Virus record (IMG/VR): IMGVR_UViG_3300032235_000715
Coordinates: 1 to 64,000 of that record
Source of the DNA: a virus
Direction: 5' to 3' (one strand)
Length of the DNA: 64,000 bases
The notes below the pieces were generated by a model. The model made no database searches and was not told the DNA's origin. It saw only the letters and a list, made by a program, of their open reading frames with translations. Positions 1-64,000 of the stretch are shown in pieces (position 1 is the first letter of the stretch; every line of letters begins with the position of its first letter). Position numbers and translations under genes: made by a program.

Positions 1-54
1 ATCGACATGGGCGAACTTATGGCATTTATTGAAGACAAACTGAATGGTCGTTAA
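1..54 (+). CDS. C-terminal end of an upstream protein (partial)
   Basis: The window opens inside a reading frame that gives 17 residues, ending in FIEDKLNGR, and stops with TAA at 52-54. Its 5' part lies outside the window, so the product cannot be identified. It is followed after 10 bases by a strong hairpin (65-97), which fits a real gene end. Calling it coding rests on frame and context only. Confidence 0.45.
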   Translation: MDMGELMAFIEDKLNGR

Positions 55-64
55 TTGAAACTTA

Positions 65-97
65 AGAGGTGCTGAGTTCTTTATACTTAGCACCTCT
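65..97 (+). terminator. Strong hairpin without U-tract
   Basis: A 12-bp stem (65-76 with 86-97, one G-T pair) closes a 9-base loop just downstream of the partial gene. No T-run follows, so it may be an RNA-stabilising or processing hairpin rather than a classical terminator. Its core GGTGCT/AGCACC is repeated in the hairpin at 1032-1065, on the other side of the next gene. Confidence 0.5.
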
Positions 98-110
98 ACG
101 GTTTGTGACA

Positions 111-156
111 CTCAAGTATTTTTGGGCAGGGTGCGCCTGTAGGTAGTCTACTTGAT
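111..156 (+). other. Nested inverted repeats in the 5' region of the DUF6011 gene
   Basis: TCAAGTA at 112-118 pairs with TACTTGA at 149-155. Inside that, GCAGG at 126-130 pairs with CCTGT at 136-140. The stretch 98-299 has no supported ORF and no tRNA signature. This could be a structured leader or small RNA, but no known family is recognised. Confidence 0.25.
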
Positions 157-299
157 TTTGGTCTCCTGTAAAGGGTTTTTCACATATCGACACATTCAAA
201 TCTCTTATCAGACTGATTAGAAAAGATCATGAGTCCAAGACGTTAAAAGTGGCAAGGGATCGACTAGATTAGTGGAGCAAACGCACCAAGGGCGAAGCA

Positions 300-1022
300 A
301 TGACTACTTCCTACCAGAACGATGCTCTCCTGCAGCGCGTGCTGAGCAACCTGCACGCTACTAATCCTCAGGCAGCAGCAGATCTTGAGTTTGATCTTGC
401 ACACCTTGAGGATGAAACTATCGCGCAAACCTTTACTGTAACTGTAAAGGGTGAAGTTGTTACTTTCACCTCTACACTTTCTGACACTCAAGTGTTGCAA
501 ACTCTGCGTGGGATGCGTTCTAGTTTCGCTCAAGATCTTGCTGCTAAGTTTAATCGTCTAAGTGAAAAGCAATACGCTTGGGCGCACAAGTTGGCAGTTG
601 ATAATACTCAACCCCAAAAGGTTGATAATACTCAACCCAGTGAATTCGAAGCGTTGTTTAATGCTTTCGAGGCAGCAAAAGCAAAGGGTGCTAAGCGTCT
701 GACCCTGCGTTTTGAGGGTATTAACGTGAAACCCAATCGCGATCTTAGTGCCCTTTGGGTTACGTCGCAGACTGAAAAGGAGCAGGGTAACTATGGTTTG
801 CAACCCAAATACCTTGGCAAGGTGACACGTCAGCAGATTGATTCGCGTCTCTCTGATGATATTAAAGAGGTGATTATGTCAGCGTCTAAAGACCCTCTCA
901 CTGCAGCGATTCGCTATGGTAAGGTATCTGGAGAGTGTTCATGTTGTGGTCGTGAGTTGACTGATCCCCAGTCAATTGACCAGGGCATTGGTCCTGTCTG
1001 CGCTCGCAAGTTTGGGTGGTGA
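300..1022 (+). CDS. DUF6011-type zinc-finger protein
   Basis: A 240-residue protein. Its last 35 residues carry the pattern CSCCGREL...GIGPVCARKFG: four cysteines arranged as CxxC plus a final GPxC, the hallmark of the DUF6011 small zinc-binding domain found in many phage and actinobacterial proteins. The middle part is helical and charged, with an 8-residue tandem duplication (VDNTQPQK/VDNTQPSE, about residues 100-115) and a basic stretch around 130-150. DUF6011 has no established biochemical role, and binding of nucleic acid is only a guess. The gene stands alone between two similar hairpins. Its codon use has more C- and G-ending codons than the baseplate genes downstream, suggesting strong expression or separate ancestry. 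Confidence 0.75.
   Translation: MTTSYQNDALLQRVLSNLHATNPQAAADLEFDLAHLEDETIAQTFTVTVKGEVVTFTSTLSDTQVLQTLRGMRSSFAQDLAAKFNRLSEKQYAWAHKLAVDNTQPQKVDNTQPSEFEALFNAFEAAKAKGAKRLTLRFEGINVKPNRDLSALWVTSQTEKEQGNYGLQPKYLGKVTRQQIDSRLSDDIKEVIMSASKDPLTAAIRYGKVSGECSCCGRELTDPQSIDQGIGPVCARKFGW
597..638 (+). repeat. In-frame tandem duplication, 18 of 24 bases conserved
   Basis: The 18-base word GTTGATAATACTCAACCC occurs at 597-614 and again at 621-638. The 24-base period adds eight residues to the DUF6011 protein. Each copy is itself a short inverted repeat (GTTGA...TCAAC), which could have promoted slippage. Confidence 0.7.
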
Positions 1023-1031
1023 TATAACGAA

Positions 1032-1065
1032 CTGTAGGGTGCTAAGTTATTCTTGGCACCTGCAG
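1032..1065 (+). terminator. Hairpin after the DUF6011 gene
   Basis: A stem of about 14 bp with one bulged G (1032-1046 with 1052-1065) and loop TTATT lies 10 bases after the stop codon. There is no T-run. It shares the GGTGCTnAG / CTTnGCACCT core with the hairpin at 65-97, so the two look like copies of one element. Confidence 0.5.
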
Positions 1066-1074
1066 TGAATTATA

Positions 1075-1104
1075 TTGTCTTATAGATGTTTCGTGTATTA
1101 TAAT
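1075..1104 (+). promoter_or_regulatory. Candidate host-type (sigma-70-like) promoter
   Basis: TTGTCT at 1075-1080 and TATAAT at 1099-1104 are separated by 18 bases. The -10 box is perfect and the -35 box matches 4 of 6. It points towards the small-gene cluster starting at 1263 or 1392. The assignment rests on consensus match only. Confidence 0.4.
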
Positions 1105-1210
1105 TAGCGTGTATTCGTGATTAATTCGTGATTGTTTATGCGTGTATTCGTGAATTGTCAGTGTCGTGAATAGGCAGTATTTGCGATTGATTTGTTATTG
1201 TTTATATTTT
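1092..1210 (+). repeat. Cluster of short direct repeats in non-coding DNA
   Basis: GCGTGTATTCGTGA occurs at 1107-1120 and 1140-1153. The shorter unit ATTCGTGATT occurs at 1113-1122 and 1124-1133, and CGTGTATT also at 1092-1099. The whole stretch 1066-1262 has no supported ORF and is GTGA/ATT-rich. It could be an iteron-like binding region or a relic of slippage. Nothing else is seen in this gap. Confidence 0.55.
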
Positions 1211-1262
1211 GCGTTGCCCGTAAATAAAAACCCTTAAGTCCCTAACCTACAGAGGTGACAAA

Positions 1263-1304
1263 ATGCGAGCTAACTATCAATCCCACAAAAATTTCCGGAG
1301 GTAA
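1263..1304 (+). CDS. Possible 13-residue leader peptide
   Basis: A very short ORF (MRANYQSHKNFRR) is preceded by a near-perfect ribosome binding site, GAGGTGA, four bases before ATG. Its end contains a second SD-like string (GGAGGT), and the next ORF start lies 88 bases on. A regulatory leader peptide or a minute basic protein is possible. Too short for any family assignment. Confidence 0.3.
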   Translation: MRANYQSHKNFRR

Positions 1305-1391
1305 AAAGACAGTTCTCAAAGTGTCACAGATAAATCGCCCAGGATCAAAAAAAGACTTATAATCTACACAACCAAAACAAAGGAGAACCCC

Positions 1392-1472
1392 ATGGGAGTT
1401 AAATGGATTCACAAAAATGGTTATTCGCGCCCAGATAAAAGAACGCTGAAGAAAGGTGGCAAGAAAAAATAA
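1392..1472 (+). CDS. 26-residue basic peptide
   Basis: The ORF begins MGVKWIHKNGYSRPDK and ends in a lysine-rich tail (GGKKK). AGGAG stands six bases before the ATG, a strong ribosome binding site. The 3' end overlaps the GTG start of the following small gene by 17 bases, a typical phage translational-coupling layout. No function can be assigned. The good SD and tight overlap are the reasons for calling it a gene. Confidence 0.5.
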   Translation: MGVKWIHKNGYSRPDKRTLKKGGKKK

Positions 1473-1605
1473 TCGCCCCTATTGGAATTTCTGGAAGGTT
1501 GTCTTTGCGGGATGGTTGATACGATATCCAGGCAAAGTATTTCGAATATTTGGAATACCTCTTGGTATATTGATAGTAACAATATATAATGCGGCAACAA
1601 AATAA
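1456..1605 (+). CDS. 49-residue hydrophobic small protein, GTG start
   Basis: The frame starts with GTG inside the preceding ORF and encodes NRPYWNFWKVV, then AGWLIRYPGKVFRIFG and IPLGILIVTIYNAATK: aromatic and basic N-terminus, then a strongly hydrophobic 12-15 residue segment (about 28-45). The composition suggests a membrane-associated peptide. The SD-like AAGAAAG lies just upstream within the overlapping gene. The ORF is missed by cut-offs that require ATG or more than 50-60 codons. Its role is unknown; membrane association is inferred from composition alone. Confidence 0.55.
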   Translation: MARKNNRPYWNFWKVVFAGWLIRYPGKVFRIFGIPLGILIVTIYNAATK

Positions 1606-1635
1606 ATCTACCAAAAAATTCCGGAAAATATTTTT

Positions 1636-1830
1636 ATGACTGAAAAAGTTTATCACATTTATGCAAAGGGTAGGTGCATATATCACAGTTTATCAGAGGA
1701 AAAATTTTCTGAAATTTGGGATATGTTGCACAGAATGGTTGATCTTCTTGGTAAGAGTGTTTCAACGGAAGATTTAACTTACGAAGAATTGCTTGTAAAT
1801 AAAGAAGCAATTTATAATTCTTCTCATTGA
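1636..1830 (+). CDS. Small conserved-type cyanophage protein (copy A)
   Basis: A 64-residue protein starting MTEKVYHIYAKGRCIYHSLS. The N-terminal pattern (Y.IYAKGR.IYHSLSEE.F.EI) is the same as in the 50-residue protein at 2646-2798 (Y.LLYKGR.IYKDLSAED..EI), so the two are paralogues flanking the glycosyltransferase-like gene. It looks like the small proteins of this type found repeatedly in T4-like cyanophages. Function is unknown; the predicted structure is a short beta hairpin followed by helices. Confidence 0.75.
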   Translation: MTEKVYHIYAKGRCIYHSLSEEKFSEIWDMLHRMVDLLGKSVSTEDLTYEELLVNKEAIYNSSH

Positions 1831-1878
1831 CAAAGACATATATAGACTGATAAAATTGAACTGAAGGTTTGTTTTTTT

Positions 1879-2646
1879 ATGGCAAAAGGATTTACTGTAA
1901 AGACTGTGGCACCAAGCAAAAACACCGAAGAGTGGGACTATGGTGCAATTAAAGAAAGAATGAAAGGTAAGAGTATTGTTTTCTGTCTACCTGGCAGGGG
2001 ATGTTCTTATATTTTTCTCAAGGCATTTGTGCAACTTTGTTTTGATCTAGTTCAAAATGGAATGAGTATTCAAATTTCTCAAGATTACTCATCTATGGTG
2101 AACTTTGCTCGTTGTAAAGTTCTTGGTGCAAATGTTCTTCGCGGACCTAACCAGGTTCCTTGGGATGGAAAACTCGAATATGATTATCAACTTTGGATTG
2201 ATAGTGATATTGTTTTTGATTCTAACAAATTTTGGCAACTCTGTGATGTTGCTCTCAATGAGGAAGGTGAAGAGAAGGAAATCGTCGCAGGTTGGTACGC
2301 AACTGAGGATGGTCACACAACTTCTGTCGCACACTGGTTGGAAGAAGATGACTTCCGTAAGAATGGCGGAGTGATGAATCATGAAACTGTAGAATCAATC
2401 AGCAAGCGTCGTAAGCCATTCACTGTAGACTACACGGGTTTTGGATGGGTATTGATTAAGAAAGGTGTTTTTGAGAATCTTGAATATCCTTGGTTTGCTC
2501 CTAAGATGCAAGTCTTTGAATCTGGTGCAGTACAAGATATGTGTGGGGAAGATGTTTCTTTCTGTCTTGATGCAATTGACAAAGGACTTAAGATTTGGTG
2601 CGATCCTCGTATTCGGGTTGGACACGAAAAGACTCGTATTATCTGA
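1879..2646 (+). CDS. Glycosyltransferase-like protein (GT-A type, DxD)
   Basis: A 255-residue protein. Around residues 104-114 it has YQLWIDSDIVF, the hydrophobic-strand plus DSD arrangement of the metal- and nucleotide-sugar-binding DxD motif of GT-A glycosyltransferases. It is followed by a GWY segment, a YTGFGWVLI segment around 182 and, near the C-terminus, EDVSFCLDA, which resembles the (E/D)DxxF acidic motif before the catalytic region in GT2 enzymes. It may modify a phage or host glycan, or glucosylate DNA or protein; the acceptor cannot be told. The stop codon TGA overlaps the ATG of the next gene by one base, so the two are probably translated together. Confidence 0.6.
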   Translation: MAKGFTVKTVAPSKNTEEWDYGAIKERMKGKSIVFCLPGRGCSYIFLKAFVQLCFDLVQNGMSIQISQDYSSMVNFARCKVLGANVLRGPNQVPWDGKLEYDYQLWIDSDIVFDSNKFWQLCDVALNEEGEEKEIVAGWYATEDGHTTSVAHWLEEDDFRKNGGVMNHETVESISKRRKPFTVDYTGFGWVLIKKGVFENLEYPWFAPKMQVFESGAVQDMCGEDVSFCLDAIDKGLKIWCDPRIRVGHEKTRII

Positions 2647-2798
2647 TGGAAAAAACATACAATCTTTTATATAAAGGTCGTACAATTTATAAAGATCTCA
2701 GTGCAGAAGACTGTGCTGAGATTCTTCAAGATCTCTCAGAGCGTTATTTCTCTGGGGAAGACATTGATCCTAATCTAATTGAAATGGAGGAAATTTAA
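2646..2798 (+). CDS. Small conserved-type cyanophage protein (copy B)
   Basis: A 50-residue protein beginning MEKTYNLLYKGRTIYKDLS. The ATG at 2646 is preferred over an upstream in-frame start because it overlaps the previous TGA (TGATG) and because the alignment with copy A (1636-1830) starts there. It is acidic in the C-terminal half. Function is unknown; it is a paralogue of copy A. Confidence 0.7.
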   Translation: MEKTYNLLYKGRTIYKDLSAEDCAEILQDLSERYFSGEDIDPNLIEMEEI

Positions 2799-2799
2799 A

Positions 2800-2946
2800 A
2801 TGGCTACTAAAGGTGGAAGCAATAAGGTTAATTTTGAACCTGGAGCACCTAAGAAGACCCGACAGGGCCGTTCTGCTCGTACATTGCTAAGTGCAACTTC
2901 TCGTAATGGACGTAAGAAAAGGTATCGCGGTCAAGGTAAAGGTTAA
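2800..2946 (+). CDS. 48-residue basic cyanophage-type peptide
   Basis: The ORF encodes MATKGGSNKVNFEPGAPKK followed by an Arg/Lys/Ser-rich tail ending RYRGQGKG. GGAGG lies nine bases before the ATG, within the end of the previous gene. A rho-independent terminator begins 11 bases after the stop. The strongly basic, glycine-rich composition suggests nucleic-acid or ribosome contact, but this is inference. Small proteins of this look occur in many cyanophage genomes. Confidence 0.65.
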   Translation: MATKGGSNKVNFEPGAPKKTRQGRSARTLLSATSRNGRKKRYRGQGKG

Positions 2947-2956
2947 TAATATAGAT

Positions 2957-2984
2957 AAAGCAGGAAGAAATTCCTGCTTTTTTT
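2957..2984 (+). terminator. Rho-independent terminator
   Basis: A perfect 10-bp stem (2957-2966 with 2971-2980), a GAAA tetraloop and a run of seven T (2978-2984). It closes the 1263-2946 cluster. The next gene starts only 11 bases after the last T. Confidence 0.9.
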
Positions 2985-2994
2985 GTATCTTAAT

Positions 2995-3690
2995 ATGGCA
3001 TATCTAAATCATAATCTCCCTACGATTACTTGTTACATTCGTAATGAGTTTCTTTTCAACCATAAAAAAGGTCATGGTGAGGTAACTTTATGTGATGTAC
3101 ACTCTGTAGCGTCCTTAGAGAAGCACGTACCACTCTTTGAGGCGTTTCTGGAGAACGGGGTGAACTGGACTCGTAGACCTATTCATGCATTCTGTTGGAA
3201 ACCCGATGCACCAGTACACGAATTGGAAGAGTGTATGTGGTGGGATTGCTTTTCTCCTTATATCGATGTTCAAGTTCGTTCAAGACTTGCTAACTTACGT
3301 GCTGAATTAATCAATTATCGTGGAGAAAAGAATGAAGGAACCTATATGTTCACTCTTGATTGGTCGTGGGAGTCAAAATCTACTCTGAATACTAACTTTA
3401 GTGAGACTCCAGAGCATAAATGTGCTCATTTTTTCAAGATGGACAACGGAAATTTCTATGCATATCCAAATAATAAGATTTTATGGTATGATGATGCCTG
3501 GACCAAGGACAGAATTACCAAAAATCCAGGTTATGAAATCGATTTGACCGAATACTCAGTCGAAAATCGTCGCAAAATCGAGACCTCAGATGATTTTATG
3601 TACGAAATCACGAAAATTCGGGATAGCAACCCCGTAAAAAGTTCTGATTTTAACGAATCAGGAGCACAAAATGGATCAAAAACTACTTAG
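2995..3690 (+). CDS. Conserved-type cyanophage hypothetical protein
   Basis: A 231-residue protein starting MAYLNHNLPTITCYIRNEF. The ATG at 2995 is preferred to a TTG four codons upstream, which lies inside the terminator T-run. No clear SD precedes it. The protein is rich in Trp, Tyr, His and Cys (for example EECMWWDCFSPYIDV near residues 75-90 and HKCAHFFKMDNGNFYAYP near 135-155), suggesting a compact fold. No enzyme motif is recognised. Proteins of this type sit upstream of the baseplate genes in related cyanophages. Its last 20 bases overlap the next small gene. Confidence 0.7.
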   Translation: MAYLNHNLPTITCYIRNEFLFNHKKGHGEVTLCDVHSVASLEKHVPLFEAFLENGVNWTRRPIHAFCWKPDAPVHELEECMWWDCFSPYIDVQVRSRLANLRAELINYRGEKNEGTYMFTLDWSWESKSTLNTNFSETPEHKCAHFFKMDNGNFYAYPNNKILWYDDAWTKDRITKNPGYEIDLTEYSVENRRKIETSDDFMYEITKIRDSNPVKSSDFNESGAQNGSKTT

Positions 3691-3832
3691 AGAAATCGCA
3701 AACGATGATTTAAACCCAAAAAAACATGATTTTCATCACCAAAATGAAATTCACTCAAAAATTCGTAACGATGAAGACTATGATGACTGGGAATATGGCA
3801 CTGAACCACTGTATGAATCAAAAAATCTCTAA
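3671..3832 (+). CDS. 53-residue acidic/His-rich small protein
   Basis: The ORF begins MDQKLLREIANDDLNPKKHD and ends EPLYESKNL. AGGAG lies seven bases before the ATG, inside the end of the previous gene. Acidic and histidine-rich, no recognised domain. Its stop codon overlaps the AATAAATA late-promoter motif at 3831-3838, marking the border between early-type small genes and the late baseplate operon. Confidence 0.6.
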   Translation: MDQKLLREIANDDLNPKKHDFHHQNEIHSKIRNDEDYDDWEYGTEPLYESKNL

Positions 3833-3838
3833 TAAATA
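3831..3838 (+). promoter_or_regulatory. T4-type late promoter (AATAAATA) for the baseplate genes
   Basis: The octamer AATAAATA sits 20 bases before the gp25 start. It matches the NATAAATA late-promoter form known from T4-like cyanophages, recognised by gp55. The position at a transcription-unit border supports it. Confidence 0.7.
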
Positions 3839-3858
3839 AGATAGAATTGTCATAATCA

Positions 3859-4260
3859 ATGCCTTTACAAAGGGTAAGTCAGGGATTTAAAGATATTAGT
3901 ATGTCATTTCAGAGCAATCCTCTGACGAATGATCTGATTGCCCTTAAAAATGAAAATGCAATTGCTCGTTCTGTTCGTAATATTGTATTTACTTTACCTG
4001 GCGAAAAGTTTTTCAACCCAAACTTTGGTTCTAGGATTAGTCGTTCTCTTTTTGAAAACTTAGATAGTTCTTCTGCTCTTGTCATACAAGATGAAATTGA
4101 GAATTCAATTCGTAACTATGAACCAAGAGTTTCATTAGTGGATGTTCAGGTAAATCCAGATTTTGATAATAATTCCTTTGATGTAATTATAATCTATAGA
4201 ATTGTTGGTATAGATGTTCCAGCACAACAATTACAATTCGTTCTGCAACCTACTAGGTAA
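3859..4260 (+). CDS. 25: gp25 baseplate wedge subunit
   Basis: At 133 residues it is almost the same length as T4 gp25 (132). The central part reads FTLPGEKFFNPNFGSRISRSLFEN and later SIRNYEPRVSL, the conserved core of the gp25/GpW-like family of phage wedge proteins that contact the sheath and link to gp6 and gp53. It is directly followed by gp6, with the next ATG immediately after its stop, as expected in T4-like baseplate operons. No SD is evident; a second Met at residue 15 is a possible start. Confidence 0.9.
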   Translation: MPLQRVSQGFKDISMSFQSNPLTNDLIALKNENAIARSVRNIVFTLPGEKFFNPNFGSRISRSLFENLDSSSALVIQDEIENSIRNYEPRVSLVDVQVNPDFDNNSFDVIIIYRIVGIDVPAQQLQFVLQPTR

Positions 4261-6180
4261 ATGCCGTTAGTAAATTTTTCAAATCTGGATTTCGACCAGA
4301 TTAAAACAAGTCTTAGAGATTATCTAAGATCAAACTCAAATTTCACTGATTATGATTTTGAGGGATCTAATCTCTCAACTATTCTTGATGTATTGGCATA
4401 TAATACCTACATCACTTCATATAATGCAAATATGGTTGCAAATGAAGTGTTTATCGATAGTGCAACATTAAGAGAGAACGTAGTTGCACTTGCAAGAAAC
4501 ATTGGTTACGTTCCAAGATCAAGAAAAGCATCTACGTCAACAATAAGTTTTTTTGTTGATACAACTAGTATTATACCAGCACCTGCATCACTAACCTTAA
4601 AAAAAGGTCCCGTAGCAACAACAACAGGATCTTTCGGAAATCAATCATTTATATTTTCAATATTGGATGATATTACTGTACCAGTAGTTGATAATGTTGC
4701 ATCTTTCAATGATATTAAAATTTATGAGGGAGTACTACTGAGTACTAATTTTACATACAATTCAAATAATCCAAATCAAAGATTTATTTTACCAAACTCG
4801 GGTATAGATACTGACTTAATTTCTGTAATGGTAAAGGAAACCTCTGAATTTGTCAAATATAGACTCCAAGACAGTGTTTTTGATGTAAATAAAGATTCTA
4901 GAGTTTTCTATATTCAAGAAATTGAAGATGAGAGATATGAATTAATTTTTGGAGATGGAGTTCTCTTCGGTAAAAAATTAGAAAATAACAATAATATAGA
5001 AATAAAGTATATTACATCCAATGGAGACAGTGGAAACGGAATAAGTCAGTTTAGTTTCTCTGGTAGAATTTCATATACAAGAAATTCTACAGAATATATT
5101 GTTACTTCTGGTATATCACTCCTAACAACTGGTATCACTTCTCAGGGAGGAGAAAATATCGAGTCTGTTGAGTCTATTAAGAAATATGCCCCAAGAATTT
5201 ATGCTTCTCAAAACAGAGCATTATCGGCAAATGATTATGAGTCACTAGTTCCAAATAAAATATACCCAGAAACGGAGTCCATATCAGTTTTTGGTGGAGA
5301 AGAATTAGTTCCTCCACAGTATGGAAAAGTTTTTATAAGTATCAAACCAAGAAATGGAGACTTTTTGCCAAGTTTGATCAAAGAAAATATAAAAAGAGAT
5401 CTTAAAAAATATGCCGTTGCTGGAATTGTGCCAGAGATTTTAGATCTCAAGTATTTGTATGTTGAAGCAAATTCAAAAGTTTATTATAATACAAATCTCG
5501 TACCAAGTTCTGCATATGTTTCTACAGTAATTCAAACAAATGCAAACAAATATGCAGAATCTACTGAATTAAATAAATATGGTGCGAGATTTAAGTATAG
5601 TAAGTTTTTAAAAATTATTGATGATAGTCATGAATCAGTGACTTCAAATATAACAACCATCCAAATTAGAAGGGACTTAAGAGTTACATTAAATGCCTTT
5701 GCCGAATATCAGATTGGATTTGGCAATGAAATTCATATTAAAAGTATGGATGGATATAATATAAAATCCAGTGGTTTTAGAATTTCGGACTTTCAGGAAA
5801 CCATATATCTTTCTGATATACCAGACACTAATAGAACAACTGGTTCTATTTTCTTTTTTACAGTTCCAAGCATAAATTCTACGACTTCAACTATTGTTAA
5901 AAGGAATGTTGGTAGAATTGATTATAAGAAAGGTATTATTACGCTCAATCCAATTCAGATTTTATCCGGAAAAGTAAAAGATGGGCAGTCTATAATTGAA
6001 ATTTCAGCAGTGCCACAGTCCAATGATGTGATTGGATTACAGGATCTTTATCTTCAACTAGATATTAATAAGAGTGTGTTTGAAATGATCCCTGATGAAA
6101 TTTCTTCAGGACTTGATCCTTCGGCATCTAACTATATTGTAACATCAAGCTACAGCAACGGGAACCTAGTAAGATCATAA
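4261..6180 (+). CDS. 6: gp6 baseplate wedge protein (baseplate J-like)
   Basis: A 639-residue protein (T4 gp6 has 660) with the gp6 N-terminus (NFSNLDFDQIKTSLRDYLRS), a conserved NTYITSYNANMVANEVFID segment (about 44-64) and RIYASQNRALSANDYESLV near residue 320, a typical baseplate-J motif. gp6 dimers form the ring that holds the wedges together and drives sheath contraction. It starts directly after the gp25 stop and is separated from the next gene by four bases, so all are one operon driven from the promoter at 3831. Confidence 0.92.
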   Translation: MPLVNFSNLDFDQIKTSLRDYLRSNSNFTDYDFEGSNLSTILDVLAYNTYITSYNANMVANEVFIDSATLRENVVALARNIGYVPRSRKASTSTISFFVDTTSIIPAPASLTLKKGPVATTTGSFGNQSFIFSILDDITVPVVDNVASFNDIKIYEGVLLSTNFTYNSNNPNQRFILPNSGIDTDLISVMVKETSEFVKYRLQDSVFDVNKDSRVFYIQEIEDERYELIFGDGVLFGKKLENNNNIEIKYITSNGDSGNGISQFSFSGRISYTRNSTEYIVTSGISLLTTGITSQGGENIESVESIKKYAPRIYASQNRALSANDYESLVPNKIYPETESISVFGGEELVPPQYGKVFISIKPRNGDFLPSLIKENIKRDLKKYAVAGIVPEILDLKYLYVEANSKVYYNTNLVPSSAYVSTVIQTNANKYAESTELNKYGARFKYSKFLKIIDDSHESVTSNITTIQIRRDLRVTLNAFAEYQIGFGNEIHIKSMDGYNIKSSGFRISDFQETIYLSDIPDTNRTTGSIFFFTVPSINSTTSTIVKRNVGRIDYKKGIITLNPIQILSGKVKDGQSIIEISAVPQSNDVIGLQDLYLQLDINKSVFEMIPDEISSGLDPSASNYIVTSSYSNGNLVRS

Positions 6181-6184
6181 TAAA

Positions 6185-9100
6185 ATGACAGAAAAAAGAA
6201 TTCAGTTTAATAACATCATCCAGAATCAACTTCCAGCATATGTTAGGGAGGAGTTTCCGCTAGTTGCTGAGTTTTTAAAACAATACTATATTTCTCAAGA
6301 ATTCCAGGGTGCTTCGACGGATCTTATTCAGAATATTGATCAATATTTAAAGTTAGATAATATCAAGGCAAATATAGAAGTAACAACACTCACTGCAAAT
6401 ATTACATTTGCTGATGAAACGATACCTGTATTGAGTACCGTAGGGTTTCCGGATTCTTATGGATTGTTGCAGATTGATGACGAGATTATCACATATACGG
6501 GAAGAACTGCAACTTCTTTTACGGGATGTATAAGAGGATTTAGTGGAATTACCTCTCTCAGTGATCAAAATAAACCAGATGAACTAGTATTTGAGTCATC
6601 AGAGTCTGCAGATCACTCCAATAAAAATAGTGATCAGACTGACAAGAAAGTTATTAATCTAAGTTATCTCTTCTTAGAAGAATTTTTTAATAAAATTAAA
6701 TACCAATTAACTCCCGGATTTGAAAAAAGAGAGTTTTATAGTGGATTAGACAAATACTTGTTCCTCAAGCAATCAAAGGATTTTTATTCAACTAGAGGAA
6801 CAGATCTTTCATTTAAAATTTTATTCAATGTTTTGTATGGTGAAGATGTTAAGATTATCAGACCTCAAGATTATTTGATTAAACCATCAGATGCTCATTA
6901 TGAAATTACCAATGATTTGGTTGTAGAAAGTATTTCCGGAAGCCCATATGATCTGGAGAGATCTACATTATATCAAGATGCTTATGGGGACATCACTAAG
7001 GGATATGTGCCAATATCCAGAGTAGAAAAAATTTTTACAGATTCAAGTAAGGAATACTATAAACTAAGTTTTGATGCTGGATATAACAGAGACATTAATG
7101 TTAATGGGTCTCTTTATGGAAATTTTTCGATTCACCCAAAAACAAAACTAATTGGCGATGTAATTTCGGGAACAAATACTCTGGATGTAGATTCTACAGT
7201 AGGATTTCCTTCAGCAGGAGAATTATCAGTACTCTATAATGATGGAACTGAAAGTATAATTTCATATACTTCAAAAAGTTTAAATCAGTTTTTTGGATGC
7301 AAAAATATTACAAAAACGATTTTAGATAAAACTGATATTTGGTTAAATGTTTTTGCTTATGGAACATCAAATAAAAACTCAAACGAAATAATTAAAGTAA
7401 GAATTACCTCCGTTCTCAATAAAATTAATATCGTTGACGATTCTTATTATTACAACGCCGAAGACACGGCTATCATAAGAACATTAGGCGTAAATCCATC
7501 AGACGAATCAGTTTCAAATAATTGGTTTTTCAATATTTCTCCAAGTATTGATGTATTGTCAATATCAGATAGAGGAAATCAAACTTATCAGTTAATTACA
7601 AAGATTGATCATAACCTTAGAATAGGAGATGAAATAAACCTTACGATAAGTGATGGAACTAAAAGGTCTTCCACTGTTTCAAATATAATTTCCAGTGACA
7701 TTGTAGAAATTAATGGTCAAGGTGCTTTAGATATAAGTAGATTTTATTCAATCCAAAGGAATTTGCTTAAAGTAAATTCTCAAAAGTATTCTTATCTATC
7801 AAATCAAATAACAAACGTTCAAAATGTTTATAAGATTGATAATAAGACTTTGGTATCCTCTCCCTCATTGCCTTCTTACAATAAACAACCATTAGAAACC
7901 TATAATCGCACTGTAGAATTTAAGGGAGTTTTTCAAAATACTGAAATTTCCGGTTATCCTGGATTTACTGATTTAATTAATTTAAATGTAGATCATGGAT
8001 TTTATACTGGGGATAGTGTATATTACACTCCATCATCTGGAGATGATTCTCTATTTGAGGAGGGAATTTATTTTATCCAAAGGGTAAATCCAACTACTGT
8101 TAGATTTAGTAAGAGTAGAGCAAATCTCTATAAATCAATTTTTGTTAGATTTAACAGTTTTATTGAATTAAAAAATAATAGTAAACTAGAAGATTCTGAT
8201 TTTAATTTAAAGAAATTAGACTCACAAAAATTATTAAGAGAAATTATCCATCCAATCAATGAAGGAATCCAATATCAAACGACTCCAGGTCCTGTTGGTA
8301 TTTTAATAAACGGTGTTGAAATACTAAATTATAAATCAAAAGACACTATTTATTATGGTTCAGTGGAAAAAATTGATGTTATAAATCCAGGATCTGATTA
8401 TGATGTTATTAACCCACCAACATTAGTAATTTCAGACTCTGTTGGAACCGGTGCAACAGGTTATTGCTCAGTTAAAGGGTCTCTCAGGGAAATTAGAATT
8501 ATTGATTCGGGATTTGATTATCTCGAAACACCAAAAATTAATATTTCTGGGGGAAATGGAATCGGAGCAAAGGCAAGTGCATCGATGAAATTGATTGACC
8601 ATCAATTATCCTTTAATTCAGAATCTAAATCTGCATTTGTTAGTATAACAAATAATACTATAGGGTTTTCAACATTCCATAAGTTTAGAAATGCAGAAAA
8701 GGTAGTGTATAGAACTAATGCACAGACAGCAGTTGGAGGAATCGTAACTAACTCTTCATATTATGTTTCAATTGAAGATTTATATACAATTAAATTGCAT
8801 AAAACTTTTGATGATGCCCTAGTTGGAGTGAATACTGTAGTATTAACATCTTATGGTACAGGAAATCATATTTTAGAGTCATACAATAAAAAATCAGTAA
8901 TATCTTCAATTAATATTGAAAGTAATGGGTCTAATTATGAAAATAAAAAAAGAACAGTTAATTCTTCTGGAATCAGCACTTCTCTGGGATACGTCAACAT
9001 AAAATCTCACGATTTCAAATCTGGTGAAATTGTAACATATTCCACCGATGGAACTGTAATTGGTGGGTTATCAAACAATACAAATTATTATGTAACTAAA

Positions 9101-12100
9101 GTTGATGAGGAAAACTTTAAACTTTCTTTAGTTGGAGTAGGAACTGATAATCAAGACTTTTATTATAAAACAAATCAGCAAATCCAGTTTAATTCGACTG
9201 GATCTGGAACGCACACGTTTAATTATCCACAAATAGTAGTTGAAGTTGTTGGAAATATTGGTGTATCGACTTCTTTTAAAGCAGTAGTTCAACCAATTTT
9301 TAGGGGAGAAATTACATCAATACATTTGAACGACAATGGTGTTGGATACGGATCTTCGGAAATTATTAATTTTAATAGAATTCCTAATGCAACTTTGAAT
9401 AGTGGAGCAGATGCTCAACTTGTTCCGATAATTAATGATGGAAAAATTGTTGAAGTTTTAATTAACAATCCCGGAAGAAATTATAATTCGCCCCCAAATT
9501 TAAATATTTTAACAAATAATGAAGGAGTAGGTGCTATTCTAACTCCAATCATTGAAAATGGTCAAATAAAATCAATTAAGATTGTTGAAAGTGGTGGTGG
9601 ATATAACCCAAATAGTACTTTTATTACAGTATCTGCTGCAGGAACTAAAGCAGAACTCAATCCCGTATTAAAATCTTGGACAGTAAATCTTTTTGCAAAA
9701 TATTTTAATAAATTTGCAGATGATGATGGATTTATTTTTTATAATTCAAATTCCAAATATGGGTTACAATACGCCCATTTATATACACCAAGAAAATTAA
9801 GAGAGAATGTATATGCCAAAGAAATTGGAGGAAAAACTCTTTATGGAAAATATGATCTCATAAAGTCTAATAATAATGAAGTCTCTTCTACAAACCATTC
9901 TCCAATAATCGGATGGTCTTACGATGGAAATCCAATATATGGACCATATGGACTTTTAAATAATGGATCTATTTCCAGAATGAAGTCTGGATATATTTTG
10001 AATTTGGCAACAGACAGACCTCCATTCCCTTCTGGGTTCTTTGTTGAAGACTATGAATATCAAAATGTCGATGATGAATCTGTCCTAGATGAATATAATG
10101 GAAGATTCTGCGTAACTCCAGATTTTCCTAATGGTACTTATGCATACTTTACAACAATCGACGGAACATCTTCAAGTTCTTTTGGTGGATATAGATTGCC
10201 AGTTTTTCCTTATATTATAGGAAACAAATTCAAGTCCACACCAAATCAATTCAATTTTGATAGAAAATCAAATCAAGATGATATTGATTTAAATAAAACA
10301 GATTGGTCTAGAAATACAACTCCATATAATCTACTTAAAAAATACACTTCTTACTCTTACTTACAACTGCCAAATGATCTAGATCAAACAATCGATGTTA
10401 AATATGCTTCCCCCGGAGTTATTGAAAATATCGGTATTGTAACGGGAGGAATAAATTATAAAGTAAATGATAAAATTATTTTTGATGAAGAGGAAACTAG
10501 TGGTTTTGGATTTGCAGCAAAAGTTTCTAGAATTGGTGGGAAAACTGTCAATTCAGTTAGTGTTGCAAGCACCACAGTTTATAATTTAGAAATTTATCCT
10601 TTGGAGGGGAGTAAAAATTCTTTTATTGCACAATCAGATTTGCCACATAATTTTATTAATGTAGATATTGTTTCAATTTCTGGATTAAATACAACTTCTT
10701 CATTAATAGGCGGGTCATATACCATAGGTGTATCTACAAATACTCTATCTGTTTCAAGTCCTTCTGGAATTGGATCTGTTGGAGTAACTGGAATTGTTAC
10801 TTTTATTTCTGTTTCTGGAAATCTTTCACATCTTTCAGTTAGAGAAAATGATGTATATAAGATTGGAAATGAAAAGATTAAAGTATTGAACGTAGATAAA
10901 AATTCTTCTAGGATTAGAGTATTAAGATCTATTGATGGGACAGTTGGATCTGCGCATAGTTATACTAATGTTTTATATGAAACTTCAAGAAGATTTTCTA
11001 TAAATGTTGGAAATACTACATCTTATGGATACTCAGTAAACAAAGAATTTTATTTTAATCCAAAAGAGTCTCTTGGTGTTGGAACTGTTTTTGGTGTTGG
11101 AATTGGAACGACACTTTCTTTTTCAAGTCCAGGTATTGGAGCGTCGCAAATCTTCATTCCAACAAAGACAATTTATATTCCAAATCATAATTTACAAACA
11201 GGAGATGTTTTAACATACTCCACAAATATAGGAACTTCAATTTCAGTATCAAAGGATGGGATAACCTCATCACCTCTTGCAGATCAATCCGTTGTTTACG
11301 TTGCTAAAATTTCCAATGACTTAATTGGAATATCAACTGTTAAGGTTGGTCTCGGAACAACTGGAACTTTTGTAGGAATTGCATCAACAACTTCATCTTT
11401 TAGTACATTATATTTTACTGGAATTGGAACAGGAACTTATCATAGTTTTAAGACAAACTATCCAAAATTAACTGCACAAGCATCCAAAAACATTGTAACT
11501 GTTTCAACTGCACAAACACACGGGATTACAAACAATGATTATGTTTTTGTAAATGTAAATCCGGGAATTACTACATCAATTATAGTTAAGTATGATGATT
11601 ATAATCGAAAAGTTTTAATCAATCCCAGGTCTTTTGTTTCTGGCGATATTAACATCTCTTCAAATTCTATAACAGTCTTAAATCATAATTTTGAAAATGG
11701 GCAGAAAGTTGTTTATACTTCATCATCTCCCTCAGGTGGATTAGTTAATAATAAAATTTATTATGTTGTTGTTTTCGATAAAAATACAATTAAGTTATCC
11801 CCATCATATTATAGTGCGACTAATTTAATTCCAGAGATAATTAATATAACTTCAGCATCAAGTGGTACATTATCTCCTGTAAATCCACCCATTAAACTTT
11901 ATAAAGAATCCACTGCAATATTTGATCTTTCAGACTCTTCTTTATCATATCTCAATGGATCTGTTAGATATTCTGCATTTGAATTGAATTTTTACATAGA
12001 TTCAAATTATACCCAAATATTCGATAAGTCATTCTCTAGCAAAACTTTTGAAGTTATAAAGACTGGTATAGTTGGAGTAGATGCAAATGCGAAGGTTTCG

Positions 12101-15100
12101 TTAACAGTCAATGACAATATTCCACAAAAGTTATACTATAAGTTAGATCCAGTATACAATAGTACTCTTCCACTGACAAAGAAAGAAGTAAATGTAGATA
12201 CTTCTGTTATTGCAAATAATGAGATGCAGGTTGTTTACAGTGGATATAATGGAGAGCATAGAGTAACTTCTACTTCTTCCACTTCATTTACATACAATCT
12301 CGATAAAACACCCGAATCTCTTTCTTACAGTTCTTCTTCAAAGTTAAATTATGAAACAACATCTTTAAGTGCTTTGGGATCTGTTTCTAAAATTAATATA
12401 ACCTCTAATGGACAACAGTATACAACACTTCCAAAGTTTTCGGAAATAAATTCTACATATGGAACTGGTGCTATTTTAGAAGCATCTAGTAAATCAATAG
12501 GAAACATCAAGAAAACAAAATTAAATAATATTGGATTTGATTTTTCGTGCGATTTTACTGTAAGACCAAATTTAATTTTCCCACAAATTTTAAAAATTGA
12601 ACCTCTTAATTCGATTGATTATATTGGCATCAATTCAAGAGGAAGAGGGTACCTCACAGCACCAAAACTTGTTGTATTAGATGGAAAATCCAGAGAAGTT
12701 CTTCCCGAATTAGATCTCAAATATTCCTTAACCGACAATTATGTTACAATTTTAAATAATACGTATAGACTTAATGATATAACTCCAATTATTGTCCCAA
12801 CACAAAATTCAAATGGAGTTGGGATTAAATCAGTTTCATATAATTCTACTTCTAAAGATGTAACTATTGAATTATCAGTTGGATTTAGTACGTCAAGTTC
12901 TTTCCCATTTGCTATTAACGATAATGTATTAATAGAAAATATCAGTGTAGGAATTGCATCGGCGGCAAAGGGGTTTAATTCGGAAAACTACAATTATCAA
13001 TTATTTACAGTTACCTCAATTGATCCAAATATAGGTGGATATGGGTCTATAACTTATAACTTGGGCAATTTTCTGGAGTCAGGAGAAACTCCAGGAACTT
13101 ATGACAACGTTAATTCCTCTGGAAGAATTATACCAGAAAAATATTTTCCAAAATTTAATGTTGTATTAAAACCAAATGATTTCTTTGAAAATGAAAGAGT
13201 TAGATATCCCAATGAATCAATTTCATTGGGATATGTCGAAAATTGGAATAAAGAAACTAAGTATCTTAAAGTTTCTTCAAGAGAAATTTTAAAAGAAGGG
13301 AATGTTATTGAAGGCGTCTCATCAAAGACTCAAGGAATAATTTTTTCTACAATTAAATCTACTGGTTTTATTGATGTTGGATCGTATTCAAAATCGGAAA
13401 ATGGATGGATAACTGAAACTGGAGTCTTAAATAATGAATTACAAAAAATTCAAGACAATTTCTATTACCAACTATTCTCATATTCACTTAAATCAAAAGT
13501 TCCTTATGATACGTGGGAAAATGCTGTTGGATCTTTAAATCACACTGCTGGATTTAAAAAGTTCAGTGATTATCAATTAGAATCTTTTGGTTATTCTGGA
13601 ATTAGCACAGACGCTGCTTCTGTTTTAGATACAAACGCAGATATTATTGGATTTGCAAGTTTAAACTGCGTGTATGACTTTGATCTTGCAAGAGAAAATG
13701 CATTAGTTTTAGGATCAAAAACTTACTCGGATGAAATAACTTTTTCGAGTAGAATACTAACAGATTATTTTGAATCTGTAGGAAATAGAGTATTATCGAT
13801 TGATAATATCAGCGATCAATTTAATAGTAATCCAAGATCAACAAGATTTTCTATTGTTCATCGTTTCTTCTTATCTGATGCTCGTGCTCAAAAGTACATT
13901 ACTTATGTAAAAGACCAAAGATACACGTCAGAAAGACAACTGATGCTCTTTACATTACTTCACGACAATAACATGGGGTATTTAAATCAGTATGGAAGAG
14001 TTGAATCAGTTTATGATCTTGGATCTTTTGATTTTTCTATTAATGGAAATGAAGGTCTGATATTATTCTATCCAATAAAATATAGAGTAAATGATTATCA
14101 AGTTACAACATTATCATATAATCTAAAGGATAGTTTAGTTGGAGTAGGAAGCACTACAATAGGAGATATTGTAAGTGTAAATACAAATACTATTTTTGTT
14201 TCCAGCGGACCAACAACAATTATTAGTATTGGATCCACTTATACTTCTTCTAAAATACTAGTGGAAGTATCTGCAAATAATGATCAATATCAGTTTAATG
14301 AGTTGAATTTAATTCATGATGGAACAAATATTGAACTTCTTGATTATGGTCAATTAACAAATCATTCAACAGATGCTTATTCAAGTTCTGGACTTGGCAC
14401 ATACTACCCATATTTTTCTGGATCAGACTTAAAAATTGATTTTATTCCCAATGTAGGAATAGCAGCGTCTATAAGTACAATTCAAGTTGCAATTTCAAAT
14501 ACTTCAATAACTGGAATAGGTACTTTTGATATTAAGTATGCAAGATTTGAGGCAAGATCCACTTCTATTGCATCCACCACGTCTCCAACTGCAAGTATAG
14601 TCGCAGAATATCCAGAGAAGTATGATGGTGGATACTATGTTGTTCAGGTTTCTGATATTACAAACAATAGACATCAACTTTCTGAAGTTATTGTTCTCGA
14701 TGATGAAAATGAAGTGTATATCACGGAATTTGGAAACATTGAAACACATTCTGGTCTCGGAACCATAGGAGCAGTAAAAACTATAAATTCAACTAGATTG
14801 ACATTTACTCCTCTTGCAAATATTGATACTCAAGTAAAAGTATACTTCAATTCTCTTGCAAACTTTGATGAAATCAATACTTCAACTCAATACAATAATA
14901 ACACTGCAACTTCCGATTACAATGTTTATTATGGAACAGAAAGAGATGTTAAACGTTCTTTTGAACTCAAACATCAAGGAAATCCAATTTTCCAACGATA
15001 TTTTGATGCAAGTGATTCGTCTACAGTGAGTATTGGATCTAGTACCATTAGAATTCAAAATCACTTCTTTGTTACTGGAGAAAAAGTTTCATATTCTTCT

Positions 15101-18100
15101 GGTACACCAACTGCAATATCGTCACCTATAGGCATTGCCTCAACCGATTTTGGTGTTGGCATTGGAACAACTGATAAACTTCCTTCATCAGTTTACATTA
15201 TTAAAGTCGATGAAAATAATATTAAATTGGCAAGAAGTGTATCAGATGCATTGCGTGCTGCTCCAAAAATATTAAATATAACTTCTGTTGGAATTGGAAC
15301 GAGACACGTATTTACTTCATTAAAGCAAAATACAAAAACATTAGTTTCTATTGATAATGTTATTCAATCGCCAGTTGTATCAACTTCATTAACATCATAT
15401 CTTTCAACAAATGTTCTTTCGGTTGATGATTTGATCTATATTGATTCTACTGAAGGTCTAATTTCTGGAGATTTAATACGTATTGATAATGAGATAATGA
15501 AAATAGAAGCAATAGGTATCGGAAGTACAAATTCTATACGTGTTGCAAGACCTTGGTTAGGAACAAATCTTACAAGTCACTCTATTGGAACTTCTATTAC
15601 TAAAGTAACTGGTAATTATAATATTGTCGAAAATACAATTAACTTTGTTGAGGCACCATATGGAAATATTCCCATTGGAACTTCAACAAATCCACCCGAC
15701 GAAAGGGATTGGGTTGGAATTACTTCATCTTCTTCTTTCCACGGAAGAGTCTTTATGAGGTCTGGTGTTACAGATTCTTCAAATGAATCATATTATAAGA
15801 ATCATATCTTTGATGATATTTCTTCAAGATTTACAGGGTCACAAAAAACTTTTACCTTAACTTCTAATGGGTCAAACATTTCTGATATGTATGAAGATAA
15901 TGCGGTTGTATTGATCAATGAAATTTTCCAAGAACCAGGACTAACAAATAATTATACTTTATCTGAGTCTGTTGGTGTAACATCAATTTCTTTTGTAGGA
16001 TCTGCAACGTCTCAATCTTCTGATACCAATACATCAAATCTCCCATCCGGTGGAATAATAGTTTCTGTCGGATCCACTAAAGGATTTGGATATCAACCTT
16101 TAGTTTCTGCTGGTGGAACTGCAATAGTATCGGTTGCTGGAACTATTTCATCAATCAGTATTGGAAATAGTGGTTCTGGTTATAGATCTTCAATTCAAAC
16201 TTTAAGTGGAATTGCAACTGTCACAGTAAGAGTTGGTGTTGCAACATCTTCAACAGGGACTCCAAATATTGAATTTATTGGCACTGCGGCAGTCAGTAGG
16301 GGTAATATTGTAAGTATCGCTATAACTAATCCTGGAATTGGTTATACTACTTCTAACCCACCATATGTGATTATTGATGCTCCACTTTCTTACTCAGATA
16401 TTCCTTTAATTTATAGTTCATCTTCTTCTGGAATAGGAACTAGAGCAACAATAGATGTTATAGTTGGACAAGGATCCAGTGTTATTGAATTTGAAATTAA
16501 AAATACGGGATATGGATATGAAATTGGAGATATTTTAACTATTCCTGTTGGGGGAGCAACTGGAATTCCAACAACACCAAATTCAACGATAAAAGAATTC
16601 CAAATCAGTGTTGATAATGTTGATCGTGATAAATTCTCTGGATGGTCGATTGGAGAATTGGAAGCATTTGACAATATTCAAATATTGTTTGACGGAAAGA
16701 GAGTTATTTTCCCATTAACTTATAATGGAACTACAACTTCTGTTTATGCAAAGAGAGGATCTTTAATAAACATACAAGATGTTCTTTTAGTATTTGTAAA
16801 TGATATTCTTCAAGTTCCTGGTGAAGGATATATCTTCAAAGGTGGAAGTAAAATTCAATTTACTGAACCACCAAAATCTGAAGATACTTGCAAGATTATA
16901 TTCTACAAGGGGAGTGGAGATGGTGTGGATGTCATATTCCGTGATGTTATTGATACAGTAAAAATTGGTGATGATTTACAACTAACTTATGACTCTTTTA
17001 TTGGGCAATCTCCAAGTCTTTTGGAAGATGAGAGAAAAGTTGTAGACATTTTATCAATCGAAACTGTTGAAACTAATCCTTACTTTGGCCCAGGCAATAC
17101 TGGAAACGAAACTCTCTCAAGACCATTAATTTGGTGTAGACAGACTGAAGATTTGATTATTAATGAAAAAGAGGTGGCAAAAAATAGAGAGTTTTATGAA
17201 CCATTCATTTATCCATCAACTCATATAATTCAATCAGTTGGAGTCGGTACATCGATAATTTATGTCGAAAATCTAAGACCATTCTTTAACCCATTAAATG
17301 AAAATAACATTTCCTTAGAATTCCAAAACAATATTACTTTAATATCTCAGGATACTAAAGTTTCTGCAAGTGCCACTGCTATTGTATCAGTGGCGGGAAC
17401 TATTTCTTCTATTAATATTTTAGATGGTGGTTCTGGATATGATTCTGCCCCTATAGTTACAATTCAAAATCCAATTGGCATAGGATCAACAACTTCTACT
17501 GCAATTTCATTTATAACTTCTGGAATTGTCACTTCAATTTCTATTACTGGAGTTGTTACTGGATATTCTTCAATGAATCCTCCGGTTGTATTAATTGAAC
17601 CCCCAACAATTGATATTGAGAGTAACAAGGTCGCTTCATATGAAGGAGACTTTGGAATAATTAGTGGAATCTCTACAGTTTCTGTTGGAGTCGCTTCCAC
17701 TGGAATTGTATTTGATTTCTTCATACCTCAAAATTCACCTCTTCGTGAAGGGATGATTTCCGGAATTACAACAATAAGTGGAATACAAACTAATTACTAT
17801 TTTGTTGTTTCAAACTCAAACGTTGGAAATGGCGTAACATCTCTTGATTCTCTACGTAAAATAGTTGGGTCGGGAAAAAGTTTTCTTGATGGAGTTTACC
17901 AAGTTTCTTCAGTATCAATTGCACAAACCTCGGTTGTAGGTTTAGGTATTACTTATGTTGCTAAAGTCATAGTGAGTGTTTCTGGTTACAACGGATTAAG
18001 TGGAATTGGATATAGCAATTATTATGGAAACTTTAGTTGGGGAAGAATTAAACTCAAATCCAGAACAAAATCTGAATCATATAATGCATATACAAATTCT

Positions 18101-18172
18101 GGTTATTCTGGAATTTCCACGGGAACACTTGTAACTAGAACTACTCCATTAAAATACTCCAATTACCTATAA
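6185..18172 (+). CDS. Giant virion structural protein at the gp7/VrlC position
   Basis: A single open frame of 3995 residues (12 kb). The N-terminus (LPAYVREEFPLVAEFLKQYY, about 15-35) and following 230 residues match the cyanophage protein found after gp6, variously labelled gp7, baseplate wedge or VrlC. T4 gp7 has 1032 residues. A YHYH-type domain is seen at about 1236-1330 (IIGWSYDGNPIYGPYG, LDEYNGRF, GTYAYF). The rest is built of beta repeats: a roughly 75-residue H..F..G..V.Y...YYV module in at least six copies, GSGY-type repeats near 8380, 9310, 9450, 9590, 10430, 12390, 12610, 16140, 16320, 16500 and 17400, and DSTxGF...DxExIxYT modules. Likely a baseplate-attached fibre or adhesin-like structural protein; coding status is certain, the exact gp7 equivalence is not. 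Confidence 0.75.
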   Translation: MTEKRIQFNNIIQNQLPAYVREEFPLVAEFLKQYYISQEFQGASTDLIQNIDQYLKLDNIKANIEVTTLTANITFADETIPVLSTVGFPDSYGLLQIDDEIITYTGRTATSFTGCIRGFSGITSLSDQNKPDELVFESSESADHSNKNSDQTDKKVINLSYLFLEEFFNKIKYQLTPGFEKREFYSGLDKYLFLKQSKDFYSTRGTDLSFKILFNVLYGEDVKIIRPQDYLIKPSDAHYEITNDLVVESISGSPYDLERSTLYQDAYGDITKGYVPISRVEKIFTDSSKEYYKLSFDAGYNRDINVNGSLYGNFSIHPKTKLIGDVISGTNTLDVDSTVGFPSAGELSVLYNDGTESIISYTSKSLNQFFGCKNITKTILDKTDIWLNVFAYGTSNKNSNEIIKVRITSVLNKINIVDDSYYYNAEDTAIIRTLGVNPSDESVSNNWFFNISPSIDVLSISDRGNQTYQLITKIDHNLRIGDEINLTISDGTKRSSTVSNIISSDIVEINGQGALDISRFYSIQRNLLKVNSQKYSYLSNQITNVQNVYKIDNKTLVSSPSLPSYNKQPLETYNRTVEFKGVFQNTEISGYPGFTDLINLNVDHGFYTGDSVYYTPSSGDDSLFEEGIYFIQRVNPTTVRFSKSRANLYKSIFVRFNSFIELKNNSKLEDSDFNLKKLDSQKLLREIIHPINEGIQYQTTPGPVGILINGVEILNYKSKDTIYYGSVEKIDVINPGSDYDVINPPTLVISDSVGTGATGYCSVKGSLREIRIIDSGFDYLETPKINISGGNGIGAKASASMKLIDHQLSFNSESKSAFVSITNNTIGFSTFHKFRNAEKVVYRTNAQTAVGGIVTNSSYYVSIEDLYTIKLHKTFDDALVGVNTVVLTSYGTGNHILESYNKKSVISSINIESNGSNYENKKRTVNSSGISTSLGYVNIKSHDFKSGEIVTYSTDGTVIGGLSNNTNYYVTKVDEENFKLSLVGVGTDNQDFYYKTNQQIQFNSTGSGTHTFNYPQIVVEVVGNIGVSTSFKAVVQPIFRGEITSIHLNDNGVGYGSSEIINFNRIPNATLNSGADAQLVPIINDGKIVEVLINNPGRNYNSPPNLNILTNNEGVGAILTPIIENGQIKSIKIVESGGGYNPNSTFITVSAAGTKAELNPVLKSWTVNLFAKYFNKFADDDGFIFYNSNSKYGLQYAHLYTPRKLRENVYAKEIGGKTLYGKYDLIKSNNNEVSSTNHSPIIGWSYDGNPIYGPYGLLNNGSISRMKSGYILNLATDRPPFPSGFFVEDYEYQNVDDESVLDEYNGRFCVTPDFPNGTYAYFTTIDGTSSSSFGGYRLPVFPYIIGNKFKSTPNQFNFDRKSNQDDIDLNKTDWSRNTTPYNLLKKYTSYSYLQLPNDLDQTIDVKYASPGVIENIGIVTGGINYKVNDKIIFDEEETSGFGFAAKVSRIGGKTVNSVSVASTTVYNLEIYPLEGSKNSFIAQSDLPHNFINVDIVSISGLNTTSSLIGGSYTIGVSTNTLSVSSPSGIGSVGVTGIVTFISVSGNLSHLSVRENDVYKIGNEKIKVLNVDKNSSRIRVLRSIDGTVGSAHSYTNVLYETSRRFSINVGNTTSYGYSVNKEFYFNPKESLGVGTVFGVGIGTTLSFSSPGIGASQIFIPTKTIYIPNHNLQTGDVLTYSTNIGTSISVSKDGITSSPLADQSVVYVAKISNDLIGISTVKVGLGTTGTFVGIASTTSSFSTLYFTGIGTGTYHSFKTNYPKLTAQASKNIVTVSTAQTHGITNNDYVFVNVNPGITTSIIVKYDDYNRKVLINPRSFVSGDINISSNSITVLNHNFENGQKVVYTSSSPSGGLVNNKIYYVVVFDKNTIKLSPSYYSATNLIPEIINITSASSGTLSPVNPPIKLYKESTAIFDLSDSSLSYLNGSVRYSAFELNFYIDSNYTQIFDKSFSSKTFEVIKTGIVGVDANAKVSLTVNDNIPQKLYYKLDPVYNSTLPLTKKEVNVDTSVIANNEMQVVYSGYNGEHRVTSTSSTSFTYNLDKTPESLSYSSSSKLNYETTSLSALGSVSKINITSNGQQYTTLPKFSEINSTYGTGAILEASSKSIGNIKKTKLNNIGFDFSCDFTVRPNLIFPQILKIEPLNSIDYIGINSRGRGYLTAPKLVVLDGKSREVLPELDLKYSLTDNYVTILNNTYRLNDITPIIVPTQNSNGVGIKSVSYNSTSKDVTIELSVGFSTSSSFPFAINDNVLIENISVGIASAAKGFNSENYNYQLFTVTSIDPNIGGYGSITYNLGNFLESGETPGTYDNVNSSGRIIPEKYFPKFNVVLKPNDFFENERVRYPNESISLGYVENWNKETKYLKVSSREILKEGNVIEGVSSKTQGIIFSTIKSTGFIDVGSYSKSENGWITETGVLNNELQKIQDNFYYQLFSYSLKSKVPYDTWENAVGSLNHTAGFKKFSDYQLESFGYSGISTDAASVLDTNADIIGFASLNCVYDFDLARENALVLGSKTYSDEITFSSRILTDYFESVGNRVLSIDNISDQFNSNPRSTRFSIVHRFFLSDARAQKYITYVKDQRYTSERQLMLFTLLHDNNMGYLNQYGRVESVYDLGSFDFSINGNEGLILFYPIKYRVNDYQVTTLSYNLKDSLVGVGSTTIGDIVSVNTNTIFVSSGPTTIISIGSTYTSSKILVEVSANNDQYQFNELNLIHDGTNIELLDYGQLTNHSTDAYSSSGLGTYYPYFSGSDLKIDFIPNVGIAASISTIQVAISNTSITGIGTFDIKYARFEARSTSIASTTSPTASIVAEYPEKYDGGYYVVQVSDITNNRHQLSEVIVLDDENEVYITEFGNIETHSGLGTIGAVKTINSTRLTFTPLANIDTQVKVYFNSLANFDEINTSTQYNNNTATSDYNVYYGTERDVKRSFELKHQGNPIFQRYFDASDSSTVSIGSSTIRIQNHFFVTGEKVSYSSGTPTAISSPIGIASTDFGVGIGTTDKLPSSVYIIKVDENNIKLARSVSDALRAAPKILNITSVGIGTRHVFTSLKQNTKTLVSIDNVIQSPVVSTSLTSYLSTNVLSVDDLIYIDSTEGLISGDLIRIDNEIMKIEAIGIGSTNSIRVARPWLGTNLTSHSIGTSITKVTGNYNIVENTINFVEAPYGNIPIGTSTNPPDERDWVGITSSSSFHGRVFMRSGVTDSSNESYYKNHIFDDISSRFTGSQKTFTLTSNGSNISDMYEDNAVVLINEIFQEPGLTNNYTLSESVGVTSISFVGSATSQSSDTNTSNLPSGGIIVSVGSTKGFGYQPLVSAGGTAIVSVAGTISSISIGNSGSGYRSSIQTLSGIATVTVRVGVATSSTGTPNIEFIGTAAVSRGNIVSIAITNPGIGYTTSNPPYVIIDAPLSYSDIPLIYSSSSSGIGTRATIDVIVGQGSSVIEFEIKNTGYGYEIGDILTIPVGGATGIPTTPNSTIKEFQISVDNVDRDKFSGWSIGELEAFDNIQILFDGKRVIFPLTYNGTTTSVYAKRGSLINIQDVLLVFVNDILQVPGEGYIFKGGSKIQFTEPPKSEDTCKIIFYKGSGDGVDVIFRDVIDTVKIGDDLQLTYDSFIGQSPSLLEDERKVVDILSIETVETNPYFGPGNTGNETLSRPLIWCRQTEDLIINEKEVAKNREFYEPFIYPSTHIIQSVGVGTSIIYVENLRPFFNPLNENNISLEFQNNITLISQDTKVSASATAIVSVAGTISSINILDGGSGYDSAPIVTIQNPIGIGSTTSTAISFITSGIVTSISITGVVTGYSSMNPPVVLIEPPTIDIESNKVASYEGDFGIISGISTVSVGVASTGIVFDFFIPQNSPLREGMISGITTISGIQTNYYFVVSNSNVGNGVTSLDSLRKIVGSGKSFLDGVYQVSSVSIAQTSVVGLGITYVAKVIVSVSGYNGLSGIGYSNYYGNFSWGRIKLKSRTKSESYNAYTNSGYSGISTGTLVTRTTPLKYSNYL

Positions 18173-18178
18173 TAAATA
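18171..18178 (+). promoter_or_regulatory. Late promoter motif AATAAATA before gp8
   Basis: AATAAATA lies 19 bases before the gp8 ATG and overlaps the stop codon of the giant gene. Same arrangement as at 3831. Confidence 0.65.
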
Positions 18179-18196
18179 GATAAAAAACTCCGTCAA

Positions 18197-19762
18197 ATGT
18201 CCGCAATTATAACTGATCAAATTAGAATATTAAATGCAAAAAACTTTGTTGCTGGAGTAACCACCTCTACTAATTCATATTACACTTTTGTTGGACTTCC
18301 CAACCCATCAAATATTCAAATTGATTGGGATACAAATCCTCCGGCACCAAGAGATAATTTTGATGAAGAAAATAATTATTGGGATACGATGATTGCTCTG
18401 AAGAAAATAAATTCTTCAGATGTTCGTCAGGTCATTCAAAAGAGAATTTGGTCTTCTGGAACAACTTATGACTACTATAGGCACGATTATAGTAGATCAA
18501 AGGTTGCTCCAGTTTCTGGTGCTACAAGTTTATATTCTTCATCATACTATATTTTAAATAGTGACTACAGAGTTTACATATGCCTCCAAAATGGAACTAG
18601 TCCAGATTATCCAAGTGGTAGACCTTCTCTAGATGAACCAACATTTGTGGATTTAGAACCAAGAGCAGCTGGAACAAGTGGAGATGGGTATATTTGGAAA
18701 TATCTTTATACCATTAAACCAAGTGATATTGTAAAATTTGAATCAACAAATTTTATGCCGGTCCCATTAGATTGGGAAACAAGTGTAGATAATTCTTCAA
18801 TAAGAAATAATGCTGTCGATGGATCAATTAAAATAATTACTATCACAAATAGAGGAGTTGGTGTAGGAACAGCAAATAGAACTTATACTAGAGTTCCTAT
18901 TAGAGGAGATGGAACTGGTGCAGAATGCACCATTGTCGTTAACAATGACCAACAAGTAGAATCAATAGTTGTATCAAATCAAGGTTCTGGGTATACTTAT
19001 GGTAATGTTGATTTAGTTGTAGGAAATGTCCCAACGGGATCTGTTAAACCAACATTCGAAGTGATTATTTCCCCTAAAGGAGGTCACGGAGCAGATATCT
19101 ATAGAGAGTTGGGTGCATATAATGTTTTACTTTATTCTAGAATTGAAAATGATTCGGAAAATCCAGATTTTATAACAGGAAATCAAATTGCAAGAGTTGG
19201 TATTGTTGAAAATCCGAAACAATTCGAATCAACGCAGTTATTAAACACAAATAAAGCAAGTGCAACATATGCAATAAGATTAACTGGCATTGGGTATAGT
19301 TCAGCAACATTTAATCCAGATTCATTGATCACTCAAACTGTTGGAACGGGAATTACTGCTTCAGGGAGAGTTATTAGTTATGATCAGACGACAGGAGTTC
19401 TTAAGTATTGGCAAGACAGAACTCTTGCTGGATTTAGCACTGGAAGCACATCTGTTGGTATAGCACAAACTAACCCACAGTATGGATTTGATCTCGTTGA
19501 ATTCACTAGTAATCCTACTGGAAGTGGAAGTTTAGTAATTGTTGGAAATACAGGTGCTACCTTATCAATTAGCACATCTTTTACAGGTATATCTACCGTA
19601 ATAAATAGTAGGACCTACTATCTTGGTCAGTCTTTTGTAAATGGTCTAGCAAATCCAGAAGTCAAAAAGTATTCTGGAAATATCATTTATGTTGATAATA
19701 GACCAGCAATTACTAGATCATCAAACCAAAAAGAAGATATTAAAGTCATTTTGCAGTTCTAA
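18197..19762 (+). CDS. 8: gp8 baseplate wedge subunit
   Basis: A 521-residue protein (T4 gp8 has 334). The N-terminal 200 residues carry the gp8 signature seen in cyanophages: MSAIITDQIRILNAKNFV, DNFDEENNYWDTMIALKK and GYIWKYLYTIKPSDIVKF. The middle (about 210-290) holds two GSGY-type beta repeats (ITNRGVGVG, VVSNQGSGYTYG) like those in the neighbouring giant protein, accounting for much of the extra length. gp8 dimers lie on the outside of the wedge. The gene is followed after six bases by the DUF4815 gene. Confidence 0.85.
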   Translation: MSAIITDQIRILNAKNFVAGVTTSTNSYYTFVGLPNPSNIQIDWDTNPPAPRDNFDEENNYWDTMIALKKINSSDVRQVIQKRIWSSGTTYDYYRHDYSRSKVAPVSGATSLYSSSYYILNSDYRVYICLQNGTSPDYPSGRPSLDEPTFVDLEPRAAGTSGDGYIWKYLYTIKPSDIVKFESTNFMPVPLDWETSVDNSSIRNNAVDGSIKIITITNRGVGVGTANRTYTRVPIRGDGTGAECTIVVNNDQQVESIVVSNQGSGYTYGNVDLVVGNVPTGSVKPTFEVIISPKGGHGADIYRELGAYNVLLYSRIENDSENPDFITGNQIARVGIVENPKQFESTQLLNTNKASATYAIRLTGIGYSSATFNPDSLITQTVGTGITASGRVISYDQTTGVLKYWQDRTLAGFSTGSTSVGIAQTNPQYGFDLVEFTSNPTGSGSLVIVGNTGATLSISTSFTGISTVINSRTYYLGQSFVNGLANPEVKKYSGNIIYVDNRPAITRSSNQKEDIKVILQF

Positions 19763-19768
19763 AGAATT

Positions 19769-22700
19769 ATGTCTCAAGTCACAAACCTCAATGTATCGCC
19801 ATATTTTGACGATTTTGATGCAAATAATGACTATCATAAAGTTCTTTTTAAGCCTGGATATCCAATTCAAGCAAGAGAACTGACCACTTTACAAACTATT
19901 CTACAAAATCAAGTAGAAAAATTTGGTCAGCACTTTTTCAAAGAAGGTGCAAAAGTTATTCCGGGAAATACTTCATATAATCAATTTTACTATGCCGTAG
20001 AATTAAACAATACTTATTTGGGAGTTCCTTTAGATGCTTATGTAGAGCAACTTGTTGGATCAAAGATTACCGGACAAACTTCAGGAATTACTGCAGTTGT
20101 AGAAAAGGTATTACTGTCTACAGACTCCGAAAGAGGAAACGTTACTTTATATGTAAACTATTTGAGTTCTAGTACTCAAAATAATTCAACAGTTCAGTTT
20201 TTAGATGGCGAAAGTATCTCTTCAAATGTCACTATTACTTCTGGTCTGTTAGGAAACACCTCCATTTCTGCAGGAACTCCATTTGGTATTACTGTTACTA
20301 GCAATGCAACTTCAATTGGTTCAGCATTCTCAATTACGGAAGGGGTTTATTTTATTAGAGGATACTTTGTAACTGTAAATACAGAGACTCTTATCTTAGA
20401 CCAATATTCAAATACTCCAAATTATAGAGTTGGGTTATTTGTAAATGAGGAAATTATTAATTCTGATATTGATGAGACACTAAATGATAATTCTCAGGGA
20501 TTTAACAATTATGCTGCTCCAGGTGCAGACAGATTAAAAATTTCGGTTTCACTATTCAAAAAAGATCTGAACGATTTTAATGATAATAATTTTATCGAGT
20601 TAGCATCTATTGTAGATGGAGTAATAAAAACAGTTAGAACTCCTAAAGAATATAATTTAATTCAAGACGAATTAGCAAGAAGAACGTATGCAGAATCTGG
20701 AGATTATTATGTAACACCTTTTGATTTAAATATCAAAGAGTCTCTGAATGATGGAGTAGGGAATAGAGGTATATTTAATACTGGACAATTTACTTATGGC
20801 GGTTCAACACCATCGGAAAATCTTGCCATTTATCAGATTTCTCCAGGTAAAGCATTTGTAAGGGGATATGAAGTAGAAACTGTTTCGCCAGTCTTATTAG
20901 ATTCTGAAAAACCAAGAACTGTCGCAACTCTTAATGATCTTTCAATCAATTATAACACGGGATCATCACTCACACTAAACCGAGTATTTGGTTCTCCCCT
21001 TATTGGAATAGGAAATACTTACGTTTTAAGTTTAAGAGATTCTAGAGTTGGTACAGCATCAACAATAGCAGCAGGAAAAGAAATTGGTGTCGCAAGAGTT
21101 TATGATTTTAGATTAGAATCTGGATCGTATGATACAACAAATTCAGATTTAAACCAATGGAATATTTCTCTTTATGATGTTCAAACAACAACTGAAGTCA
21201 CATTAAATCAACCAATTACACTTTCTGTTCCTACTTTTATTAAGGGCAAAAATAGTGGCGCAACTGCTTTCTTAAAAAATTCAGTAACTAATAGTGCATC
21301 AATTGTTCTTTATCAAAAAAATGGCGAATTCATTCCAAATGAATCATTTATTATTGATGGAATCAATAATAATAGAGTTGCAATAGCAATTACTTCATAT
21401 GGAATTACTGATATAAAATCTGTCCACGGTATTGTAGGATCTGCAACAACTTTTAATGCAGATACAGTTCAATCTGATTATTTCAATGTAGGAATTGCTA
21501 CTATTAGTGCTTCAAGTGGTGGCATTAGTACAATTACCAGTTCAAATGAAAACTTCCCAGGTAAAATAGTTAAATCTGGCAATCTTGTTAGATTTAGTAA
21601 TGGATCATCTTCTTTACCAGTATATGCAAGTGTAGTAAGCGTAGGAAAAACAACAATTTCAATTTCCGGTGTTGCTACGGTAACTGGTATTAATCAGGGT
21701 GGTTTACCAACATCACTTCTAAATGTTTCTGATTTGAAAATTTTAGGAACTAAATTATCTAAATCTACAGATGATACTTTATATACAGTTTTACCTAGAC
21801 CAAATATATCTTCAGTAGACTTAACTAATGCATCTTTAACCATCAGAAAGACTTTTAATGTAACTATCGCTGATAATCAATTATCAACACCAGTTACTGC
21901 TGGAGAAAATGAAACCTTCTTACCTTTTGATGAAGAAAGATACACTTTAATGAGATCTGATGGAAGAACAGAGGTTCTTACTTCGGACAAATTTGATTTT
22001 ATTAATGGATCAACTCAAATTCAAATTTATAATTTGGGTTCTAATGGAAGCGCGACACTTGTTGCAACTTTAAGAAAGATTAAACCAAAATCAAAAATCA
22101 AGTTAAAAAATAGAGTTAATTCTATTCTTGTTGATAAATCCAAGTACGAAGCATCTGGACTTGGCGCAACTACTCTGAACGATGGACTTACTTATGGAAA
22201 TTATCCATATGGAACAAGAGTTCAAGACGAAAGCATTTCACTCAATGTTCCAGATATTGTTAATGTTTATGGCGTTTATGAATCAAGGACAACTGCAGAT
22301 CCATCAGCACCTACTTTTGTTCTTTCTTCAATAAACGGTCCAACAACTAAAACCACCGATTTAATCATTGGTGAGCAATTTGTTGGTCAGTTAAGTGGTG
22401 CAATTGGTGTATATGCAGAAAGATTAACAGATTCTCAAATTTCGTTTATTCCATTAAATGAAAATACCTTCAAGGAAGGGGAAACGATTACTTTCGCAGA
22501 ATCTAATATTCAAGCAATTATTACAACTATTGATGCTTCTAGTTCCAGTATTTCATCAAACTTTAAGTTTGATAATGGACAAAAAGGATCCTTCTATGGA
22601 TATGGTGCAATCAATAGAGTACCTTCATCACCAGAACCTTCTAAAAAAATAAAAGTATATTTTGCCAGTGGTTATTATCAAGGTTCAGACAATGGCGATA

Positions 22701-25700
22701 TTACAACAGTAGAGTCTTATCGTGGTTTTGATTATAAGAAAGACATTCAAATTATAAACTCAGTAAGAAACTCTGATATGATTGATATCAGACCAAGAGT
22801 TTCTCCTTATACAGTAGCGGTAAATTCGAGATCACCACTTGAATTTTATGGAAGACTTTTTAATGGATCAGGAAATTCGTCGGCAAATATTTTAGCATCT
22901 GATGAGTCCATTGTTACTACATTTTCATATTATCTCGGAAGAATTGATAGAATCTATGTACGTAAAGATGGAACATTCCAGGTTAAGTATGGAGTTCCTT
23001 CCGAAAAACCAGAAAAACCTGTTAATGTTGAGGATGCACTGGAAATTGCAACTGTAACTTTACCTCCATATCTTTTTGATATATCTCAAGCTTCTGTTCA
23101 ATTCCTTGAGCATAAGAGATATAGAATGGTTGATATCAAACAACTTGAAAATAGAATTAAAAATCTTGAGTATTATACTGCATTATCAACCCTCGAATCA
23201 AGCACTGCAAACTTATTTGTTCCCGATTCAAGTGGATTAGATAGATTTAAATCTGGATTCTTTGTTGATAATTTTAGTTCATTAAATTCACAAGAAAGTG
23301 GTGTACCATTTGAAAATAGTATTGATCCTAAAAATAAAGAACTAAGACCAAAACACTACACTACTGCCATTGATTTAATTGCAGGTCCTGTGGAAGGAGT
23401 AGATTCTCAAGCAGACCTTGCATTTGAAGCACCAGAAGGAAATAACATAAGAAAAACTGGAGATTTGATCACTCTTGATTATGCAGAAGTCGAATGGTTA
23501 AAGCAAATTTTTGCAACTAGAACTGAAAGTGTGACCCCATTTATTATTAGTTTCTGGCAAGGAACTGTTGAACTTACTCCAGCAACAGATACTTGGATTG
23601 ATACTGTAAGATTAGATGCAAAAATTATTAACGTTGAAGGAAATTATGCCCAAACAATGGCTCTTGCTCAACAACAATTCAATGTAGATCCACAAACTGG
23701 TTATTCACCAACCGTTTGGGGTGCTTGGGAAACTAATTGGACTGGCAAAGAAGTTATTGAAACTGTTAAAACCAGAACAGATACTTCTTATAATTATGGA
23801 TATTATGGAAATTGGTGGTGGGGATGGCCTTATGGGTATGGTTATGGATATTGGGGGCACTATGGATATTATGGGTGGCGTAGAGGATATACAACAACTA
23901 CAGTTACTCAAGATAATTACAGAGAAGTAAAAGAAACTGGCGTCCAATCAAGAACTGGCACAACAACTTTCGTTTCTGAACAGTTTGATAAAGAATCAAT
24001 TGGAGATAAAGTTGTAAGCAGAGATCTGGTTCAATATTTAAGGTCAAGAAACATTCAATTTGTTGCTAAAAATGTAAAACCATTAACTCAAATTTATGCA
24101 TTCTTTGATGGCGTAGATGTAACTAAGTACTGTACACCAAAACTATTAGAAATCACTATGGTTTCTGGTGTATTTGCAGTTGGTGAAACTGTTATTGGTA
24201 CAATTCAAAAAACAGGTCTAAATGTAACTGTAATTAACGAAAGTGATCCGCGAATTACATTTAGAATTGCGCAATCAAATCACAAAGAAGGTCCATATAA
24301 TGTCCCATCATCAACATATCCTCTAAATCCGTATACAAGTCAAACTCTCCCTGCAACATATTCTTCTACAAGCACTATTTTAAATGTAGACACATTTTCA
24401 CTGTGTGCTCAATATCAAGGAGAATTTAGTGGTTGGGTTCAATCGGGAATGACTCTAGTTGGAAAAACAAGTGGTGCTCGTGCAACTATTGCTAATGTAA
24501 GACTAATTTCTGATGTTTATACCTCCTTAATTGGTAGTTTCTATATTCCAAATCCAAACATATCCGTAAATCCAAGATTTGAAAATGGTTCAAAAACCTT
24601 TACATTGATAAACAGTATTATCAATGATAGAAATCTTGCTTCTACAGTATCTGAGGAAAAATTTATTTCAAGTGGAACTATTGAAACTGTTCAAGAAAAT
24701 ATTATTTCCACTAGAAATGCAAGGATTGAGCAAAAACAAGATCTTCAGCAGAATAATGTTTCCAGAACTACTGGAGCTCAATTAGTAAGTAGTAATGTTA
24801 TTTCAAAAACAACTAATTGGAATAGATGTCCTTGGTGGGATCCTCTTGCACAATCATTCTTAGTCCAGGAAGAAAGTGGTATTTTCCTCACAAAATGTGA
24901 TATTTTCTTCAAAACAAAGGATGATGCAGAAGTTCCAGTATTGTTCCAAATAAGAACAATGCAGGGAGGATACCCCACACAGACTGTTCTTCCATTCTCT
25001 GAGATTACGTTAGAACCTGATCAAGTTAATATTTCTAATGATGGATCTGTTCCGACTTCGTTTGTATTTAAATCACCAGTTTATCTAGAAGGCGGAAAGG
25101 AATATTCAATTGTTATTGGATCAAATTCAAACAAATATAATGTTTTTATCTCCAGATCTGGTGAAGTTGATATTCTCACACAGTCATATGTAAACCAACC
25201 TTATCTTGGATCACTATTCAAATCACAAAATGCATCAACCTGGGAACCAAGTCAGTGGGAAGATTTGAAGTTTACCCTCTATAGGGCAGATTTCTTAACT
25301 TCTGGTAGTGTAGAGTTCTATAGTCCAGAATTATCACTAGGAAATTCTCAAGTTCCAACATTATTACCAAATTCTCTTAATCTTAATTCAAGAAAAGTTA
25401 GAATTGGATTATCAAGTGCATTAAGTGATAATAATCTAACCTTAGGAAATACAGTTCTCCAACAAGGGACTAATGCAACTGGCAATTATGTAGGAAATGC
25501 TGGAATCGCCACGGGAACACTTCAAGTTATTAATGCTGGTATCGGTTACACTCCATCCTCTGGTAGTTTAACATTTAGTGGAGTTGATTTAGTAACAGTT
25601 ACTGGAAGTGGTAGAAATGCAAAAGCAAATATTACAATTTCAAACGGAGTTGCAATAGCAGCTACAGTTTCTGTGTCGGGAAATGGATATCAAGTTGGTG

Positions 25701-27301
25701 ATGTGCTTGGCATTTCTACTTTAGGCGCATCTTCTGTTGGTAGAGATGCTCTGTTCTCTCTTGTTTCTATAGCAAGTACAAATGAACTTGTTCTAGATAA
25801 TGTACAAGGTGATTTCTCAATTGCTGGAACTGGTAAAACAGTACAATACATTAATAATTCGGGATTAACAACCACTTTAAATTCAACTTCAGGTGGAAAT
25901 GTACAAATTTCGGATATTAATGTAGAAAGCGATGGTTTACATATCGTTGTAAATCATAAGAACCACGGAATGTATTTTAATGACAACTATGTAAGAATTT
26001 CTGGTGTAGAATCAGATGTACCACCAACTAAATTAACCGTAGATTACTTATTGGAGAATACTATAACTGTTGAGAATAGCTCTAATTTCTCAACCTTCGA
26101 AGGAGTTGGTGTAGGAACAACTAATCCAGGTTACGCATTAATTGGCAATAGATTATTTGAATATACTTCTGTCGAAAGCGGAGTTCTTAATGATGTAACT
26201 AATCTTGGATACATTGACCCAGTATTTACTAATAATTTGTTGATTCAGTGTATTATACCATATCAAGCAGGAACTCCTGTTTACAAGTATGAATTGGGTG
26301 GAGTCTCTTTAAAAAGAATCAATGCTACGCATTATCTTGCAAATACAAGTGTTACTGATCCAATATCATTTGATTCATACAACATTAAGGTTCAAATGGA
26401 CTTGAATGGAATTGATCGATCTAATGGATCTAGTTTCCCCAAACTATACTTAAATCAAACTAAGTCTGCTGGTGGATTCAATACAAAAGCAACCCAAAAT
26501 ATACCATTTGAATTGATGACTCCTTCAGTGCAAAATATTACTGTACAAGGGACTACAATTAATGCAGAGGTTAGAACAATTACTGGATCAAGTATTAGTG
26601 GCAACGAAATTCCTTTTGTAAATAGTGGATTTGAACCAGTTACAATAAACAAAACTAACTATTTTACAACTCCAAGAATTATTGCATCCAAGATAAATGA
26701 AGATGCTAAGTTGGGATCATTGATGGGTAAAAAGTCTATGAATTTAAGACTTTTCTTAAATTCAGTAGATTCGAGAGTAAGTCCAGTTATTGATACTCAA
26801 AGAGTTAATGTAGTATTAACTTCAAATAGAATCAATAAGGTAATTACTAATTATGCGACTGATAATAGAGTGAATACAATTGGAACTGACCCATCATCAT
26901 TCCAATATATCTCTAAAGAAATTGGTTTAGAAAATCCAGCTACTTCTATTAAAATTCTATTAGATGCTCACATTAATAATTACTGTGATATAAGAGCATT
27001 TTACGCAATTGGCGAAAATCAAAACTTTATACCTATTTTTACACCTTATCCAGGATATAATAATCTTGATGCTAGAAAACAAATCATAAACTTTGAGAAT
27101 AGTAATGGACTTCCTGATGTATTTGTTCAACCATCACTGTCCTTTGGATTTGAAACTAACAATATTGATTTTAGAGAATATAGTTTTACTGCCGACCAAT
27201 TGCCTTCATTCAGATTCTATAGAATTAAATTAGTTCTTACATCGACGAATCAAGTTTATCCACCAAGAATTAGAAACCTAAGAGTCATTGCATTAGCATA
27301 A
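19769..27301 (+). CDS. DUF4815 virion structural protein (baseplate/fibre-associated)
   Basis: A 2510-residue protein. The N-terminus (DANNDYHKVLFKPGYPIQARELTTLQ, residues 18-43) and the QILVFKPGK-like segment (YQISPGKAFVRGYEVE, about 355-370) are typical of DUF4815 structural proteins that follow gp8 in cyanophages, where gp9/gp10 stand in T4. A striking Tyr/Trp/Gly-rich stretch lies near 1336-1370. A GSGY-type repeat pair occurs near residues 1915-1975. The last 250 residues form a conserved C-terminal domain (NNYCDIRAFYAIGENQNF). Likely links the baseplate to long or short tail fibres; that role is inferred from position and size. Confidence 0.75.
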   Translation: MSQVTNLNVSPYFDDFDANNDYHKVLFKPGYPIQARELTTLQTILQNQVEKFGQHFFKEGAKVIPGNTSYNQFYYAVELNNTYLGVPLDAYVEQLVGSKITGQTSGITAVVEKVLLSTDSERGNVTLYVNYLSSSTQNNSTVQFLDGESISSNVTITSGLLGNTSISAGTPFGITVTSNATSIGSAFSITEGVYFIRGYFVTVNTETLILDQYSNTPNYRVGLFVNEEIINSDIDETLNDNSQGFNNYAAPGADRLKISVSLFKKDLNDFNDNNFIELASIVDGVIKTVRTPKEYNLIQDELARRTYAESGDYYVTPFDLNIKESLNDGVGNRGIFNTGQFTYGGSTPSENLAIYQISPGKAFVRGYEVETVSPVLLDSEKPRTVATLNDLSINYNTGSSLTLNRVFGSPLIGIGNTYVLSLRDSRVGTASTIAAGKEIGVARVYDFRLESGSYDTTNSDLNQWNISLYDVQTTTEVTLNQPITLSVPTFIKGKNSGATAFLKNSVTNSASIVLYQKNGEFIPNESFIIDGINNNRVAIAITSYGITDIKSVHGIVGSATTFNADTVQSDYFNVGIATISASSGGISTITSSNENFPGKIVKSGNLVRFSNGSSSLPVYASVVSVGKTTISISGVATVTGINQGGLPTSLLNVSDLKILGTKLSKSTDDTLYTVLPRPNISSVDLTNASLTIRKTFNVTIADNQLSTPVTAGENETFLPFDEERYTLMRSDGRTEVLTSDKFDFINGSTQIQIYNLGSNGSATLVATLRKIKPKSKIKLKNRVNSILVDKSKYEASGLGATTLNDGLTYGNYPYGTRVQDESISLNVPDIVNVYGVYESRTTADPSAPTFVLSSINGPTTKTTDLIIGEQFVGQLSGAIGVYAERLTDSQISFIPLNENTFKEGETITFAESNIQAIITTIDASSSSISSNFKFDNGQKGSFYGYGAINRVPSSPEPSKKIKVYFASGYYQGSDNGDITTVESYRGFDYKKDIQIINSVRNSDMIDIRPRVSPYTVAVNSRSPLEFYGRLFNGSGNSSANILASDESIVTTFSYYLGRIDRIYVRKDGTFQVKYGVPSEKPEKPVNVEDALEIATVTLPPYLFDISQASVQFLEHKRYRMVDIKQLENRIKNLEYYTALSTLESSTANLFVPDSSGLDRFKSGFFVDNFSSLNSQESGVPFENSIDPKNKELRPKHYTTAIDLIAGPVEGVDSQADLAFEAPEGNNIRKTGDLITLDYAEVEWLKQIFATRTESVTPFIISFWQGTVELTPATDTWIDTVRLDAKIINVEGNYAQTMALAQQQFNVDPQTGYSPTVWGAWETNWTGKEVIETVKTRTDTSYNYGYYGNWWWGWPYGYGYGYWGHYGYYGWRRGYTTTTVTQDNYREVKETGVQSRTGTTTFVSEQFDKESIGDKVVSRDLVQYLRSRNIQFVAKNVKPLTQIYAFFDGVDVTKYCTPKLLEITMVSGVFAVGETVIGTIQKTGLNVTVINESDPRITFRIAQSNHKEGPYNVPSSTYPLNPYTSQTLPATYSSTSTILNVDTFSLCAQYQGEFSGWVQSGMTLVGKTSGARATIANVRLISDVYTSLIGSFYIPNPNISVNPRFENGSKTFTLINSIINDRNLASTVSEEKFISSGTIETVQENIISTRNARIEQKQDLQQNNVSRTTGAQLVSSNVISKTTNWNRCPWWDPLAQSFLVQEESGIFLTKCDIFFKTKDDAEVPVLFQIRTMQGGYPTQTVLPFSEITLEPDQVNISNDGSVPTSFVFKSPVYLEGGKEYSIVIGSNSNKYNVFISRSGEVDILTQSYVNQPYLGSLFKSQNASTWEPSQWEDLKFTLYRADFLTSGSVEFYSPELSLGNSQVPTLLPNSLNLNSRKVRIGLSSALSDNNLTLGNTVLQQGTNATGNYVGNAGIATGTLQVINAGIGYTPSSGSLTFSGVDLVTVTGSGRNAKANITISNGVAIAATVSVSGNGYQVGDVLGISTLGASSVGRDALFSLVSIASTNELVLDNVQGDFSIAGTGKTVQYINNSGLTTTLNSTSGGNVQISDINVESDGLHIVVNHKNHGMYFNDNYVRISGVESDVPPTKLTVDYLLENTITVENSSNFSTFEGVGVGTTNPGYALIGNRLFEYTSVESGVLNDVTNLGYIDPVFTNNLLIQCIIPYQAGTPVYKYELGGVSLKRINATHYLANTSVTDPISFDSYNIKVQMDLNGIDRSNGSSFPKLYLNQTKSAGGFNTKATQNIPFELMTPSVQNITVQGTTINAEVRTITGSSISGNEIPFVNSGFEPVTINKTNYFTTPRIIASKINEDAKLGSLMGKKSMNLRLFLNSVDSRVSPVIDTQRVNVVLTSNRINKVITNYATDNRVNTIGTDPSSFQYISKEIGLENPATSIKILLDAHINNYCDIRAFYAIGENQNFIPIFTPYPGYNNLDARKQIINFENSNGLPDVFVQPSLSFGFETNNIDFREYSFTADQLPSFRFYRIKLVLTSTNQVYPPRIRNLRVIALA

Positions 27302-27306
27302 TTGAA

Positions 27307-27534
27307 ATGGATTATTTAAGAGTTGAAGGTCACAACAGTCTCCTTAGAGACCCAAATACGAATTCTATTATTAACACAAATATGTCAGAATATCAACAAT
27401 ACATTTCTAGAAGAAATGTAAAAACTGAAGAAGATCAGAAATTGGAGAATTTGGAGTCTGATGTGACTAATATAAAAAATGATTTAAATGAAATAAAATC
27501 TTTACTTAGGAGTTTGATTGATGGATCCCGATAA
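27307..27534 (+). CDS. Small coiled-coil protein
   Basis: A 75-residue protein starting MDYLRVEGHNSLLRDPNTN. Residues 40-75 show heptad spacing of Leu/Ile with many charges (KLENLESDV.NIKNDLNEIKSLL), a good coiled coil. The N-terminal half (VEGHNSLLRDPNTNSIIN) is a recurring motif in small cyanophage proteins encoded between the fibre gene and gp13. The downstream gene overlaps its last 14 bases. It may be a small structural or assembly factor; function is not known. Confidence 0.65.
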   Translation: MDYLRVEGHNSLLRDPNTNSIINTNMSEYQQYISRRNVKTEEDQKLENLESDVTNIKNDLNEIKSLLRSLIDGSR

Positions 27535-27700
27535 AATAGAACTTGAAAATTTGAGCAAAAGTTTCGAATACTTCAAAGTAGCAGCAGAAATTGATAGTAT
27601 TGACAATTTAGATGATGCAAAAAACATCGCAAAGTGTTACTTTAAACTATATTTGAAGCAACAAGAAGTTGTTGCACAACTCATAACATTCAAACCCTAA
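27521..27700 (+). CDS. 59-residue helical hypothetical protein
   Basis: The protein starts MDPDKIELENLSKSFEYFK at an ATG preceded by AGGAG nine bases upstream; a TTG one codon earlier is less likely. It overlaps the preceding gene by 14 bases. It is all-helical by composition (leucine, lysine, alanine) with no recognised family. The following gene is gp13, 23 bases on, with a CTAAATA string (27698-27704) between them that may be a weak late promoter. Confidence 0.6.
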   Translation: MDPDKIELENLSKSFEYFKVAAEIDSIDNLDDAKNIAKCYFKLYLKQQEVVAQLITFKP

Positions 27701-27723
27701 ATATTTTTAAAGAGTGTAGATAA

Positions 27724-28572
27724 ATGGCGCAACCATCTACTAGACAAGAACTAATAGATTACTGCAAAAGAAAACTGGGAGCGCCAGTTTTGGAAATCAA
27801 CGTTGCTGATGAGCAAATTGAAGATCTAGTAGATGATGCTGTTCAATTCTTCCAAGAGCGTCATTTTGATGGTGTCTATCCAACATTCTACAAATATAAA
27901 GTAACTGCAGATGACATTGCTCGCGGAAAAGCGAAGGGAATAAATCCAAATAGTGTTGGAATTGTTACAACAACAGCAACTGCAAATATAGTAGGAACTG
28001 CTACAACTTTTTCATATTATGAAAATAGTAACTATCTTCAAGTCCCACCAAATGTAATTGGAGTGAATAAGATTTTCACTTTTGATGGCGCTAATACCAT
28101 TACACATAATATGTTTAGCGTTAAATATCAGTTATTCTTAAACGATATTTACTATTGGGGGACAACTGAACTATTAAGTTACGCAATGGTTAAAACGTAT
28201 TTGGAAGATTTGGACTTTCTTTTAAATACACAAAAACAAATTAGATTTAATAAGAGGCAAGACAGACTATACCTTGATATTGATTGGGGATCAGTTACAG
28301 AAAATCATTTTTTTGTTATTGACTGCTATTCTACTTTAGATCCAAATGATTATTCTAGAGTTTGGAACGACTCCTTCATCAAACCATATTTAACTTCACT
28401 AATTAAAAAACAGTGGGGACAAAATATGATGAAATTTACTGGTGTTAAGTTACCGGGCGGAGTTGAGTTAAATGGAAGACAAATGTATGATGATGCACAG
28501 AGGGAAATAGATATTTTAATGGAAAAAATGTCCAGTACATACGAACTTCCTCCCTACGATATGATCGGTTAA
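27724..28572 (+). CDS. 13: gp13 neck protein
   Basis: A 282-residue protein (T4 gp13 has 309). It opens with STRQELIDYCKRKLGAPVLEINV and QIEDLVDDAVQFFQERHFDG, the conserved gp13 head of T4-like phages, and keeps LLSYAMVKTYLEDLDFLL and the C-terminal DDAQREIDILMEKM. gp13 and gp14 form the neck that closes filled heads and receives the tail. gp14 follows three bases later, as in T4. Confidence 0.9.
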   Translation: MAQPSTRQELIDYCKRKLGAPVLEINVADEQIEDLVDDAVQFFQERHFDGVYPTFYKYKVTADDIARGKAKGINPNSVGIVTTTATANIVGTATTFSYYENSNYLQVPPNVIGVNKIFTFDGANTITHNMFSVKYQLFLNDIYYWGTTELLSYAMVKTYLEDLDFLLNTQKQIRFNKRQDRLYLDIDWGSVTENHFFVIDCYSTLDPNDYSRVWNDSFIKPYLTSLIKKQWGQNMMKFTGVKLPGGVELNGRQMYDDAQREIDILMEKMSSTYELPPYDMIG

Positions 28573-28575
28573 TCC

Positions 28576-29982
28576 ATGCTAAATCCATTTTTCTTACAAG
28601 GATCAAAATCAGAGCAAGGTCTTATTCAAGATTTGATTAACGAACAGTTGAGGATGTATGGCGTTGAGGTTTATTATTTGCCACGAAAATACATTACCGA
28701 AAAGACAGTAATAAGAGAATTAATAGAATCACAGTTCACTAATGCTTATCCAATAGAAGCATATGTTGATAGTTTTGATGGATATGGTGACAATCCGACA
28801 ATACTTTCAAAATTTGGAATTCAGGCACTTAATGAAATAACTCTAATAATTTCAAGAGAAAGATTTAAAAATTATATCTCTCCATTAATTGGCGGTCAAC
28901 CAAACATTAAATTATCAACAAGACCAAAAGAAGGAGATTTGATTTGGTTTCCTCTGGGAGATAGACTATTTGAAATCAAGTATGTTGAACACGAAAAACC
29001 ATTTTATCAACTACAAGGAATTTATACATATGAGTTAAGGTGCGAACTCTTTAGATATGAAGATGAAATTATTAATACCGGTATAGAAGATATTGATGAT
29101 ACAATCTCCGGTTCCGATAATCAAGATTCTGCTCCTGTTGGGAATATACAAAAACTTACAATGGTTGGGGTTGCGGTTACTGCTACTGCATCAGCAGGAA
29201 TTGTCAATGGAGGAATTAGATTTATTACAGTAACTAATCGTGGAGGGGGATACACGAGTGTTCCCACGGTTGGAATTTCTTCTGCTTCTTCTGGAGGAAA
29301 AACTGCAACTGCAATTGCTAAGATGATAGGTGGAATTGTTGTTTGTAATGATAATACAAATCCATCTGCACAGTCTGTTCAAAGTGTTGAGATAGTTAAT
29401 CCAGGATATGGATACACTGTTGCACCTGGAATTAGATTCGTTGGCGGAGAAGGTAGTGGGGCAACGGCAACGGCAACTATCGGTGATGGAGTTGTTGGTA
29501 TCATAACTGTTACAAATTCTGGGTCTGGATATGTAACTCCTCCCGCAATTACAATTAGCGGAATTTCTACAGTCTCTGCTGCTGCTACTGCTGTCGTTTC
29601 TGTCGCAGGTACTATTGCCCAAATCAGAATTACAAATGCTGGACTTGGTTACAGTGTTGCCCCTACTATAACAATAGCATCACCAAGCGTTATTGGTATA
29701 GGTACATTTATATTTAACGAAGTGGTAACAGGATCTCAAAGTGGTGTTACTGCAAGAGTTAGATCTTGGAATTCTGTAACTAATATTTTAGAAGTTTCTA
29801 ATGTCAATGGACAATTTACTGCCGGCGAGAGTATTGTTGGAGCAGCGTCAAGTGCTTCTTATAAATTGAGGTCTACAGATGTATTCGCTATGAAAGATGG
29901 ATTTACTAATAATGAAGAAATTGAAAGTGAAGCAAATAAAATTGTAGATTTTAGTGAAAGAAATCCTTTTGGAATGCCATAA
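28576..29982 (+). CDS. 14: gp14 neck protein with a repeat-rich insert
   Basis: A 468-residue protein against 256 in T4. Residues 1-190 are gp14-like (LNPFFLQGSKSEQGLIQDL, RMYGVEVYYLPRK, PFYQLQGIYTYELRCELF). The extreme C-terminus EANKIVDFSERNPFGMP is also the gp14 end. Between them, about residues 196-435, lies a block of glycine/alanine/threonine-rich beta repeats (NRGGGYTSVPTV, NPGYGYTVAPGI, NSGSGYVTPPAI, NAGLGYSVAPTI), the same family as in the giant baseplate protein. The insertion leaves both ends of gp14 intact, suggesting a surface domain added to the neck, perhaps whisker-like or sugar-binding; that role is inferred. Confidence 0.88.
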   Translation: MLNPFFLQGSKSEQGLIQDLINEQLRMYGVEVYYLPRKYITEKTVIRELIESQFTNAYPIEAYVDSFDGYGDNPTILSKFGIQALNEITLIISRERFKNYISPLIGGQPNIKLSTRPKEGDLIWFPLGDRLFEIKYVEHEKPFYQLQGIYTYELRCELFRYEDEIINTGIEDIDDTISGSDNQDSAPVGNIQKLTMVGVAVTATASAGIVNGGIRFITVTNRGGGYTSVPTVGISSASSGGKTATAIAKMIGGIVVCNDNTNPSAQSVQSVEIVNPGYGYTVAPGIRFVGGEGSGATATATIGDGVVGIITVTNSGSGYVTPPAITISGISTVSAAATAVVSVAGTIAQIRITNAGLGYSVAPTITIASPSVIGIGTFIFNEVVTGSQSGVTARVRSWNSVTNILEVSNVNGQFTAGESIVGAASSASYKLRSTDVFAMKDGFTNNEEIESEANKIVDFSERNPFGMP

Positions 29983-29984
29983 AC

Positions 29985-29992
29985 CATAAATA
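29985..29992 (+). promoter_or_regulatory. Late promoter motif CATAAATA before gp15
   Basis: CATAAATA lies just after the gp14 stop and 42 bases before gp15. A perfect inverted repeat (29996-30017) follows it inside the expected 5' leader. Confidence 0.6.
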
Positions 29993-29995
29993 AAA

Positions 29996-30017
29996 GTTAT
30001 TATGTTTAAATAATAAC
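29996..30017 (+). other. Inverted repeat in the gp15 leader
   Basis: GTTATTAT (29996-30003) and ATAATAAC (30010-30017) form a perfect 8-bp stem with loop GTTTAA. It sits between the late promoter and the gp15 ATG, so it would be near the 5' end of the transcript. It is AT-only apart from the terminal G-C pair and thus weak; it may stabilise the leader or mark an operator. Confidence 0.4.
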
Positions 30018-30034
30018 ATAAAGGTTTATAAGAC

Positions 30035-31036
30035 ATGTTTGAGTATTTTTATCACGAAATTCTAAGAAGAACTGTTATTGCTTTCGGTTCTTTGTTCAAT
30101 GAGATAAGTATAAAGCACACTAATAATAGTGGAGCTGTTACTAATGTCATTAAAGTTCCTCTTGCTTACGGACCAACGCAAAAATTTCTGGCAAGATTAG
30201 AACAATCTCCAGATTTAAGCAAACCAGTTCAAATTACATTGCCAAGAATGTCATTTGAGTTCACTGGTTTAAATTATGATTCAACAAGGAAATCAACCAC
30301 TACTCAAACATTTACTGCAAAATCAGCAGAAGACGGAAAAGAAACTAAAAAGGTATATCTTCCAGTTCCATATAACATGCAATTTGAACTTAGCATTATG
30401 TCTAAGTTAAATGATGATGCTCTTCAAATTATTGAACAAATTTTACCATATTTTCAACCAGCATATACGATGAGTGTAGAGTTGGTTGATATTATTAATG
30501 AGAAGAGGGACATACCAGTTGTTCTTGAAAATATTACAATGCAGGACGACTATGAAGGAAATTTCACTACAAGAAGAGTATTAATTTATACTTTAAGATT
30601 TACTGTTAAAACTTATCTGTTTGGTCCAGTTTCTTCTGCTTCCAAGGATATTATCAAGAAAACCACAATTGGTTACGTTGCTGGAGATACTACAAATACA
30701 CCAACCAGAGAAATTGTATATTCGGCTCAACCAAGAGCTATCAAGAATTACACAGGAACAGTTGTTACAAATCTTACAAAAGATATTACCACGGAAGATA
30801 TACTCATTACGGTAGACAATGCAAGTTCTATATCAGTAAATACTTACTTAGATCTTGAGGGTGAGGAAGTATTCGTAAGGTCCAAGGCAGGAAATGTTCT
30901 TACTGTGGATAGAGGTAGAGATAATACAACGATAACCTCACACTTAGCAGGATCTTCGGTCAAATCTATTACAACTACAGATAATACGTTAATTGAAGAT
31001 GGCGATGACTTTGGATTTAATGGTATTAATTTATGA
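30035..31036 (+). CDS. 15: gp15 tail sheath stabiliser / tail terminator
   Basis: A 333-residue protein (T4 gp15 has 272). The N-terminus MFEYFYHEILRRTVIAFGSLFN, the PLAYGPTQKFLARL segment and LPRMSFEFTGLNYDSTRK are the conserved gp15 signature. gp15 caps the finished tail and binds gp3 and the neck. The C-terminal 85 residues exceed T4 and contain a DSTxGF/DxExVxVRS-type module (ILITVDNASSISVNTYLD, GEEVFVRS, LTVDRGRD) like those in the giant baseplate protein. The stop codon overlaps the ATG of gp16. Confidence 0.9.
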   Translation: MFEYFYHEILRRTVIAFGSLFNEISIKHTNNSGAVTNVIKVPLAYGPTQKFLARLEQSPDLSKPVQITLPRMSFEFTGLNYDSTRKSTTTQTFTAKSAEDGKETKKVYLPVPYNMQFELSIMSKLNDDALQIIEQILPYFQPAYTMSVELVDIINEKRDIPVVLENITMQDDYEGNFTTRRVLIYTLRFTVKTYLFGPVSSASKDIIKKTTIGYVAGDTTNTPTREIVYSAQPRAIKNYTGTVVTNLTKDITTEDILITVDNASSISVNTYLDLEGEEVFVRSKAGNVLTVDRGRDNTTITSHLAGSSVKSITTTDNTLIEDGDDFGFNGINL

Positions 31037-31464
31037 AAATGACAAAAAAATTTGACAGTTTAAACGATGCCTTTAATGTTGAAGGTGAAATAGTTCCTAT
31101 TGAAACTAAAAGTGAAATTGAAAAAATAGAGACAATTGCCTCTACCGTTGATGATATTAAAAAAGATTATAACTATACAAGAGGAAATTTATATTCGTTA
31201 ATAGAAAAAGGTCAAGAAGCAATTAATGGTATTCTTGAACTTGCTCAAGAAAGTGAGATGCCTCGTGCATATGAGGTTGCAGGACAACTTATCAAAAACG
31301 TTGCTGATGCCACGGATAAATTAATGGATCTCCAGAAGAAACTTAAAGATATTGAAGAAGAAAAACAAAAAGGACCAACAACAGTTAACAATGCACTTTT
31401 TGTTGGATCTACAGCAGAATTGGCAAAACTTCTAAAGCAACAAACTGAAGGAAGTGTAGAATAA
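31033..31464 (+). CDS. 16: gp16 small terminase subunit
   Basis: A 143-residue, strongly helical and charged protein; T4 gp16 has 164. Residues 50-100 (YNYTRGNLYSLIEKGQEAI, GILELAQESEMPRAYEVAGQ) are the conserved gp16 core, which forms rings that stimulate the gp17 motor. The ATG at 31033 overlaps the gp15 stop (ATGA); a second Met two codons on is equally possible. In T4, gp17 follows directly, but here a 625-residue gene with its own late promoter separates them. Confidence 0.87.
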   Translation: MKMTKKFDSLNDAFNVEGEIVPIETKSEIEKIETIASTVDDIKKDYNYTRGNLYSLIEKGQEAINGILELAQESEMPRAYEVAGQLIKNVADATDKLMDLQKKLKDIEEEKQKGPTTVNNALFVGSTAELAKLLKQQTEGSVE

Positions 31465-31470
31465 TAAATA
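31463..31470 (+). promoter_or_regulatory. Late promoter motif AATAAATA before the 625-residue gene
   Basis: AATAAATA overlaps the gp16 stop and lies 20 bases before the next ATG. It gives the inserted mosaic gene and gp17 a promoter of their own. Confidence 0.65.
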
Positions 31471-31490
31471 TAAAAAGATATTCATTTTTT

Positions 31491-33368
31491 ATGCCCAAAA
31501 TCAAGTCGCATAAAACCGTTGAGCAAATTGCAAAGAAGCATCGTCTTGATGTTTCTTTTATACAAAAGCAACTTGATATTGGAGAACCTATTGAACATGA
31601 GCACACTCAAGATCATGAACTTGCTCGTAATATTGCTCTTCAACACTTAGATGAGATTCCAGACTATTATACTCGTTTGAAAAAAATGGAAGCAGATGCC
31701 AAGAAGCATCATAAAAAATTTAAAGATATTAAAGAAGAAGGTCTTCGTGATTGGTTTGGTAAATCTAAATCAAAAGATGGAAAATCTGGATGGGTGAACG
31801 TTGTAACTGGCGGAACTTGTGCAAGTGACGAGCCTGGGGAAGGAGTTCCAAAATGCGTATCCTCTTCCAAAAGAGCAAGCATGACTAAAGCAGAAAGACT
31901 TTCTGCGTCAAGAAGAAAAAAAGCAGCAGACTCTGATCAGCAACAAAAATCGAATGCTGCAAAACCAACTTATGTTTCTACCGATTCACCTAGAAATAAA
32001 ATGAAAGAAGAAATGGACGTACAAGAAGCAAAAGATAAACCAAGTAAGGGTAGTGGTAAAAAGGATGCTTGTTACCATAAGGTAAAATCTAGATATTCTG
32101 TTTGGCCAAGTGCATATGCTTCTGGAGCACTTGTAAAATGTCGTAATGTTGGCGCAGATAACTGGGGAACTAAATCGGAGGAAACTATGCACGAAGAAGA
32201 AAGATACTGTCCTTTATGTGACAAGAGAGAAACAAGATCCGAGTGCTCTTATGGAGAGAAAGCATGGGATAAGGTTTCTGTAAAGGATGAAGAGTACTCA
32301 ATGGCAAGATCAGAACTCAAAACCATTGAAGATGCAGTAAAAAGGATCAAATCAAAAGTTGGTAAAGGTGAGGGAGATCTAGAAGCATGGGTTCAGTCAA
32401 AAATTACTAAAGCAGCAGATTATATCGATACTGCAGCAGATTATATTGCAAGCGGAGAAATGGAAGAATCTTTTGGGTATGAGATAGATCCAGAAAAACA
32501 TAAAAAAACTAAAATGTCATCCGCGGCAAAAAAAATTGATAATATGACAACCGCACAACAAGCACAATTACCACAAAAAGCAAAGAAAGTTGTTGGTGTT
32601 ACTTTACCCAAATTTGAAGAAACTTTGGTTGATAAAATTACAAGGGAAATATTAGATGAAAAATGTTGGCCAGGTTATAAAAGAAAAAAAGGAACTAAAG
32701 AGTTTGATAAAGGTTCTTGCGTAAAAGCAGAAGATGTAACTATTGAAGATGCTGACGGAAATACTTTTGCTGAAGTAGTCGATATTATCAAACCAGAACC
32801 AATTAGAGGATTTAAGTCTCAAGTAAGTGAGGCAACAAGACTTCAAGCACAAACTGGAAATGTTATTGCAGTAACTCTTTCTTGGAGAGGAAAATATTAT
32901 TCACTTAAGATGTTTTTCCCCCAAGTTAAGACTCCATCAAGAAAAGAAATTAATGATGAACTCCAAAAAGTTTATCCTGGATCTGTCGCAATTTACCATT
33001 CAGTTTCTGAAATTCAACCAGGACAACCACTCGTCCAAATGTGTGGACCTCAGGGGGGAAGTTCAGCAAAACCTGGACCAAATAAAAATTATGTTAAGAC
33101 CATGGGAGAAGAAGTTGAGTTGGAAGAAGAAGGTCCCTCTCTGTCTGTAGGTAGAGGAGAAAAACTTCCTGTAAGTAAAGGTGGAGGTCTTACCAAAAAG
33201 GGGAGAGAAAAATATAATCGTGCTACGGGATCCAATTTGCAGGCACCAGTAACTGGAGATGTAGAACCAGGAAGTAAAGCAGCAAAACGACGTAAAGCAT
33301 TTTGCTCTCGCAGTAGAAGTTGGAAAGGAGAAAGAGGATTAGCAGCAAGAAGACGTTGGAAGTGTTAA
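31491..33368 (+). CDS. Multi-domain Lys/Cys-rich mosaic protein between the terminase subunits
   Basis: A 625-residue protein with no single homologue recognised. In order: a His-rich DUF5661-like domain (1-75, IKSHKTVEQIAKKHRLD, YYTRLKKME); a DUF5872-like region (85-170, SGWVNVVTGGTCASDEPG); a Cys-containing KDACYHKVKSRYSVWPSAYASG segment (191-212); a zinc-ribbon-like CPLC (240-243) with C252; a helical ITKAADYIDTAADYIAS segment (305-321); a CWPGYKRKKGTKEFDKGSC element (392-410); a YPG domain (457-504) shared with the protein at 40101-40421; and a DUF6321-like, Arg-rich C-terminus (549-625, LTKKGREKYNRATGSN, AAKRRKAFC). Such domains are found in giant-virus and phage virion or chromatin-like proteins. 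A late, DNA-associated or packaged protein is inferred from composition, promoter and position; domain names are from memory of the families. Confidence 0.65.
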   Translation: MPKIKSHKTVEQIAKKHRLDVSFIQKQLDIGEPIEHEHTQDHELARNIALQHLDEIPDYYTRLKKMEADAKKHHKKFKDIKEEGLRDWFGKSKSKDGKSGWVNVVTGGTCASDEPGEGVPKCVSSSKRASMTKAERLSASRRKKAADSDQQQKSNAAKPTYVSTDSPRNKMKEEMDVQEAKDKPSKGSGKKDACYHKVKSRYSVWPSAYASGALVKCRNVGADNWGTKSEETMHEEERYCPLCDKRETRSECSYGEKAWDKVSVKDEEYSMARSELKTIEDAVKRIKSKVGKGEGDLEAWVQSKITKAADYIDTAADYIASGEMEESFGYEIDPEKHKKTKMSSAAKKIDNMTTAQQAQLPQKAKKVVGVTLPKFEETLVDKITREILDEKCWPGYKRKKGTKEFDKGSCVKAEDVTIEDADGNTFAEVVDIIKPEPIRGFKSQVSEATRLQAQTGNVIAVTLSWRGKYYSLKMFFPQVKTPSRKEINDELQKVYPGSVAIYHSVSEIQPGQPLVQMCGPQGGSSAKPGPNKNYVKTMGEEVELEEEGPSLSVGRGEKLPVSKGGGLTKKGREKYNRATGSNLQAPVTGDVEPGSKAAKRRKAFCSRSRSWKGERGLAARRRWKC

Positions 33369-33409
33369 TTTATTCTTATATTTAAAAAAATAGAGGTTGA
33401 TTTATTATC

Positions 33410-35056
33410 ATGTCAAATGATGTTTATTTGGGCAACCCTTTGCTCAAGAAGGCAAATACACCAATCGAATTTACTCAAGATCAAATTATTGAATTTGTTA
33501 AGTGTAAAGATGATCCAGTTTATTTTGCAAATAATTATGTAAAAATTGTAACCCTTGATCATGGTCTACAAAATTTTAAACCATATCATTTCCAAGAAAA
33601 GTTAATCAATAACTTTCATAATCATAGATTTAATATATGTAAGATGCCACGACAGACTGGTAAGTCTACAACTGTGGTGTCTTTTTTATTGCATTATGCA
33701 GTTTTCAACGATAACGTAAATATTGGTATTCTTGCAAACAAAGCAGCAACTGCTAGAGAACTTCTAGACCGTCTTCAGACTGCTTATGAGAATCTACCAA
33801 AGTGGATGCAACAAGGTATCATATCTTGGAACAAAGGTTCTCTAGAACTTGAGAATGGTTCAAAGATTTTAGCGGCATCCACTTCTGCATCTGCTGTTCG
33901 AGGAATGTCTTTTAACATTCTATTCTTGGACGAATTTGCATTCGTTCCAAATCATATTGCAGATTCATTCTTTGCATCTGTTTATCCCACTATTACTTCT
34001 GGTAAACAAACCAAAGTTATTATAGTTTCTACACCACACGGTATGAATCATTTCTACCGAATGTGGCACGATGCTGAAAAAGGTAAAAATGAATATGTAT
34101 TTACTGACGTTCATTGGAGTGAAGTTCCGGGAAGAGACGAGGAATGGAAAAAACAAACTATTGCCAACACTTCCGATCAACAGTTTAAAGTTGAGTTTGA
34201 ATGTGAATTCTTAGGTTCTGTTGATACTCTTATTGCACCATCCAAACTTAGAACACTCGTCTACGATGCCCCTAAGACACGTAGCGCAGGTTTAGATGTT
34301 TATGTTGATCCAGAGGACAATCACGATTATCTAATCACTGTAGACGTTGCTAGAGGCGTAGGAAATGACTATTCTGCATTTACTATTGTGGACATTACAC
34401 AGTTTCCTCATAAAATAGTTGGAAAATATAGAAATAATGAAATCAAACCAATGCTCTTTCCAAGTATAATTCAGGAAACAGCAACTGCATATAATAATGC
34501 TTATATTTTATGTGAGGTTAATGATGTTGGAGACCAAGTAGCAAGCATTCTTCAATATGATTTAGAATATAATAATTTGCTAATGTGTTCTATGAGAGGT
34601 AGAGCAGGTCAAATCGTTGGACAAGGTTTTTCTGGAAAGAAAACTCAACTTGGTGTTAAGATGTCAAAAACTGTCAAAAAAGTTGGGTGCTTAAATCTTA
34701 AAACAATGATTGAAGAAAGTAAGTTAATATTAAACGATTATGAGATTATTAGTGAACTTACTACATTTATCCAAAAACACAATTCATTTGAAGCAGAGGA
34801 AGGGTGCAATGATGATCTTGCAATGTGCTTAGTAATATATGCTTGGTTAGTTGCTCAGGATTATTTCAAAGAGCTTACGGATCAAGATGTTAGAAAAAGA
34901 TTATATGAAGAGCAAAAAAACCAAATAGAACAAGACATGTCACCATTTGGTTTTATTTCTGACGGATTAGATAATAGCAGTTTTTTAGATGTCGATGGTG
35001 ATCGATGGTATGTTGATGAATATGGAGATCGCGCTTATATGTGGGAATACATGTAA
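33410..35056 (+). CDS. 17: gp17 large terminase subunit (packaging ATPase and nuclease)
   Basis: A 548-residue protein (T4 gp17 has 610). Walker A is MPRQTGKST (79-87), Walker B ILFLDEFAF with D174 and E175, and the coupling motif STP at 207-209. The C-terminal RNase-H-like nuclease begins at LITVDVARG with D312 and includes CEVNDVGDQ and the acidic NDDLAM near residue 463. It powers DNA translocation into the prohead and cuts the concatemer. AGAGG stands 16 bases before the ATG. The next small gene begins at the base after the stop. Confidence 0.95.
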   Translation: MSNDVYLGNPLLKKANTPIEFTQDQIIEFVKCKDDPVYFANNYVKIVTLDHGLQNFKPYHFQEKLINNFHNHRFNICKMPRQTGKSTTVVSFLLHYAVFNDNVNIGILANKAATARELLDRLQTAYENLPKWMQQGIISWNKGSLELENGSKILAASTSASAVRGMSFNILFLDEFAFVPNHIADSFFASVYPTITSGKQTKVIIVSTPHGMNHFYRMWHDAEKGKNEYVFTDVHWSEVPGRDEEWKKQTIANTSDQQFKVEFECEFLGSVDTLIAPSKLRTLVYDAPKTRSAGLDVYVDPEDNHDYLITVDVARGVGNDYSAFTIVDITQFPHKIVGKYRNNEIKPMLFPSIIQETATAYNNAYILCEVNDVGDQVASILQYDLEYNNLLMCSMRGRAGQIVGQGFSGKKTQLGVKMSKTVKKVGCLNLKTMIEESKLILNDYEIISELTTFIQKHNSFEAEEGCNDDLAMCLVIYAWLVAQDYFKELTDQDVRKRLYEEQKNQIEQDMSPFGFISDGLDNSSFLDVDGDRWYVDEYGDRAYMWEYM

Positions 35057-35287
35057 ATGGATTTAGATAAGCAGATAAAACTTGGACATTTGCTATTAGC
35101 AGATAGAAAATGTAGAGTCTGTGGTGAAACAAAAAACTTAATAGATGCATTTTATAGAACAAGAAAAGATCGTGGTCCAGTTGCATCTTCTTACTCTTAT
35201 GAGTGCAAAGAGTGTACTATAAAAAGAATTATTGAACGTAAAAAAGACACACCCCCAGCGATAAACTGGGAATATCCTGATTGGTAG
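35057..35287 (+). CDS. Small zinc-ribbon protein, HNH-like Cys pairs
   Basis: A 76-residue protein with two CxxC pairs: CRVCGE (residues 16-21) and CKECT (52-56), separated by a DAFYRTRKDRG segment. This is the usual arrangement of small phage zinc-finger proteins, some of which resemble the zinc part of HNH nucleases, but the catalytic HNH histidines are not evident. Its ATG directly follows the gp17 stop, so it is translationally coupled. The function is unknown; its presence between gp17 and gp18 recalls similar small ORFs in cyanophages. Confidence 0.7.
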   Translation: MDLDKQIKLGHLLLADRKCRVCGETKNLIDAFYRTRKDRGPVASSYSYECKECTIKRIIERKKDTPPAINWEYPDW

Positions 35288-35293
35288 ATATTC

Positions 35294-35326
35294 ACGTCAG
35301 GTTTCCCCTGCGTAAAGTATCTTTTT
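35294..35326 (+). terminator. Weak candidate terminator before gp18
   Basis: A short stem ACG(T)CAGG (35294-35301, one bulged T) pairs with CCTGCGT (35107 equivalents 35307-35313) around TTTCC, and CTTTTT follows at 35321-35326 after eight bases. The late promoter AATAAATA begins directly after. The U-tract is distant, so termination is uncertain. Confidence 0.35.
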
Positions 35327-35334
35327 AATAAATA
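35327..35334 (+). promoter_or_regulatory. Late promoter motif AATAAATA before gp18
   Basis: AATAAATA lies 35 bases before the tail sheath gene, which also has an SD-like GGAG eight bases before its ATG. One of the strongest late genes would be expected to have its own promoter. Confidence 0.7.
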
Positions 35335-35369
35335 TTTTTTAGATAAACTGAGATTTCACGGAGAAAAAA

Positions 35370-37574
35370 ATGGCGACTCCTCAATTATCTCCAGGCGTAC
35401 TCGTCAGGGAAGTTGATTTAACTGTAGGAAGAGCTGATAATGTTTTAGATAATATTGGCGCAATCGCTGGGCCCTTCCCAATTGGACCTGTTGATTTCCC
35501 AATTGATATTGCAACTGAACAGGATTTAATCAATACTTTTGGCAAACCAATTTCAACGGACTCTCAGTATGAGTACTGGATGAGTGCTTCATCTTATCTC
35601 TCATATGGCGGTGTTCTTAAAGTTGTTAGAACTGGTGGATCAACTCTGAACAATGCTAACGCTGGAGTTGGTGCCGCATCGACATCATCTTTAGATATTG
35701 ACAATTATGATGATTATATTAATAATCATTCAGAAGGAAATAACTTTACATTTGCTGCAAAGAATCCAGGTTCTTGGGCGAACAATCTGAAGGTATGTGT
35801 GATTGATGATTTGGGAGATCAAATCATCGGAATCGCAACTACTAATGTAGGTGCTCTTGGTGCTCAAATTGGACTTGGTGTTACTACACCCCTCACTTCA
35901 GTAACTCTACCTGGTGCAGGATCTACTTCTTCATTCACTGGTTATCTCAAGGGTATTATTACCGGCATTACTACAGATGCAACCAATAGCAACAGTACTA
36001 TCACAGTAAAAATTACCTCTAGAGTTTCTTCAGCAGGAACAGAAACTCAGATTAATTATGCTGAAGGTACTTCTTTTGCAGCGTTTGCGGAATCTCAATC
36101 AGTAAGGTTCATCAATTCATCTGGTGGTTTTGCGGGAACTGCAACTGTCGCTTCTGTTTCTGATTGGTACAACCAACAAACTCTTGGATTAACCAATACT
36201 ATAATCTATTGGAAGTCTATTGCACCTAAACCTGCAACAAATAGATATTCCTTAGATAGAAATGGAAAGAATGATGCTATTCACGTTGTTGTAGTTGATG
36301 ATCTTGGAACAATTACTGGAAATCAAGGAACTATTCTTGAAAAGCACGTAAGTCTTTCTAAGGCTCTTGATTCTGTTTCTGCGGTTAATTCTCCACAGAA
36401 AATTTGGTATGAACAATATCTTGCAGATTTCTCATCACAAGTTTATGCTGGCGGAAATCCATCAAGTGCTGCAGATGCTTACTGGGGTACTGCACCAAGA
36501 GCAACTGGATTTACCACATATTCTGGTGTTCCTTCTACTTCCTTTACACCAATTTCTACACCAAATGGTCTTTGGGGTCTAACTGCCCAAGATGTAACTT
36601 TTAGTGCAATTGGAAACAAAACCTACACCTTATCTGGTGGTGTTGATTATTCCGCTTCTGGTGGAATGAAAGCAACTCTCGGCGATCTAATTACTTCATA
36701 TGACAAGTTCTCAAACAAAGATGAAGTTCAAGTTGACTATTTAATTATGGGCCCAGGTATGGACAATGTTTCCAATTCTCAAGCAAAGGCAAGTTACTTA
36801 ATTTCTCTTGCAGAGCAAAGAAAGGATTGTGTAGCGACTGTTGGACCTCACAAATCTGATCTAGTTGGAATTACAAATACTACAACTCAAACAACAAACC
36901 TCGTTAAGTATTTTAGTTCACTATCATCTTCTTCATATGCAGTCTTTGATAGTGGATATAAGTACACTTATGATAGATTCAATAACAAGTTTGTTTACGT
37001 TCCATGCAATGCTGATGTTGCGGGTCTAATGTGTCGCACCAATATTGTTGCATATCCTTGGTTCTCTCCTGCAGGTCAGCAGAGAGGCATTATCAACAAT
37101 GCAATCAAACTTGCATATAATCCAAATAAAGCACAGAGAGATCAACTTTATCCTCAGAGAGTTAATGCAATTGTAACTCAACCTGGCATAGGTACTCTGC
37201 TGTTTGGCGACAAAACTGCTCTAGGTTATGCATCGGCATTTGACAGAATTAATGTTCGTCGTCTGTTCCTTACCATCGAACAAGCACTCCAAAGAGCTGC
37301 TCAGGCACAACTCTTTGAATTGAACGATGAACTGACAAGAGCAAACTTTAAGAACATTGTTGAACCTTATCTACGTGATGTTCAGGCAAAGAGGGGTCTC
37401 TATGGATTCCTTGTAGTCTGCGACACAACTAATAACACTCCTGACGTTATTGATAATAATGAGTTTAGAGCGGACATCTTCCTGAAACCTGCCAAGTCTA
37501 TTAACTATGTAACTCTCACCTTTGTTGCTACACGCACTGGTGTAAGTTTTGAAGAAGTTGCAGGTACTGTTTGA
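35370..37574 (+). CDS. 18: gp18 tail sheath protein
   Basis: A 734-residue protein (T4 gp18 has 659). It starts with the sheath signature MATPQLSPGVLVREVDLT, keeps the VGPFPIGPV-like AIAGPFPIGPVD (31-42), and in the conserved C-terminal half RQQR-like AGQQRGIINNAIKLAYNP and GTLLFGDKTALGYASAFDRINVRR split over residues 575-635. The C-terminal domain forms the inner sheath ring around the tube. The middle (about 150-260) is Thr/Ser/Gly-rich and variable, the outward-facing part in this family. Confidence 0.95.
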   Translation: MATPQLSPGVLVREVDLTVGRADNVLDNIGAIAGPFPIGPVDFPIDIATEQDLINTFGKPISTDSQYEYWMSASSYLSYGGVLKVVRTGGSTLNNANAGVGAASTSSLDIDNYDDYINNHSEGNNFTFAAKNPGSWANNLKVCVIDDLGDQIIGIATTNVGALGAQIGLGVTTPLTSVTLPGAGSTSSFTGYLKGIITGITTDATNSNSTITVKITSRVSSAGTETQINYAEGTSFAAFAESQSVRFINSSGGFAGTATVASVSDWYNQQTLGLTNTIIYWKSIAPKPATNRYSLDRNGKNDAIHVVVVDDLGTITGNQGTILEKHVSLSKALDSVSAVNSPQKIWYEQYLADFSSQVYAGGNPSSAADAYWGTAPRATGFTTYSGVPSTSFTPISTPNGLWGLTAQDVTFSAIGNKTYTLSGGVDYSASGGMKATLGDLITSYDKFSNKDEVQVDYLIMGPGMDNVSNSQAKASYLISLAEQRKDCVATVGPHKSDLVGITNTTTQTTNLVKYFSSLSSSSYAVFDSGYKYTYDRFNNKFVYVPCNADVAGLMCRTNIVAYPWFSPAGQQRGIINNAIKLAYNPNKAQRDQLYPQRVNAIVTQPGIGTLLFGDKTALGYASAFDRINVRRLFLTIEQALQRAAQAQLFELNDELTRANFKNIVEPYLRDVQAKRGLYGFLVVCDTTNNTPDVIDNNEFRADIFLKPAKSINYVTLTFVATRTGVSFEEVAGTV

Positions 37575-37583
37575 TTATTATTC

Positions 37584-37591
37584 AATAAATA
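37584..37591 (+). promoter_or_regulatory. Late promoter motif AATAAATA before gp19
   Basis: AATAAATA is 22 bases before the gp19 GTG and is followed by a full AAGGAGGT ribosome binding site (37597-37604). Confidence 0.7.
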
Positions 37592-37612
37592 ACCTTAAGG
37601 AGGTAACGAATC

Positions 37613-38197
37613 GTGGCAAGACTCAAGACAATCTCTCAATTTAAGAGTGCTTTAAGTGGTGGTGGTGCTCGCCCCAATCTATTTGAAGTTGAGTTAACGA
37701 CTTTCCCATCTGGAATTTCATGGGATGCAGATAAATTCAAATATCTTTGCAAAGCAGCCGCACTTCCAGCATCAAATATTTCACCAATTGATGTTCCTTT
37801 TAGAGGAAGAATCTTTAAGGTTGCTGGGGACAGAACAATTGATACTTGGACTGTAACCATCATCAACGATGAAGACTTCAGACTCAGAAGAGCATTTGAA
37901 GCTTGGACTGAACTGATTGCAAAACTTGATAACAATTTGGGCGCAACTCAACCAGCTGCGTATATGAGCAATGCAACTGTTTATCAACTCGGAAGAGGTG
38001 CTACAGTAAACAGCACAACTAATGCTGGATCTGATAGTTCAATTCTAGCTGCATATAAGTTTGTTGATATTTTCCCAACGTCAGTTTCAAACATTGATCT
38101 TTCGTATGATAGTGGCGACACTATTGAGGAATTCACCGTTGAATTCCAAGTTCAATCTTACGAAATCATTAGTGGAACTACGGCAGCTAAAGTCTAA
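37613..38197 (+). CDS. 19: gp19 tail tube protein (GTG start)
   Basis: A 194-residue protein (T4 gp19 has 163). The N-terminus ARLKTISQFKSALSGGGARPNLFEVEL and the segments FKYLCKAAALPASNISPIDVPFRG and RTIDTWTVTIINDEDFRLR are typical of T4-like tube proteins. Start is GTG, chosen because a near-perfect AAGGAGGT stands eight bases upstream and no ATG fits. gp19 hexamers stack into the inner tube through which DNA passes. It lies between the sheath and portal genes, as in T4. Confidence 0.95.
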   Translation: MARLKTISQFKSALSGGGARPNLFEVELTTFPSGISWDADKFKYLCKAAALPASNISPIDVPFRGRIFKVAGDRTIDTWTVTIINDEDFRLRRAFEAWTELIAKLDNNLGATQPAAYMSNATVYQLGRGATVNSTTNAGSDSSILAAYKFVDIFPTSVSNIDLSYDSGDTIEEFTVEFQVQSYEIISGTTAAKV

Positions 38198-38203
38198 TAA
38201 ATA
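38196..38203 (+). promoter_or_regulatory. Late promoter motif AATAAATA before gp20
   Basis: AATAAATA overlaps the gp19 stop codon and lies 30 bases before the portal gene ATG. Confidence 0.65.
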
Positions 38204-38233
38204 GACAAAAGGCAAAAGAACAAAAAATAAATT

Positions 38234-39913
38234 ATGGCAAGATTGTTTGGATTTTCTATTGAAGATAGCGAACCATTATCTCCAGGTGTAGTCAGTCCAG
38301 TTCCTCAAAATAATGAGGACGGGACTGACCACTACCTGAGTAGTGGTTTTTTTGGTTCGTATGTTGATATTGAAGGAGTTTATAGAACAGAGTTTGATTT
38401 AATCAAAAGATATCGAGAAATGGCACTTCATCCTGAGTGTGACAGTGCTATTGAAGATATTGTTAATGAAGCAATTGTATCAGATACTAATGATACTCCT
38501 GTAGAAATTGAACTTTCCAACTTGAATGCGAGTGATGGAATCAAGAAGAAGATCAGACAGGAATTTAAATATATTCTTTCTCTTTTAGATTTTGATAAAA
38601 AGTCTCACGAAATTTATAGAAATTGGTATGTGGATGGTAGGTTATATTATCACAAAGTAATTGATTTAAAGAATCCACACGAAGGAATTCAAGAACTGCG
38701 TTACATAGACCCAATGAAAATGCGGTATGTAAGGCAGCAAAAAAAGAGCGAAAAGGACAAATATAGATTGTCTAATATTAACTCGGATAATCCAATGGAT
38801 TTTGAGTTTCCTGAAATTGAGGAATATTTCATTTATAATCCAAAACTGACATACCCAGCAAGTAACCCATCATCTCTTGGTGGAACTGCTGGAATCAAAA
38901 TGTCGAAAGATTCTATCACATACTGCACATCAGGTCTAGTAGATAGAAATAAAGGATCAACTCTCTCATATCTCCATAAGGCAATTAAATCACTCAATCA
39001 ACTTCGCATGATTGAGGATAGTCTTGTTATCTATAGATTATCTCGTGCTCCAGAAAGAAGAATTTTCTACATTGATGTAGGCAATCTCCCTAAAGTAAAA
39101 GCAGAACAATATCTTCGCGATGTTATGATGCGTTATCGCAATAAACTTGTATATGATGCAAATACAGGTGAAATTCGCGATGATAAAAAATTTATGTCAA
39201 TGCTTGAGGATTTTTGGCTTCCAAGAAGAGAAGGTGGAAGAGGTACTGAAATCTCAACACTTCCTGGCGGACAAAACCTTGGAGAGATTACTGACATTAA
39301 TTATTTCCAAGAAAAACTTTATAGATCTTTAAATGTACCTACAACAAGAATTGGTGGAGATGGTGGATTTAATCTCGGCAGATCCTCAGAGATTCTTCGC
39401 GATGAAGTTAAGTTCAGCAAGTTTGTTGCTCGCCTTAGAAAGAGATTCTCATATATGTTCCACGATATGTTGAGAACTCAACTTATTCTTAAAAATATTA
39501 TTACTCCAGAGGATTGGAGTATTATGGAAGAACATATTCAATATGACTTCCTTTATGACAATCATTTTGCAGAACTTAAGGATGCCGAACTTCTAAATGA
39601 AAGATTAAATATGGTTCAAATAGCAGAACCATATGTCGGAAAGTATTTTTCACAAGATTATTTGAGAAGAAAGATTCTTCGCCAAACTGACGAGGAAATT
39701 GTCGAGCAAGATAAGATTATGAAGAAAGAAATTAAAGATGGTATTATTCCAGATCCAAGTATCCCAGTGGATCCAACAACAGGTATGCCTTTAGATCAAA
39801 CTTCGCAGATGGATCTTGGACAACCAGTAATGGAACCCAATCTTGATGCCCAAGGTGCTGCAACTGAAGCAAGCGGTAAGATTGCAGAAATGCCCAAGGG
39901 TGGCGAGATATAA
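38234..39913 (+). CDS. 20: gp20 portal protein
   Basis: A 559-residue protein (T4 gp20 has 524). Hallmarks include YREMALHPECDSAIEDIVNEA (about 60-80), the LSYLHKAIKSLNQLRMIEDS helix (238-257) with SRAPERRIFYIDVGNLPK following, and LPGGQNLGEITDINYF, all standard in cyanophage portal proteins. The dodecamer forms the DNA entry vertex, nucleates prohead assembly and docks the gp17 motor. The last 60 residues are acidic and Pro/Gln-rich. Confidence 0.96.
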   Translation: MARLFGFSIEDSEPLSPGVVSPVPQNNEDGTDHYLSSGFFGSYVDIEGVYRTEFDLIKRYREMALHPECDSAIEDIVNEAIVSDTNDTPVEIELSNLNASDGIKKKIRQEFKYILSLLDFDKKSHEIYRNWYVDGRLYYHKVIDLKNPHEGIQELRYIDPMKMRYVRQQKKSEKDKYRLSNINSDNPMDFEFPEIEEYFIYNPKLTYPASNPSSLGGTAGIKMSKDSITYCTSGLVDRNKGSTLSYLHKAIKSLNQLRMIEDSLVIYRLSRAPERRIFYIDVGNLPKVKAEQYLRDVMMRYRNKLVYDANTGEIRDDKKFMSMLEDFWLPRREGGRGTEISTLPGGQNLGEITDINYFQEKLYRSLNVPTTRIGGDGGFNLGRSSEILRDEVKFSKFVARLRKRFSYMFHDMLRTQLILKNIITPEDWSIMEEHIQYDFLYDNHFAELKDAELLNERLNMVQIAEPYVGKYFSQDYLRRKILRQTDEEIVEQDKIMKKEIKDGIIPDPSIPVDPTTGMPLDQTSQMDLGQPVMEPNLDAQGAATEASGKIAEMPKGGEI

Positions 39914-39916
39914 ATA
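39909..39916 (+). promoter_or_regulatory. Late promoter motif TATAAATA before gp67
   Basis: TATAAATA, the exact T4 late consensus, overlaps the gp20 stop and lies 27 bases before the next ATG. Confidence 0.7.
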
Positions 39917-39942
39917 AAGAAAAATATTATTAGGTATTAAAA

Positions 39943-40104
39943 ATGGATGACCTTTTAGATATGATTGCTGCTGACGAATCTCCTTCGCAGATTAGTGATA
40001 AAATTAAAGACCTTTTGTTTGCAAAAGCAGCAGAAAAAGTCGATGATTTTCGTCCTGCAGTAGCAAACGCATTGTTCAATAACGAAACCGTAGAAGAAGA
40101 ATGA
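39943..40104 (+). CDS. 67: gp67-like prohead core protein
   Basis: A 53-residue ORF starting MDDLLDMIAADESPSQISD and ending in an acidic tail (NETVEEE). T4 gp67 is also a short protein with a helical N-terminus and a long acidic tail, encoded right after gp20. Cyanophage gp67 proteins are of this size. It would be part of the scaffold core and be degraded by gp21. Its TGA overlaps the next ATG (ATGA). Confidence 0.7.
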   Translation: MDDLLDMIAADESPSQISDKIKDLLFAKAAEKVDDFRPAVANALFNNETVEEE

Positions 40105-40421
40105 AATCCTTTAGACAGTTCATCTCAGAGTCTGTAAATATTTCTGGAGACTTTACCGGAAATCTTTACATTAATTCTTCTCAACCAGAGCAACAATCGG
40201 TTGGTGAGGAATATGTTGCAGATGTTCTGTGGAACGGAAGTCTCTATAGAATGGAATTAATTACTAAAAACGGAATTCCTTCTCCGAGAGACCTTGGCGA
40301 GCAACTGCAATCTGATTATCCTGGAGCAGTTGTTCATCAGATTTATCCAGTTACAGAAAAAAATTTAAACATCAAAAACGCACAAAGATATCACCCATCA
40401 AAGTTAGAATGGATTGATTGA
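40101..40421 (+). CDS. 68: CTS-tagged prohead protein at the gp68 position
   Basis: A 106-residue protein. The first ten residues, MKSFRQFISE, closely resemble the capsid-targeting sequence of T4 internal proteins (MKTYQEFIAE) and end in I-S-E, a perfect gp21 protease site ((I/L)-x-E). So it is probably packaged in the core and cleaved after residue 10. Residues 36-84 form a small domain (YVADVLWNGSLYRMEL, PSPRDLGEQLQSDYPGAV) that recurs inside the 625-residue protein at 31491-33368. The ATG overlaps the gp67 stop. The gp68 label rests on position; sequence similarity to T4 gp68 is not evident. Confidence 0.65.
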   Translation: MKSFRQFISESVNISGDFTGNLYINSSQPEQQSVGEEYVADVLWNGSLYRMELITKNGIPSPRDLGEQLQSDYPGAVVHQIYPVTEKNLNIKNAQRYHPSKLEWID

Positions 40422-40424
40422 TAA

Positions 40425-41738
40425 ATGGCACAATGGAATATAACTACTCAGGATTATTTAAATCAGGAAAGATCATTATTTGAAGTCAATAATATTGCAA
40501 CTAGAGACGGAAAAATTGTTGATAATATCAATAGATTTCCCGTAAGTGTAAATCCAGATGCTTTTGGTAGAACAAGAGTATCAAATCCACTTACTCTATT
40601 TGATAGTTCCCACAGATATAGGGACAATAATCTTTGGGAGAGTTTAATCGTAGGAACTGGTTCTACTGTTGGATTTGCAACTACTCAAGGATTAGTAAAT
40701 ATTGGTATTGGAACTACAAGTGGCGATTCAGTTATTAGAGAAACTACAAAAACATTCTCATACCAACCAGGAAAATCTTTACTTGTTTTAAATACCTTTG
40801 TTCCTGCTACACCAAAAACAAACTTAAGACAGAGGGTCGGTTATTTTGGTGCTGATAATGGAATGTATTTTGAAATTAATGATACAACACCTTATTTTGT
40901 AGAAAGAAGTTTATCTACTGGAACTTCAACTTCAGTTGCACAATCTGATTGGAATATTGATAAATTAGATGGAACTGGAGTTTCTGGTATTACATTAGAT
41001 ATCACCAAAGCACAAATTCTTTGGATGGATATTGAGTGGTTGGGACTTGGTACAGTCAGAATGGGATTTGTAATTGATGGGAAATTTATTCACGCACATT
41101 CATTCCATCACGCAAATATAATCCAATCAACTTATATTACAACAGCATCTCTTCCTTTGAGATATGAGATTGCTAATACTGGAATTACAACTAGTGCAAG
41201 CACACTCAAACAAGTTTGCTCTAGTGTAATTTCAGAAGGTGGTTATGAATTGCGAGGATTGCAGCAGGCAGTAAATACCCCAATTACAGCACCAGTAGAT
41301 TTACCAACTCCCGCTGGAACTTATCATCCAGTGCTTTCTATTCGTCTCAAATCTTCTCCAAATAGATTAGATGCGATTGTAATTTTGACCGCGCTTTCAT
41401 TAATGGGGACTGGAAATGGACCACAATACAATTGGCAGGTGAGAGCATCAGCAACTACTAGTGGAGGAACTTGGGTCAGTGCTGGTGTTGATAGTGCTGT
41501 AGAATATAAGATTGATGGAGGAACTGTGAGTGGTGGAAGAATTCTAGCATCTGGGTTTTTCTCATCAAATAATCAATCTTCTGCATCAGTAGATATTCTG
41601 AAAGAAGCACTATTTAAGTTTCAGTTAGAAAGAAATGGACTGACTGGAACTCCTTATGAACTAACACTTGTATGTGCATCTAATACTGCTGGTGCTGATG
41701 TTTTTGCATCATTAGATTGGGAAGAAATTAGTAGGTAA
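40425..41738 (+). CDS. Virion structural protein of the cyanophage gp68-gp21 interval
   Basis: A 437-residue protein. Characteristic stretches are MAQWNITTQDYLNQERSLFE, RTRVSNPLTLFDSSHRYRDN, KTFSYQPGKSLLVLNTFV, WMDIEWLGLGTVRMGFVIDG and CSSVISEGGYELRG. This is a known type of structural protein in T4-like cyanophages and related marine phages, with a jelly-roll-like beta composition. It starts three bases after the previous stop. A capsid-decorating or fibre-like role is possible; position among prohead genes favours the capsid, but this is inference. Confidence 0.7.
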   Translation: MAQWNITTQDYLNQERSLFEVNNIATRDGKIVDNINRFPVSVNPDAFGRTRVSNPLTLFDSSHRYRDNNLWESLIVGTGSTVGFATTQGLVNIGIGTTSGDSVIRETTKTFSYQPGKSLLVLNTFVPATPKTNLRQRVGYFGADNGMYFEINDTTPYFVERSLSTGTSTSVAQSDWNIDKLDGTGVSGITLDITKAQILWMDIEWLGLGTVRMGFVIDGKFIHAHSFHHANIIQSTYITTASLPLRYEIANTGITTSASTLKQVCSSVISEGGYELRGLQQAVNTPITAPVDLPTPAGTYHPVLSIRLKSSPNRLDAIVILTALSLMGTGNGPQYNWQVRASATTSGGTWVSAGVDSAVEYKIDGGTVSGGRILASGFFSSNNQSSASVDILKEALFKFQLERNGLTGTPYELTLVCASNTAGADVFASLDWEEISR

Positions 41739-41747
41739 TTCGCAATT

Positions 41748-41755
41748 TATAAATA
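41748..41755 (+). promoter_or_regulatory. Late promoter motif TATAAATA
   Basis: TATAAATA lies 24 bases before the ATG of the 183-residue structural gene. Confidence 0.65.
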
Positions 41756-41779
41756 ACTAAAAGTGTTGTATTTAAAATA

Positions 41780-42331
41780 ATGGCTCATAGACCAGTTGGG
41801 GCAGGTTCCTCATTTACATTTACTGCAGGTGCTGCAACAACTTCATCTGCCTTTTCAGTACAATCTAGTGTTTTGAGAGTAGTTGCAGTTGGTGGTGCTG
41901 CCCACGTTGCAATTGGAGTTAATCCTACTGCAACTAATACTGATTACTATGTCCCTGCAGGCGATACTGTAACTTTAGGTTTAACTAAAGCATCAAATAG
42001 AGTTGTTGGAGTAACAACAGGAACAACAACTATTGTTACTGTTCCAGAAGGAACCCAAGTCCCATTTGGAATTGGTGACTATGTAACTCTAACAGTAACA
42101 GGTCAGTCATATTATAATTTTACACATCAACAAGTTTTATCAATTGATACTTCTGCTGGTGTTGGTGGTTATTACCAGACTAGAATGACCGTAAATTATA
42201 ATTCAAGTGGAATTGCAACTGCATTCTCTGCAACAGATGCGTCTGTTGTTGTTTCAAATAAGATTTCTGCCTACGGAGTCGGATCGGGAACACTTTATTT
42301 CCAACAAGTACAAATCACAGGACAAGCATAA
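41780..42331 (+). CDS. Small structural protein, beta-rich
   Basis: A 183-residue protein starting MAHRPVGAGSSFTFTAGAAT. It is rich in Thr, Val, Ser, Ala and Gly, with alternating hydrophobic pattern and short motifs such as VAVGGAAHVAIGVNPTATN and VGVTTGTTTIVTVPEGTQ, consistent with a beta-sandwich virion protein. No family is recognised. It has its own late promoter and its stop codon overlaps the gp21 ATG, which places it among prohead assembly products. It might be a capsid decoration or a fibre component. Confidence 0.6.
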   Translation: MAHRPVGAGSSFTFTAGAATTSSAFSVQSSVLRVVAVGGAAHVAIGVNPTATNTDYYVPAGDTVTLGLTKASNRVVGVTTGTTTIVTVPEGTQVPFGIGDYVTLTVTGQSYYNFTHQQVLSIDTSAGVGGYYQTRMTVNYNSSGIATAFSATDASVVVSNKISAYGVGSGTLYFQQVQITGQA

Positions 42332-42981
42332 TGAAACTTATTACCGAAGAAATCGAATCAGTAGAAGTTCTTACCGAAACGGTCAATGGTAAGAAGACTC
42401 TTTATATTCAAGGACCTTTCCTTCAAACAGAGACAACAAACCGCAACAATAGGCGTTATGGTCGTGTTGTAATGGAAAGAGAGGTAAAGCGTTATACTGA
42501 ACAATATATTTGCAAAGGTCGCGCTCTTGGAGAACTTGGACACCCAGATGGACCAACTGTAAATCTTGACCGTGTTTCTCACAAAATTATTTCACTTGAG
42601 CAAAGAGGAAATGATTTTATTGGAAAGGCACAAATTCTTTCCACACCAATGGGAAAAATTGTAGAGTCACTTCTCAAAGATGGAGTTTGTTTGGGAGTTT
42701 CTTCTCGTGGTATTGGTTCTGTTAGGCAAAATCCTGCAGGTTATATGGAAGTTGGCGAAGACTTTATGCTTGCAACTGCTGCTGATATTGTTGCAGATCC
42801 TTCTGCTCCTGATGCGTTCGTTCAGGGAATTATGGAAGGAAAAGAATGGATATGGGATGGTGGAATGCTTCGCGAAAAAATGGCAGAACAAACTCAAAGG
42901 AGAATTAATACTCTCGTAGATGAAAAACTACTCGAAGAGTATAAGTTGAGCTTATTCAATGAATTTTTAAATTCATTGTAA
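42331..42981 (+). CDS. 21: gp21 prohead core protein and protease
   Basis: A 216-residue serine protease of the phage prohead family (T4 gp21 has 212). The catalytic histidine is in GELGHP (H71) and the serine in GVSSRG (S124/S125), with the conserved NRNNRRYGRVVMEREV segment at 38-52. It cleaves scaffold and head proteins after (I/L)-x-E, removing the core before packaging. Candidate substrates in this window are gp22, gp23, the protein at 40101 and possibly those at 53172 and 57451. The ATG overlaps the preceding stop by one base. Confidence 0.95.
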   Translation: MKLITEEIESVEVLTETVNGKKTLYIQGPFLQTETTNRNNRRYGRVVMEREVKRYTEQYICKGRALGELGHPDGPTVNLDRVSHKIISLEQRGNDFIGKAQILSTPMGKIVESLLKDGVCLGVSSRGIGSVRQNPAGYMEVGEDFMLATAADIVADPSAPDAFVQGIMEGKEWIWDGGMLREKMAEQTQRRINTLVDEKLLEEYKLSLFNEFLNSL

Positions 42982-42991
42982 TTTATTAAAT

Positions 42992-42999
42992 TATAAATA
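42992..42999 (+). promoter_or_regulatory. Late promoter motif TATAAATA before gp22
   Basis: TATAAATA at 42992-42999 overlaps a second copy AATAAATA (42997-43004). They lie about 40 bases before gp22, whose ATG is preceded by GGAGAG. Confidence 0.7.
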
Positions 43000-43037
43000 A
43001 ATATAGTTTATAACGTAAGGTTAAACGGAGAGTTCAA

Positions 43038-44189
43038 ATGTCTCGTGGAGATTTACAAGAAATGGAAGTAGGCACTAAACCATCCAAAACCGCTGTTAAT
43101 GCTAATGCTAAAGCAGCGGATGCAATGCCAAGTCTATCTGGCGCAACACCAGGACAGACTGGTGGGTGGGAAGATCTTGGAGGTCCTGATCCTTCTAACT
43201 ATCGTCCAGACGATGATTCGGCAAAACTGAAAACACCTGGACAATCACTTAAGCAAGTTAAGGATGTCGTAAATAAAGGTGCTTCTGCAGCAGAAGCAAT
43301 GAAAGGTGTTAAGGAAGATGAAGAGTTTGAGTATGATGAGGACGAAGAACTTCTAGAAGCTAAGCACGAAGAAGAAGACGGCGAAGAAGAAGAGGAAGGC
43401 GGTAAGAAAAAGGGTAAAAAAGAAGACGAAGACGAAGACGAGGACGAAGAAGAAATGAAGGAAGAGTTTAACATCGATGAAGATGTTAATGCTCTTCTAG
43501 AAGGTGAAGATCTTTCTGAGGAATTCCAAGAGAAAGCACGCACCATCTTTGAAGCCGCTCTTCGCTCTAAGGTTTCTGAAATTCAAGAATCTCTTGAAGA
43601 GCAATATGCAGTTGCTCTTGCAGAAGAAGTTGAAGAAATTAAAACTGAACTTGCAGAGCGCGTAGACGCTTATCTTGAGTATGTTGCCGGCGAGTGGATG
43701 GAAGAAAATTCACTTGTCGTAGAGCAAGGTCTTAAAACTGAAATGACTGAATCATTCCTCCAAGGAATGAAGGGTCTTTTTGAAGAACATTATGTATCAA
43801 TCCCTGAAGATAAATATGATGTGCTTGAGAGCATGGTAGAAAAACTTGATGAAATGGAGACAAAACTCAACGAGCAGATTGAGAAAAACGTTTCACTCAA
43901 CAAGCGTCTCGCAGAGTCGGTTGCTGATGGAATCTTTGAACAGGTCGCTGATGGTCTTGCAGACACTCAGAAAGACAAGCTCGCTTCACTTGCCGAAAGT
44001 GTTGAGTTTGAAAGTGAAGAAGAATATCGTGAAAAACTGGAGACTTTAAAGGAATCATATTTTCCTTCAAGAGTAGTTTCTCCATCTGCAAGAACTGAAA
44101 CTCTGTCTGAAGGTGTAGACAATTCGATGGAAGCAATTTCCGGACCAATGGCTGCTTATCTGAAGACTCTTTCAGCATTCCGCAAATAA
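43038..44189 (+). CDS. 22: gp22 prohead scaffold core protein
   Basis: A 383-residue, highly acidic protein; T4 gp22 has 269. Residues 95-160 form long runs of Glu and Asp interrupted by a lysine cluster (GGKKKGKKEDEDEDED). The second half is a long charged coiled coil with the gp22 motifs YVAGEWMEENSLVVEQGLK (214-232), MKGLFEEHYVSIPEDKYD (247-264) and the C-terminal YLKTLSAFRK. Its many L-x-E and I-x-E sites suit processing by gp21. It is the main scaffold around which gp23 assembles. Confidence 0.95.
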   Translation: MSRGDLQEMEVGTKPSKTAVNANAKAADAMPSLSGATPGQTGGWEDLGGPDPSNYRPDDDSAKLKTPGQSLKQVKDVVNKGASAAEAMKGVKEDEEFEYDEDEELLEAKHEEEDGEEEEEGGKKKGKKEDEDEDEDEEEMKEEFNIDEDVNALLEGEDLSEEFQEKARTIFEAALRSKVSEIQESLEEQYAVALAEEVEEIKTELAERVDAYLEYVAGEWMEENSLVVEQGLKTEMTESFLQGMKGLFEEHYVSIPEDKYDVLESMVEKLDEMETKLNEQIEKNVSLNKRLAESVADGIFEQVADGLADTQKDKLASLAESVEFESEEEYREKLETLKESYFPSRVVSPSARTETLSEGVDNSMEAISGPMAAYLKTLSAFRK

Positions 44190-44209
44190 TTGAATTTAAT
44201 ATAATTCAA
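44190..44209 (+). other. Hairpin between gp22 and gp23
   Basis: TTGAATT and AATTCAA form a perfect 7-bp stem with loop TAATAT immediately after the gp22 stop. There is no T-run. It could slow 3' decay or be a processing site that allows gp23 mRNA to accumulate. Confidence 0.4.
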
Positions 44210-44245
44210 ACACAAAAACAAACACTTAGTAAAAGGTAAAAGCAA

Positions 44246-45673
44246 ATGTTCCAATCCGAGCATCTGCAGGAAAAGTGGGCACCTCTTCTCAACTATGAGG
44301 GTCTTGATTCAATCAAAGATTCGCATCGTAAAGCGGTAACCGCAGTCCTGCTCGAAAACCAAGAAAGATTTTTAAGAGAAGAATCAGCATTCAGTACAGG
44401 TGGTATTACCAACCTGATGGAAGCACCAACAATGAGCACTGGTTCAGGTGCTAATGCTGGTTTTAGTGGTGGTGCCGCTGCTGGTGGCCCTACCGCAGGT
44501 TTCGATCCCGTACTGATCTCACTGATCCGTCGTTCGATGCCTAACCTGATCGCCTATGATATCGCAGGCGTTCAACCAATGAGCGGTCCTACTGGACTCA
44601 TTTTCGCAATGCGTTCGCGTTATCAGAACCAGAGTGGTGCTGAGACTTTCTACAACGAAGTAGATTCTGCATTCTCAGGTCAACCCGCTGGTCGCAATGA
44701 CCCTAATGGATTTAGTGATACTGCTGCTGGTATGGGTACTACCGCACAAGGTGGAACCAATCCTTCAGTCCTAAATCCTGTAGGTACTGCTGCTTCGACT
44801 GGCTATAACGTTGGTCAGGGTATGCGTACCGACTCTGCAGAGGACCTTGATGGTACTGGTGCAGATGCTTTCAACCAGATGGCATTCTCAATCGAGAAAG
44901 TCACCGTTACTGCAAAGTCACGCGCACTGAAAGCTGAGTACTCACTTGAGCTTGCTCAAGACCTCAAGGCAATCCACGGTCTGAATGCTGAAGCGGAACT
45001 AGCAAATATTCTCTCAACTGAGATTCTTGCTGAAATCAACCGCGAAGTTATTCGTACCATCTATAAGGTTGCTGAGCAAGGTGCTGTACAAAACGTTGCA
45101 ACTCCTGGTATCTTCGACCTCGACGTTGACTCCAACGGTCGTTGGTCTGTTGAGAAGTTCAAGGGTCTCCTCTTCCAAATCGAGCGTGATGCTAACGCAA
45201 TCGCACAAAGAACTCGTCGTGGAAAGGGCAACATCATCCTATGCTCTGCTGACGTTGCTTCAGCACTGACCATGGCTGGTGTTCTTGACTATACCCCTGC
45301 ACTGAACGCTAACCTCCAGGTAGACGACACCGGCAATACTTTTGCTGGTACTCTAATGGGCAAGTTCCGCGTTTACATCGATCCATATGCTGCTAACCTG
45401 ACCTCTGCTAACGCAACCCCAGGCAACCAGTACTATGTTGTCGGTTATAAGGGTTCTTCACCTTATGACGCTGGACTCTTCTATTGTCCTTATGTTCCTC
45501 TCCAAATGGTTCGTGCCGTTGGTGAGAACAGCTTCCAGCCTAAGATCGGATTTAAGACCCGTTATGGAATGGTTGCAAACCCATTCGCTGAGGGTACTAA
45601 TCAAGGTCTTGGTGGACTCAATGTTAACCAGAACCGCTACTATCGTAGAGTTGCGGTTAGAAACCTCATGTGA
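44246..45673 (+). CDS. 23: gp23 major capsid protein
   Basis: A 475-residue protein (T4 gp23 has 521). Conserved parts include PLISLIRRSMPNL-like VLISLIRRSMPNLIAYDIAG, VQPMSGPTGLIFAMRSRY, KAEYSLELAQDLKAIHGLNAE and the C-terminal KIGFKTRYGMVANPF. The N-terminal 60 residues form the propeptide removed by gp21. Unlike its AT-ending neighbours it favours C-ending codons (AAC, ATC, TTC, ACC), as expected for the most abundant protein. It has AAAAGGT nine bases before the ATG and two hairpins after the stop. Confidence 0.97.
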   Translation: MFQSEHLQEKWAPLLNYEGLDSIKDSHRKAVTAVLLENQERFLREESAFSTGGITNLMEAPTMSTGSGANAGFSGGAAAGGPTAGFDPVLISLIRRSMPNLIAYDIAGVQPMSGPTGLIFAMRSRYQNQSGAETFYNEVDSAFSGQPAGRNDPNGFSDTAAGMGTTAQGGTNPSVLNPVGTAASTGYNVGQGMRTDSAEDLDGTGADAFNQMAFSIEKVTVTAKSRALKAEYSLELAQDLKAIHGLNAEAELANILSTEILAEINREVIRTIYKVAEQGAVQNVATPGIFDLDVDSNGRWSVEKFKGLLFQIERDANAIAQRTRRGKGNIILCSADVASALTMAGVLDYTPALNANLQVDDTGNTFAGTLMGKFRVYIDPYAANLTSANATPGNQYYVVGYKGSSPYDAGLFYCPYVPLQMVRAVGENSFQPKIGFKTRYGMVANPFAEGTNQGLGGLNVNQNRYYRRVAVRNLM

Positions 45674-45686
45674 GTCTTTCTCACAT
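45668..45686 (+). other. Hairpin spanning the gp23 stop codon
   Basis: ATGTGAG (45668-45674) and CTCACAT (45680-45686) form a 7-bp stem with loop TCTTT that includes the stop codon. It lies just before the terminator and may protect the capsid mRNA 3' end. Confidence 0.5.
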
Positions 45687-45694
45687 ATTTTCAG

Positions 45695-45720
45695 AGGTCC
45701 CAAATTGGGACCTTTTTTTT
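45695..45720 (+). terminator. Rho-independent terminator after gp23
   Basis: AGGTCCC (45695-45701) pairs with GGGACCT (45707-45713) around AAATT, followed by T at 45713-45720. It ends the capsid operon. A TCTAAATA string follows at 45722, a possible degenerate late promoter for gp3. Confidence 0.92.
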
Positions 45721-45742
45721 ATCTAAATATTTAAAAAATGTC

Positions 45743-46294
45743 ATGGTCGCCGGACAACCTGAAAATAGAAATTTTTTATCCCCAACAGGATTCAAATTTA
45801 CCTTAAAAAGAACACCTAAGGTTGCATTTTTTTGCAACTCAGCAAATATTCCAGATTTAAATCTTGGTGTTGCAATCCAACCATCATATCTTAAAGATAT
45901 TGATACTCCTGGAGATAAAATTGTTTTTGGTGATTTAAACTTAAGATTTCTTGTAGATGAGAATCTTGAGAATTATATGGAAATTCAAAACTGGATAAGA
46001 GGTTTGGGATATCCAGAAAGTCTAGAGCAAATTTATGATTTTCAGCAAACGGGATATATTACGCCAAAAATAGAAGCACAAAAGCAATTGGGTTTATACT
46101 CCGACGGAACTCTTCAGGTTTTAACAAGCTCATCAATACCAAACTTCCAAATCGTTTTTAAAGATTTATTTCCATATTCTTTAGGAACTTTAGATTTTGA
46201 TGCAACACAGACGGACATACAATACTTTACAGCAGACGTAAGTTTCAAGTATACTATTTACAATATAGTAGATCTTGGCGGCAATCCTTTATGA
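45743..46294 (+). CDS. 3: gp3 tail completion / tail tube terminator protein
   Basis: A 183-residue protein (T4 gp3 has 176) encoded after gp23 and before uvsY, where cyanophages carry gp3. Conserved features are ENRNFLSPTGFKFTLKR, KVAFFCNSANIPDLNLGVA and FLVDENLENYMEIQNWIRG followed by LGYPES. gp3 caps the tail tube at the proper length and binds gp15. The stop overlaps the uvsY ATG (ATGA). The identification rests on position plus pattern; the tube-like beta composition also fits. Confidence 0.75.
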   Translation: MVAGQPENRNFLSPTGFKFTLKRTPKVAFFCNSANIPDLNLGVAIQPSYLKDIDTPGDKIVFGDLNLRFLVDENLENYMEIQNWIRGLGYPESLEQIYDFQQTGYITPKIEAQKQLGLYSDGTLQVLTSSSIPNFQIVFKDLFPYSLGTLDFDATQTDIQYFTADVSFKYTIYNIVDLGGNPL

Positions 46295-46728
46295 GTTTAG
46301 ACCTTGATATGATTCAAAAGATGTGGGAGCAAGATTCTAAAATTGATATGGATAATCTTCACACAGAATCAACAAATATTCCAACTCTTCATGCAAAATA
46401 TTTTGAATTATATAATACTATTTTTCTACTAAGAAAAAAAGCAGAGCAACAAAAAAGGAATATCAGACATGAAAGATATGAATATTATTCTGGCAAATCA
46501 GACCCAGAGGTATATGTAGAAAATCCATTTCCAAAAAAGATTCGCGATAAAGATACGATGCAAAAGTATCTTGATGCAGACGAAAAACTTTCAACAGTTT
46601 GCTTGAAGATTGATTATTACGACACAATGCTTACTTATATTGAAAGTATTTTGAAGATGATTCAGAACAGAACGTTTCAGATCAAAAATGCTATTGAGTT
46701 TATGAGATTTAACGCTGGATTGGGGTAA
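46291..46728 (+). CDS. uvsY: UvsY recombination mediator
   Basis: A 145-residue protein (T4 UvsY has 137), mostly helical and charged, with LDMIQKMWEQDSKID at the N-terminus and the conserved LHAKYFELYNTIFLLRKKAEQ and PFPKKIRDKDTMQKYLDAD blocks. UvsY loads the UvsX recombinase onto gp32-coated single-stranded DNA. The gene overlaps gp3 by four bases and precedes uvsW, as in other T4-like cyanophages. Confidence 0.9.
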   Translation: MSLDLDMIQKMWEQDSKIDMDNLHTESTNIPTLHAKYFELYNTIFLLRKKAEQQKRNIRHERYEYYSGKSDPEVYVENPFPKKIRDKDTMQKYLDADEKLSTVCLKIDYYDTMLTYIESILKMIQNRTFQIKNAIEFMRFNAGLG

Positions 46729-46735
46729 ATAAATA
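46728..46735 (+). promoter_or_regulatory. Late promoter motif AATAAATA before uvsW
   Basis: AATAAATA overlaps the uvsY stop, 20 bases before uvsW. In T4, uvsW is a late gene with a late promoter, so the motif makes biological sense here. Confidence 0.65.
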
Positions 46736-46755
46736 CTCATAGCAATCATAATGTT

Positions 46756-48219
46756 ATGAGTGACGTAATCATTGAAAAGAAGAATGAGATTTACATTAAA
46801 CTACATTGCGAATCTCATATTTTATACGAACTTCAACCATATTTTACATTTGAAGTCGAATCTGCAAAATTTATGTCCCAGTATAGGAGCAGACACTGGG
46901 ACGGCAAGATTCGTTTGTTAAGTACTCATACTGGAGAAATCTATGCTGGTTTGTTGGATAAAATTATCGACAAACTGAAACTGCATAACTACACGTATGA
47001 ATTTAAAGAAAACAAATTTTATGGATTGCCTTTTGAAATAAATGAAGGCATTTCATATGAAGGCGTTAAAGATTATATGAAATCTATTTGTACTCATTCT
47101 CCACGAGAGTATCAAGTGGAGGGAGTATACGATGCTCTAAGACATAATAGAAAATTATTGATATCACCCACAGCCTCAGGTAAATCCTTAATGATTTACT
47201 CCCTTGTAAGGTATTACGTAGATAAAGGACAAAAAATTCTTTTAGTTGTTCCAACGACATCTCTTGTAGAGCAGATGTACAAGGATTTTGAAGATTATGG
47301 TTGGGATGCTGAGTCATATTGCCACAAGATTTATTCGGGTAGGGAAAAAACAAACGAACATTCTGTAACTATTACTACCTGGCAATCTATCTATAAACTT
47401 GAACGTTCGTTCTTTGAAGACTATAGAGTAGTTATAGGAGATGAGGCTCATCTTTTTAAAAGCAAATCTCTTATTGAGATTATGTCAAAACTTCATCATG
47501 CAAAATATCGTTTTGGATTCACAGGTACTCTTGATGGAACTCAAACTCACAAATGGGTTCTTGAAGGACTCTTTGGACCATCATATAAGGTAACAAGAAC
47601 TTATGAGTTGATGCAACAAGGTCACATTTCCCAATTAGATATTCGTTGTCTTGTTCTCAAACACTCGCCACAAAAGTTTGAAACATATGAGGATGAAATT
47701 CAATATCTAATTTCACACGATCAAAGAAATAAATTTATAACTAATCTTTCTTTGGATTTAAAAGGAAATACTCTTGTTTTGTTTTCTCGCGTAGAAGCAC
47801 ACGGAGCAATCTTATATGAAAAGATAAATAATATCAAGCGAGGTGATCGTAAAGTATTTTTTATTCATGGTGGAGTTGATACTGAAGAAAGAGAATTAGT
47901 TAGAGAAATTACGGAAAGGGAAAACAACGCAATTATTGTTGCTTCCTATGGAACTTTTTCTACTGGTATCAATATTAAAAATCTCCATAATGTTATCTTC
48001 GCATCTCCAAGCAAATCACGTATTAGAAATCTACAGTCAATTGGACGAGTCCTTAGAAAGGGAAAAAATAAAGTAAAAGCAGTGCTTTACGATATTTCTG
48101 ATGATTGTACTCACAACTCAAGAAAAAATTATACTTTAAACCATTTAATAGAAAGAATCAAGATCTATAATGAAGAAAATTTTAACTATGAAATAATCAC
48201 GGTACAACTAAAAAAATGA
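46756..48219 (+). CDS. uvsW: UvsW helicase
   Basis: A 487-residue superfamily-2 helicase (T4 UvsW about 500). Walker A is SPTASGKS (137-144), motif II DEAH (229-232), motif III GFTGTLDG, and motif VI QSIGRVLRKGK near residue 430. The N-terminal 90 residues (FMSQYRSRHWDGKIRLL) are the UvsW DNA-binding domain. It unwinds R-loops and regresses forks, switching replication from origin- to recombination-dependent mode. A late promoter is directly upstream. The next ATG overlaps its TGA. Confidence 0.95.
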   Translation: MSDVIIEKKNEIYIKLHCESHILYELQPYFTFEVESAKFMSQYRSRHWDGKIRLLSTHTGEIYAGLLDKIIDKLKLHNYTYEFKENKFYGLPFEINEGISYEGVKDYMKSICTHSPREYQVEGVYDALRHNRKLLISPTASGKSLMIYSLVRYYVDKGQKILLVVPTTSLVEQMYKDFEDYGWDAESYCHKIYSGREKTNEHSVTITTWQSIYKLERSFFEDYRVVIGDEAHLFKSKSLIEIMSKLHHAKYRFGFTGTLDGTQTHKWVLEGLFGPSYKVTRTYELMQQGHISQLDIRCLVLKHSPQKFETYEDEIQYLISHDQRNKFITNLSLDLKGNTLVLFSRVEAHGAILYEKINNIKRGDRKVFFIHGGVDTEERELVREITERENNAIIVASYGTFSTGINIKNLHNVIFASPSKSRIRNLQSIGRVLRKGKNKVKAVLYDISDDCTHNSRKNYTLNHLIERIKIYNEENFNYEIITVQLKK

Positions 48220-48608
48220 TTGAGGAAGATTTTTACTGCACTCTCAAATTAAAAACAGGCGAAGAAGTCTTTGCTAAGGTAGCTGCATCTGAAGAGGAAG
48301 ACAGGACGATATTAATAGTATCGAATCCAATTATCGTAAATGAGATAAAAGGTAGAAGTGGTGTAGTTGGTTATAAAATAGAACCTTGGCTAAAAACAAC
48401 CACAGAGGACATGTTTATTATAAACTTAGAAGACGTTCTTACCCTATCTGAGTCTTCAGACATTGAAATGATTATGATGTATCAGACTTATATACGTCAA
48501 TCTACGAAGGATGGAACAAATCAATCAAAGATTAATCGTAGAATGGGATATATTGCCAATGTCAATGATGCCAAAGAGATCTTAGAGAAGATCTTTAAGA
48601 GTAGCTAA
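48216..48608 (+). CDS. Conserved-type protein between uvsW and gp55, Sm-like N-terminus
   Basis: A 130-residue protein. The first 60 residues (FYCTLKLKTGEEVFAKV, TILIVSNPIIVNEI) have the strand pattern of a small Sm/Hfq-like barrel: polar turn G-E-E between two beta strands. The C-terminal half is helical and ends DAKEILEKIFKSS. Similar ORFs sit between uvsW and gp55 in cyanophages. RNA binding is a guess from the fold impression. It is translationally coupled to uvsW and is followed by a hairpin and a host-type promoter. Confidence 0.65.
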   Translation: MIEEDFYCTLKLKTGEEVFAKVAASEEEDRTILIVSNPIIVNEIKGRSGVVGYKIEPWLKTTTEDMFIINLEDVLTLSESSDIEMIMMYQTYIRQSTKDGTNQSKINRRMGYIANVNDAKEILEKIFKSS

Positions 48609-48657
48609 GCCTTGACCTTCAAACCCAACAAAGGTATTCTATCGAAGTTTAGATACC

Positions 48658-48686
48658 TTGTCAAGTATTTGCATAAGTGCTATAAT
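48658..48686 (+). promoter_or_regulatory. Consensus sigma-70-type promoter before gp55
   Basis: TTGTCA (48658-48663), a 17-base spacer and TATAAT (48681-48686): 11 of 12 consensus bases at ideal spacing. The -35 box overlaps the right arm of a hairpin AAGGTAT...ATACCTT (48641-48659). The late sigma gene must be made before late promoters work, so a host-RNA-polymerase promoter here is expected. Confidence 0.75.
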
Positions 48687-48710
48687 TCATACATATTATG
48701 AGTTAACTTA

Positions 48711-49208
48711 ATGATAACCACAGCAGTTATGACCAAGAGAAAAAGGTCAGAGCATTACGTCAATAATAAAGAGTTTCTTGCTGCACTGATTAAATACCGT
48801 GAAGATAAAGAGATTGCGGTATTGCAGAACAAACCAAAACCTCCCATCCCACGCTATATTGGAGAGTGTTTTCTGAAGATTGCTAATCACTTATCGTTTA
48901 AACCAAACTTCGTAAACTACATGTTTAAGGAAGATATGATTTCTGATGGTATTGAAAACTGTGTTCAGTATATTCATAACTTCAATCCTGAGAAGTCACA
49001 AAACCCTTTTGCATACTTCACTCAAATCATTCATTACGCTTTCCTCCGCAGAATCCAAAGAGAGAAGCGTCAATTGGAAATCAAAAACAAAATCCTTGAG
49101 CGTTCTGGGTACTCTGAAGTGTTTGCAGATGATAATTCAGTTGACGGTGGCAATTATTCCGATTATAATTCTATTAAGGACGGAGTTCACAGCAAACTGC
49201 GATATTGA
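48711..49208 (+). CDS. 55: gp55 late sigma factor
   Basis: A 165-residue protein (T4 gp55 has 185). Core features are EHYVNNKEFLAALIKYRED, RYIGECFLKIANHLSFKPNF, CVQYIHNFNPEKSQNPFAYFTQIIHYAFLRRIQREKRQ, the last being the sigma-region-2-like helix that recognises the late -10 box. The protein directs host RNA polymerase to NATAAATA promoters, with gp45 and gp33 in T4. The ATG at 48729 (MTKRKRSEHY) is an equally good start; neither has a clear SD. A strong host-type promoter lies just upstream. Confidence 0.93.
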   Translation: MITTAVMTKRKRSEHYVNNKEFLAALIKYREDKEIAVLQNKPKPPIPRYIGECFLKIANHLSFKPNFVNYMFKEDMISDGIENCVQYIHNFNPEKSQNPFAYFTQIIHYAFLRRIQREKRQLEIKNKILERSGYSEVFADDNSVDGGNYSDYNSIKDGVHSKLRY

Positions 49209-50249
49209 ATGAAAGTAGCAATTATTACAGACCAGCACTTTGGAGCAAGAAAGAATTCTAAACTCTTTCACGATTATTTCCTAAAGTTCTATAACGACGT
49301 ATTTTTCCCAACGCTCGAAGAGTATGGGATTACTACTGTTGTGGATATGGGAGATACTTTTGATAGTCGTAAAGGAATTGATTTCTCTGCTCTATCGTGG
49401 GCTAAAAGTAATTATTATGACCGTCTCCAAGAAATGGGTGTAAATGTTCATACAATTGTAGGAAATCATACTGCATATTATAAGAATACTAATAATGTAA
49501 ACGCAGTAGATCTTCTTCTGCGTGAATATAATAACGTAACAGTTTATTCTGAACCAACTGAAGTGATGTTGGGTCAACTACCTATACTTTTTATTCCGTG
49601 GATCAATCAAGAAAATGAAGAAAAAACTCTTAAACTTATTGAAAAGACAACTTGCTCGTGCGCGATGGGGCATCTTGAACTCCAAGGATTTAGAGTTAAT
49701 AAACAAATCGTCATGGAGCATGGTTTGGAGGGCAAACTATTTGGTAAGTTCACCAAAGTCTACTCGGGACACTATCACACTAGATCGAATGATGGAACAG
49801 TTTTCTATCTAGGAAATCCATATGAGATTTATTGGACTGATGTAGGTGATACTCGTGGTTTCTCGATTTTTGACACTGAAACAATAACTCATGAGTATGT
49901 AAATAACCCTTACAAAATGTTCTATAATATTTACTATGAAGATACCAATCATCAAACTTTTGATGCTCGCGAGTATGAGAATAAAATTGTAAAAATTGTT
50001 GTTCGAAAGAAAACCGATACCAAAAAGTTTGAAAAGTTTGTTGACAAACTCTATGCTTCAAATATTGCAGAACTCAAGATTATTGAAAACTTTGATATTC
50101 AGGAACCTCAAAACTTTGAAGCATTTGAAAGTGAGGATACTATTTCTATCTTGAATAGATATATTGAGGAGGCAGAAATTAATCTTGATAAATCTATTAT
50201 TCAAAAGATGATGCAAGAAATATATCAAGAAGCTTGCGAACTAGTTTAA
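49209..50249 (+). CDS. 47: gp47 recombination nuclease subunit (Mre11-like)
   Basis: A 346-residue metallophosphoesterase (T4 gp47 has 339). The catalytic motifs are DQHFGARK (8-15), GDTFDSRK (48-55), GNHTAY (85-90), MGHLELQG and SGHYHTRS, which bind two metal ions. Together with gp46 it resects double-strand ends for recombination-dependent replication and degrades host DNA. It begins directly after the gp55 stop. Confidence 0.95.
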   Translation: MKVAIITDQHFGARKNSKLFHDYFLKFYNDVFFPTLEEYGITTVVDMGDTFDSRKGIDFSALSWAKSNYYDRLQEMGVNVHTIVGNHTAYYKNTNNVNAVDLLLREYNNVTVYSEPTEVMLGQLPILFIPWINQENEEKTLKLIEKTTCSCAMGHLELQGFRVNKQIVMEHGLEGKLFGKFTKVYSGHYHTRSNDGTVFYLGNPYEIYWTDVGDTRGFSIFDTETITHEYVNNPYKMFYNIYYEDTNHQTFDAREYENKIVKIVVRKKTDTKKFEKFVDKLYASNIAELKIIENFDIQEPQNFEAFESEDTISILNRYIEEAEINLDKSIIQKMMQEIYQEACELV

Positions 50250-50522
50250 ATGTTTATTCTAACAATCAATGGTAGAGAAACTGAAGGTGCTTATTCTGTA
50301 GTTGATGATGAAGGCGAACATATTCTATATCTCTTTCAAGAAGAAGATGATGCGACTCGATATGCTATGATGTTAGAAGAAGATGGATATCCAGAAATGC
50401 ATGTAATTGAAATTGAAGATGAAGTAATGATAAAAACCTGCGACTTGCATGGTTATCAATATACAATTATTACACCTGATGATATTGTAATTCCACCAGA
50501 TACTGATTATGATTTTATTTAA
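50250..50522 (+). CDS. DUF3110-like protein between gp47 and gp46
   Basis: A 90-residue protein with EEDDATRYAMMLEEDGYPEM near the centre, followed by IVIPPDTDYDF at the end. This matches the pattern of DUF3110 proteins, otherwise known mainly from cyanobacteria and plastids (EDDATRYA...LE...P, then LVIPPE). Function of the family is unknown. It starts at the base after the gp47 stop, and its last 14 bases overlap gp46, so it is embedded in the recombination operon. Host origin of the gene is inferred. Confidence 0.7.
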   Translation: MFILTINGRETEGAYSVVDDEGEHILYLFQEEDDATRYAMMLEEDGYPEMHVIEIEDEVMIKTCDLHGYQYTIITPDDIVIPPDTDYDFI

Positions 50523-52221
50523 AAAAATAAGATTTAAAAACTTTCTTTCTACTGGAAATCAATATACAGAAATTGATTTTACTAAAAGTAGTACCAATTT
50601 GATTGTTGGCAATAACGGCGCTGGGAAAAGCACTCTTTTAGATGCTTTATGCTTTTCTTTGTATGGACGTGGGTTTAGGAAGATTAATAAACCACAACTT
50701 ATCAATTCGGTAAATGAGAAGGATTGTAGGGTTGAGGTTGAATTTTCTATTGGAAATATTGAATGGAAAATTGCAAGAGGAATTAAACCGTCTATATTTG
50801 AAGTTTATAGAAATGGTTCTGTACTAGATCAATCTGCTGCTGCATTGGATCAGCAAAAATGGATAGAGCAGAATGTGATTAAAATGAATTATAAAAGTTT
50901 TACTCAAATCGTAATTTTAGGTTCAAGTACTTTTGTTCCTTTTATGCAACTTTCTACTACTCATCGTAGAGAAGTGATTGAAGATTTGCTTGATATTAAA
51001 ATTTTTTCTTCGATGAATATGGTAATCAAGGAGAAGATTCGTCAGTCAAAAGAAGAAATTAAAGTTCTTGGCCTAAAGAAAGAATCCCTTCTTGATAAAG
51101 TTAAGATGCAGCAGAGTTTTATTGAAGAACTTGAAAATAGGGGGAAGAAAGATATTGATAATAATAATCGTAAAATTTCCGATTTGGATAAAGAAATCGA
51201 ACATCATTTAAACGAAAATACTTGTCTAGAGGAACCTCTTAGGGAATATATTAAAGAACAGGATAATCTAATAGGATATGCAGATAAACTTCGTAAGTTG
51301 GGAAACTTGAAAGGTAAGATCTCGCAAAAAGTATCTACCATTACTAAAGAACACAAATTTTTTACAGAGAATACTGTTTGCCCTACTTGTACACAGTCAA
51401 TTGAAGAGACCTTTAGAATAAATAGAATTACTGACGCTCAAAATAAAGCAAAGGAGTTGCAATCTGGTTATAAAGAACTAGAGGAGGCAATTAAAGAGGA
51501 AGAGGAGCGAGAGCGTCAATTCAACGCTCTATCGAAGGAGATTTCAAAACTAACGAATGGCATTTCTCAAAACAATATTAAGATTAACGGATTACAAAAG
51601 CAAATCCGAAATCTTGAACATGAAATTCAAGTTCTTACCGAGAACCTTGCAAACAGAAATACTGAACATGGAAAGTTAGAATCCTTCAAAGACAATCTAA
51701 AAACTACATACGACGACCTCGCTTCTAAAAAAGACACAATCAACTATTACGATTTTTCATATAGTTTGCTTAAAGACGGTGGAGTAAAATCCAAAATCAT
51801 TAAGAAGTATCTACCGCTGATAAATCAGCAAGTTAACCGTTATCTTCAGATGATGGATTTCTATATTAACTTCACTCTTGATGAGGAGTTTAACGAAACC
51901 GTCCAGTCGCCAATTCACGAAGATTTTTCTTATGCTTCTTTTAGTGAAGGAGAAAAAATGAGAATTGACCTCGCACTACTCTTTACTTGGAGAGAAGTTG
52001 CAAGAATGAAAAACTCAGTCAACACCAACCTTCTTATTATGGATGAAGTGTTTGATAGTTCTCTTGATGGATTTGGAACTGAAGAATTTTTGAAAATCAT
52101 TCGTTATGTTATTAAAGATGCAAATATTTTTGTCATTTCTCACAAGACGGGACTAGAAGATAGATTCGAGAGTGTTATTAAATTTGAAAAAGTAAAAGGA
52201 TTTAGTAGGATCGTTGTATGA
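50509..52221 (+). CDS. 46: gp46 recombination nuclease subunit (Rad50-like ATPase)
   Basis: A 570-residue SMC-type ATPase (T4 gp46 has 560). Walker A is GNNGAGKST (34-42); the coiled-coil arms carry the zinc hook CPTC (291-294); the ABC signature FSEGEKMRIDLAL and Walker B LLIMDEVFDSSLDG are in the last 110 residues. It forms the Mre11/Rad50-like complex with gp47. The ATG lies inside the previous gene and its TGA overlaps the next ATG. Confidence 0.95.
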   Translation: MILFKKIRFKNFLSTGNQYTEIDFTKSSTNLIVGNNGAGKSTLLDALCFSLYGRGFRKINKPQLINSVNEKDCRVEVEFSIGNIEWKIARGIKPSIFEVYRNGSVLDQSAAALDQQKWIEQNVIKMNYKSFTQIVILGSSTFVPFMQLSTTHRREVIEDLLDIKIFSSMNMVIKEKIRQSKEEIKVLGLKKESLLDKVKMQQSFIEELENRGKKDIDNNNRKISDLDKEIEHHLNENTCLEEPLREYIKEQDNLIGYADKLRKLGNLKGKISQKVSTITKEHKFFTENTVCPTCTQSIEETFRINRITDAQNKAKELQSGYKELEEAIKEEEERERQFNALSKEISKLTNGISQNNIKINGLQKQIRNLEHEIQVLTENLANRNTEHGKLESFKDNLKTTYDDLASKKDTINYYDFSYSLLKDGGVKSKIIKKYLPLINQQVNRYLQMMDFYINFTLDEEFNETVQSPIHEDFSYASFSEGEKMRIDLALLFTWREVARMKNSVNTNLLIMDEVFDSSLDGFGTEEFLKIIRYVIKDANIFVISHKTGLEDRFESVIKFEKVKGFSRIVV

Positions 52222-53006
52222 TTGGAATCGTTGGAAATGGTTTTGTTGGCAATGCAGTGTATCAAAATCTAAGGGATAAAGTTTCCTGTAAAGTCTTTGA
52301 TGTAGATAAAAATAAATCTCTTAATACTTTAGAAGAAGTATTGCGACAAAAATTTATTTTTGTTTGCTTACCTACTCCTATGAGGTCAACTGGAGAGTGT
52401 GACACTTTCATTCTAGAAAAGTTTTTTTCAAATCTCCCTTCCTTCATTGAAGGGACATTTGTTATTAAATCTACAGTTCCTATCGGCACAACAAAGAAGT
52501 TTGCACAAAAATATAATGTTATTCATAATCCAGAATTTCTTACTGCGCGAAATGCCGTAGAGGATTTTAGAAATTCTGAAAGAAATGTGGTTGGCGGAAA
52601 TCGAAATCTATGTAATCAATTCGTCGAATTCTTTAGTGAAATTTTTCCAACGATTCCGAGTGTAATCACTACTTCTGACGAAAGTGAGGCAATAAAGTAT
52701 TTTGCAAATAGTTTTCTTGCCTGCAAAGTTGCATACTTCAATAAAATGTATGACCTTTGCCAATCAGTTGGAATGAATTATGAAACTGTCTGTTCAGGTG
52801 TAACCTCAGACAGTAGAATTGGAACATCACATACTCAAGTTCCTGGTATTGATAATGATCGTGGTTTTGGTGGAACTTGTTTCCCCAAAGATTTAAATTC
52901 TCTTATAAATCAGATGGAGGCGCACGGTATCGACGCTGGTATGCTAAAATCTGTATGGTCTTACAATCAGCAAATTCGCACGGTCATCGATTGGTCCGTA
53001 ACCTAA
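52218..53006 (+). CDS. Short UDP-glucose/GDP-mannose 6-dehydrogenase-like protein
   Basis: A 262-residue NAD-dependent nucleotide-sugar dehydrogenase. The NAD-binding motif is GNGFVG (6-11), followed by FVCLPTP, KSTVPIGTT and IHNPEFLTARNAVEDF. The catalytic cysteine is in FGGTCFPKD (C221), and the helix EAIKYFANSFLACKVAYFNK links the domains. Family members usually have 390-450 residues; this one ends after the central dimerisation domain and lacks the C-terminal sugar-nucleotide-binding domain. It may make uronic acids for glycan decoration, or act on another substrate. It overlaps gp46 by four bases, so it is co-expressed with recombination genes. Confidence 0.85.
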   Translation: MIGIVGNGFVGNAVYQNLRDKVSCKVFDVDKNKSLNTLEEVLRQKFIFVCLPTPMRSTGECDTFILEKFFSNLPSFIEGTFVIKSTVPIGTTKKFAQKYNVIHNPEFLTARNAVEDFRNSERNVVGGNRNLCNQFVEFFSEIFPTIPSVITTSDESEAIKYFANSFLACKVAYFNKMYDLCQSVGMNYETVCSGVTSDSRIGTSHTQVPGIDNDRGFGGTCFPKDLNSLINQMEAHGIDAGMLKSVWSYNQQIRTVIDWSVT

Positions 53007-53007
53007 A

Positions 53008-53154
53008 ATGAACACTCCAAATTGGCAGCATCATTCTAAGAAACAGCAAAAACGAAAATTAAAACCGCAAGCACTTCGACAAGCAAAAGCGCGAAGGCAA
53101 GCATTCAAGAAGCGTCTTAATTCTATAGACGCTTCTTTTTTTATAAATAACTAA
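53008..53154 (+). CDS. 48-residue strongly basic peptide
   Basis: The ORF begins MNTPNWQHHSKKQQKRKLK and is dense in Lys, Arg and Gln up to residue 38. The last ten codons are formed by the terminator hairpin and the late promoter at 53107-53149, so the C-terminus (IDASFFINN) is dictated by regulatory DNA. It starts one base after the dehydrogenase stop, without a clear SD. The basic body suggests nucleic-acid binding. It may be a real small protein of a type seen in cyanophages, but composition bias alone could also give such an ORF. Confidence 0.45.
   Translation: MNTPNWQHHSKKQQKRKLKPQALRQAKARRQAFKKRLNSIDASFFINN
53107..53142 (+). terminator. Rho-independent terminator
   Basis: AAGAAGCGTCT (53107-53117) and AGACGCTTCTT (53127-53137) form a perfect 11-bp stem with a 9-base loop, followed by T to 53142. 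The final T is the first base of the TATAAATA promoter. Confidence 0.92.
53142..53149 (+). promoter_or_regulatory. Late promoter motif TATAAATA fused to the terminator
   Basis: TATAAATA begins at the last T of the terminator and lies 22 bases before the 429-residue gene. Exact T4 late consensus. Confidence 0.75.
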
Positions 53155-53171
53155 AAAAGTATTTGTAACAA

Positions 53172-54461
53172 ATGGAACCAAAAGAATTAGTTGGACTTTA
53201 TGAAGCCTATCAACAGATTTATGAACCTCAAGAACTGACCGAGGAAGTAGAAATTGCTACTGAATATTTCTATGAAATGGGTTTAAATGAGAATGGAATT
53301 GATATTCTTATTGAAGAACTTGGAGAAGAAGAATTTGTTAATTGGGTATATGATATTTCTGAAGAATATACTCTGAGTGAGGCGAGAGCAGGTGGAGTAA
53401 GAGTAGAACCAGTAACAAAAACTGGCAAGTCAATTGGATCTCTGAAAGGTGGTGCTAGAACTTCTGCTATTAGATCTAGACAAAAAGAAAAGGCAGCAAG
53501 AAAGGAAGCAGAAACATCTGCATCAGCAGCAAAACCATCGGGAATGACTGCTGCTCTTAGAAGTCAAGCAGCATATTCTGCTACTCAAAAACAAACACCT
53601 ACTAAGAAACAAACATCATCTCCGCAGCAAACTAAAAAAGGCATTGGTGGATTGATTGGATCTATTGTACAAAGAGCAAAACAAGATACTGAACTTCTTG
53701 GTAAATCAATTCAGACTGCAAGAGATGTTGCATCACGTAGAGGTGCTGAAGTTGCGGCGGGTTATGGTGCATTAAGAGCAAAAGGCAGAGAAGCAGAAAA
53801 ATCTGCAGCAGCAACCAGAGCAAGAAGAGTTGCAACTGTTGCAACTGGTAGAGCAGCACAGGCAGCTGGAAGAACTGCTATTAAGGCAGCGGGCGCTGCA
53901 GGTGCTGCTGCAGGAGCTGGAGTTACTGCCAGAAGAGGGGGAGCAACGCCAGCACAAACTGCTGGTAGAGTTGCGGGAACTTTTGTTCGCAAAATGACTA
54001 GAGAAGAATATAATTATATTCTTGAGCATCTTCTTGATGAGGGGTATGCAAATAGCATTGAAAATGCCGAAAAGATTGTAATGAACATGAGTGAGCAGTG
54101 GTTAGAAAGTATTGTTGGGGAACTTCTAGATGAGGCAGATATTATGTCTGTTCACAGAAAACCAAGTAAAACTGATAAAGGTGGTATGGTTTATATGAAA
54201 AATCCTAATATAATAAGATTGCAAAATGCTGCTGGCAGAGAAAGACAAGGAAGACAAGAAAGAGAAAAAGAATCAAAAAATAGAGAAAATGCTGCACGAT
54301 ATGACCAAGCACTAAGGAAAGGAATTAATAGAGCAACTAATAGAAGTGAACCTCAAGATCAGTATGCTGGTTATGGTGAGATAGAAGCACTTTCTCCTCG
54401 TGCTGATGGTGGAGCACATTCTGGTAGAAAACGTCTTGCAAGAAGAGCATCTGGTAGATAA
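53172..54461 (+). CDS. Putative processed internal head protein: acidic propeptide, basic Ala-rich body
   Basis: A 429-residue protein. Residues 1-70 contain 21 Asp/Glu and a single basic residue, ending in T-L-S-E (67-70), a gp21-type (I/L)-x-E site. From A71 on, the chain is rich in Ala, Arg, Lys, Gly and Gln, especially about 185-270 (AATRARRVATVATGRAAQAAG), resembling histone H1-like or internal-protein DNA binders. Residues 275-330 are again a helical acidic segment (MTREEYNYILEHLLDEGY). The layout resembles T4 internal proteins and suggests cleavage during head maturation and co-packaging with DNA. A late promoter directly upstream supports late expression. The type is known in cyanophages without assigned function; the processing model is inference. 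Confidence 0.65.
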   Translation: MEPKELVGLYEAYQQIYEPQELTEEVEIATEYFYEMGLNENGIDILIEELGEEEFVNWVYDISEEYTLSEARAGGVRVEPVTKTGKSIGSLKGGARTSAIRSRQKEKAARKEAETSASAAKPSGMTAALRSQAAYSATQKQTPTKKQTSSPQQTKKGIGGLIGSIVQRAKQDTELLGKSIQTARDVASRRGAEVAAGYGALRAKGREAEKSAAATRARRVATVATGRAAQAAGRTAIKAAGAAGAAAGAGVTARRGGATPAQTAGRVAGTFVRKMTREEYNYILEHLLDEGYANSIENAEKIVMNMSEQWLESIVGELLDEADIMSVHRKPSKTDKGGMVYMKNPNIIRLQNAAGRERQGRQEREKESKNRENAARYDQALRKGINRATNRSEPQDQYAGYGEIEALSPRADGGAHSGRKRLARRASGR

Positions 54462-54481
54462 TTTTGTAATAAAACTTACTC

Positions 54482-54510
54482 AACCACTCATTTACCAGTG
54501 AGTGGTTTTT
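54482..54510 (+). terminator. Rho-independent terminator
   Basis: AACCACTCA (54482-54490) and TGAGTGGTT (54499-54507) form a perfect 9-bp stem with loop TTTACCAG, followed by T to 54510. It merges with the next late promoter. Confidence 0.9.
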
Positions 54511-54517
54511 ATAAATA
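54510..54517 (+). promoter_or_regulatory. Late promoter motif TATAAATA fused to the terminator
   Basis: TATAAATA starts with the last T of the terminator, 15 bases before the homing endonuclease ATG. Same fused arrangement as at 53107-53149. Confidence 0.7.
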
Positions 54518-54531
54518 ATAGTGTATAGTGC

Positions 54532-55209
54532 ATGACCAAAATGAATAATCAATATTATACTTATGCTTGGTTGAGAGAAGATATGACTCCTTATTACATT
54601 GGAAAAGGTATTCGTGATAGAGCATATCGTCCTCATAGGAGAGGTAATACTTATATGTCTGCTCCACCGAAAGAAAGAGTTTTATTTCTAAAGAAAAATT
54701 TAACAGAATTTGATGCTTATAAACACGAAAACTATATTATTAGTATTTTAGGATTAAAAAGTGAAGGTGGTATATTAATTAATATGTCCTATGGTGGTGA
54801 AGGAAGTTCTGGAAGAAAACCAAGTCAATATTGCATCCAAAGAACAAAAGAAACTAATATTGGAAAAATTCTTAATGAGGAACATAAAAAATCAATTTCT
54901 AAACAAGTATCTCAGAGAAGATGGTGGAATAATGGAGAAGTGGATAAACATACTATTGAATGTCCTGGCGAAGGATGGGTTCTTGGTAGATTGTATAATG
55001 TAAAAAGTGAAAAATATAAAACAAAAGAATTTTCTGAAAAATCTAGAAAAAATAATCTTGGTAAAAATGTTAGCGACGAAACAAGAAAGAAACAAAGTAA
55101 AGTGAGAAAAGGAAGAAGATGGTGGAATAATGGAGAAAAAACTAAGTTGTCTTATGAATGTCCTGGAGATGGTTGGGTACTGGGAAGACCTGGACACTTG
55201 ATAAACTGA
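54532..55209 (+). CDS. GIY-YIG homing endonuclease, freestanding
   Basis: A 225-residue protein. The N-terminal nuclease has YTYAWLRED (9-17) and YYIGKG (21-26), a variant GIY-YIG pair, with candidate catalytic R28/R30 and E66 (KHENYI). The rest is DNA-binding: two copies of RRWWNNGE...ECPGxGWVLGR (129-153 and 195-219), 66 residues apart, each following a lysine-rich NUMOD3-like helix (EEHKKSISK, DETRKKQSK). Freestanding endonucleases of this kind spread by cutting intron- or gene-less alleles in related phages, like T4 seg genes. The second Met (54541) is an alternative start. It has its own late promoter. Confidence 0.88.
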   Translation: MTKMNNQYYTYAWLREDMTPYYIGKGIRDRAYRPHRRGNTYMSAPPKERVLFLKKNLTEFDAYKHENYIISILGLKSEGGILINMSYGGEGSSGRKPSQYCIQRTKETNIGKILNEEHKKSISKQVSQRRWWNNGEVDKHTIECPGEGWVLGRLYNVKSEKYKTKEFSEKSRKNNLGKNVSDETRKKQSKVRKGRRWWNNGEKTKLSYECPGDGWVLGRPGHLIN

Positions 55210-55242
55210 CCCACACCACAAACTTTGGTGGATTTCGTGTAC

Positions 55243-55248
55243 TATAAT
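55243..55248 (+). promoter_or_regulatory. Candidate -10 box before the VWA gene
   Basis: TATAAT lies 22 bases before the ATG at 55271. No good -35 box is present at 15-18 bases upstream, so it may be an activator-dependent (middle-type) or weak early promoter. Confidence 0.35.
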
Positions 55249-55270
55249 ATGAACATAACGCACAAGCAAA

Positions 55271-57454
55271 ATGCACGTTAATCACGAAATCAAAGGAATG
55301 CTTGCCAAACTTCTGGCATCAGAAGATATTATTGTAGAGCATAAAAAAGTTTCTACTGCCAGTTTCAATGTCCATACTCGTGTTCTTACCTTGCCAATGT
55401 GGAATGCGAGCAATACAGTGGTGGACCTTTTGATTGCACACGAATGTGGTCATAGCATTTTTACCCCAGATGAAGATTGGACTGAGACTGTAAAGGTCCC
55501 TCAACAGTTTGTGAATGTAGTTGAGGATGCTCGCATTGAAAAACTGATGAAACGTAAGTATGCTGGACTTGCAAAGACTTTTTTCAATGGATATAAGGAA
55601 CTGAACGAAGAAGATTTCTTTCAACTTGGAGATGAAGATATTTCTACTTTCAATCTTGCAGATCGTGCAAACCTTTATTTCAAGGTTGGTAACTTTATTA
55701 CTCTTGATTTCAATCCAGAGGAACAAGAAATTATCAATCTGATTGGTGCTTGTGAAAGTTTTGCAGATGCTCTAATTGCTGCTGAGGAGCTTTACAAGTA
55801 CTGTAAGAAAGAAAAAGAACAACAGCAGAAAGTCTCTGACTTTGATTCTCATGAAACTCAAGGGAACTCTCAGTCTCCTGCAAGTGATTTTGTGGAGACT
55901 AATGACTCCTCTTCTGATCAAGAAGGAGAGAGTGATAACTCTTCTGAAAAAGAGTCTTCTGAATCCTATGGTGGAACTGCTCAGGGTGATGAAACTCATG
56001 TAAAGTCTTCTACAGTTGAAGAAGAACCTGAGGTTCGTACTGCAGAATCTCTGGAAGATAAGATTCGTGACCTAGTTGGTAATGATGAATATGAGAATAC
56101 TTACATTGAAGTTCCTCAAGTGAATTTGGACACGATTATTGGTAAGAACTCTGAGGTTCATAAAGATATTGATGATTCATTTAATCACCAACAGAAATTG
56201 CATAATGAGTGTGCTAAAGATAAAGGATTTACTCCCACAAATCTTTATAAAGAATCTGATATTGATTTTAAAAAGTTCAAGTCCTCTGCTCAAAAAGAAG
56301 TTAACTATCTGGTAAAAGAATTTGAATGTCGTAAGGCAGCAGACCAATATGCTCGTGCATCAACCGCTCGCACCGGAGTTCTTGATACAACTCGTCTTCA
56401 TACTTACAAATATAATGAAGACCTCTTTAAAAAGGTTTCTGTGATTCCTGATGGAAAAAATCATGGTCTAGTGTTTGTACTGGACTGGAGTGGTTCTATG
56501 TGTGATGTGATGCTTGATACTTGCAAGCAATTATTCAATCTTGTTTGGTTCTGTAAGAAAGTCTCTATTCCTTTTGAGGTTTATGCTTTCACAAATGAAT
56601 GGCGTCGTGGCGAATATGATTATGAAAATGATCGTTATCTTGCCGCAGATCGCACTCCCCATTATCAAAAGAAAGACGGACTTATGGTTGTAGATGAAAC
56701 ATTTGCTATGATGAATATTCTTACTAGCAAAGTTTCTGGTAGCATACTTGAGCATCAAATGCTTAACATTTGGCGTCTTGCTTATTGTTTTGGTAGGACT
56801 TATAGTTCTCCTTATACTTACTCCAATCGTCTTGGACTTTCTGGAACTCCTTTGAATGAAGCACTCATTACTCTTCATCAAATTCTTCCTAAGTTTCAGA
56901 AAGAAAACAAACTTCAAAAAGTTCAGTGTATTGTTCTGACTGATGGTGAAGCAAATCAACTCGTTCATCATAAAGAAGTCAAACGCCAGTGGGAAAAGAA
57001 TCCATTCCTTGGAACTGGATACATTAATCCAATGAGCACATTTCTTCGCGATCGTAAGTTGGGAACTACCTATAAAATTGGATATGGGTATCATGAATTT
57101 ACTGATGTTCTTCTCAGGAATCTGAAGGATAAATTTTCTTCTATGAACTTTATTGGTATTCGTGTACTTGAAAGTCGCAACTTTAGTCGGTTTGTTCAAA
57201 TGTATCATTCACAACTTGACAAACAGTATGAAAAAATTCAAAGTGATTGGAAAAAAGTGAAGAGTTTTACTATCACAAAGTCTGGTTATGATGCGTACTT
57301 TGGAATGTCTGCGACAGCACTATCTCAGGATACTGAGTTTGAAGTTGCTGAAGATGCAACCAAGTCTCAAATCAAATCTGCATTTGTAAAGTCTCTTAAG
57401 ACTAAAAAACTAAATAAAAGGGTATTAGGAGAATTTATCTCTTTAGTTGCATGA
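55271..57454 (+). CDS. CobT-like VWA protein with N-terminal HExxH motif
   Basis: A 727-residue protein. Near the N-terminus is a zincin-like HECGH (57-61) followed by VVEDARIEKLM (84-93), where E85 could be the third metal ligand. Residues 185-265 are a Ser/Glu-rich linker. The C-terminal half is a von Willebrand A domain with MIDAS DWSGS (405-409), a central LTDGEAN-type metal loop near residue 557 and the conserved GTPLNEAL. This layout is that of CobT-like partners of MoxR AAA+ ATPases; the CobS-like ATPase lies two genes downstream. In cyanophages it is often labelled peptidase. It is more likely a chaperone or protease module than a cobalt chelatase, since no CobN is seen here; that is inference. 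Confidence 0.8.
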   Translation: MHVNHEIKGMLAKLLASEDIIVEHKKVSTASFNVHTRVLTLPMWNASNTVVDLLIAHECGHSIFTPDEDWTETVKVPQQFVNVVEDARIEKLMKRKYAGLAKTFFNGYKELNEEDFFQLGDEDISTFNLADRANLYFKVGNFITLDFNPEEQEIINLIGACESFADALIAAEELYKYCKKEKEQQQKVSDFDSHETQGNSQSPASDFVETNDSSSDQEGESDNSSEKESSESYGGTAQGDETHVKSSTVEEEPEVRTAESLEDKIRDLVGNDEYENTYIEVPQVNLDTIIGKNSEVHKDIDDSFNHQQKLHNECAKDKGFTPTNLYKESDIDFKKFKSSAQKEVNYLVKEFECRKAADQYARASTARTGVLDTTRLHTYKYNEDLFKKVSVIPDGKNHGLVFVLDWSGSMCDVMLDTCKQLFNLVWFCKKVSIPFEVYAFTNEWRRGEYDYENDRYLAADRTPHYQKKDGLMVVDETFAMMNILTSKVSGSILEHQMLNIWRLAYCFGRTYSSPYTYSNRLGLSGTPLNEALITLHQILPKFQKENKLQKVQCIVLTDGEANQLVHHKEVKRQWEKNPFLGTGYINPMSTFLRDRKLGTTYKIGYGYHEFTDVLLRNLKDKFSSMNFIGIRVLESRNFSRFVQMYHSQLDKQYEKIQSDWKKVKSFTITKSGYDAYFGMSATALSQDTEFEVAEDATKSQIKSAFVKSLKTKKLNKRVLGEFISLVA

Positions 57455-57747
57455 GAACATACAAAGAGTTTATTAATGAATCTGGTGATTGGTGGCATCC
57501 AGACCCCAAAAAAGATGCCGCTATTAGTGGACCGGGAAATAAAATGAGATCCCGTGAAAACCGTGGTCAAGATATCTCAGCGCAAACAAAACCAGATTAT
57601 AGTAATCGTCTAAAACCTGGTGAGACTTACATGCAATTTGCTAAGCGTAAAGGTAAAGTTACTGTTCCATCAACAAAACCATCAATTAAAGATAGGATAA
57701 AAAGTAAACTTGGTAGTGTAATTGATAAAGTTGCTGGTATCAAATAA
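57451..57747 (+). CDS. Small basic protein with a capsid-targeting N-terminus
   Basis: A 98-residue protein beginning MRTYKEFINE, which differs only slightly from the T4 internal-protein capsid-targeting sequence MKTYQEFIAE and ends in I-N-E, a gp21 cleavage site. The remaining 88 residues are basic and polar (KMRSRENRGQ, QFAKRKGKVTVPSTK, KDRIKSKLGSVIDK), fit for binding packaged DNA or for injection into the host. The ATG overlaps the stop of the VWA gene (ATGA), so the two are translationally coupled. Two hairpins, the second a terminator, follow. A packaged, ejected effector is inferred. Confidence 0.65.
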   Translation: MRTYKEFINESGDWWHPDPKKDAAISGPGNKMRSRENRGQDISAQTKPDYSNRLKPGETYMQFAKRKGKVTVPSTKPSIKDRIKSKLGSVIDKVAGIK

Positions 57748-57760
57748 GCAAAGCACTGAG

Positions 57761-57778
57761 GACAGTTTGGAAACTGTC
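57761..57778 (+). other. Hairpin upstream of the terminator
   Basis: GACAGTT (57761-57767) and AACTGTC (57772-57778) form a 7-bp stem with loop TGGA between the 98-residue gene and the terminator. It probably protects the transcript end. Confidence 0.5.
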
Positions 57779-57781
57779 TAT

Positions 57782-57805
57782 GGGGTCCTAAACGGACCCC
57801 TTTTT
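57782..57805 (+). terminator. Rho-independent terminator before cobS
   Basis: GGGGTCC (57782-57788) and GGACCCC (57794-57800) form a GC-rich 7-bp stem with loop TAAAC, followed by five T. A TATAAT string (57810-57815) comes right after and may be the -10 box of the next transcript. Confidence 0.88.
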
Positions 57806-57809
57806 GTTC

Positions 57810-57815
57810 TATAAT
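57810..57815 (+). promoter_or_regulatory. Candidate -10 box before the CobS-like gene
   Basis: TATAAT lies five bases after the terminator and 25 bases before the ATG at 57841. No recognisable -35 box. If used, transcription would start after the ATG at 57814, which favours 57841 as the true start. Confidence 0.35.
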
Positions 57816-57840
57816 GACTGAGTTGAAACAAAGCAAACGA

Positions 57841-58956
57841 ATGGCACTCTCCTCTGACTACATCCGCACTTCCCTTCAGAACCTATATGGAAACACCATC
57901 ACCGGTGCTGATATTCGTGCCTGGTGTAATCTGAACGATGCTAACTATCAAACCGTAACTAAGAAACTTGATCAATTCAAAGTTGGTCGCGGTAAATGGA
58001 ATCTTGAAGTGACTCAACAAAAAGTAGAAGAAATCGAACGTACTTTCCAAGCACCGTCTGTGGTTCCCCCTGTAGAGCAAAATCTTATCCCTGATAAAGA
58101 TGATACCTTCGTCAAGTTTGGTAATTTTGGCGATATTTACAAAATTATCAAGTCCCATCTTTTTTACCCTACGTTCATTACGGGTCTGTCGGGTAATGGC
58201 AAAACGTTTTCTGTTGAGCAAGCGTGTGCTCAACTTAAGCGCGAATTGATTCGCGTAAACATTACAATCGAAACTGATGAGGATGATTTGATTGGTGGTT
58301 TTCGCCTTGTTGATGGTAACACTGCTTGGCACAATGGTCCTGTTATTGAGGCACTGGAGCGAGGAGCAATCCTTCTTCTTGATGAGATTGACCTTGCTTC
58401 TAACAAGATTCTGTGCCTTCAATCTATCCTTGAAGGAAAAGGTGTCTTCCTGAAAAAGATTGGTCGTTGGGTGAAACCTTCTGCTGGTTTCAACGTGATT
58501 GCCACTGCCAACACCAAAGGTAAGGGTTCTGATGATGGTCGCTTCATCGGCACCAACGTGCTCAATGAGGCATTCCTAGAACGCTTCCCCGTGACCTTTG
58601 AGCAGTCTTATCCTGCCCCTGCTACGGAGCAGAAGATCCTGGAAGGCATCGCTCTGGACCTTGGCGTGGAAGAACGTGACTTCTGCAAGCGTCTGGTGGA
58701 TTGGGCAGACATCATTCGCAAGACCTTCTACGATGGTGGTATTGAAGAAATCATCAGTACACGCCGTCTGGTCCACATCATTCGTGCCTATAGCATCTTC
58801 CAAGATAAGGCAAAGGCAATTCAAGTGTGTGTGAATCGTTTTGATGACGAAACCAAGCAAGCATTCCTTGAACTGTATGACAAGGTGGATGCTGACTTTA
58901 AAATGCCTGAAGGCGAGTATGTAACTTACGACCTTGACCAACTACCTCAATCCTGA
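57841..58956 (+). CDS. cobS: CobS-like MoxR AAA+ ATPase
   Basis: A 371-residue AAA+ ATPase from the ATG at 57841; an in-frame ATG nine codons upstream overlaps a promoter-like box and is less likely. Walker A is GLSGNGKT (115-122), Walker B ILLLDEID, with sensor 1 FNVIATANT and an arginine-finger region NEAFLERFPV. The N-terminal 60 residues (DIRAWCNLNDANYQTVTKKL) form a small helical domain typical of cyanophage CobS. Bacterial CobS works with CobT and CobN to insert cobalt; the phage versions more closely fit the MoxR class acting with VWA partners. The VWA protein at 55271 is the likely partner. Codon use is richer in G/C than the surrounding genes. Confidence 0.9.
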   Translation: MALSSDYIRTSLQNLYGNTITGADIRAWCNLNDANYQTVTKKLDQFKVGRGKWNLEVTQQKVEEIERTFQAPSVVPPVEQNLIPDKDDTFVKFGNFGDIYKIIKSHLFYPTFITGLSGNGKTFSVEQACAQLKRELIRVNITIETDEDDLIGGFRLVDGNTAWHNGPVIEALERGAILLLDEIDLASNKILCLQSILEGKGVFLKKIGRWVKPSAGFNVIATANTKGKGSDDGRFIGTNVLNEAFLERFPVTFEQSYPAPATEQKILEGIALDLGVEERDFCKRLVDWADIIRKTFYDGGIEEIISTRRLVHIIRAYSIFQDKAKAIQVCVNRFDDETKQAFLELYDKVDADFKMPEGEYVTYDLDQLPQS

Positions 58957-58964
58957 TAGAATGT

Positions 58965-58991
58965 GAGGAGATAAAACTATCTCCTCTTTTT
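58965..58991 (+). terminator. Rho-independent terminator after cobS
   Basis: GAGGAGATA (58965-58973) and TATCTCCTC (58978-58986) form a perfect 9-bp stem with loop AAAC, followed by TTTTTATT. The next ATG is only four bases after the tail, and the SD-like GAGGAG is locked in the stem. Confidence 0.9.
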
Positions 58992-58994
58992 ATT

Positions 58995-59372
58995 ATGGAT
59001 GAGCATCCTTATAATGAGTTTACTTTTTTGGTAAACTCAAATGACACGATTGAAATTAAAAAAACACCTGTGAGTATGAACGAACAAAACTCCAATCATT
59101 TTTGGAAATATAATGAGGATAAAATCCTCAAACAACTTGAAGAGTATATTGCTAGCACTTATAGGCAACATTATGTTGATAGGACTGGTGGTGGAACAGA
59201 GCAAACAATTGATAAGATCAAACACAATCGTCGCGAAGGATTTTGTGCAGGTAATGTGACGAAATACATTGATCGATACGATACTAAAGGTACTCCTCGC
59301 GCTGATCTGTTTAAAGTTCTACACTACACAATCCTCTTGATCAACCATCTCAATCTTATTGAAAACAAGTGA
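58995..59372 (+). CDS. DUF3310-like protein
   Basis: A 125-residue protein. The C-terminal 70 residues follow the DUF3310 pattern: HYVDRTGGGTEQTIDKI, then GFCAGNVTKYIDRYDTKG and DLFKVLHYTILLI (HY...E.I..I...F..GN..KYI.RY..K...DL.K..HY). This family is widespread in phages, often in replication or nucleotide-metabolism regions; its activity is not settled. The N-terminal half is variable. The ATG lies at the end of a terminator, and its stop is adjacent to the gp45 start, so it heads the replisome operon. Confidence 0.7.
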   Translation: MDEHPYNEFTFLVNSNDTIEIKKTPVSMNEQNSNHFWKYNEDKILKQLEEYIASTYRQHYVDRTGGGTEQTIDKIKHNRREGFCAGNVTKYIDRYDTKGTPRADLFKVLHYTILLINHLNLIENK

Positions 59373-59374
59373 TT

Positions 59375-60040
59375 ATGAAACTCTCTGATAAAACTCTCAC
59401 TCTTCTCAAGAATTTCTCTTCTATCAACCAGTCCATTTTGTTTAAGGAAGGTAGTTCGCTACGGACAATTAGTGTCATGAAGAATATACTGGCAGAAGCA
59501 ACAATTGAAGAAGAACTGCCCAAGGATTTTGGTATCTATGATCTCAACCAGTTTCTGAATGGACTTAATCTTCACCAAAATGCCGAACTTGATTTTCAGA
59601 ACGATGGTTATGTAGTTATTAAAGAAGGTCGGTCTCGCTCAAAATATTTTTTTGCTGATCCTAATGTAATTGTCACACCTCCTGATAAATCTATTACCCT
59701 TCCTTCAGAAGATGTTTGTTTCATTCTTGATACCAAGGAACTTGATAAACTCCTTAAAGCTGCTGCTGTGTATCAACTTCCTGACCTGTCTGTGGTTGGT
59801 GAAACAGGTGTGGTGAAACTAGTTGTTCGTGACAAAAAGAACGATACTTCCAATGATTTCTCTGTGATTGTTGGTGAGACTGATGGAGTATTCACCTTCA
59901 ACTTCAAGGTAGAGAACATCAAAATTATTCCTGGTTCTTATGAGGTTGTAATTTCTTCCAAACTACTTTCTCAATTTAAAAATACATCTTATGATGTAAC
60001 TTACTGGATTGCTTTGGAACCTGACAGCACTTTTGGGTGA
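59375..60040 (+). CDS. 45: gp45 sliding clamp
   Basis: A 221-residue protein from the ATG at 59375 (a GTG two codons upstream is possible); T4 gp45 has 228. It starts MKLSDKTLTLLKNFSSINQ, the conserved clamp N-terminus, and includes EEELPKDFGIYDLNQFLNGL and DLSVVGETGVVKLVVRDKK. The trimeric ring tethers the gp43 polymerase and, in T4, activates late promoters through gp55 and gp33. Encoded before gp44 and gp62 as expected, although a small gene intervenes here. Confidence 0.94.
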   Translation: MKLSDKTLTLLKNFSSINQSILFKEGSSLRTISVMKNILAEATIEEELPKDFGIYDLNQFLNGLNLHQNAELDFQNDGYVVIKEGRSRSKYFFADPNVIVTPPDKSITLPSEDVCFILDTKELDKLLKAAAVYQLPDLSVVGETGVVKLVVRDKKNDTSNDFSVIVGETDGVFTFNFKVENIKIIPGSYEVVISSKLLSQFKNTSYDVTYWIALEPDSTFG

Positions 60041-60082
60041 ATATACTATTAATGAGTTGAGGAACCTACCATCAATATCTTT

Positions 60083-60586
60083 GTGACTTCTCCCTGGCCT
60101 GCAGAGAGTGCCATTTGCCTTCCCGACAAACACATTGTTAAGATGCCCCTAGAGTGCTGTCAGATGCTCTCTATCGTGGCTTCCGAGAAGTGGGGTTATG
60201 GGTACGGCACTCTCCCCAAGGCAGATGGAACCCCTTACAAGACCGAGAAAGGAGCATTCCGCAATCATCCCTGTACCAAGTGGGCAATGGAAAGTATCCA
60301 CAATGCCTACTGGTTAATTAAGTGGGGACTGAACTTGTCTGACGAATATTGCCTGCGGTATAATAAAACTCACTCTTGTTATAAAACTCTTGTGGAGGCA
60401 TATTACTTGTTTCCAAAGGGTAAGATTACAGAAGTGACTCCATTTGCTCGTGCTATGCCCGAGGAGTGGAAGTTTGACGACACTATTGACACATTTGAAG
60501 CATACAAAAGGTACATCGCATCCAAACCTTGGGTGTCCGATAATTATCTTAAAATGCCTGAAAGAAAACCTTCGTGGATAAATTAA
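60083..60586 (+). CDS. Phage-conserved protein of the pyrimidine-dimer-glycosylase-like annotation group
   Basis: At least 167 residues. The pattern LPDKHIVKMPLECCQML, KGAFRNHPCTKWAMES and YCLRYNKTHSCYKT is that of a widespread phage protein often annotated as pyrimidine dimer DNA glycosylase, though T4 DenV-like similarity is not evident. The usual N-terminus of this family is M-N-I-F-V. Here the frame reads ATC AAT ATC TTT GTG at 60071, with GAGGAA ideally placed at 60059-60064, so translation may begin at ATC instead of the GTG at 60083. Codon use is more GC-rich than gp45 and gp44 around it. It is inserted between gp45 and gp44. Confidence 0.65.
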   Translation: MTSPWPAESAICLPDKHIVKMPLECCQMLSIVASEKWGYGYGTLPKADGTPYKTEKGAFRNHPCTKWAMESIHNAYWLIKWGLNLSDEYCLRYNKTHSCYKTLVEAYYLFPKGKITEVTPFARAMPEEWKFDDTIDTFEAYKRYIASKPWVSDNYLKMPERKPSWIN

Positions 60587-60589
60587 ATT

Positions 60590-61534
60590 ATGGCAAGTGA
60601 ATTTCTCCTCACTGAAAAATACCGTCCTCAAGTAATTGATGATTGTATTCTTCCTGATGAAACTAAAAAAACGTTTAAGGAGTTTGTGGCAAGGGGGGAG
60701 ATTCCCAATCTTCTTCTTGCAGGACCTCCTGGTATTGGTAAAACGACTATTGCAAAAGCACTATGCAATGAACTGGGCGCAGATTATTATGTAATTAATG
60801 GATCAGATGAAGGGCGTTTCTTGGATACTGTAAGAAACCAAGCAAAGAACTTTGCTTCGACCGTCTCACTTACGGGATCTTCTAAACACAAGGTCATCAT
60901 TATCGACGAAGCAGACAATACCGGTAATGATGTTCAACTCCTACTACGTGCGAATATTGAGGCATTTTATAACAACTGCCGCTTCATCTTCACCTGTAAC
61001 TACAAGAACAAGATTATTGAACCTCTTCACTCTCGATGCGCAGTTATCGATTTCACAATCAAAGGGAAGCAAAGAGTTCAACTTGCAGGAAGTTTCTTTC
61101 AACGACTTCAAACAATCTTGGATGCGGAAAAGATTGAATACGATCAAAAAGTCGTTGCGGAACTTGTTACAAAACACTTCCCGGATTTTCGTAGGGTTCT
61201 AAACGAGATTCAACGATACTCTACTGGTGGTAAAATTGATTCTGGTATTCTTGCATCCTTCTCTGACGTTTCTGTAAATGAACTCATCAAGAACCTTAAA
61301 GACAAGAACTTTACAGAGGTTCGTAAGTGGGTGGTCTCCAACCTGGATAACGATGCTAGTAACCTACTTCGCAGGATTTATGACGCCTCTTTTGATAACC
61401 TTTCACCCCAATCTATCCCTGCTGCCGTTCTTATTATTGCTAAGTATCAATATCAATGTGCGTTCGTTGCTGATCAAGAAATAAATCTTCTTGCTGCTCT
61501 TACCGAAATTATGGTAGAGTGTTCTTTTATTTAA
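60590..61534 (+). CDS. 44: gp44 clamp loader large subunit
   Basis: A 314-residue AAA+ protein (T4 gp44 has 319). Walker A is GPPGIGKT (45-52), Walker B IIIDEAD (103-109), and the arginine-finger SRC motif is LHSRC (146-150). Four gp44 and one gp62 load the gp45 clamp onto primer-template junctions. The start lies three bases after the previous stop. Downstream, a T-rich 34-base spacer leads into two inserted genes before gp62. Confidence 0.96.
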   Translation: MASEFLLTEKYRPQVIDDCILPDETKKTFKEFVARGEIPNLLLAGPPGIGKTTIAKALCNELGADYYVINGSDEGRFLDTVRNQAKNFASTVSLTGSSKHKVIIIDEADNTGNDVQLLLRANIEAFYNNCRFIFTCNYKNKIIEPLHSRCAVIDFTIKGKQRVQLAGSFFQRLQTILDAEKIEYDQKVVAELVTKHFPDFRRVLNEIQRYSTGGKIDSGILASFSDVSVNELIKNLKDKNFTEVRKWVVSNLDNDASNLLRRIYDASFDNLSPQSIPAAVLIIAKYQYQCAFVADQEINLLAALTEIMVECSFI

Positions 61535-61568
61535 AGTTTGTATTTTATTTTTGATTTTTTTTATTATT

Positions 61569-62105
61569 ATGATTGACATTGAACAAATTAATCTTAAAGA
61601 ATTTTTTGGTTGCGTTGAGGCGACTAATACTCCTCAAATGAAATCAAATGCATTTAAAACATTTCGCACGTACTTGCAAGAGAAATCATTTGCTAAATGG
61701 TCTAACGGACAATTGCAATATGTGGGAGATTATGAGGACGGCAGAGACTTCGTTGGTAGTGATGGAACTTTTTATGAAATGAAAGGTTCTTTAGGGATCT
61801 TCAATAAAAATGGGTCATGTAAAAGGGTAGTCCTTATTAATAAAAGACCTGGAAAGAATAAAAAACAATTGGCAAAAGAGGATATTAAAAAAACATTTGA
61901 CTATATGCTATTGGTTGATACTAAAAAAATGTCGATAGCATACACGACATGGGAAACGGTTTATTCTAGGGCAGAGTGTGATGGTGCAGGAGCAACATTT
62001 AAGTTGGAACCAGGTGATTATGAATTTTTGGCAAGAGATATTGTTCCTCTAACTAAAAAAATAACATCAACAGAATTGTTGAGTTCAATGGAAGAAATTT
62101 TATAA
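61569..62105 (+). CDS. Putative PD-(D/E)xK-type nuclease, inserted between gp44 and gp62
   Basis: A 178-residue protein from the ATG at 61569; a TTG six codons upstream is less likely. Residues about 66-73 read DGTFYEMK, a D-x4-E-x-K arrangement like the PD-(D/E)xK active site, with a following basic strand (KRVVLINKRPGKNKKQ). The C-terminal half has DYMLLVDTKKMSIAYTTWE. A restriction-endonuclease-like fold is suggested only by this motif and is not certain. It sits directly before the DruA-like gene, one base apart, and interrupts the usual gp44-gp62 order. It might be part of a two-gene unit. Confidence 0.45.
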   Translation: MIDIEQINLKEFFGCVEATNTPQMKSNAFKTFRTYLQEKSFAKWSNGQLQYVGDYEDGRDFVGSDGTFYEMKGSLGIFNKNGSCKRVVLINKRPGKNKKQLAKEDIKKTFDYMLLVDTKKMSIAYTTWETVYSRAECDGAGATFKLEPGDYEFLARDIVPLTKKITSTELLSSMEEIL

Positions 62106-62106
62106 T

Positions 62107-63165
62107 ATGTTATCTCAAGAGCAAGCAATTTGGGCAGCAGATCAATTTATTGATTATTATTCAAAATTTAATAGAATTGATGACTATTTGAGATTTGTAA
62201 AAAGTAGTAGAATTCAAGATTCGTCTGGAAAATTATTTGGTTCAGAAGATGAAATATTTTGTAATTTCAATCTTCATCCAAATGATATGAAATTTTCTAT
62301 TCATATTGTAGATACTTCTCCAAAACCAAAAACAAAATATAATCAAGAATTATATTCTAATATTTTGAATGAAACCGCTTCAAATCCTATTGAAGAAGCA
62401 ATCCCCGGAAGAACAATTAAATGGATAGTTACTGAGGACACTGCAAATAAAATTATAGGGGTTATTAGATTTGGTTCACCAACTATTAACTCCAAACCAA
62501 GAAATGATTACTTTGGCGAAGTTCTTCCTTTGTCAAAGATTAATAATGAGTTTGTGATGGGATTTAATATTGTCCCAGTACAACCATTTGGGTATAACTA
62601 TCTTGGTGGAAAACTTTTAGCATTATTGGCATCTTCTAATGAACTCAAACGACAATTTGATGCAAAGTATGAAACTGATCTTCATTACTTTGAAACAACT
62701 TCATTATACGGTACGACAAAAGGAGTATCCATGTATGATGGTCTTAAACCTTATCTTAGACACATAGGAGATACTGAAAGTAATTTTCTTCCATTATTTC
62801 ATGATGATTATTTTCGCGAAATGTTCTGGTGGTTTAATAATAATGCCAATGGCGGAGAAAGATTAATCTCAGCAGATAAGTCTTCAAAAAAACTTAAAAT
62901 TCAAACTAAGATGATTTCAATTATCACAAAGTCACTTAAAGATACTTCAAAACTGCTTGAGTTTAAAAAATGTATTGAACATGCTAAGTCTCTAACCGAA
63001 AAGAAAAGGTATTATATTTCTAAATTTGGATATGAACCTGATGAAGTGATTAAATGGTGGAAATCTAAAGCAACACGAAGATATGAAAAGTTGCTTCAAG
63101 ATAACAAACTTAGGACTGAACTTGAATTATGGAAACCTGGAGTTGATTTGGAGATTATTCGATGA
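62107..63165 (+). CDS. DUF4338/DruA-like protein, inserted between gp44 and gp62
   Basis: A 352-residue protein. The middle (about 110-215) reads IIGVIRFGSPT, then FNIVPVQPFGYNYLGGKLLALLASS and FETTSLYGTTKG, the pattern of DUF4338 proteins, the family that includes DruA of the Druantia anti-phage system. The C-terminal third is helical and basic (RRYEKLLQDNKLRTELELW). Proteins of this type occur in marine T4-like phages without assigned function. Its stop overlaps the gp62 ATG (ATGA), so it is expressed with the clamp loader. A role in DNA metabolism, exclusion of other phages or counter-defence is possible. Confidence 0.65.
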   Translation: MLSQEQAIWAADQFIDYYSKFNRIDDYLRFVKSSRIQDSSGKLFGSEDEIFCNFNLHPNDMKFSIHIVDTSPKPKTKYNQELYSNILNETASNPIEEAIPGRTIKWIVTEDTANKIIGVIRFGSPTINSKPRNDYFGEVLPLSKINNEFVMGFNIVPVQPFGYNYLGGKLLALLASSNELKRQFDAKYETDLHYFETTSLYGTTKGVSMYDGLKPYLRHIGDTESNFLPLFHDDYFREMFWWFNNNANGGERLISADKSSKKLKIQTKMISIITKSLKDTSKLLEFKKCIEHAKSLTEKKRYYISKFGYEPDEVIKWWKSKATRRYEKLLQDNKLRTELELWKPGVDLEIIR

Positions 63166-63545
63166 GTATTGAACTTAAAGATTGGTTGAACTCAATAAAT
63201 TTTTCAAAAGAAAATTTAATTGAGGATTCTAGTAGTATTAAAGACTATTCTCCGTACGTTATTAATCGTTGTTTGTCGGGTGAAATTGATTGTGTTCTCT
63301 TCGCCAATGAAATGAACCTAAATCACCACCTGGACAAAGATATGCAATATTCTTTTTTTCTAAATACTATAAGAAAAAGGAAGAGATATTCTCCCTGGCT
63401 CCGTAAAGATAAAATTAAAGACTTAGAGTGTGTGAAACGTTATTATGGATATAGTAACGAAAAGGCATCTCAAGCATTGAAAATTTTGTCAAAAGAGCAA
63501 ATCGACTTTATTAAACAAAGACTTGAAATTGGCGGAACAAAATGA
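63162..63545 (+). CDS. 62: gp62 clamp loader small subunit
   Basis: A 127-residue protein (T4 gp62 has 187). Conserved stretches are LKDWLNSINFSKENLI, YVINRCLSGEIDCVLFANEMN and RKRYSPWLRKDKIKDLECVKRYYGYS, the usual cyanophage gp62 pattern. It bridges the four gp44 subunits. It overlaps the previous gene by four bases and its TGA overlaps regA (ATGA), so all are translationally coupled. Confidence 0.92.
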   Translation: MSIELKDWLNSINFSKENLIEDSSSIKDYSPYVINRCLSGEIDCVLFANEMNLNHHLDKDMQYSFFLNTIRKRKRYSPWLRKDKIKDLECVKRYYGYSNEKASQALKILSKEQIDFIKQRLEIGGTK

Positions 63546-63982
63546 CAATTCAAACAATTGAACCACAGGTAAATTGGTCTCAAGACCAAATGGTTGAAGT
63601 TATCCTAAACGAACCAGATGATTTTCTAAAAGTAAGGGAAACTTTAACTCGTATTGGGGTTGCATCCAGGAAAGAGAAAAAACTCTATCAATCTTGCCAC
63701 ATCTTACACAAGCAAGGTAGATATTACATTGTTCATTTTAAGGAGTTGTTTGCTCTTGATGGTAAGCACGCCAACTTGACCGTGAATGATGTTCAACGAC
63801 GCAATCGCATTGTTCGCCTTCTTGCAGACTGGGGACTTATTACGGTTCTAAATCAAGATAAAGTATCTGATATTGCTCCTTTGAATCAAATCAAAGTTCT
63901 TGCTTATAAGGATAAGGGAGACTGGATTCTTGAACAAAAGTATAACATTGGTAAAAAAGGAAAAGCAGTAGAAACCGAATAA
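63542..63982 (+). CDS. regA: RegA translational repressor
   Basis: A 146-residue protein (T4 RegA has 122). Conserved blocks are ILNEPDDFLKVRETLTRIGV, KLYQSCHILHKQGRYYIVHFKELF and DVQRRNRIVRLLADWGLI. RegA binds the start regions of early mRNAs, including replisome genes, and represses their translation. It lies between gp62 and, by T4 order, gp43 beyond the window. The extra C-terminal residues are Lys-rich. Confidence 0.95.
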   Translation: MTIQTIEPQVNWSQDQMVEVILNEPDDFLKVRETLTRIGVASRKEKKLYQSCHILHKQGRYYIVHFKELFALDGKHANLTVNDVQRRNRIVRLLADWGLITVLNQDKVSDIAPLNQIKVLAYKDKGDWILEQKYNIGKKGKAVETE

Positions 63983-63985
63983 ATA
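63978..63985 (+). promoter_or_regulatory. NATAAATA motif overlapping the regA stop
   Basis: AATAAATA (63978-63985) overlaps the regA TAA, in the same position relative to a stop codon as the motifs at 3831, 18171, 38196 and 46728. It may drive the gene beyond the window edge, which by T4 order would be gp43. Confidence 0.45.
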
Positions 63986-64000
63986 AGTATGGGACCTTTC

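Follow-up and report, generated by a model that had tools for sequence, protein, structure and literature searches.

A predicted type II restriction endonuclease and a DruA/DUF4338-family protein in the clamp-loader operon of a T4-like cyanophage: a candidate restriction-modification-like pair

The window, that is, the whole stretch of 64,000 nucleotides analyzed here by computation, is part of a 68-kb virus record and derives from a T4-like cyanophage. In its clamp-loader operon, two genes, denoted P1 and P2, lie between gp44 and gp62:

60590..61534, + strand: gp44, clamp-loader large subunit, left border of the cassette (Gp44_lid and AAA domains, phrog_168)
61535..61568, + strand: T-rich spacer of 34 bases between gp44 and P1, read from the sequence, with no evident Shine-Dalgarno motif
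61569..62105, + strand: P1, predicted PD-(D/E)xK type II restriction endonuclease, 178 amino acids, ATG start (model; invariant D60-x9-E70-M-K72)
62107..63165, + strand: P2, DruA/DUF4338-family protein with a GNAT acyltransferase fold, 352 amino acids, predicted to modify DNA bases in place of Dam (PF14236, model)
63162..63545, + strand: gp62, clamp-loader small subunit, right border of the cassette (Phage_clamp_A, phrog_225)
63542..63982, + strand: regA, translational repressor, next gene of the operon (PF01818)

As the preliminary description had it, the open reading frames of P1 and P2 are separated by one base (62106), the T-rich spacer lies upstream of the pair, and the P2 stop and the gp62 start overlap in ATGA at 63162. 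The identities of gp44, gp62, and regA were confirmed by Pfam and PHROG, which also placed gp45 and a pyrimidine-dimer glycosylase in the flanks. Against close relatives, dN/dS values of 0.02–0.13 were obtained for P1 and P2; both are under purifying selection and are therefore not chance open reading frames. In one contig otherwise near-identical to the window (L002:4534-4564, L087), P2 lacks its first 32 residues, possibly through a deletion or an assembly error.

P1 matched no family in Pfam, PHROG, or NCBIfam, PADLOC gave only a weak CARF3 match (E 0.01), and a P1 profile found no match among the sequences of solved structures. Its AlphaFold model (pLDDT 91.7) has type II restriction enzymes as nearly all of its top structural neighbors. 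The top VIA-align rows were ThaI (Z 9.2 over 165 residues) and, tied with it for first place, DpnI (Z 9.2), together with NaeI and NhoI (8.5 each), PvuII, and EcoRV, and the eight best Foldseek matches in the PDB were Eco15I/NhoI (E 5e-4 to 8e-3). Both programs placed P1 in the restriction-endonuclease core fold, in agreement with the nuclease proposed beforehand. The motif proposed along with it, D-x4-E-x-K (D65-x4-E70-x-K72), had to be corrected: D65 varies, whereas D60-x9-E70-M-K72, a PD-(D/E)xK motif, is invariant in 36 sequences of the P1 family. The active site of PvuII is formed by D58, E68, and K70, with the same spacing as D60, E70, and K72 of P1. Model and motif predict that P1 is a PD-(D/E)xK type II restriction endonuclease.

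The P1 family was found only in metagenomic contigs. It was absent from all cultured phages searched, and there was no cellular relative among 78 candidate stretches. A distant homologue occurs in the cultured phage S-SM1 (L406:2523-3035; GU071094 43522-44034; Foldseek 4e-11, profile E 3e-4), where it directly follows a helicase gene, far from the S-SM1 Dam gene and with no methyltransferase beside it.

P2 scored 47.2 bits against PF14236 (cut-off 27, E 2.2e-12), which bears out the DUF4338 pattern read earlier in 62107–63165 and assigns the protein to the DruA/DUF4338 family, the match spanning only residues 78–196 (119 of 352). A GGK loop occupies residues 167–169. Relatives of P2 reached 35–41 bits, and the S-T4 protein 21.6 bits, below the cut-off. 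NCBIfam names no family for P2. It is a member of phrog_19197 (E 2e-163), a family of unknown function corresponding to T4-LIKE GC 1216, the "putative cytoplasmic protein" of cyanophages, the records of which carry no functional assignment apart from labels such as "methylcarbamoylase mom" (S-SCSM2R) and "iron-binding protein" (S-CREM1).

The P2 model (pLDDT 84.7, pTM 0.82) showed a GNAT fold: the top VIA-align rows were mostly GNATs (best Z 9.8), and Foldseek concurred, its matches also including tRNA-acetylating GNAT toxins. A published analysis (PMC10853773) likewise classes DUF4338 as a GNAT. Among the tied matches was the crystal structure of Mu Mom (8bv8, Z 9.1), with 177 of 222 residues in one of the longer alignments. 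P2 did not match the Mom family profile (PF25680; hhalign probability 0.4%), and the resemblance, as judged from the model, is one of fold only and not of sequence. A P2 profile had no match among the sequences of solved structures. The C-terminal tail of P2 (window 63148–63162) keeps the residues IIR unchanged across 47 relatives, even where gp62 does not follow. A clamp-binding role for this tail was considered and rejected, since it bears no resemblance to the gp43 tail of S-SM2.

Comparison of related loci revealed the gap between gp44 and gp62 to be a two-slot cassette. Slot 1 holds P1, an unrelated family denoted c2, or neither; the occupant of slot 2 is a D12-class adenine methyltransferase gene (Dam) or a DruA-like gene. 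P1 was seen with either slot-2 gene, and Dam and the DruA-like gene each also occur without a partner in slot 1. In a survey anchored on gp44 alone, with no selection for the cassette, 66 complete gp44–gp62 spans carried Dam (36), a DruA-like gene (23), or neither (7), and none carried both. The hypergeometric value for this exclusion, 6e-12, assumes independence and ignores shared ancestry; as related phages are non-independent, it is an indication and not a probability. Dam and a DruA-like gene were likewise never found together in 248 dereplicated loci. Among cultured cyanophage records, gp44 was present in 461, Dam in 413, and a DruA-like gene in 26, with about 95% carrying one or the other; these counts include GenBank/RefSeq duplicates and were cross-checked record by record only for 11 DruA-like phages. 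A D12 methyltransferase was absent from the entire genome in 10 of these 11 phages; in the remaining phage it lies at a distance of about 86 kb.

The family c2 (180–230 amino acids, motif DHCxSPQF; L174:2908-3495 and about 67 other loci) lies before the DruA-like gene at many loci of the latter and was never seen with Dam. It gave no convincing fold or family; of 20 members, 3 had a weak match to SegE GIY-YIG (E 0.0012). Further insertions in the gap include HNH-type genes, a 2OG-Fe(II) oxygenase, and small genes. In L036, L092, and L155, genes that look HNH/NUMOD-like by eye are located between gp44 and the cassette and are possibly homing endonucleases.

Exactly one of Dam and the DruA-like gene was present in 65 of 66 dereplicated P1 loci, at a median gap of 3 nt from P1, and the remaining locus is cut by a contig end. 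P1 was found more often with Dam, and the DruA-like gene often stands alone or with c2, so the expectation that P1 and P2 would always come and go together was not borne out. In a tree of the 66 P1 proteins the partner changed at least five times, and a single origin of the DruA-paired P1s was rejected (p-AU 7e-38); the DruA-like tree implies three to five gains or losses of P1. Pairs also exist outside the clamp operon. In L067 and L068, P1 and Dam occur together next to thyX-like and ribonucleotide-reductase-like genes (both by eye) and PhoH (Pfam). In L054, L057, L058, and L060, contigs of a different, unrelated phage type without gp44 in the stretches examined, P1 follows a different D12 methyltransferase, which is 18–21% identical to those of cyanophages and has M.DpnII as its closest solved relative. 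P1 accompanies adenine methyltransferases of two lineages. A further gene in the cluster of the DpnII-like methyltransferase and P1 (L057:2547-3116; L054:1643-2179) looks EcoRI-like by eye (PDGG, FEGKKQ, GNAIER), an identity that Pfam and phmmer did not support.

Within the operon, adjacency alone counts for little, because 59 of the 66 surveyed spans carry Dam or a DruA-like gene anyway. The weight of the case rests on the swap of slot-2 genes, the switching of partners, and the pairs outside the operon. On balance, P1 and P2 probably form a phage-borne restriction-modification-like module within the replication operon, in which the DruA-like GNAT protects and P1 cuts unprotected DNA. During synthesis of phage DNA, P2 would attach an acyl-type group to its bases, adenine being the likeliest. 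The mark would shield phage DNA in place of Dam, the D12-class adenine methyltransferase that may fill the protecting role in most relatives, and P1, blocked by the mark, would cut unmarked DNA of the host chromosome, of a competing phage, or of both. The pair would thereby act as a self/non-self system, with marking during replication suggested by the position of the P2 gene in the replisome operon and of the DruA-like gene next to gp43 in HTVC008M. If a restriction enzyme is to retain its specificity while its protectors are swapped, both protectors must mask the same site; we therefore infer that P2 modifies DNA, probably at adenine, the alternative being that the specificity of P1 changed along with its partner. 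The interpretation in the preliminary description is supported in part: the exchange of Dam and the DruA-like gene points beyond an exclusion or counter-defense unit to a more specific, restriction-modification-like pair. Against this reading, a common hotspot is no proof of common function, and the mutual exclusion could reflect alternative hosts. Also counting against it are the usual protein or small-molecule substrates of GNATs, the lack of sequence similarity between P2 and Mom, the absence of P1 from the cultured phages searched, and the helicase-side position of the distant P1 homologue in S-SM1.

Several known systems offer a comparison. As in type II restriction-modification of the DpnII/Dam type, an endonuclease fold adjoins an adenine methyltransferase in most P1 relatives, and in these Dam-paired relatives the partner is a DNA-modifying gene. 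The modification gene may be an orphan, and P1 never is, except at a contig end. The window pair differs in having a DruA-like GNAT in the place of the methyltransferase and in being carried by a T4-like phage; here, the adjacency seen in 65 of 66 loci bears on membership in this class through a partner whose DNA-modifying activity is a prediction. For jumbo phages, Iyer et al. (2021; PMC7824862) predicted Mom-REase fusions and proposed for them the self/non-self logic described above, with the nuclease directed against superinfecting or host DNA. The window pair resembles these in coupling a GNAT that modifies phage adenine, an activity predicted here for P2, to a nuclease of restriction fold. 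Unlike the fusions, in which a Mom-family domain is part of one protein, P2 belongs to the DruA/DUF4338 family, is encoded by a separate gene in the clamp-loader operon, and is exchangeable with Dam.

With Druantia type I, P2 shares the DUF4338 domain of DruA (PF14236). A Druantia system was not seen: the DUF1998/MZB domain of the DruE helicase (PF09369) had no match in the 68-kb record, P2 has clamp-loader genes as neighbors, and only 119 of its 352 residues match the DruA profile. Judged by sequence, the locus is not Druantia, because the record lacks a DruE domain. In type II Druantia, the methylase DruM is found where type I has DruA-D. DruM is a requisite of type II Druantia (PMC8565338). 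The role of DruA has been listed as unknown (PMC7251935).

An alternative that we consider unlikely is that P2 redirects the host by acylating a tRNA or a protein (host RNA polymerase, the clamp, or its loader), and merely uses the same cassette site as Dam. GNATs mostly modify proteins or small molecules. The tRNA-acetylating toxins among the Foldseek matches, the location in the replisome operon, and the invariant C-terminal tail would suit such a role, but P2 replaces Dam in its slot without ever being found with it, the same nuclease family adjoins both, and 10 of 11 DruA-like phages lack a D12 methyltransferase.

It is less probable still that the gap is a mere insertion hotspot with P1 and P2 as unrelated cargo. 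Other genes do enter the gap, 7 of the 66 spans hold neither modification gene, and the DruA-like gene often lacks P1. However, P1 is usually the immediate neighbor of the modification gene, whereas other insertions are found further upstream. Moreover, P1 follows D12 methyltransferases elsewhere in genomes and into another phage type with a different methyltransferase, and each switch of partner lands on the other modification gene.

We regard it as improbable that P1 depends on modification for cleavage and targets marked DNA of the host or of a rival independently of the neighboring enzyme. DpnI, Eco15I, and NhoI, all modification-dependent, are among its closest structures, but so are ThaI (tied first), NaeI, and PvuII, which cut unmodified DNA, and methylation by a neighboring Dam would expose the DNA of the phage itself to an m6A-dependent nuclease. 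It is highly improbable that P1 acts together with the DNA mark not in restriction but in replication or repair, by resolving junctions or by nicking strands in the manner of MutH. MutH and Holliday-junction resolvases have the same fold and P1 lies within the replisome operon, but these enzymes reached only Z 4.9–6.3 compared to 8.4–9.2 for the best restriction enzymes. Moreover, a replication gene would be expected to be common, whereas P1 is rare and was absent from cultured relatives.

If the pair is indeed a restriction-modification-like module, it would add a phage weapon that distinguishes own from foreign DNA, and it would account for the retention of one modification gene in almost all T4-like cyanophages, usually within the clamp-loader operon. 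DruA/DUF4338 is found both in a defense system and in phages. That it trades places with an adenine methyltransferase next to one and the same nuclease leads to the concrete prediction that DruA-family proteins may modify DNA bases. A broader proposal, for which we put the chances a little short of even, is that DruA/DUF4338 constitutes a second, Mom-independent GNAT family that writes a new acyl-type DNA-base mark, interchangeable with Dam in cyanophages and sometimes accompanied by a dedicated restriction enzyme; by extension, DruA would be a DNA-marking component of Druantia type I. Cultured phages with the DruA-like half include S-SM2, S-SRM01, S-CREM1, and HTVC008M, whereas S-SM1 and Syn19 are of the Dam type.

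The palindromes AGCT (0.30), CATG (0.38), and GGCC (0.44) are strongly under-represented in the window (1–64000), and GATC stands at 0.77. As a clue to a target site, this depletion was uninformative, since nearly all related loci show an equally low AGCT value, irrespective of cassette type. The AGCT depletion possibly stems from host restriction pressure.
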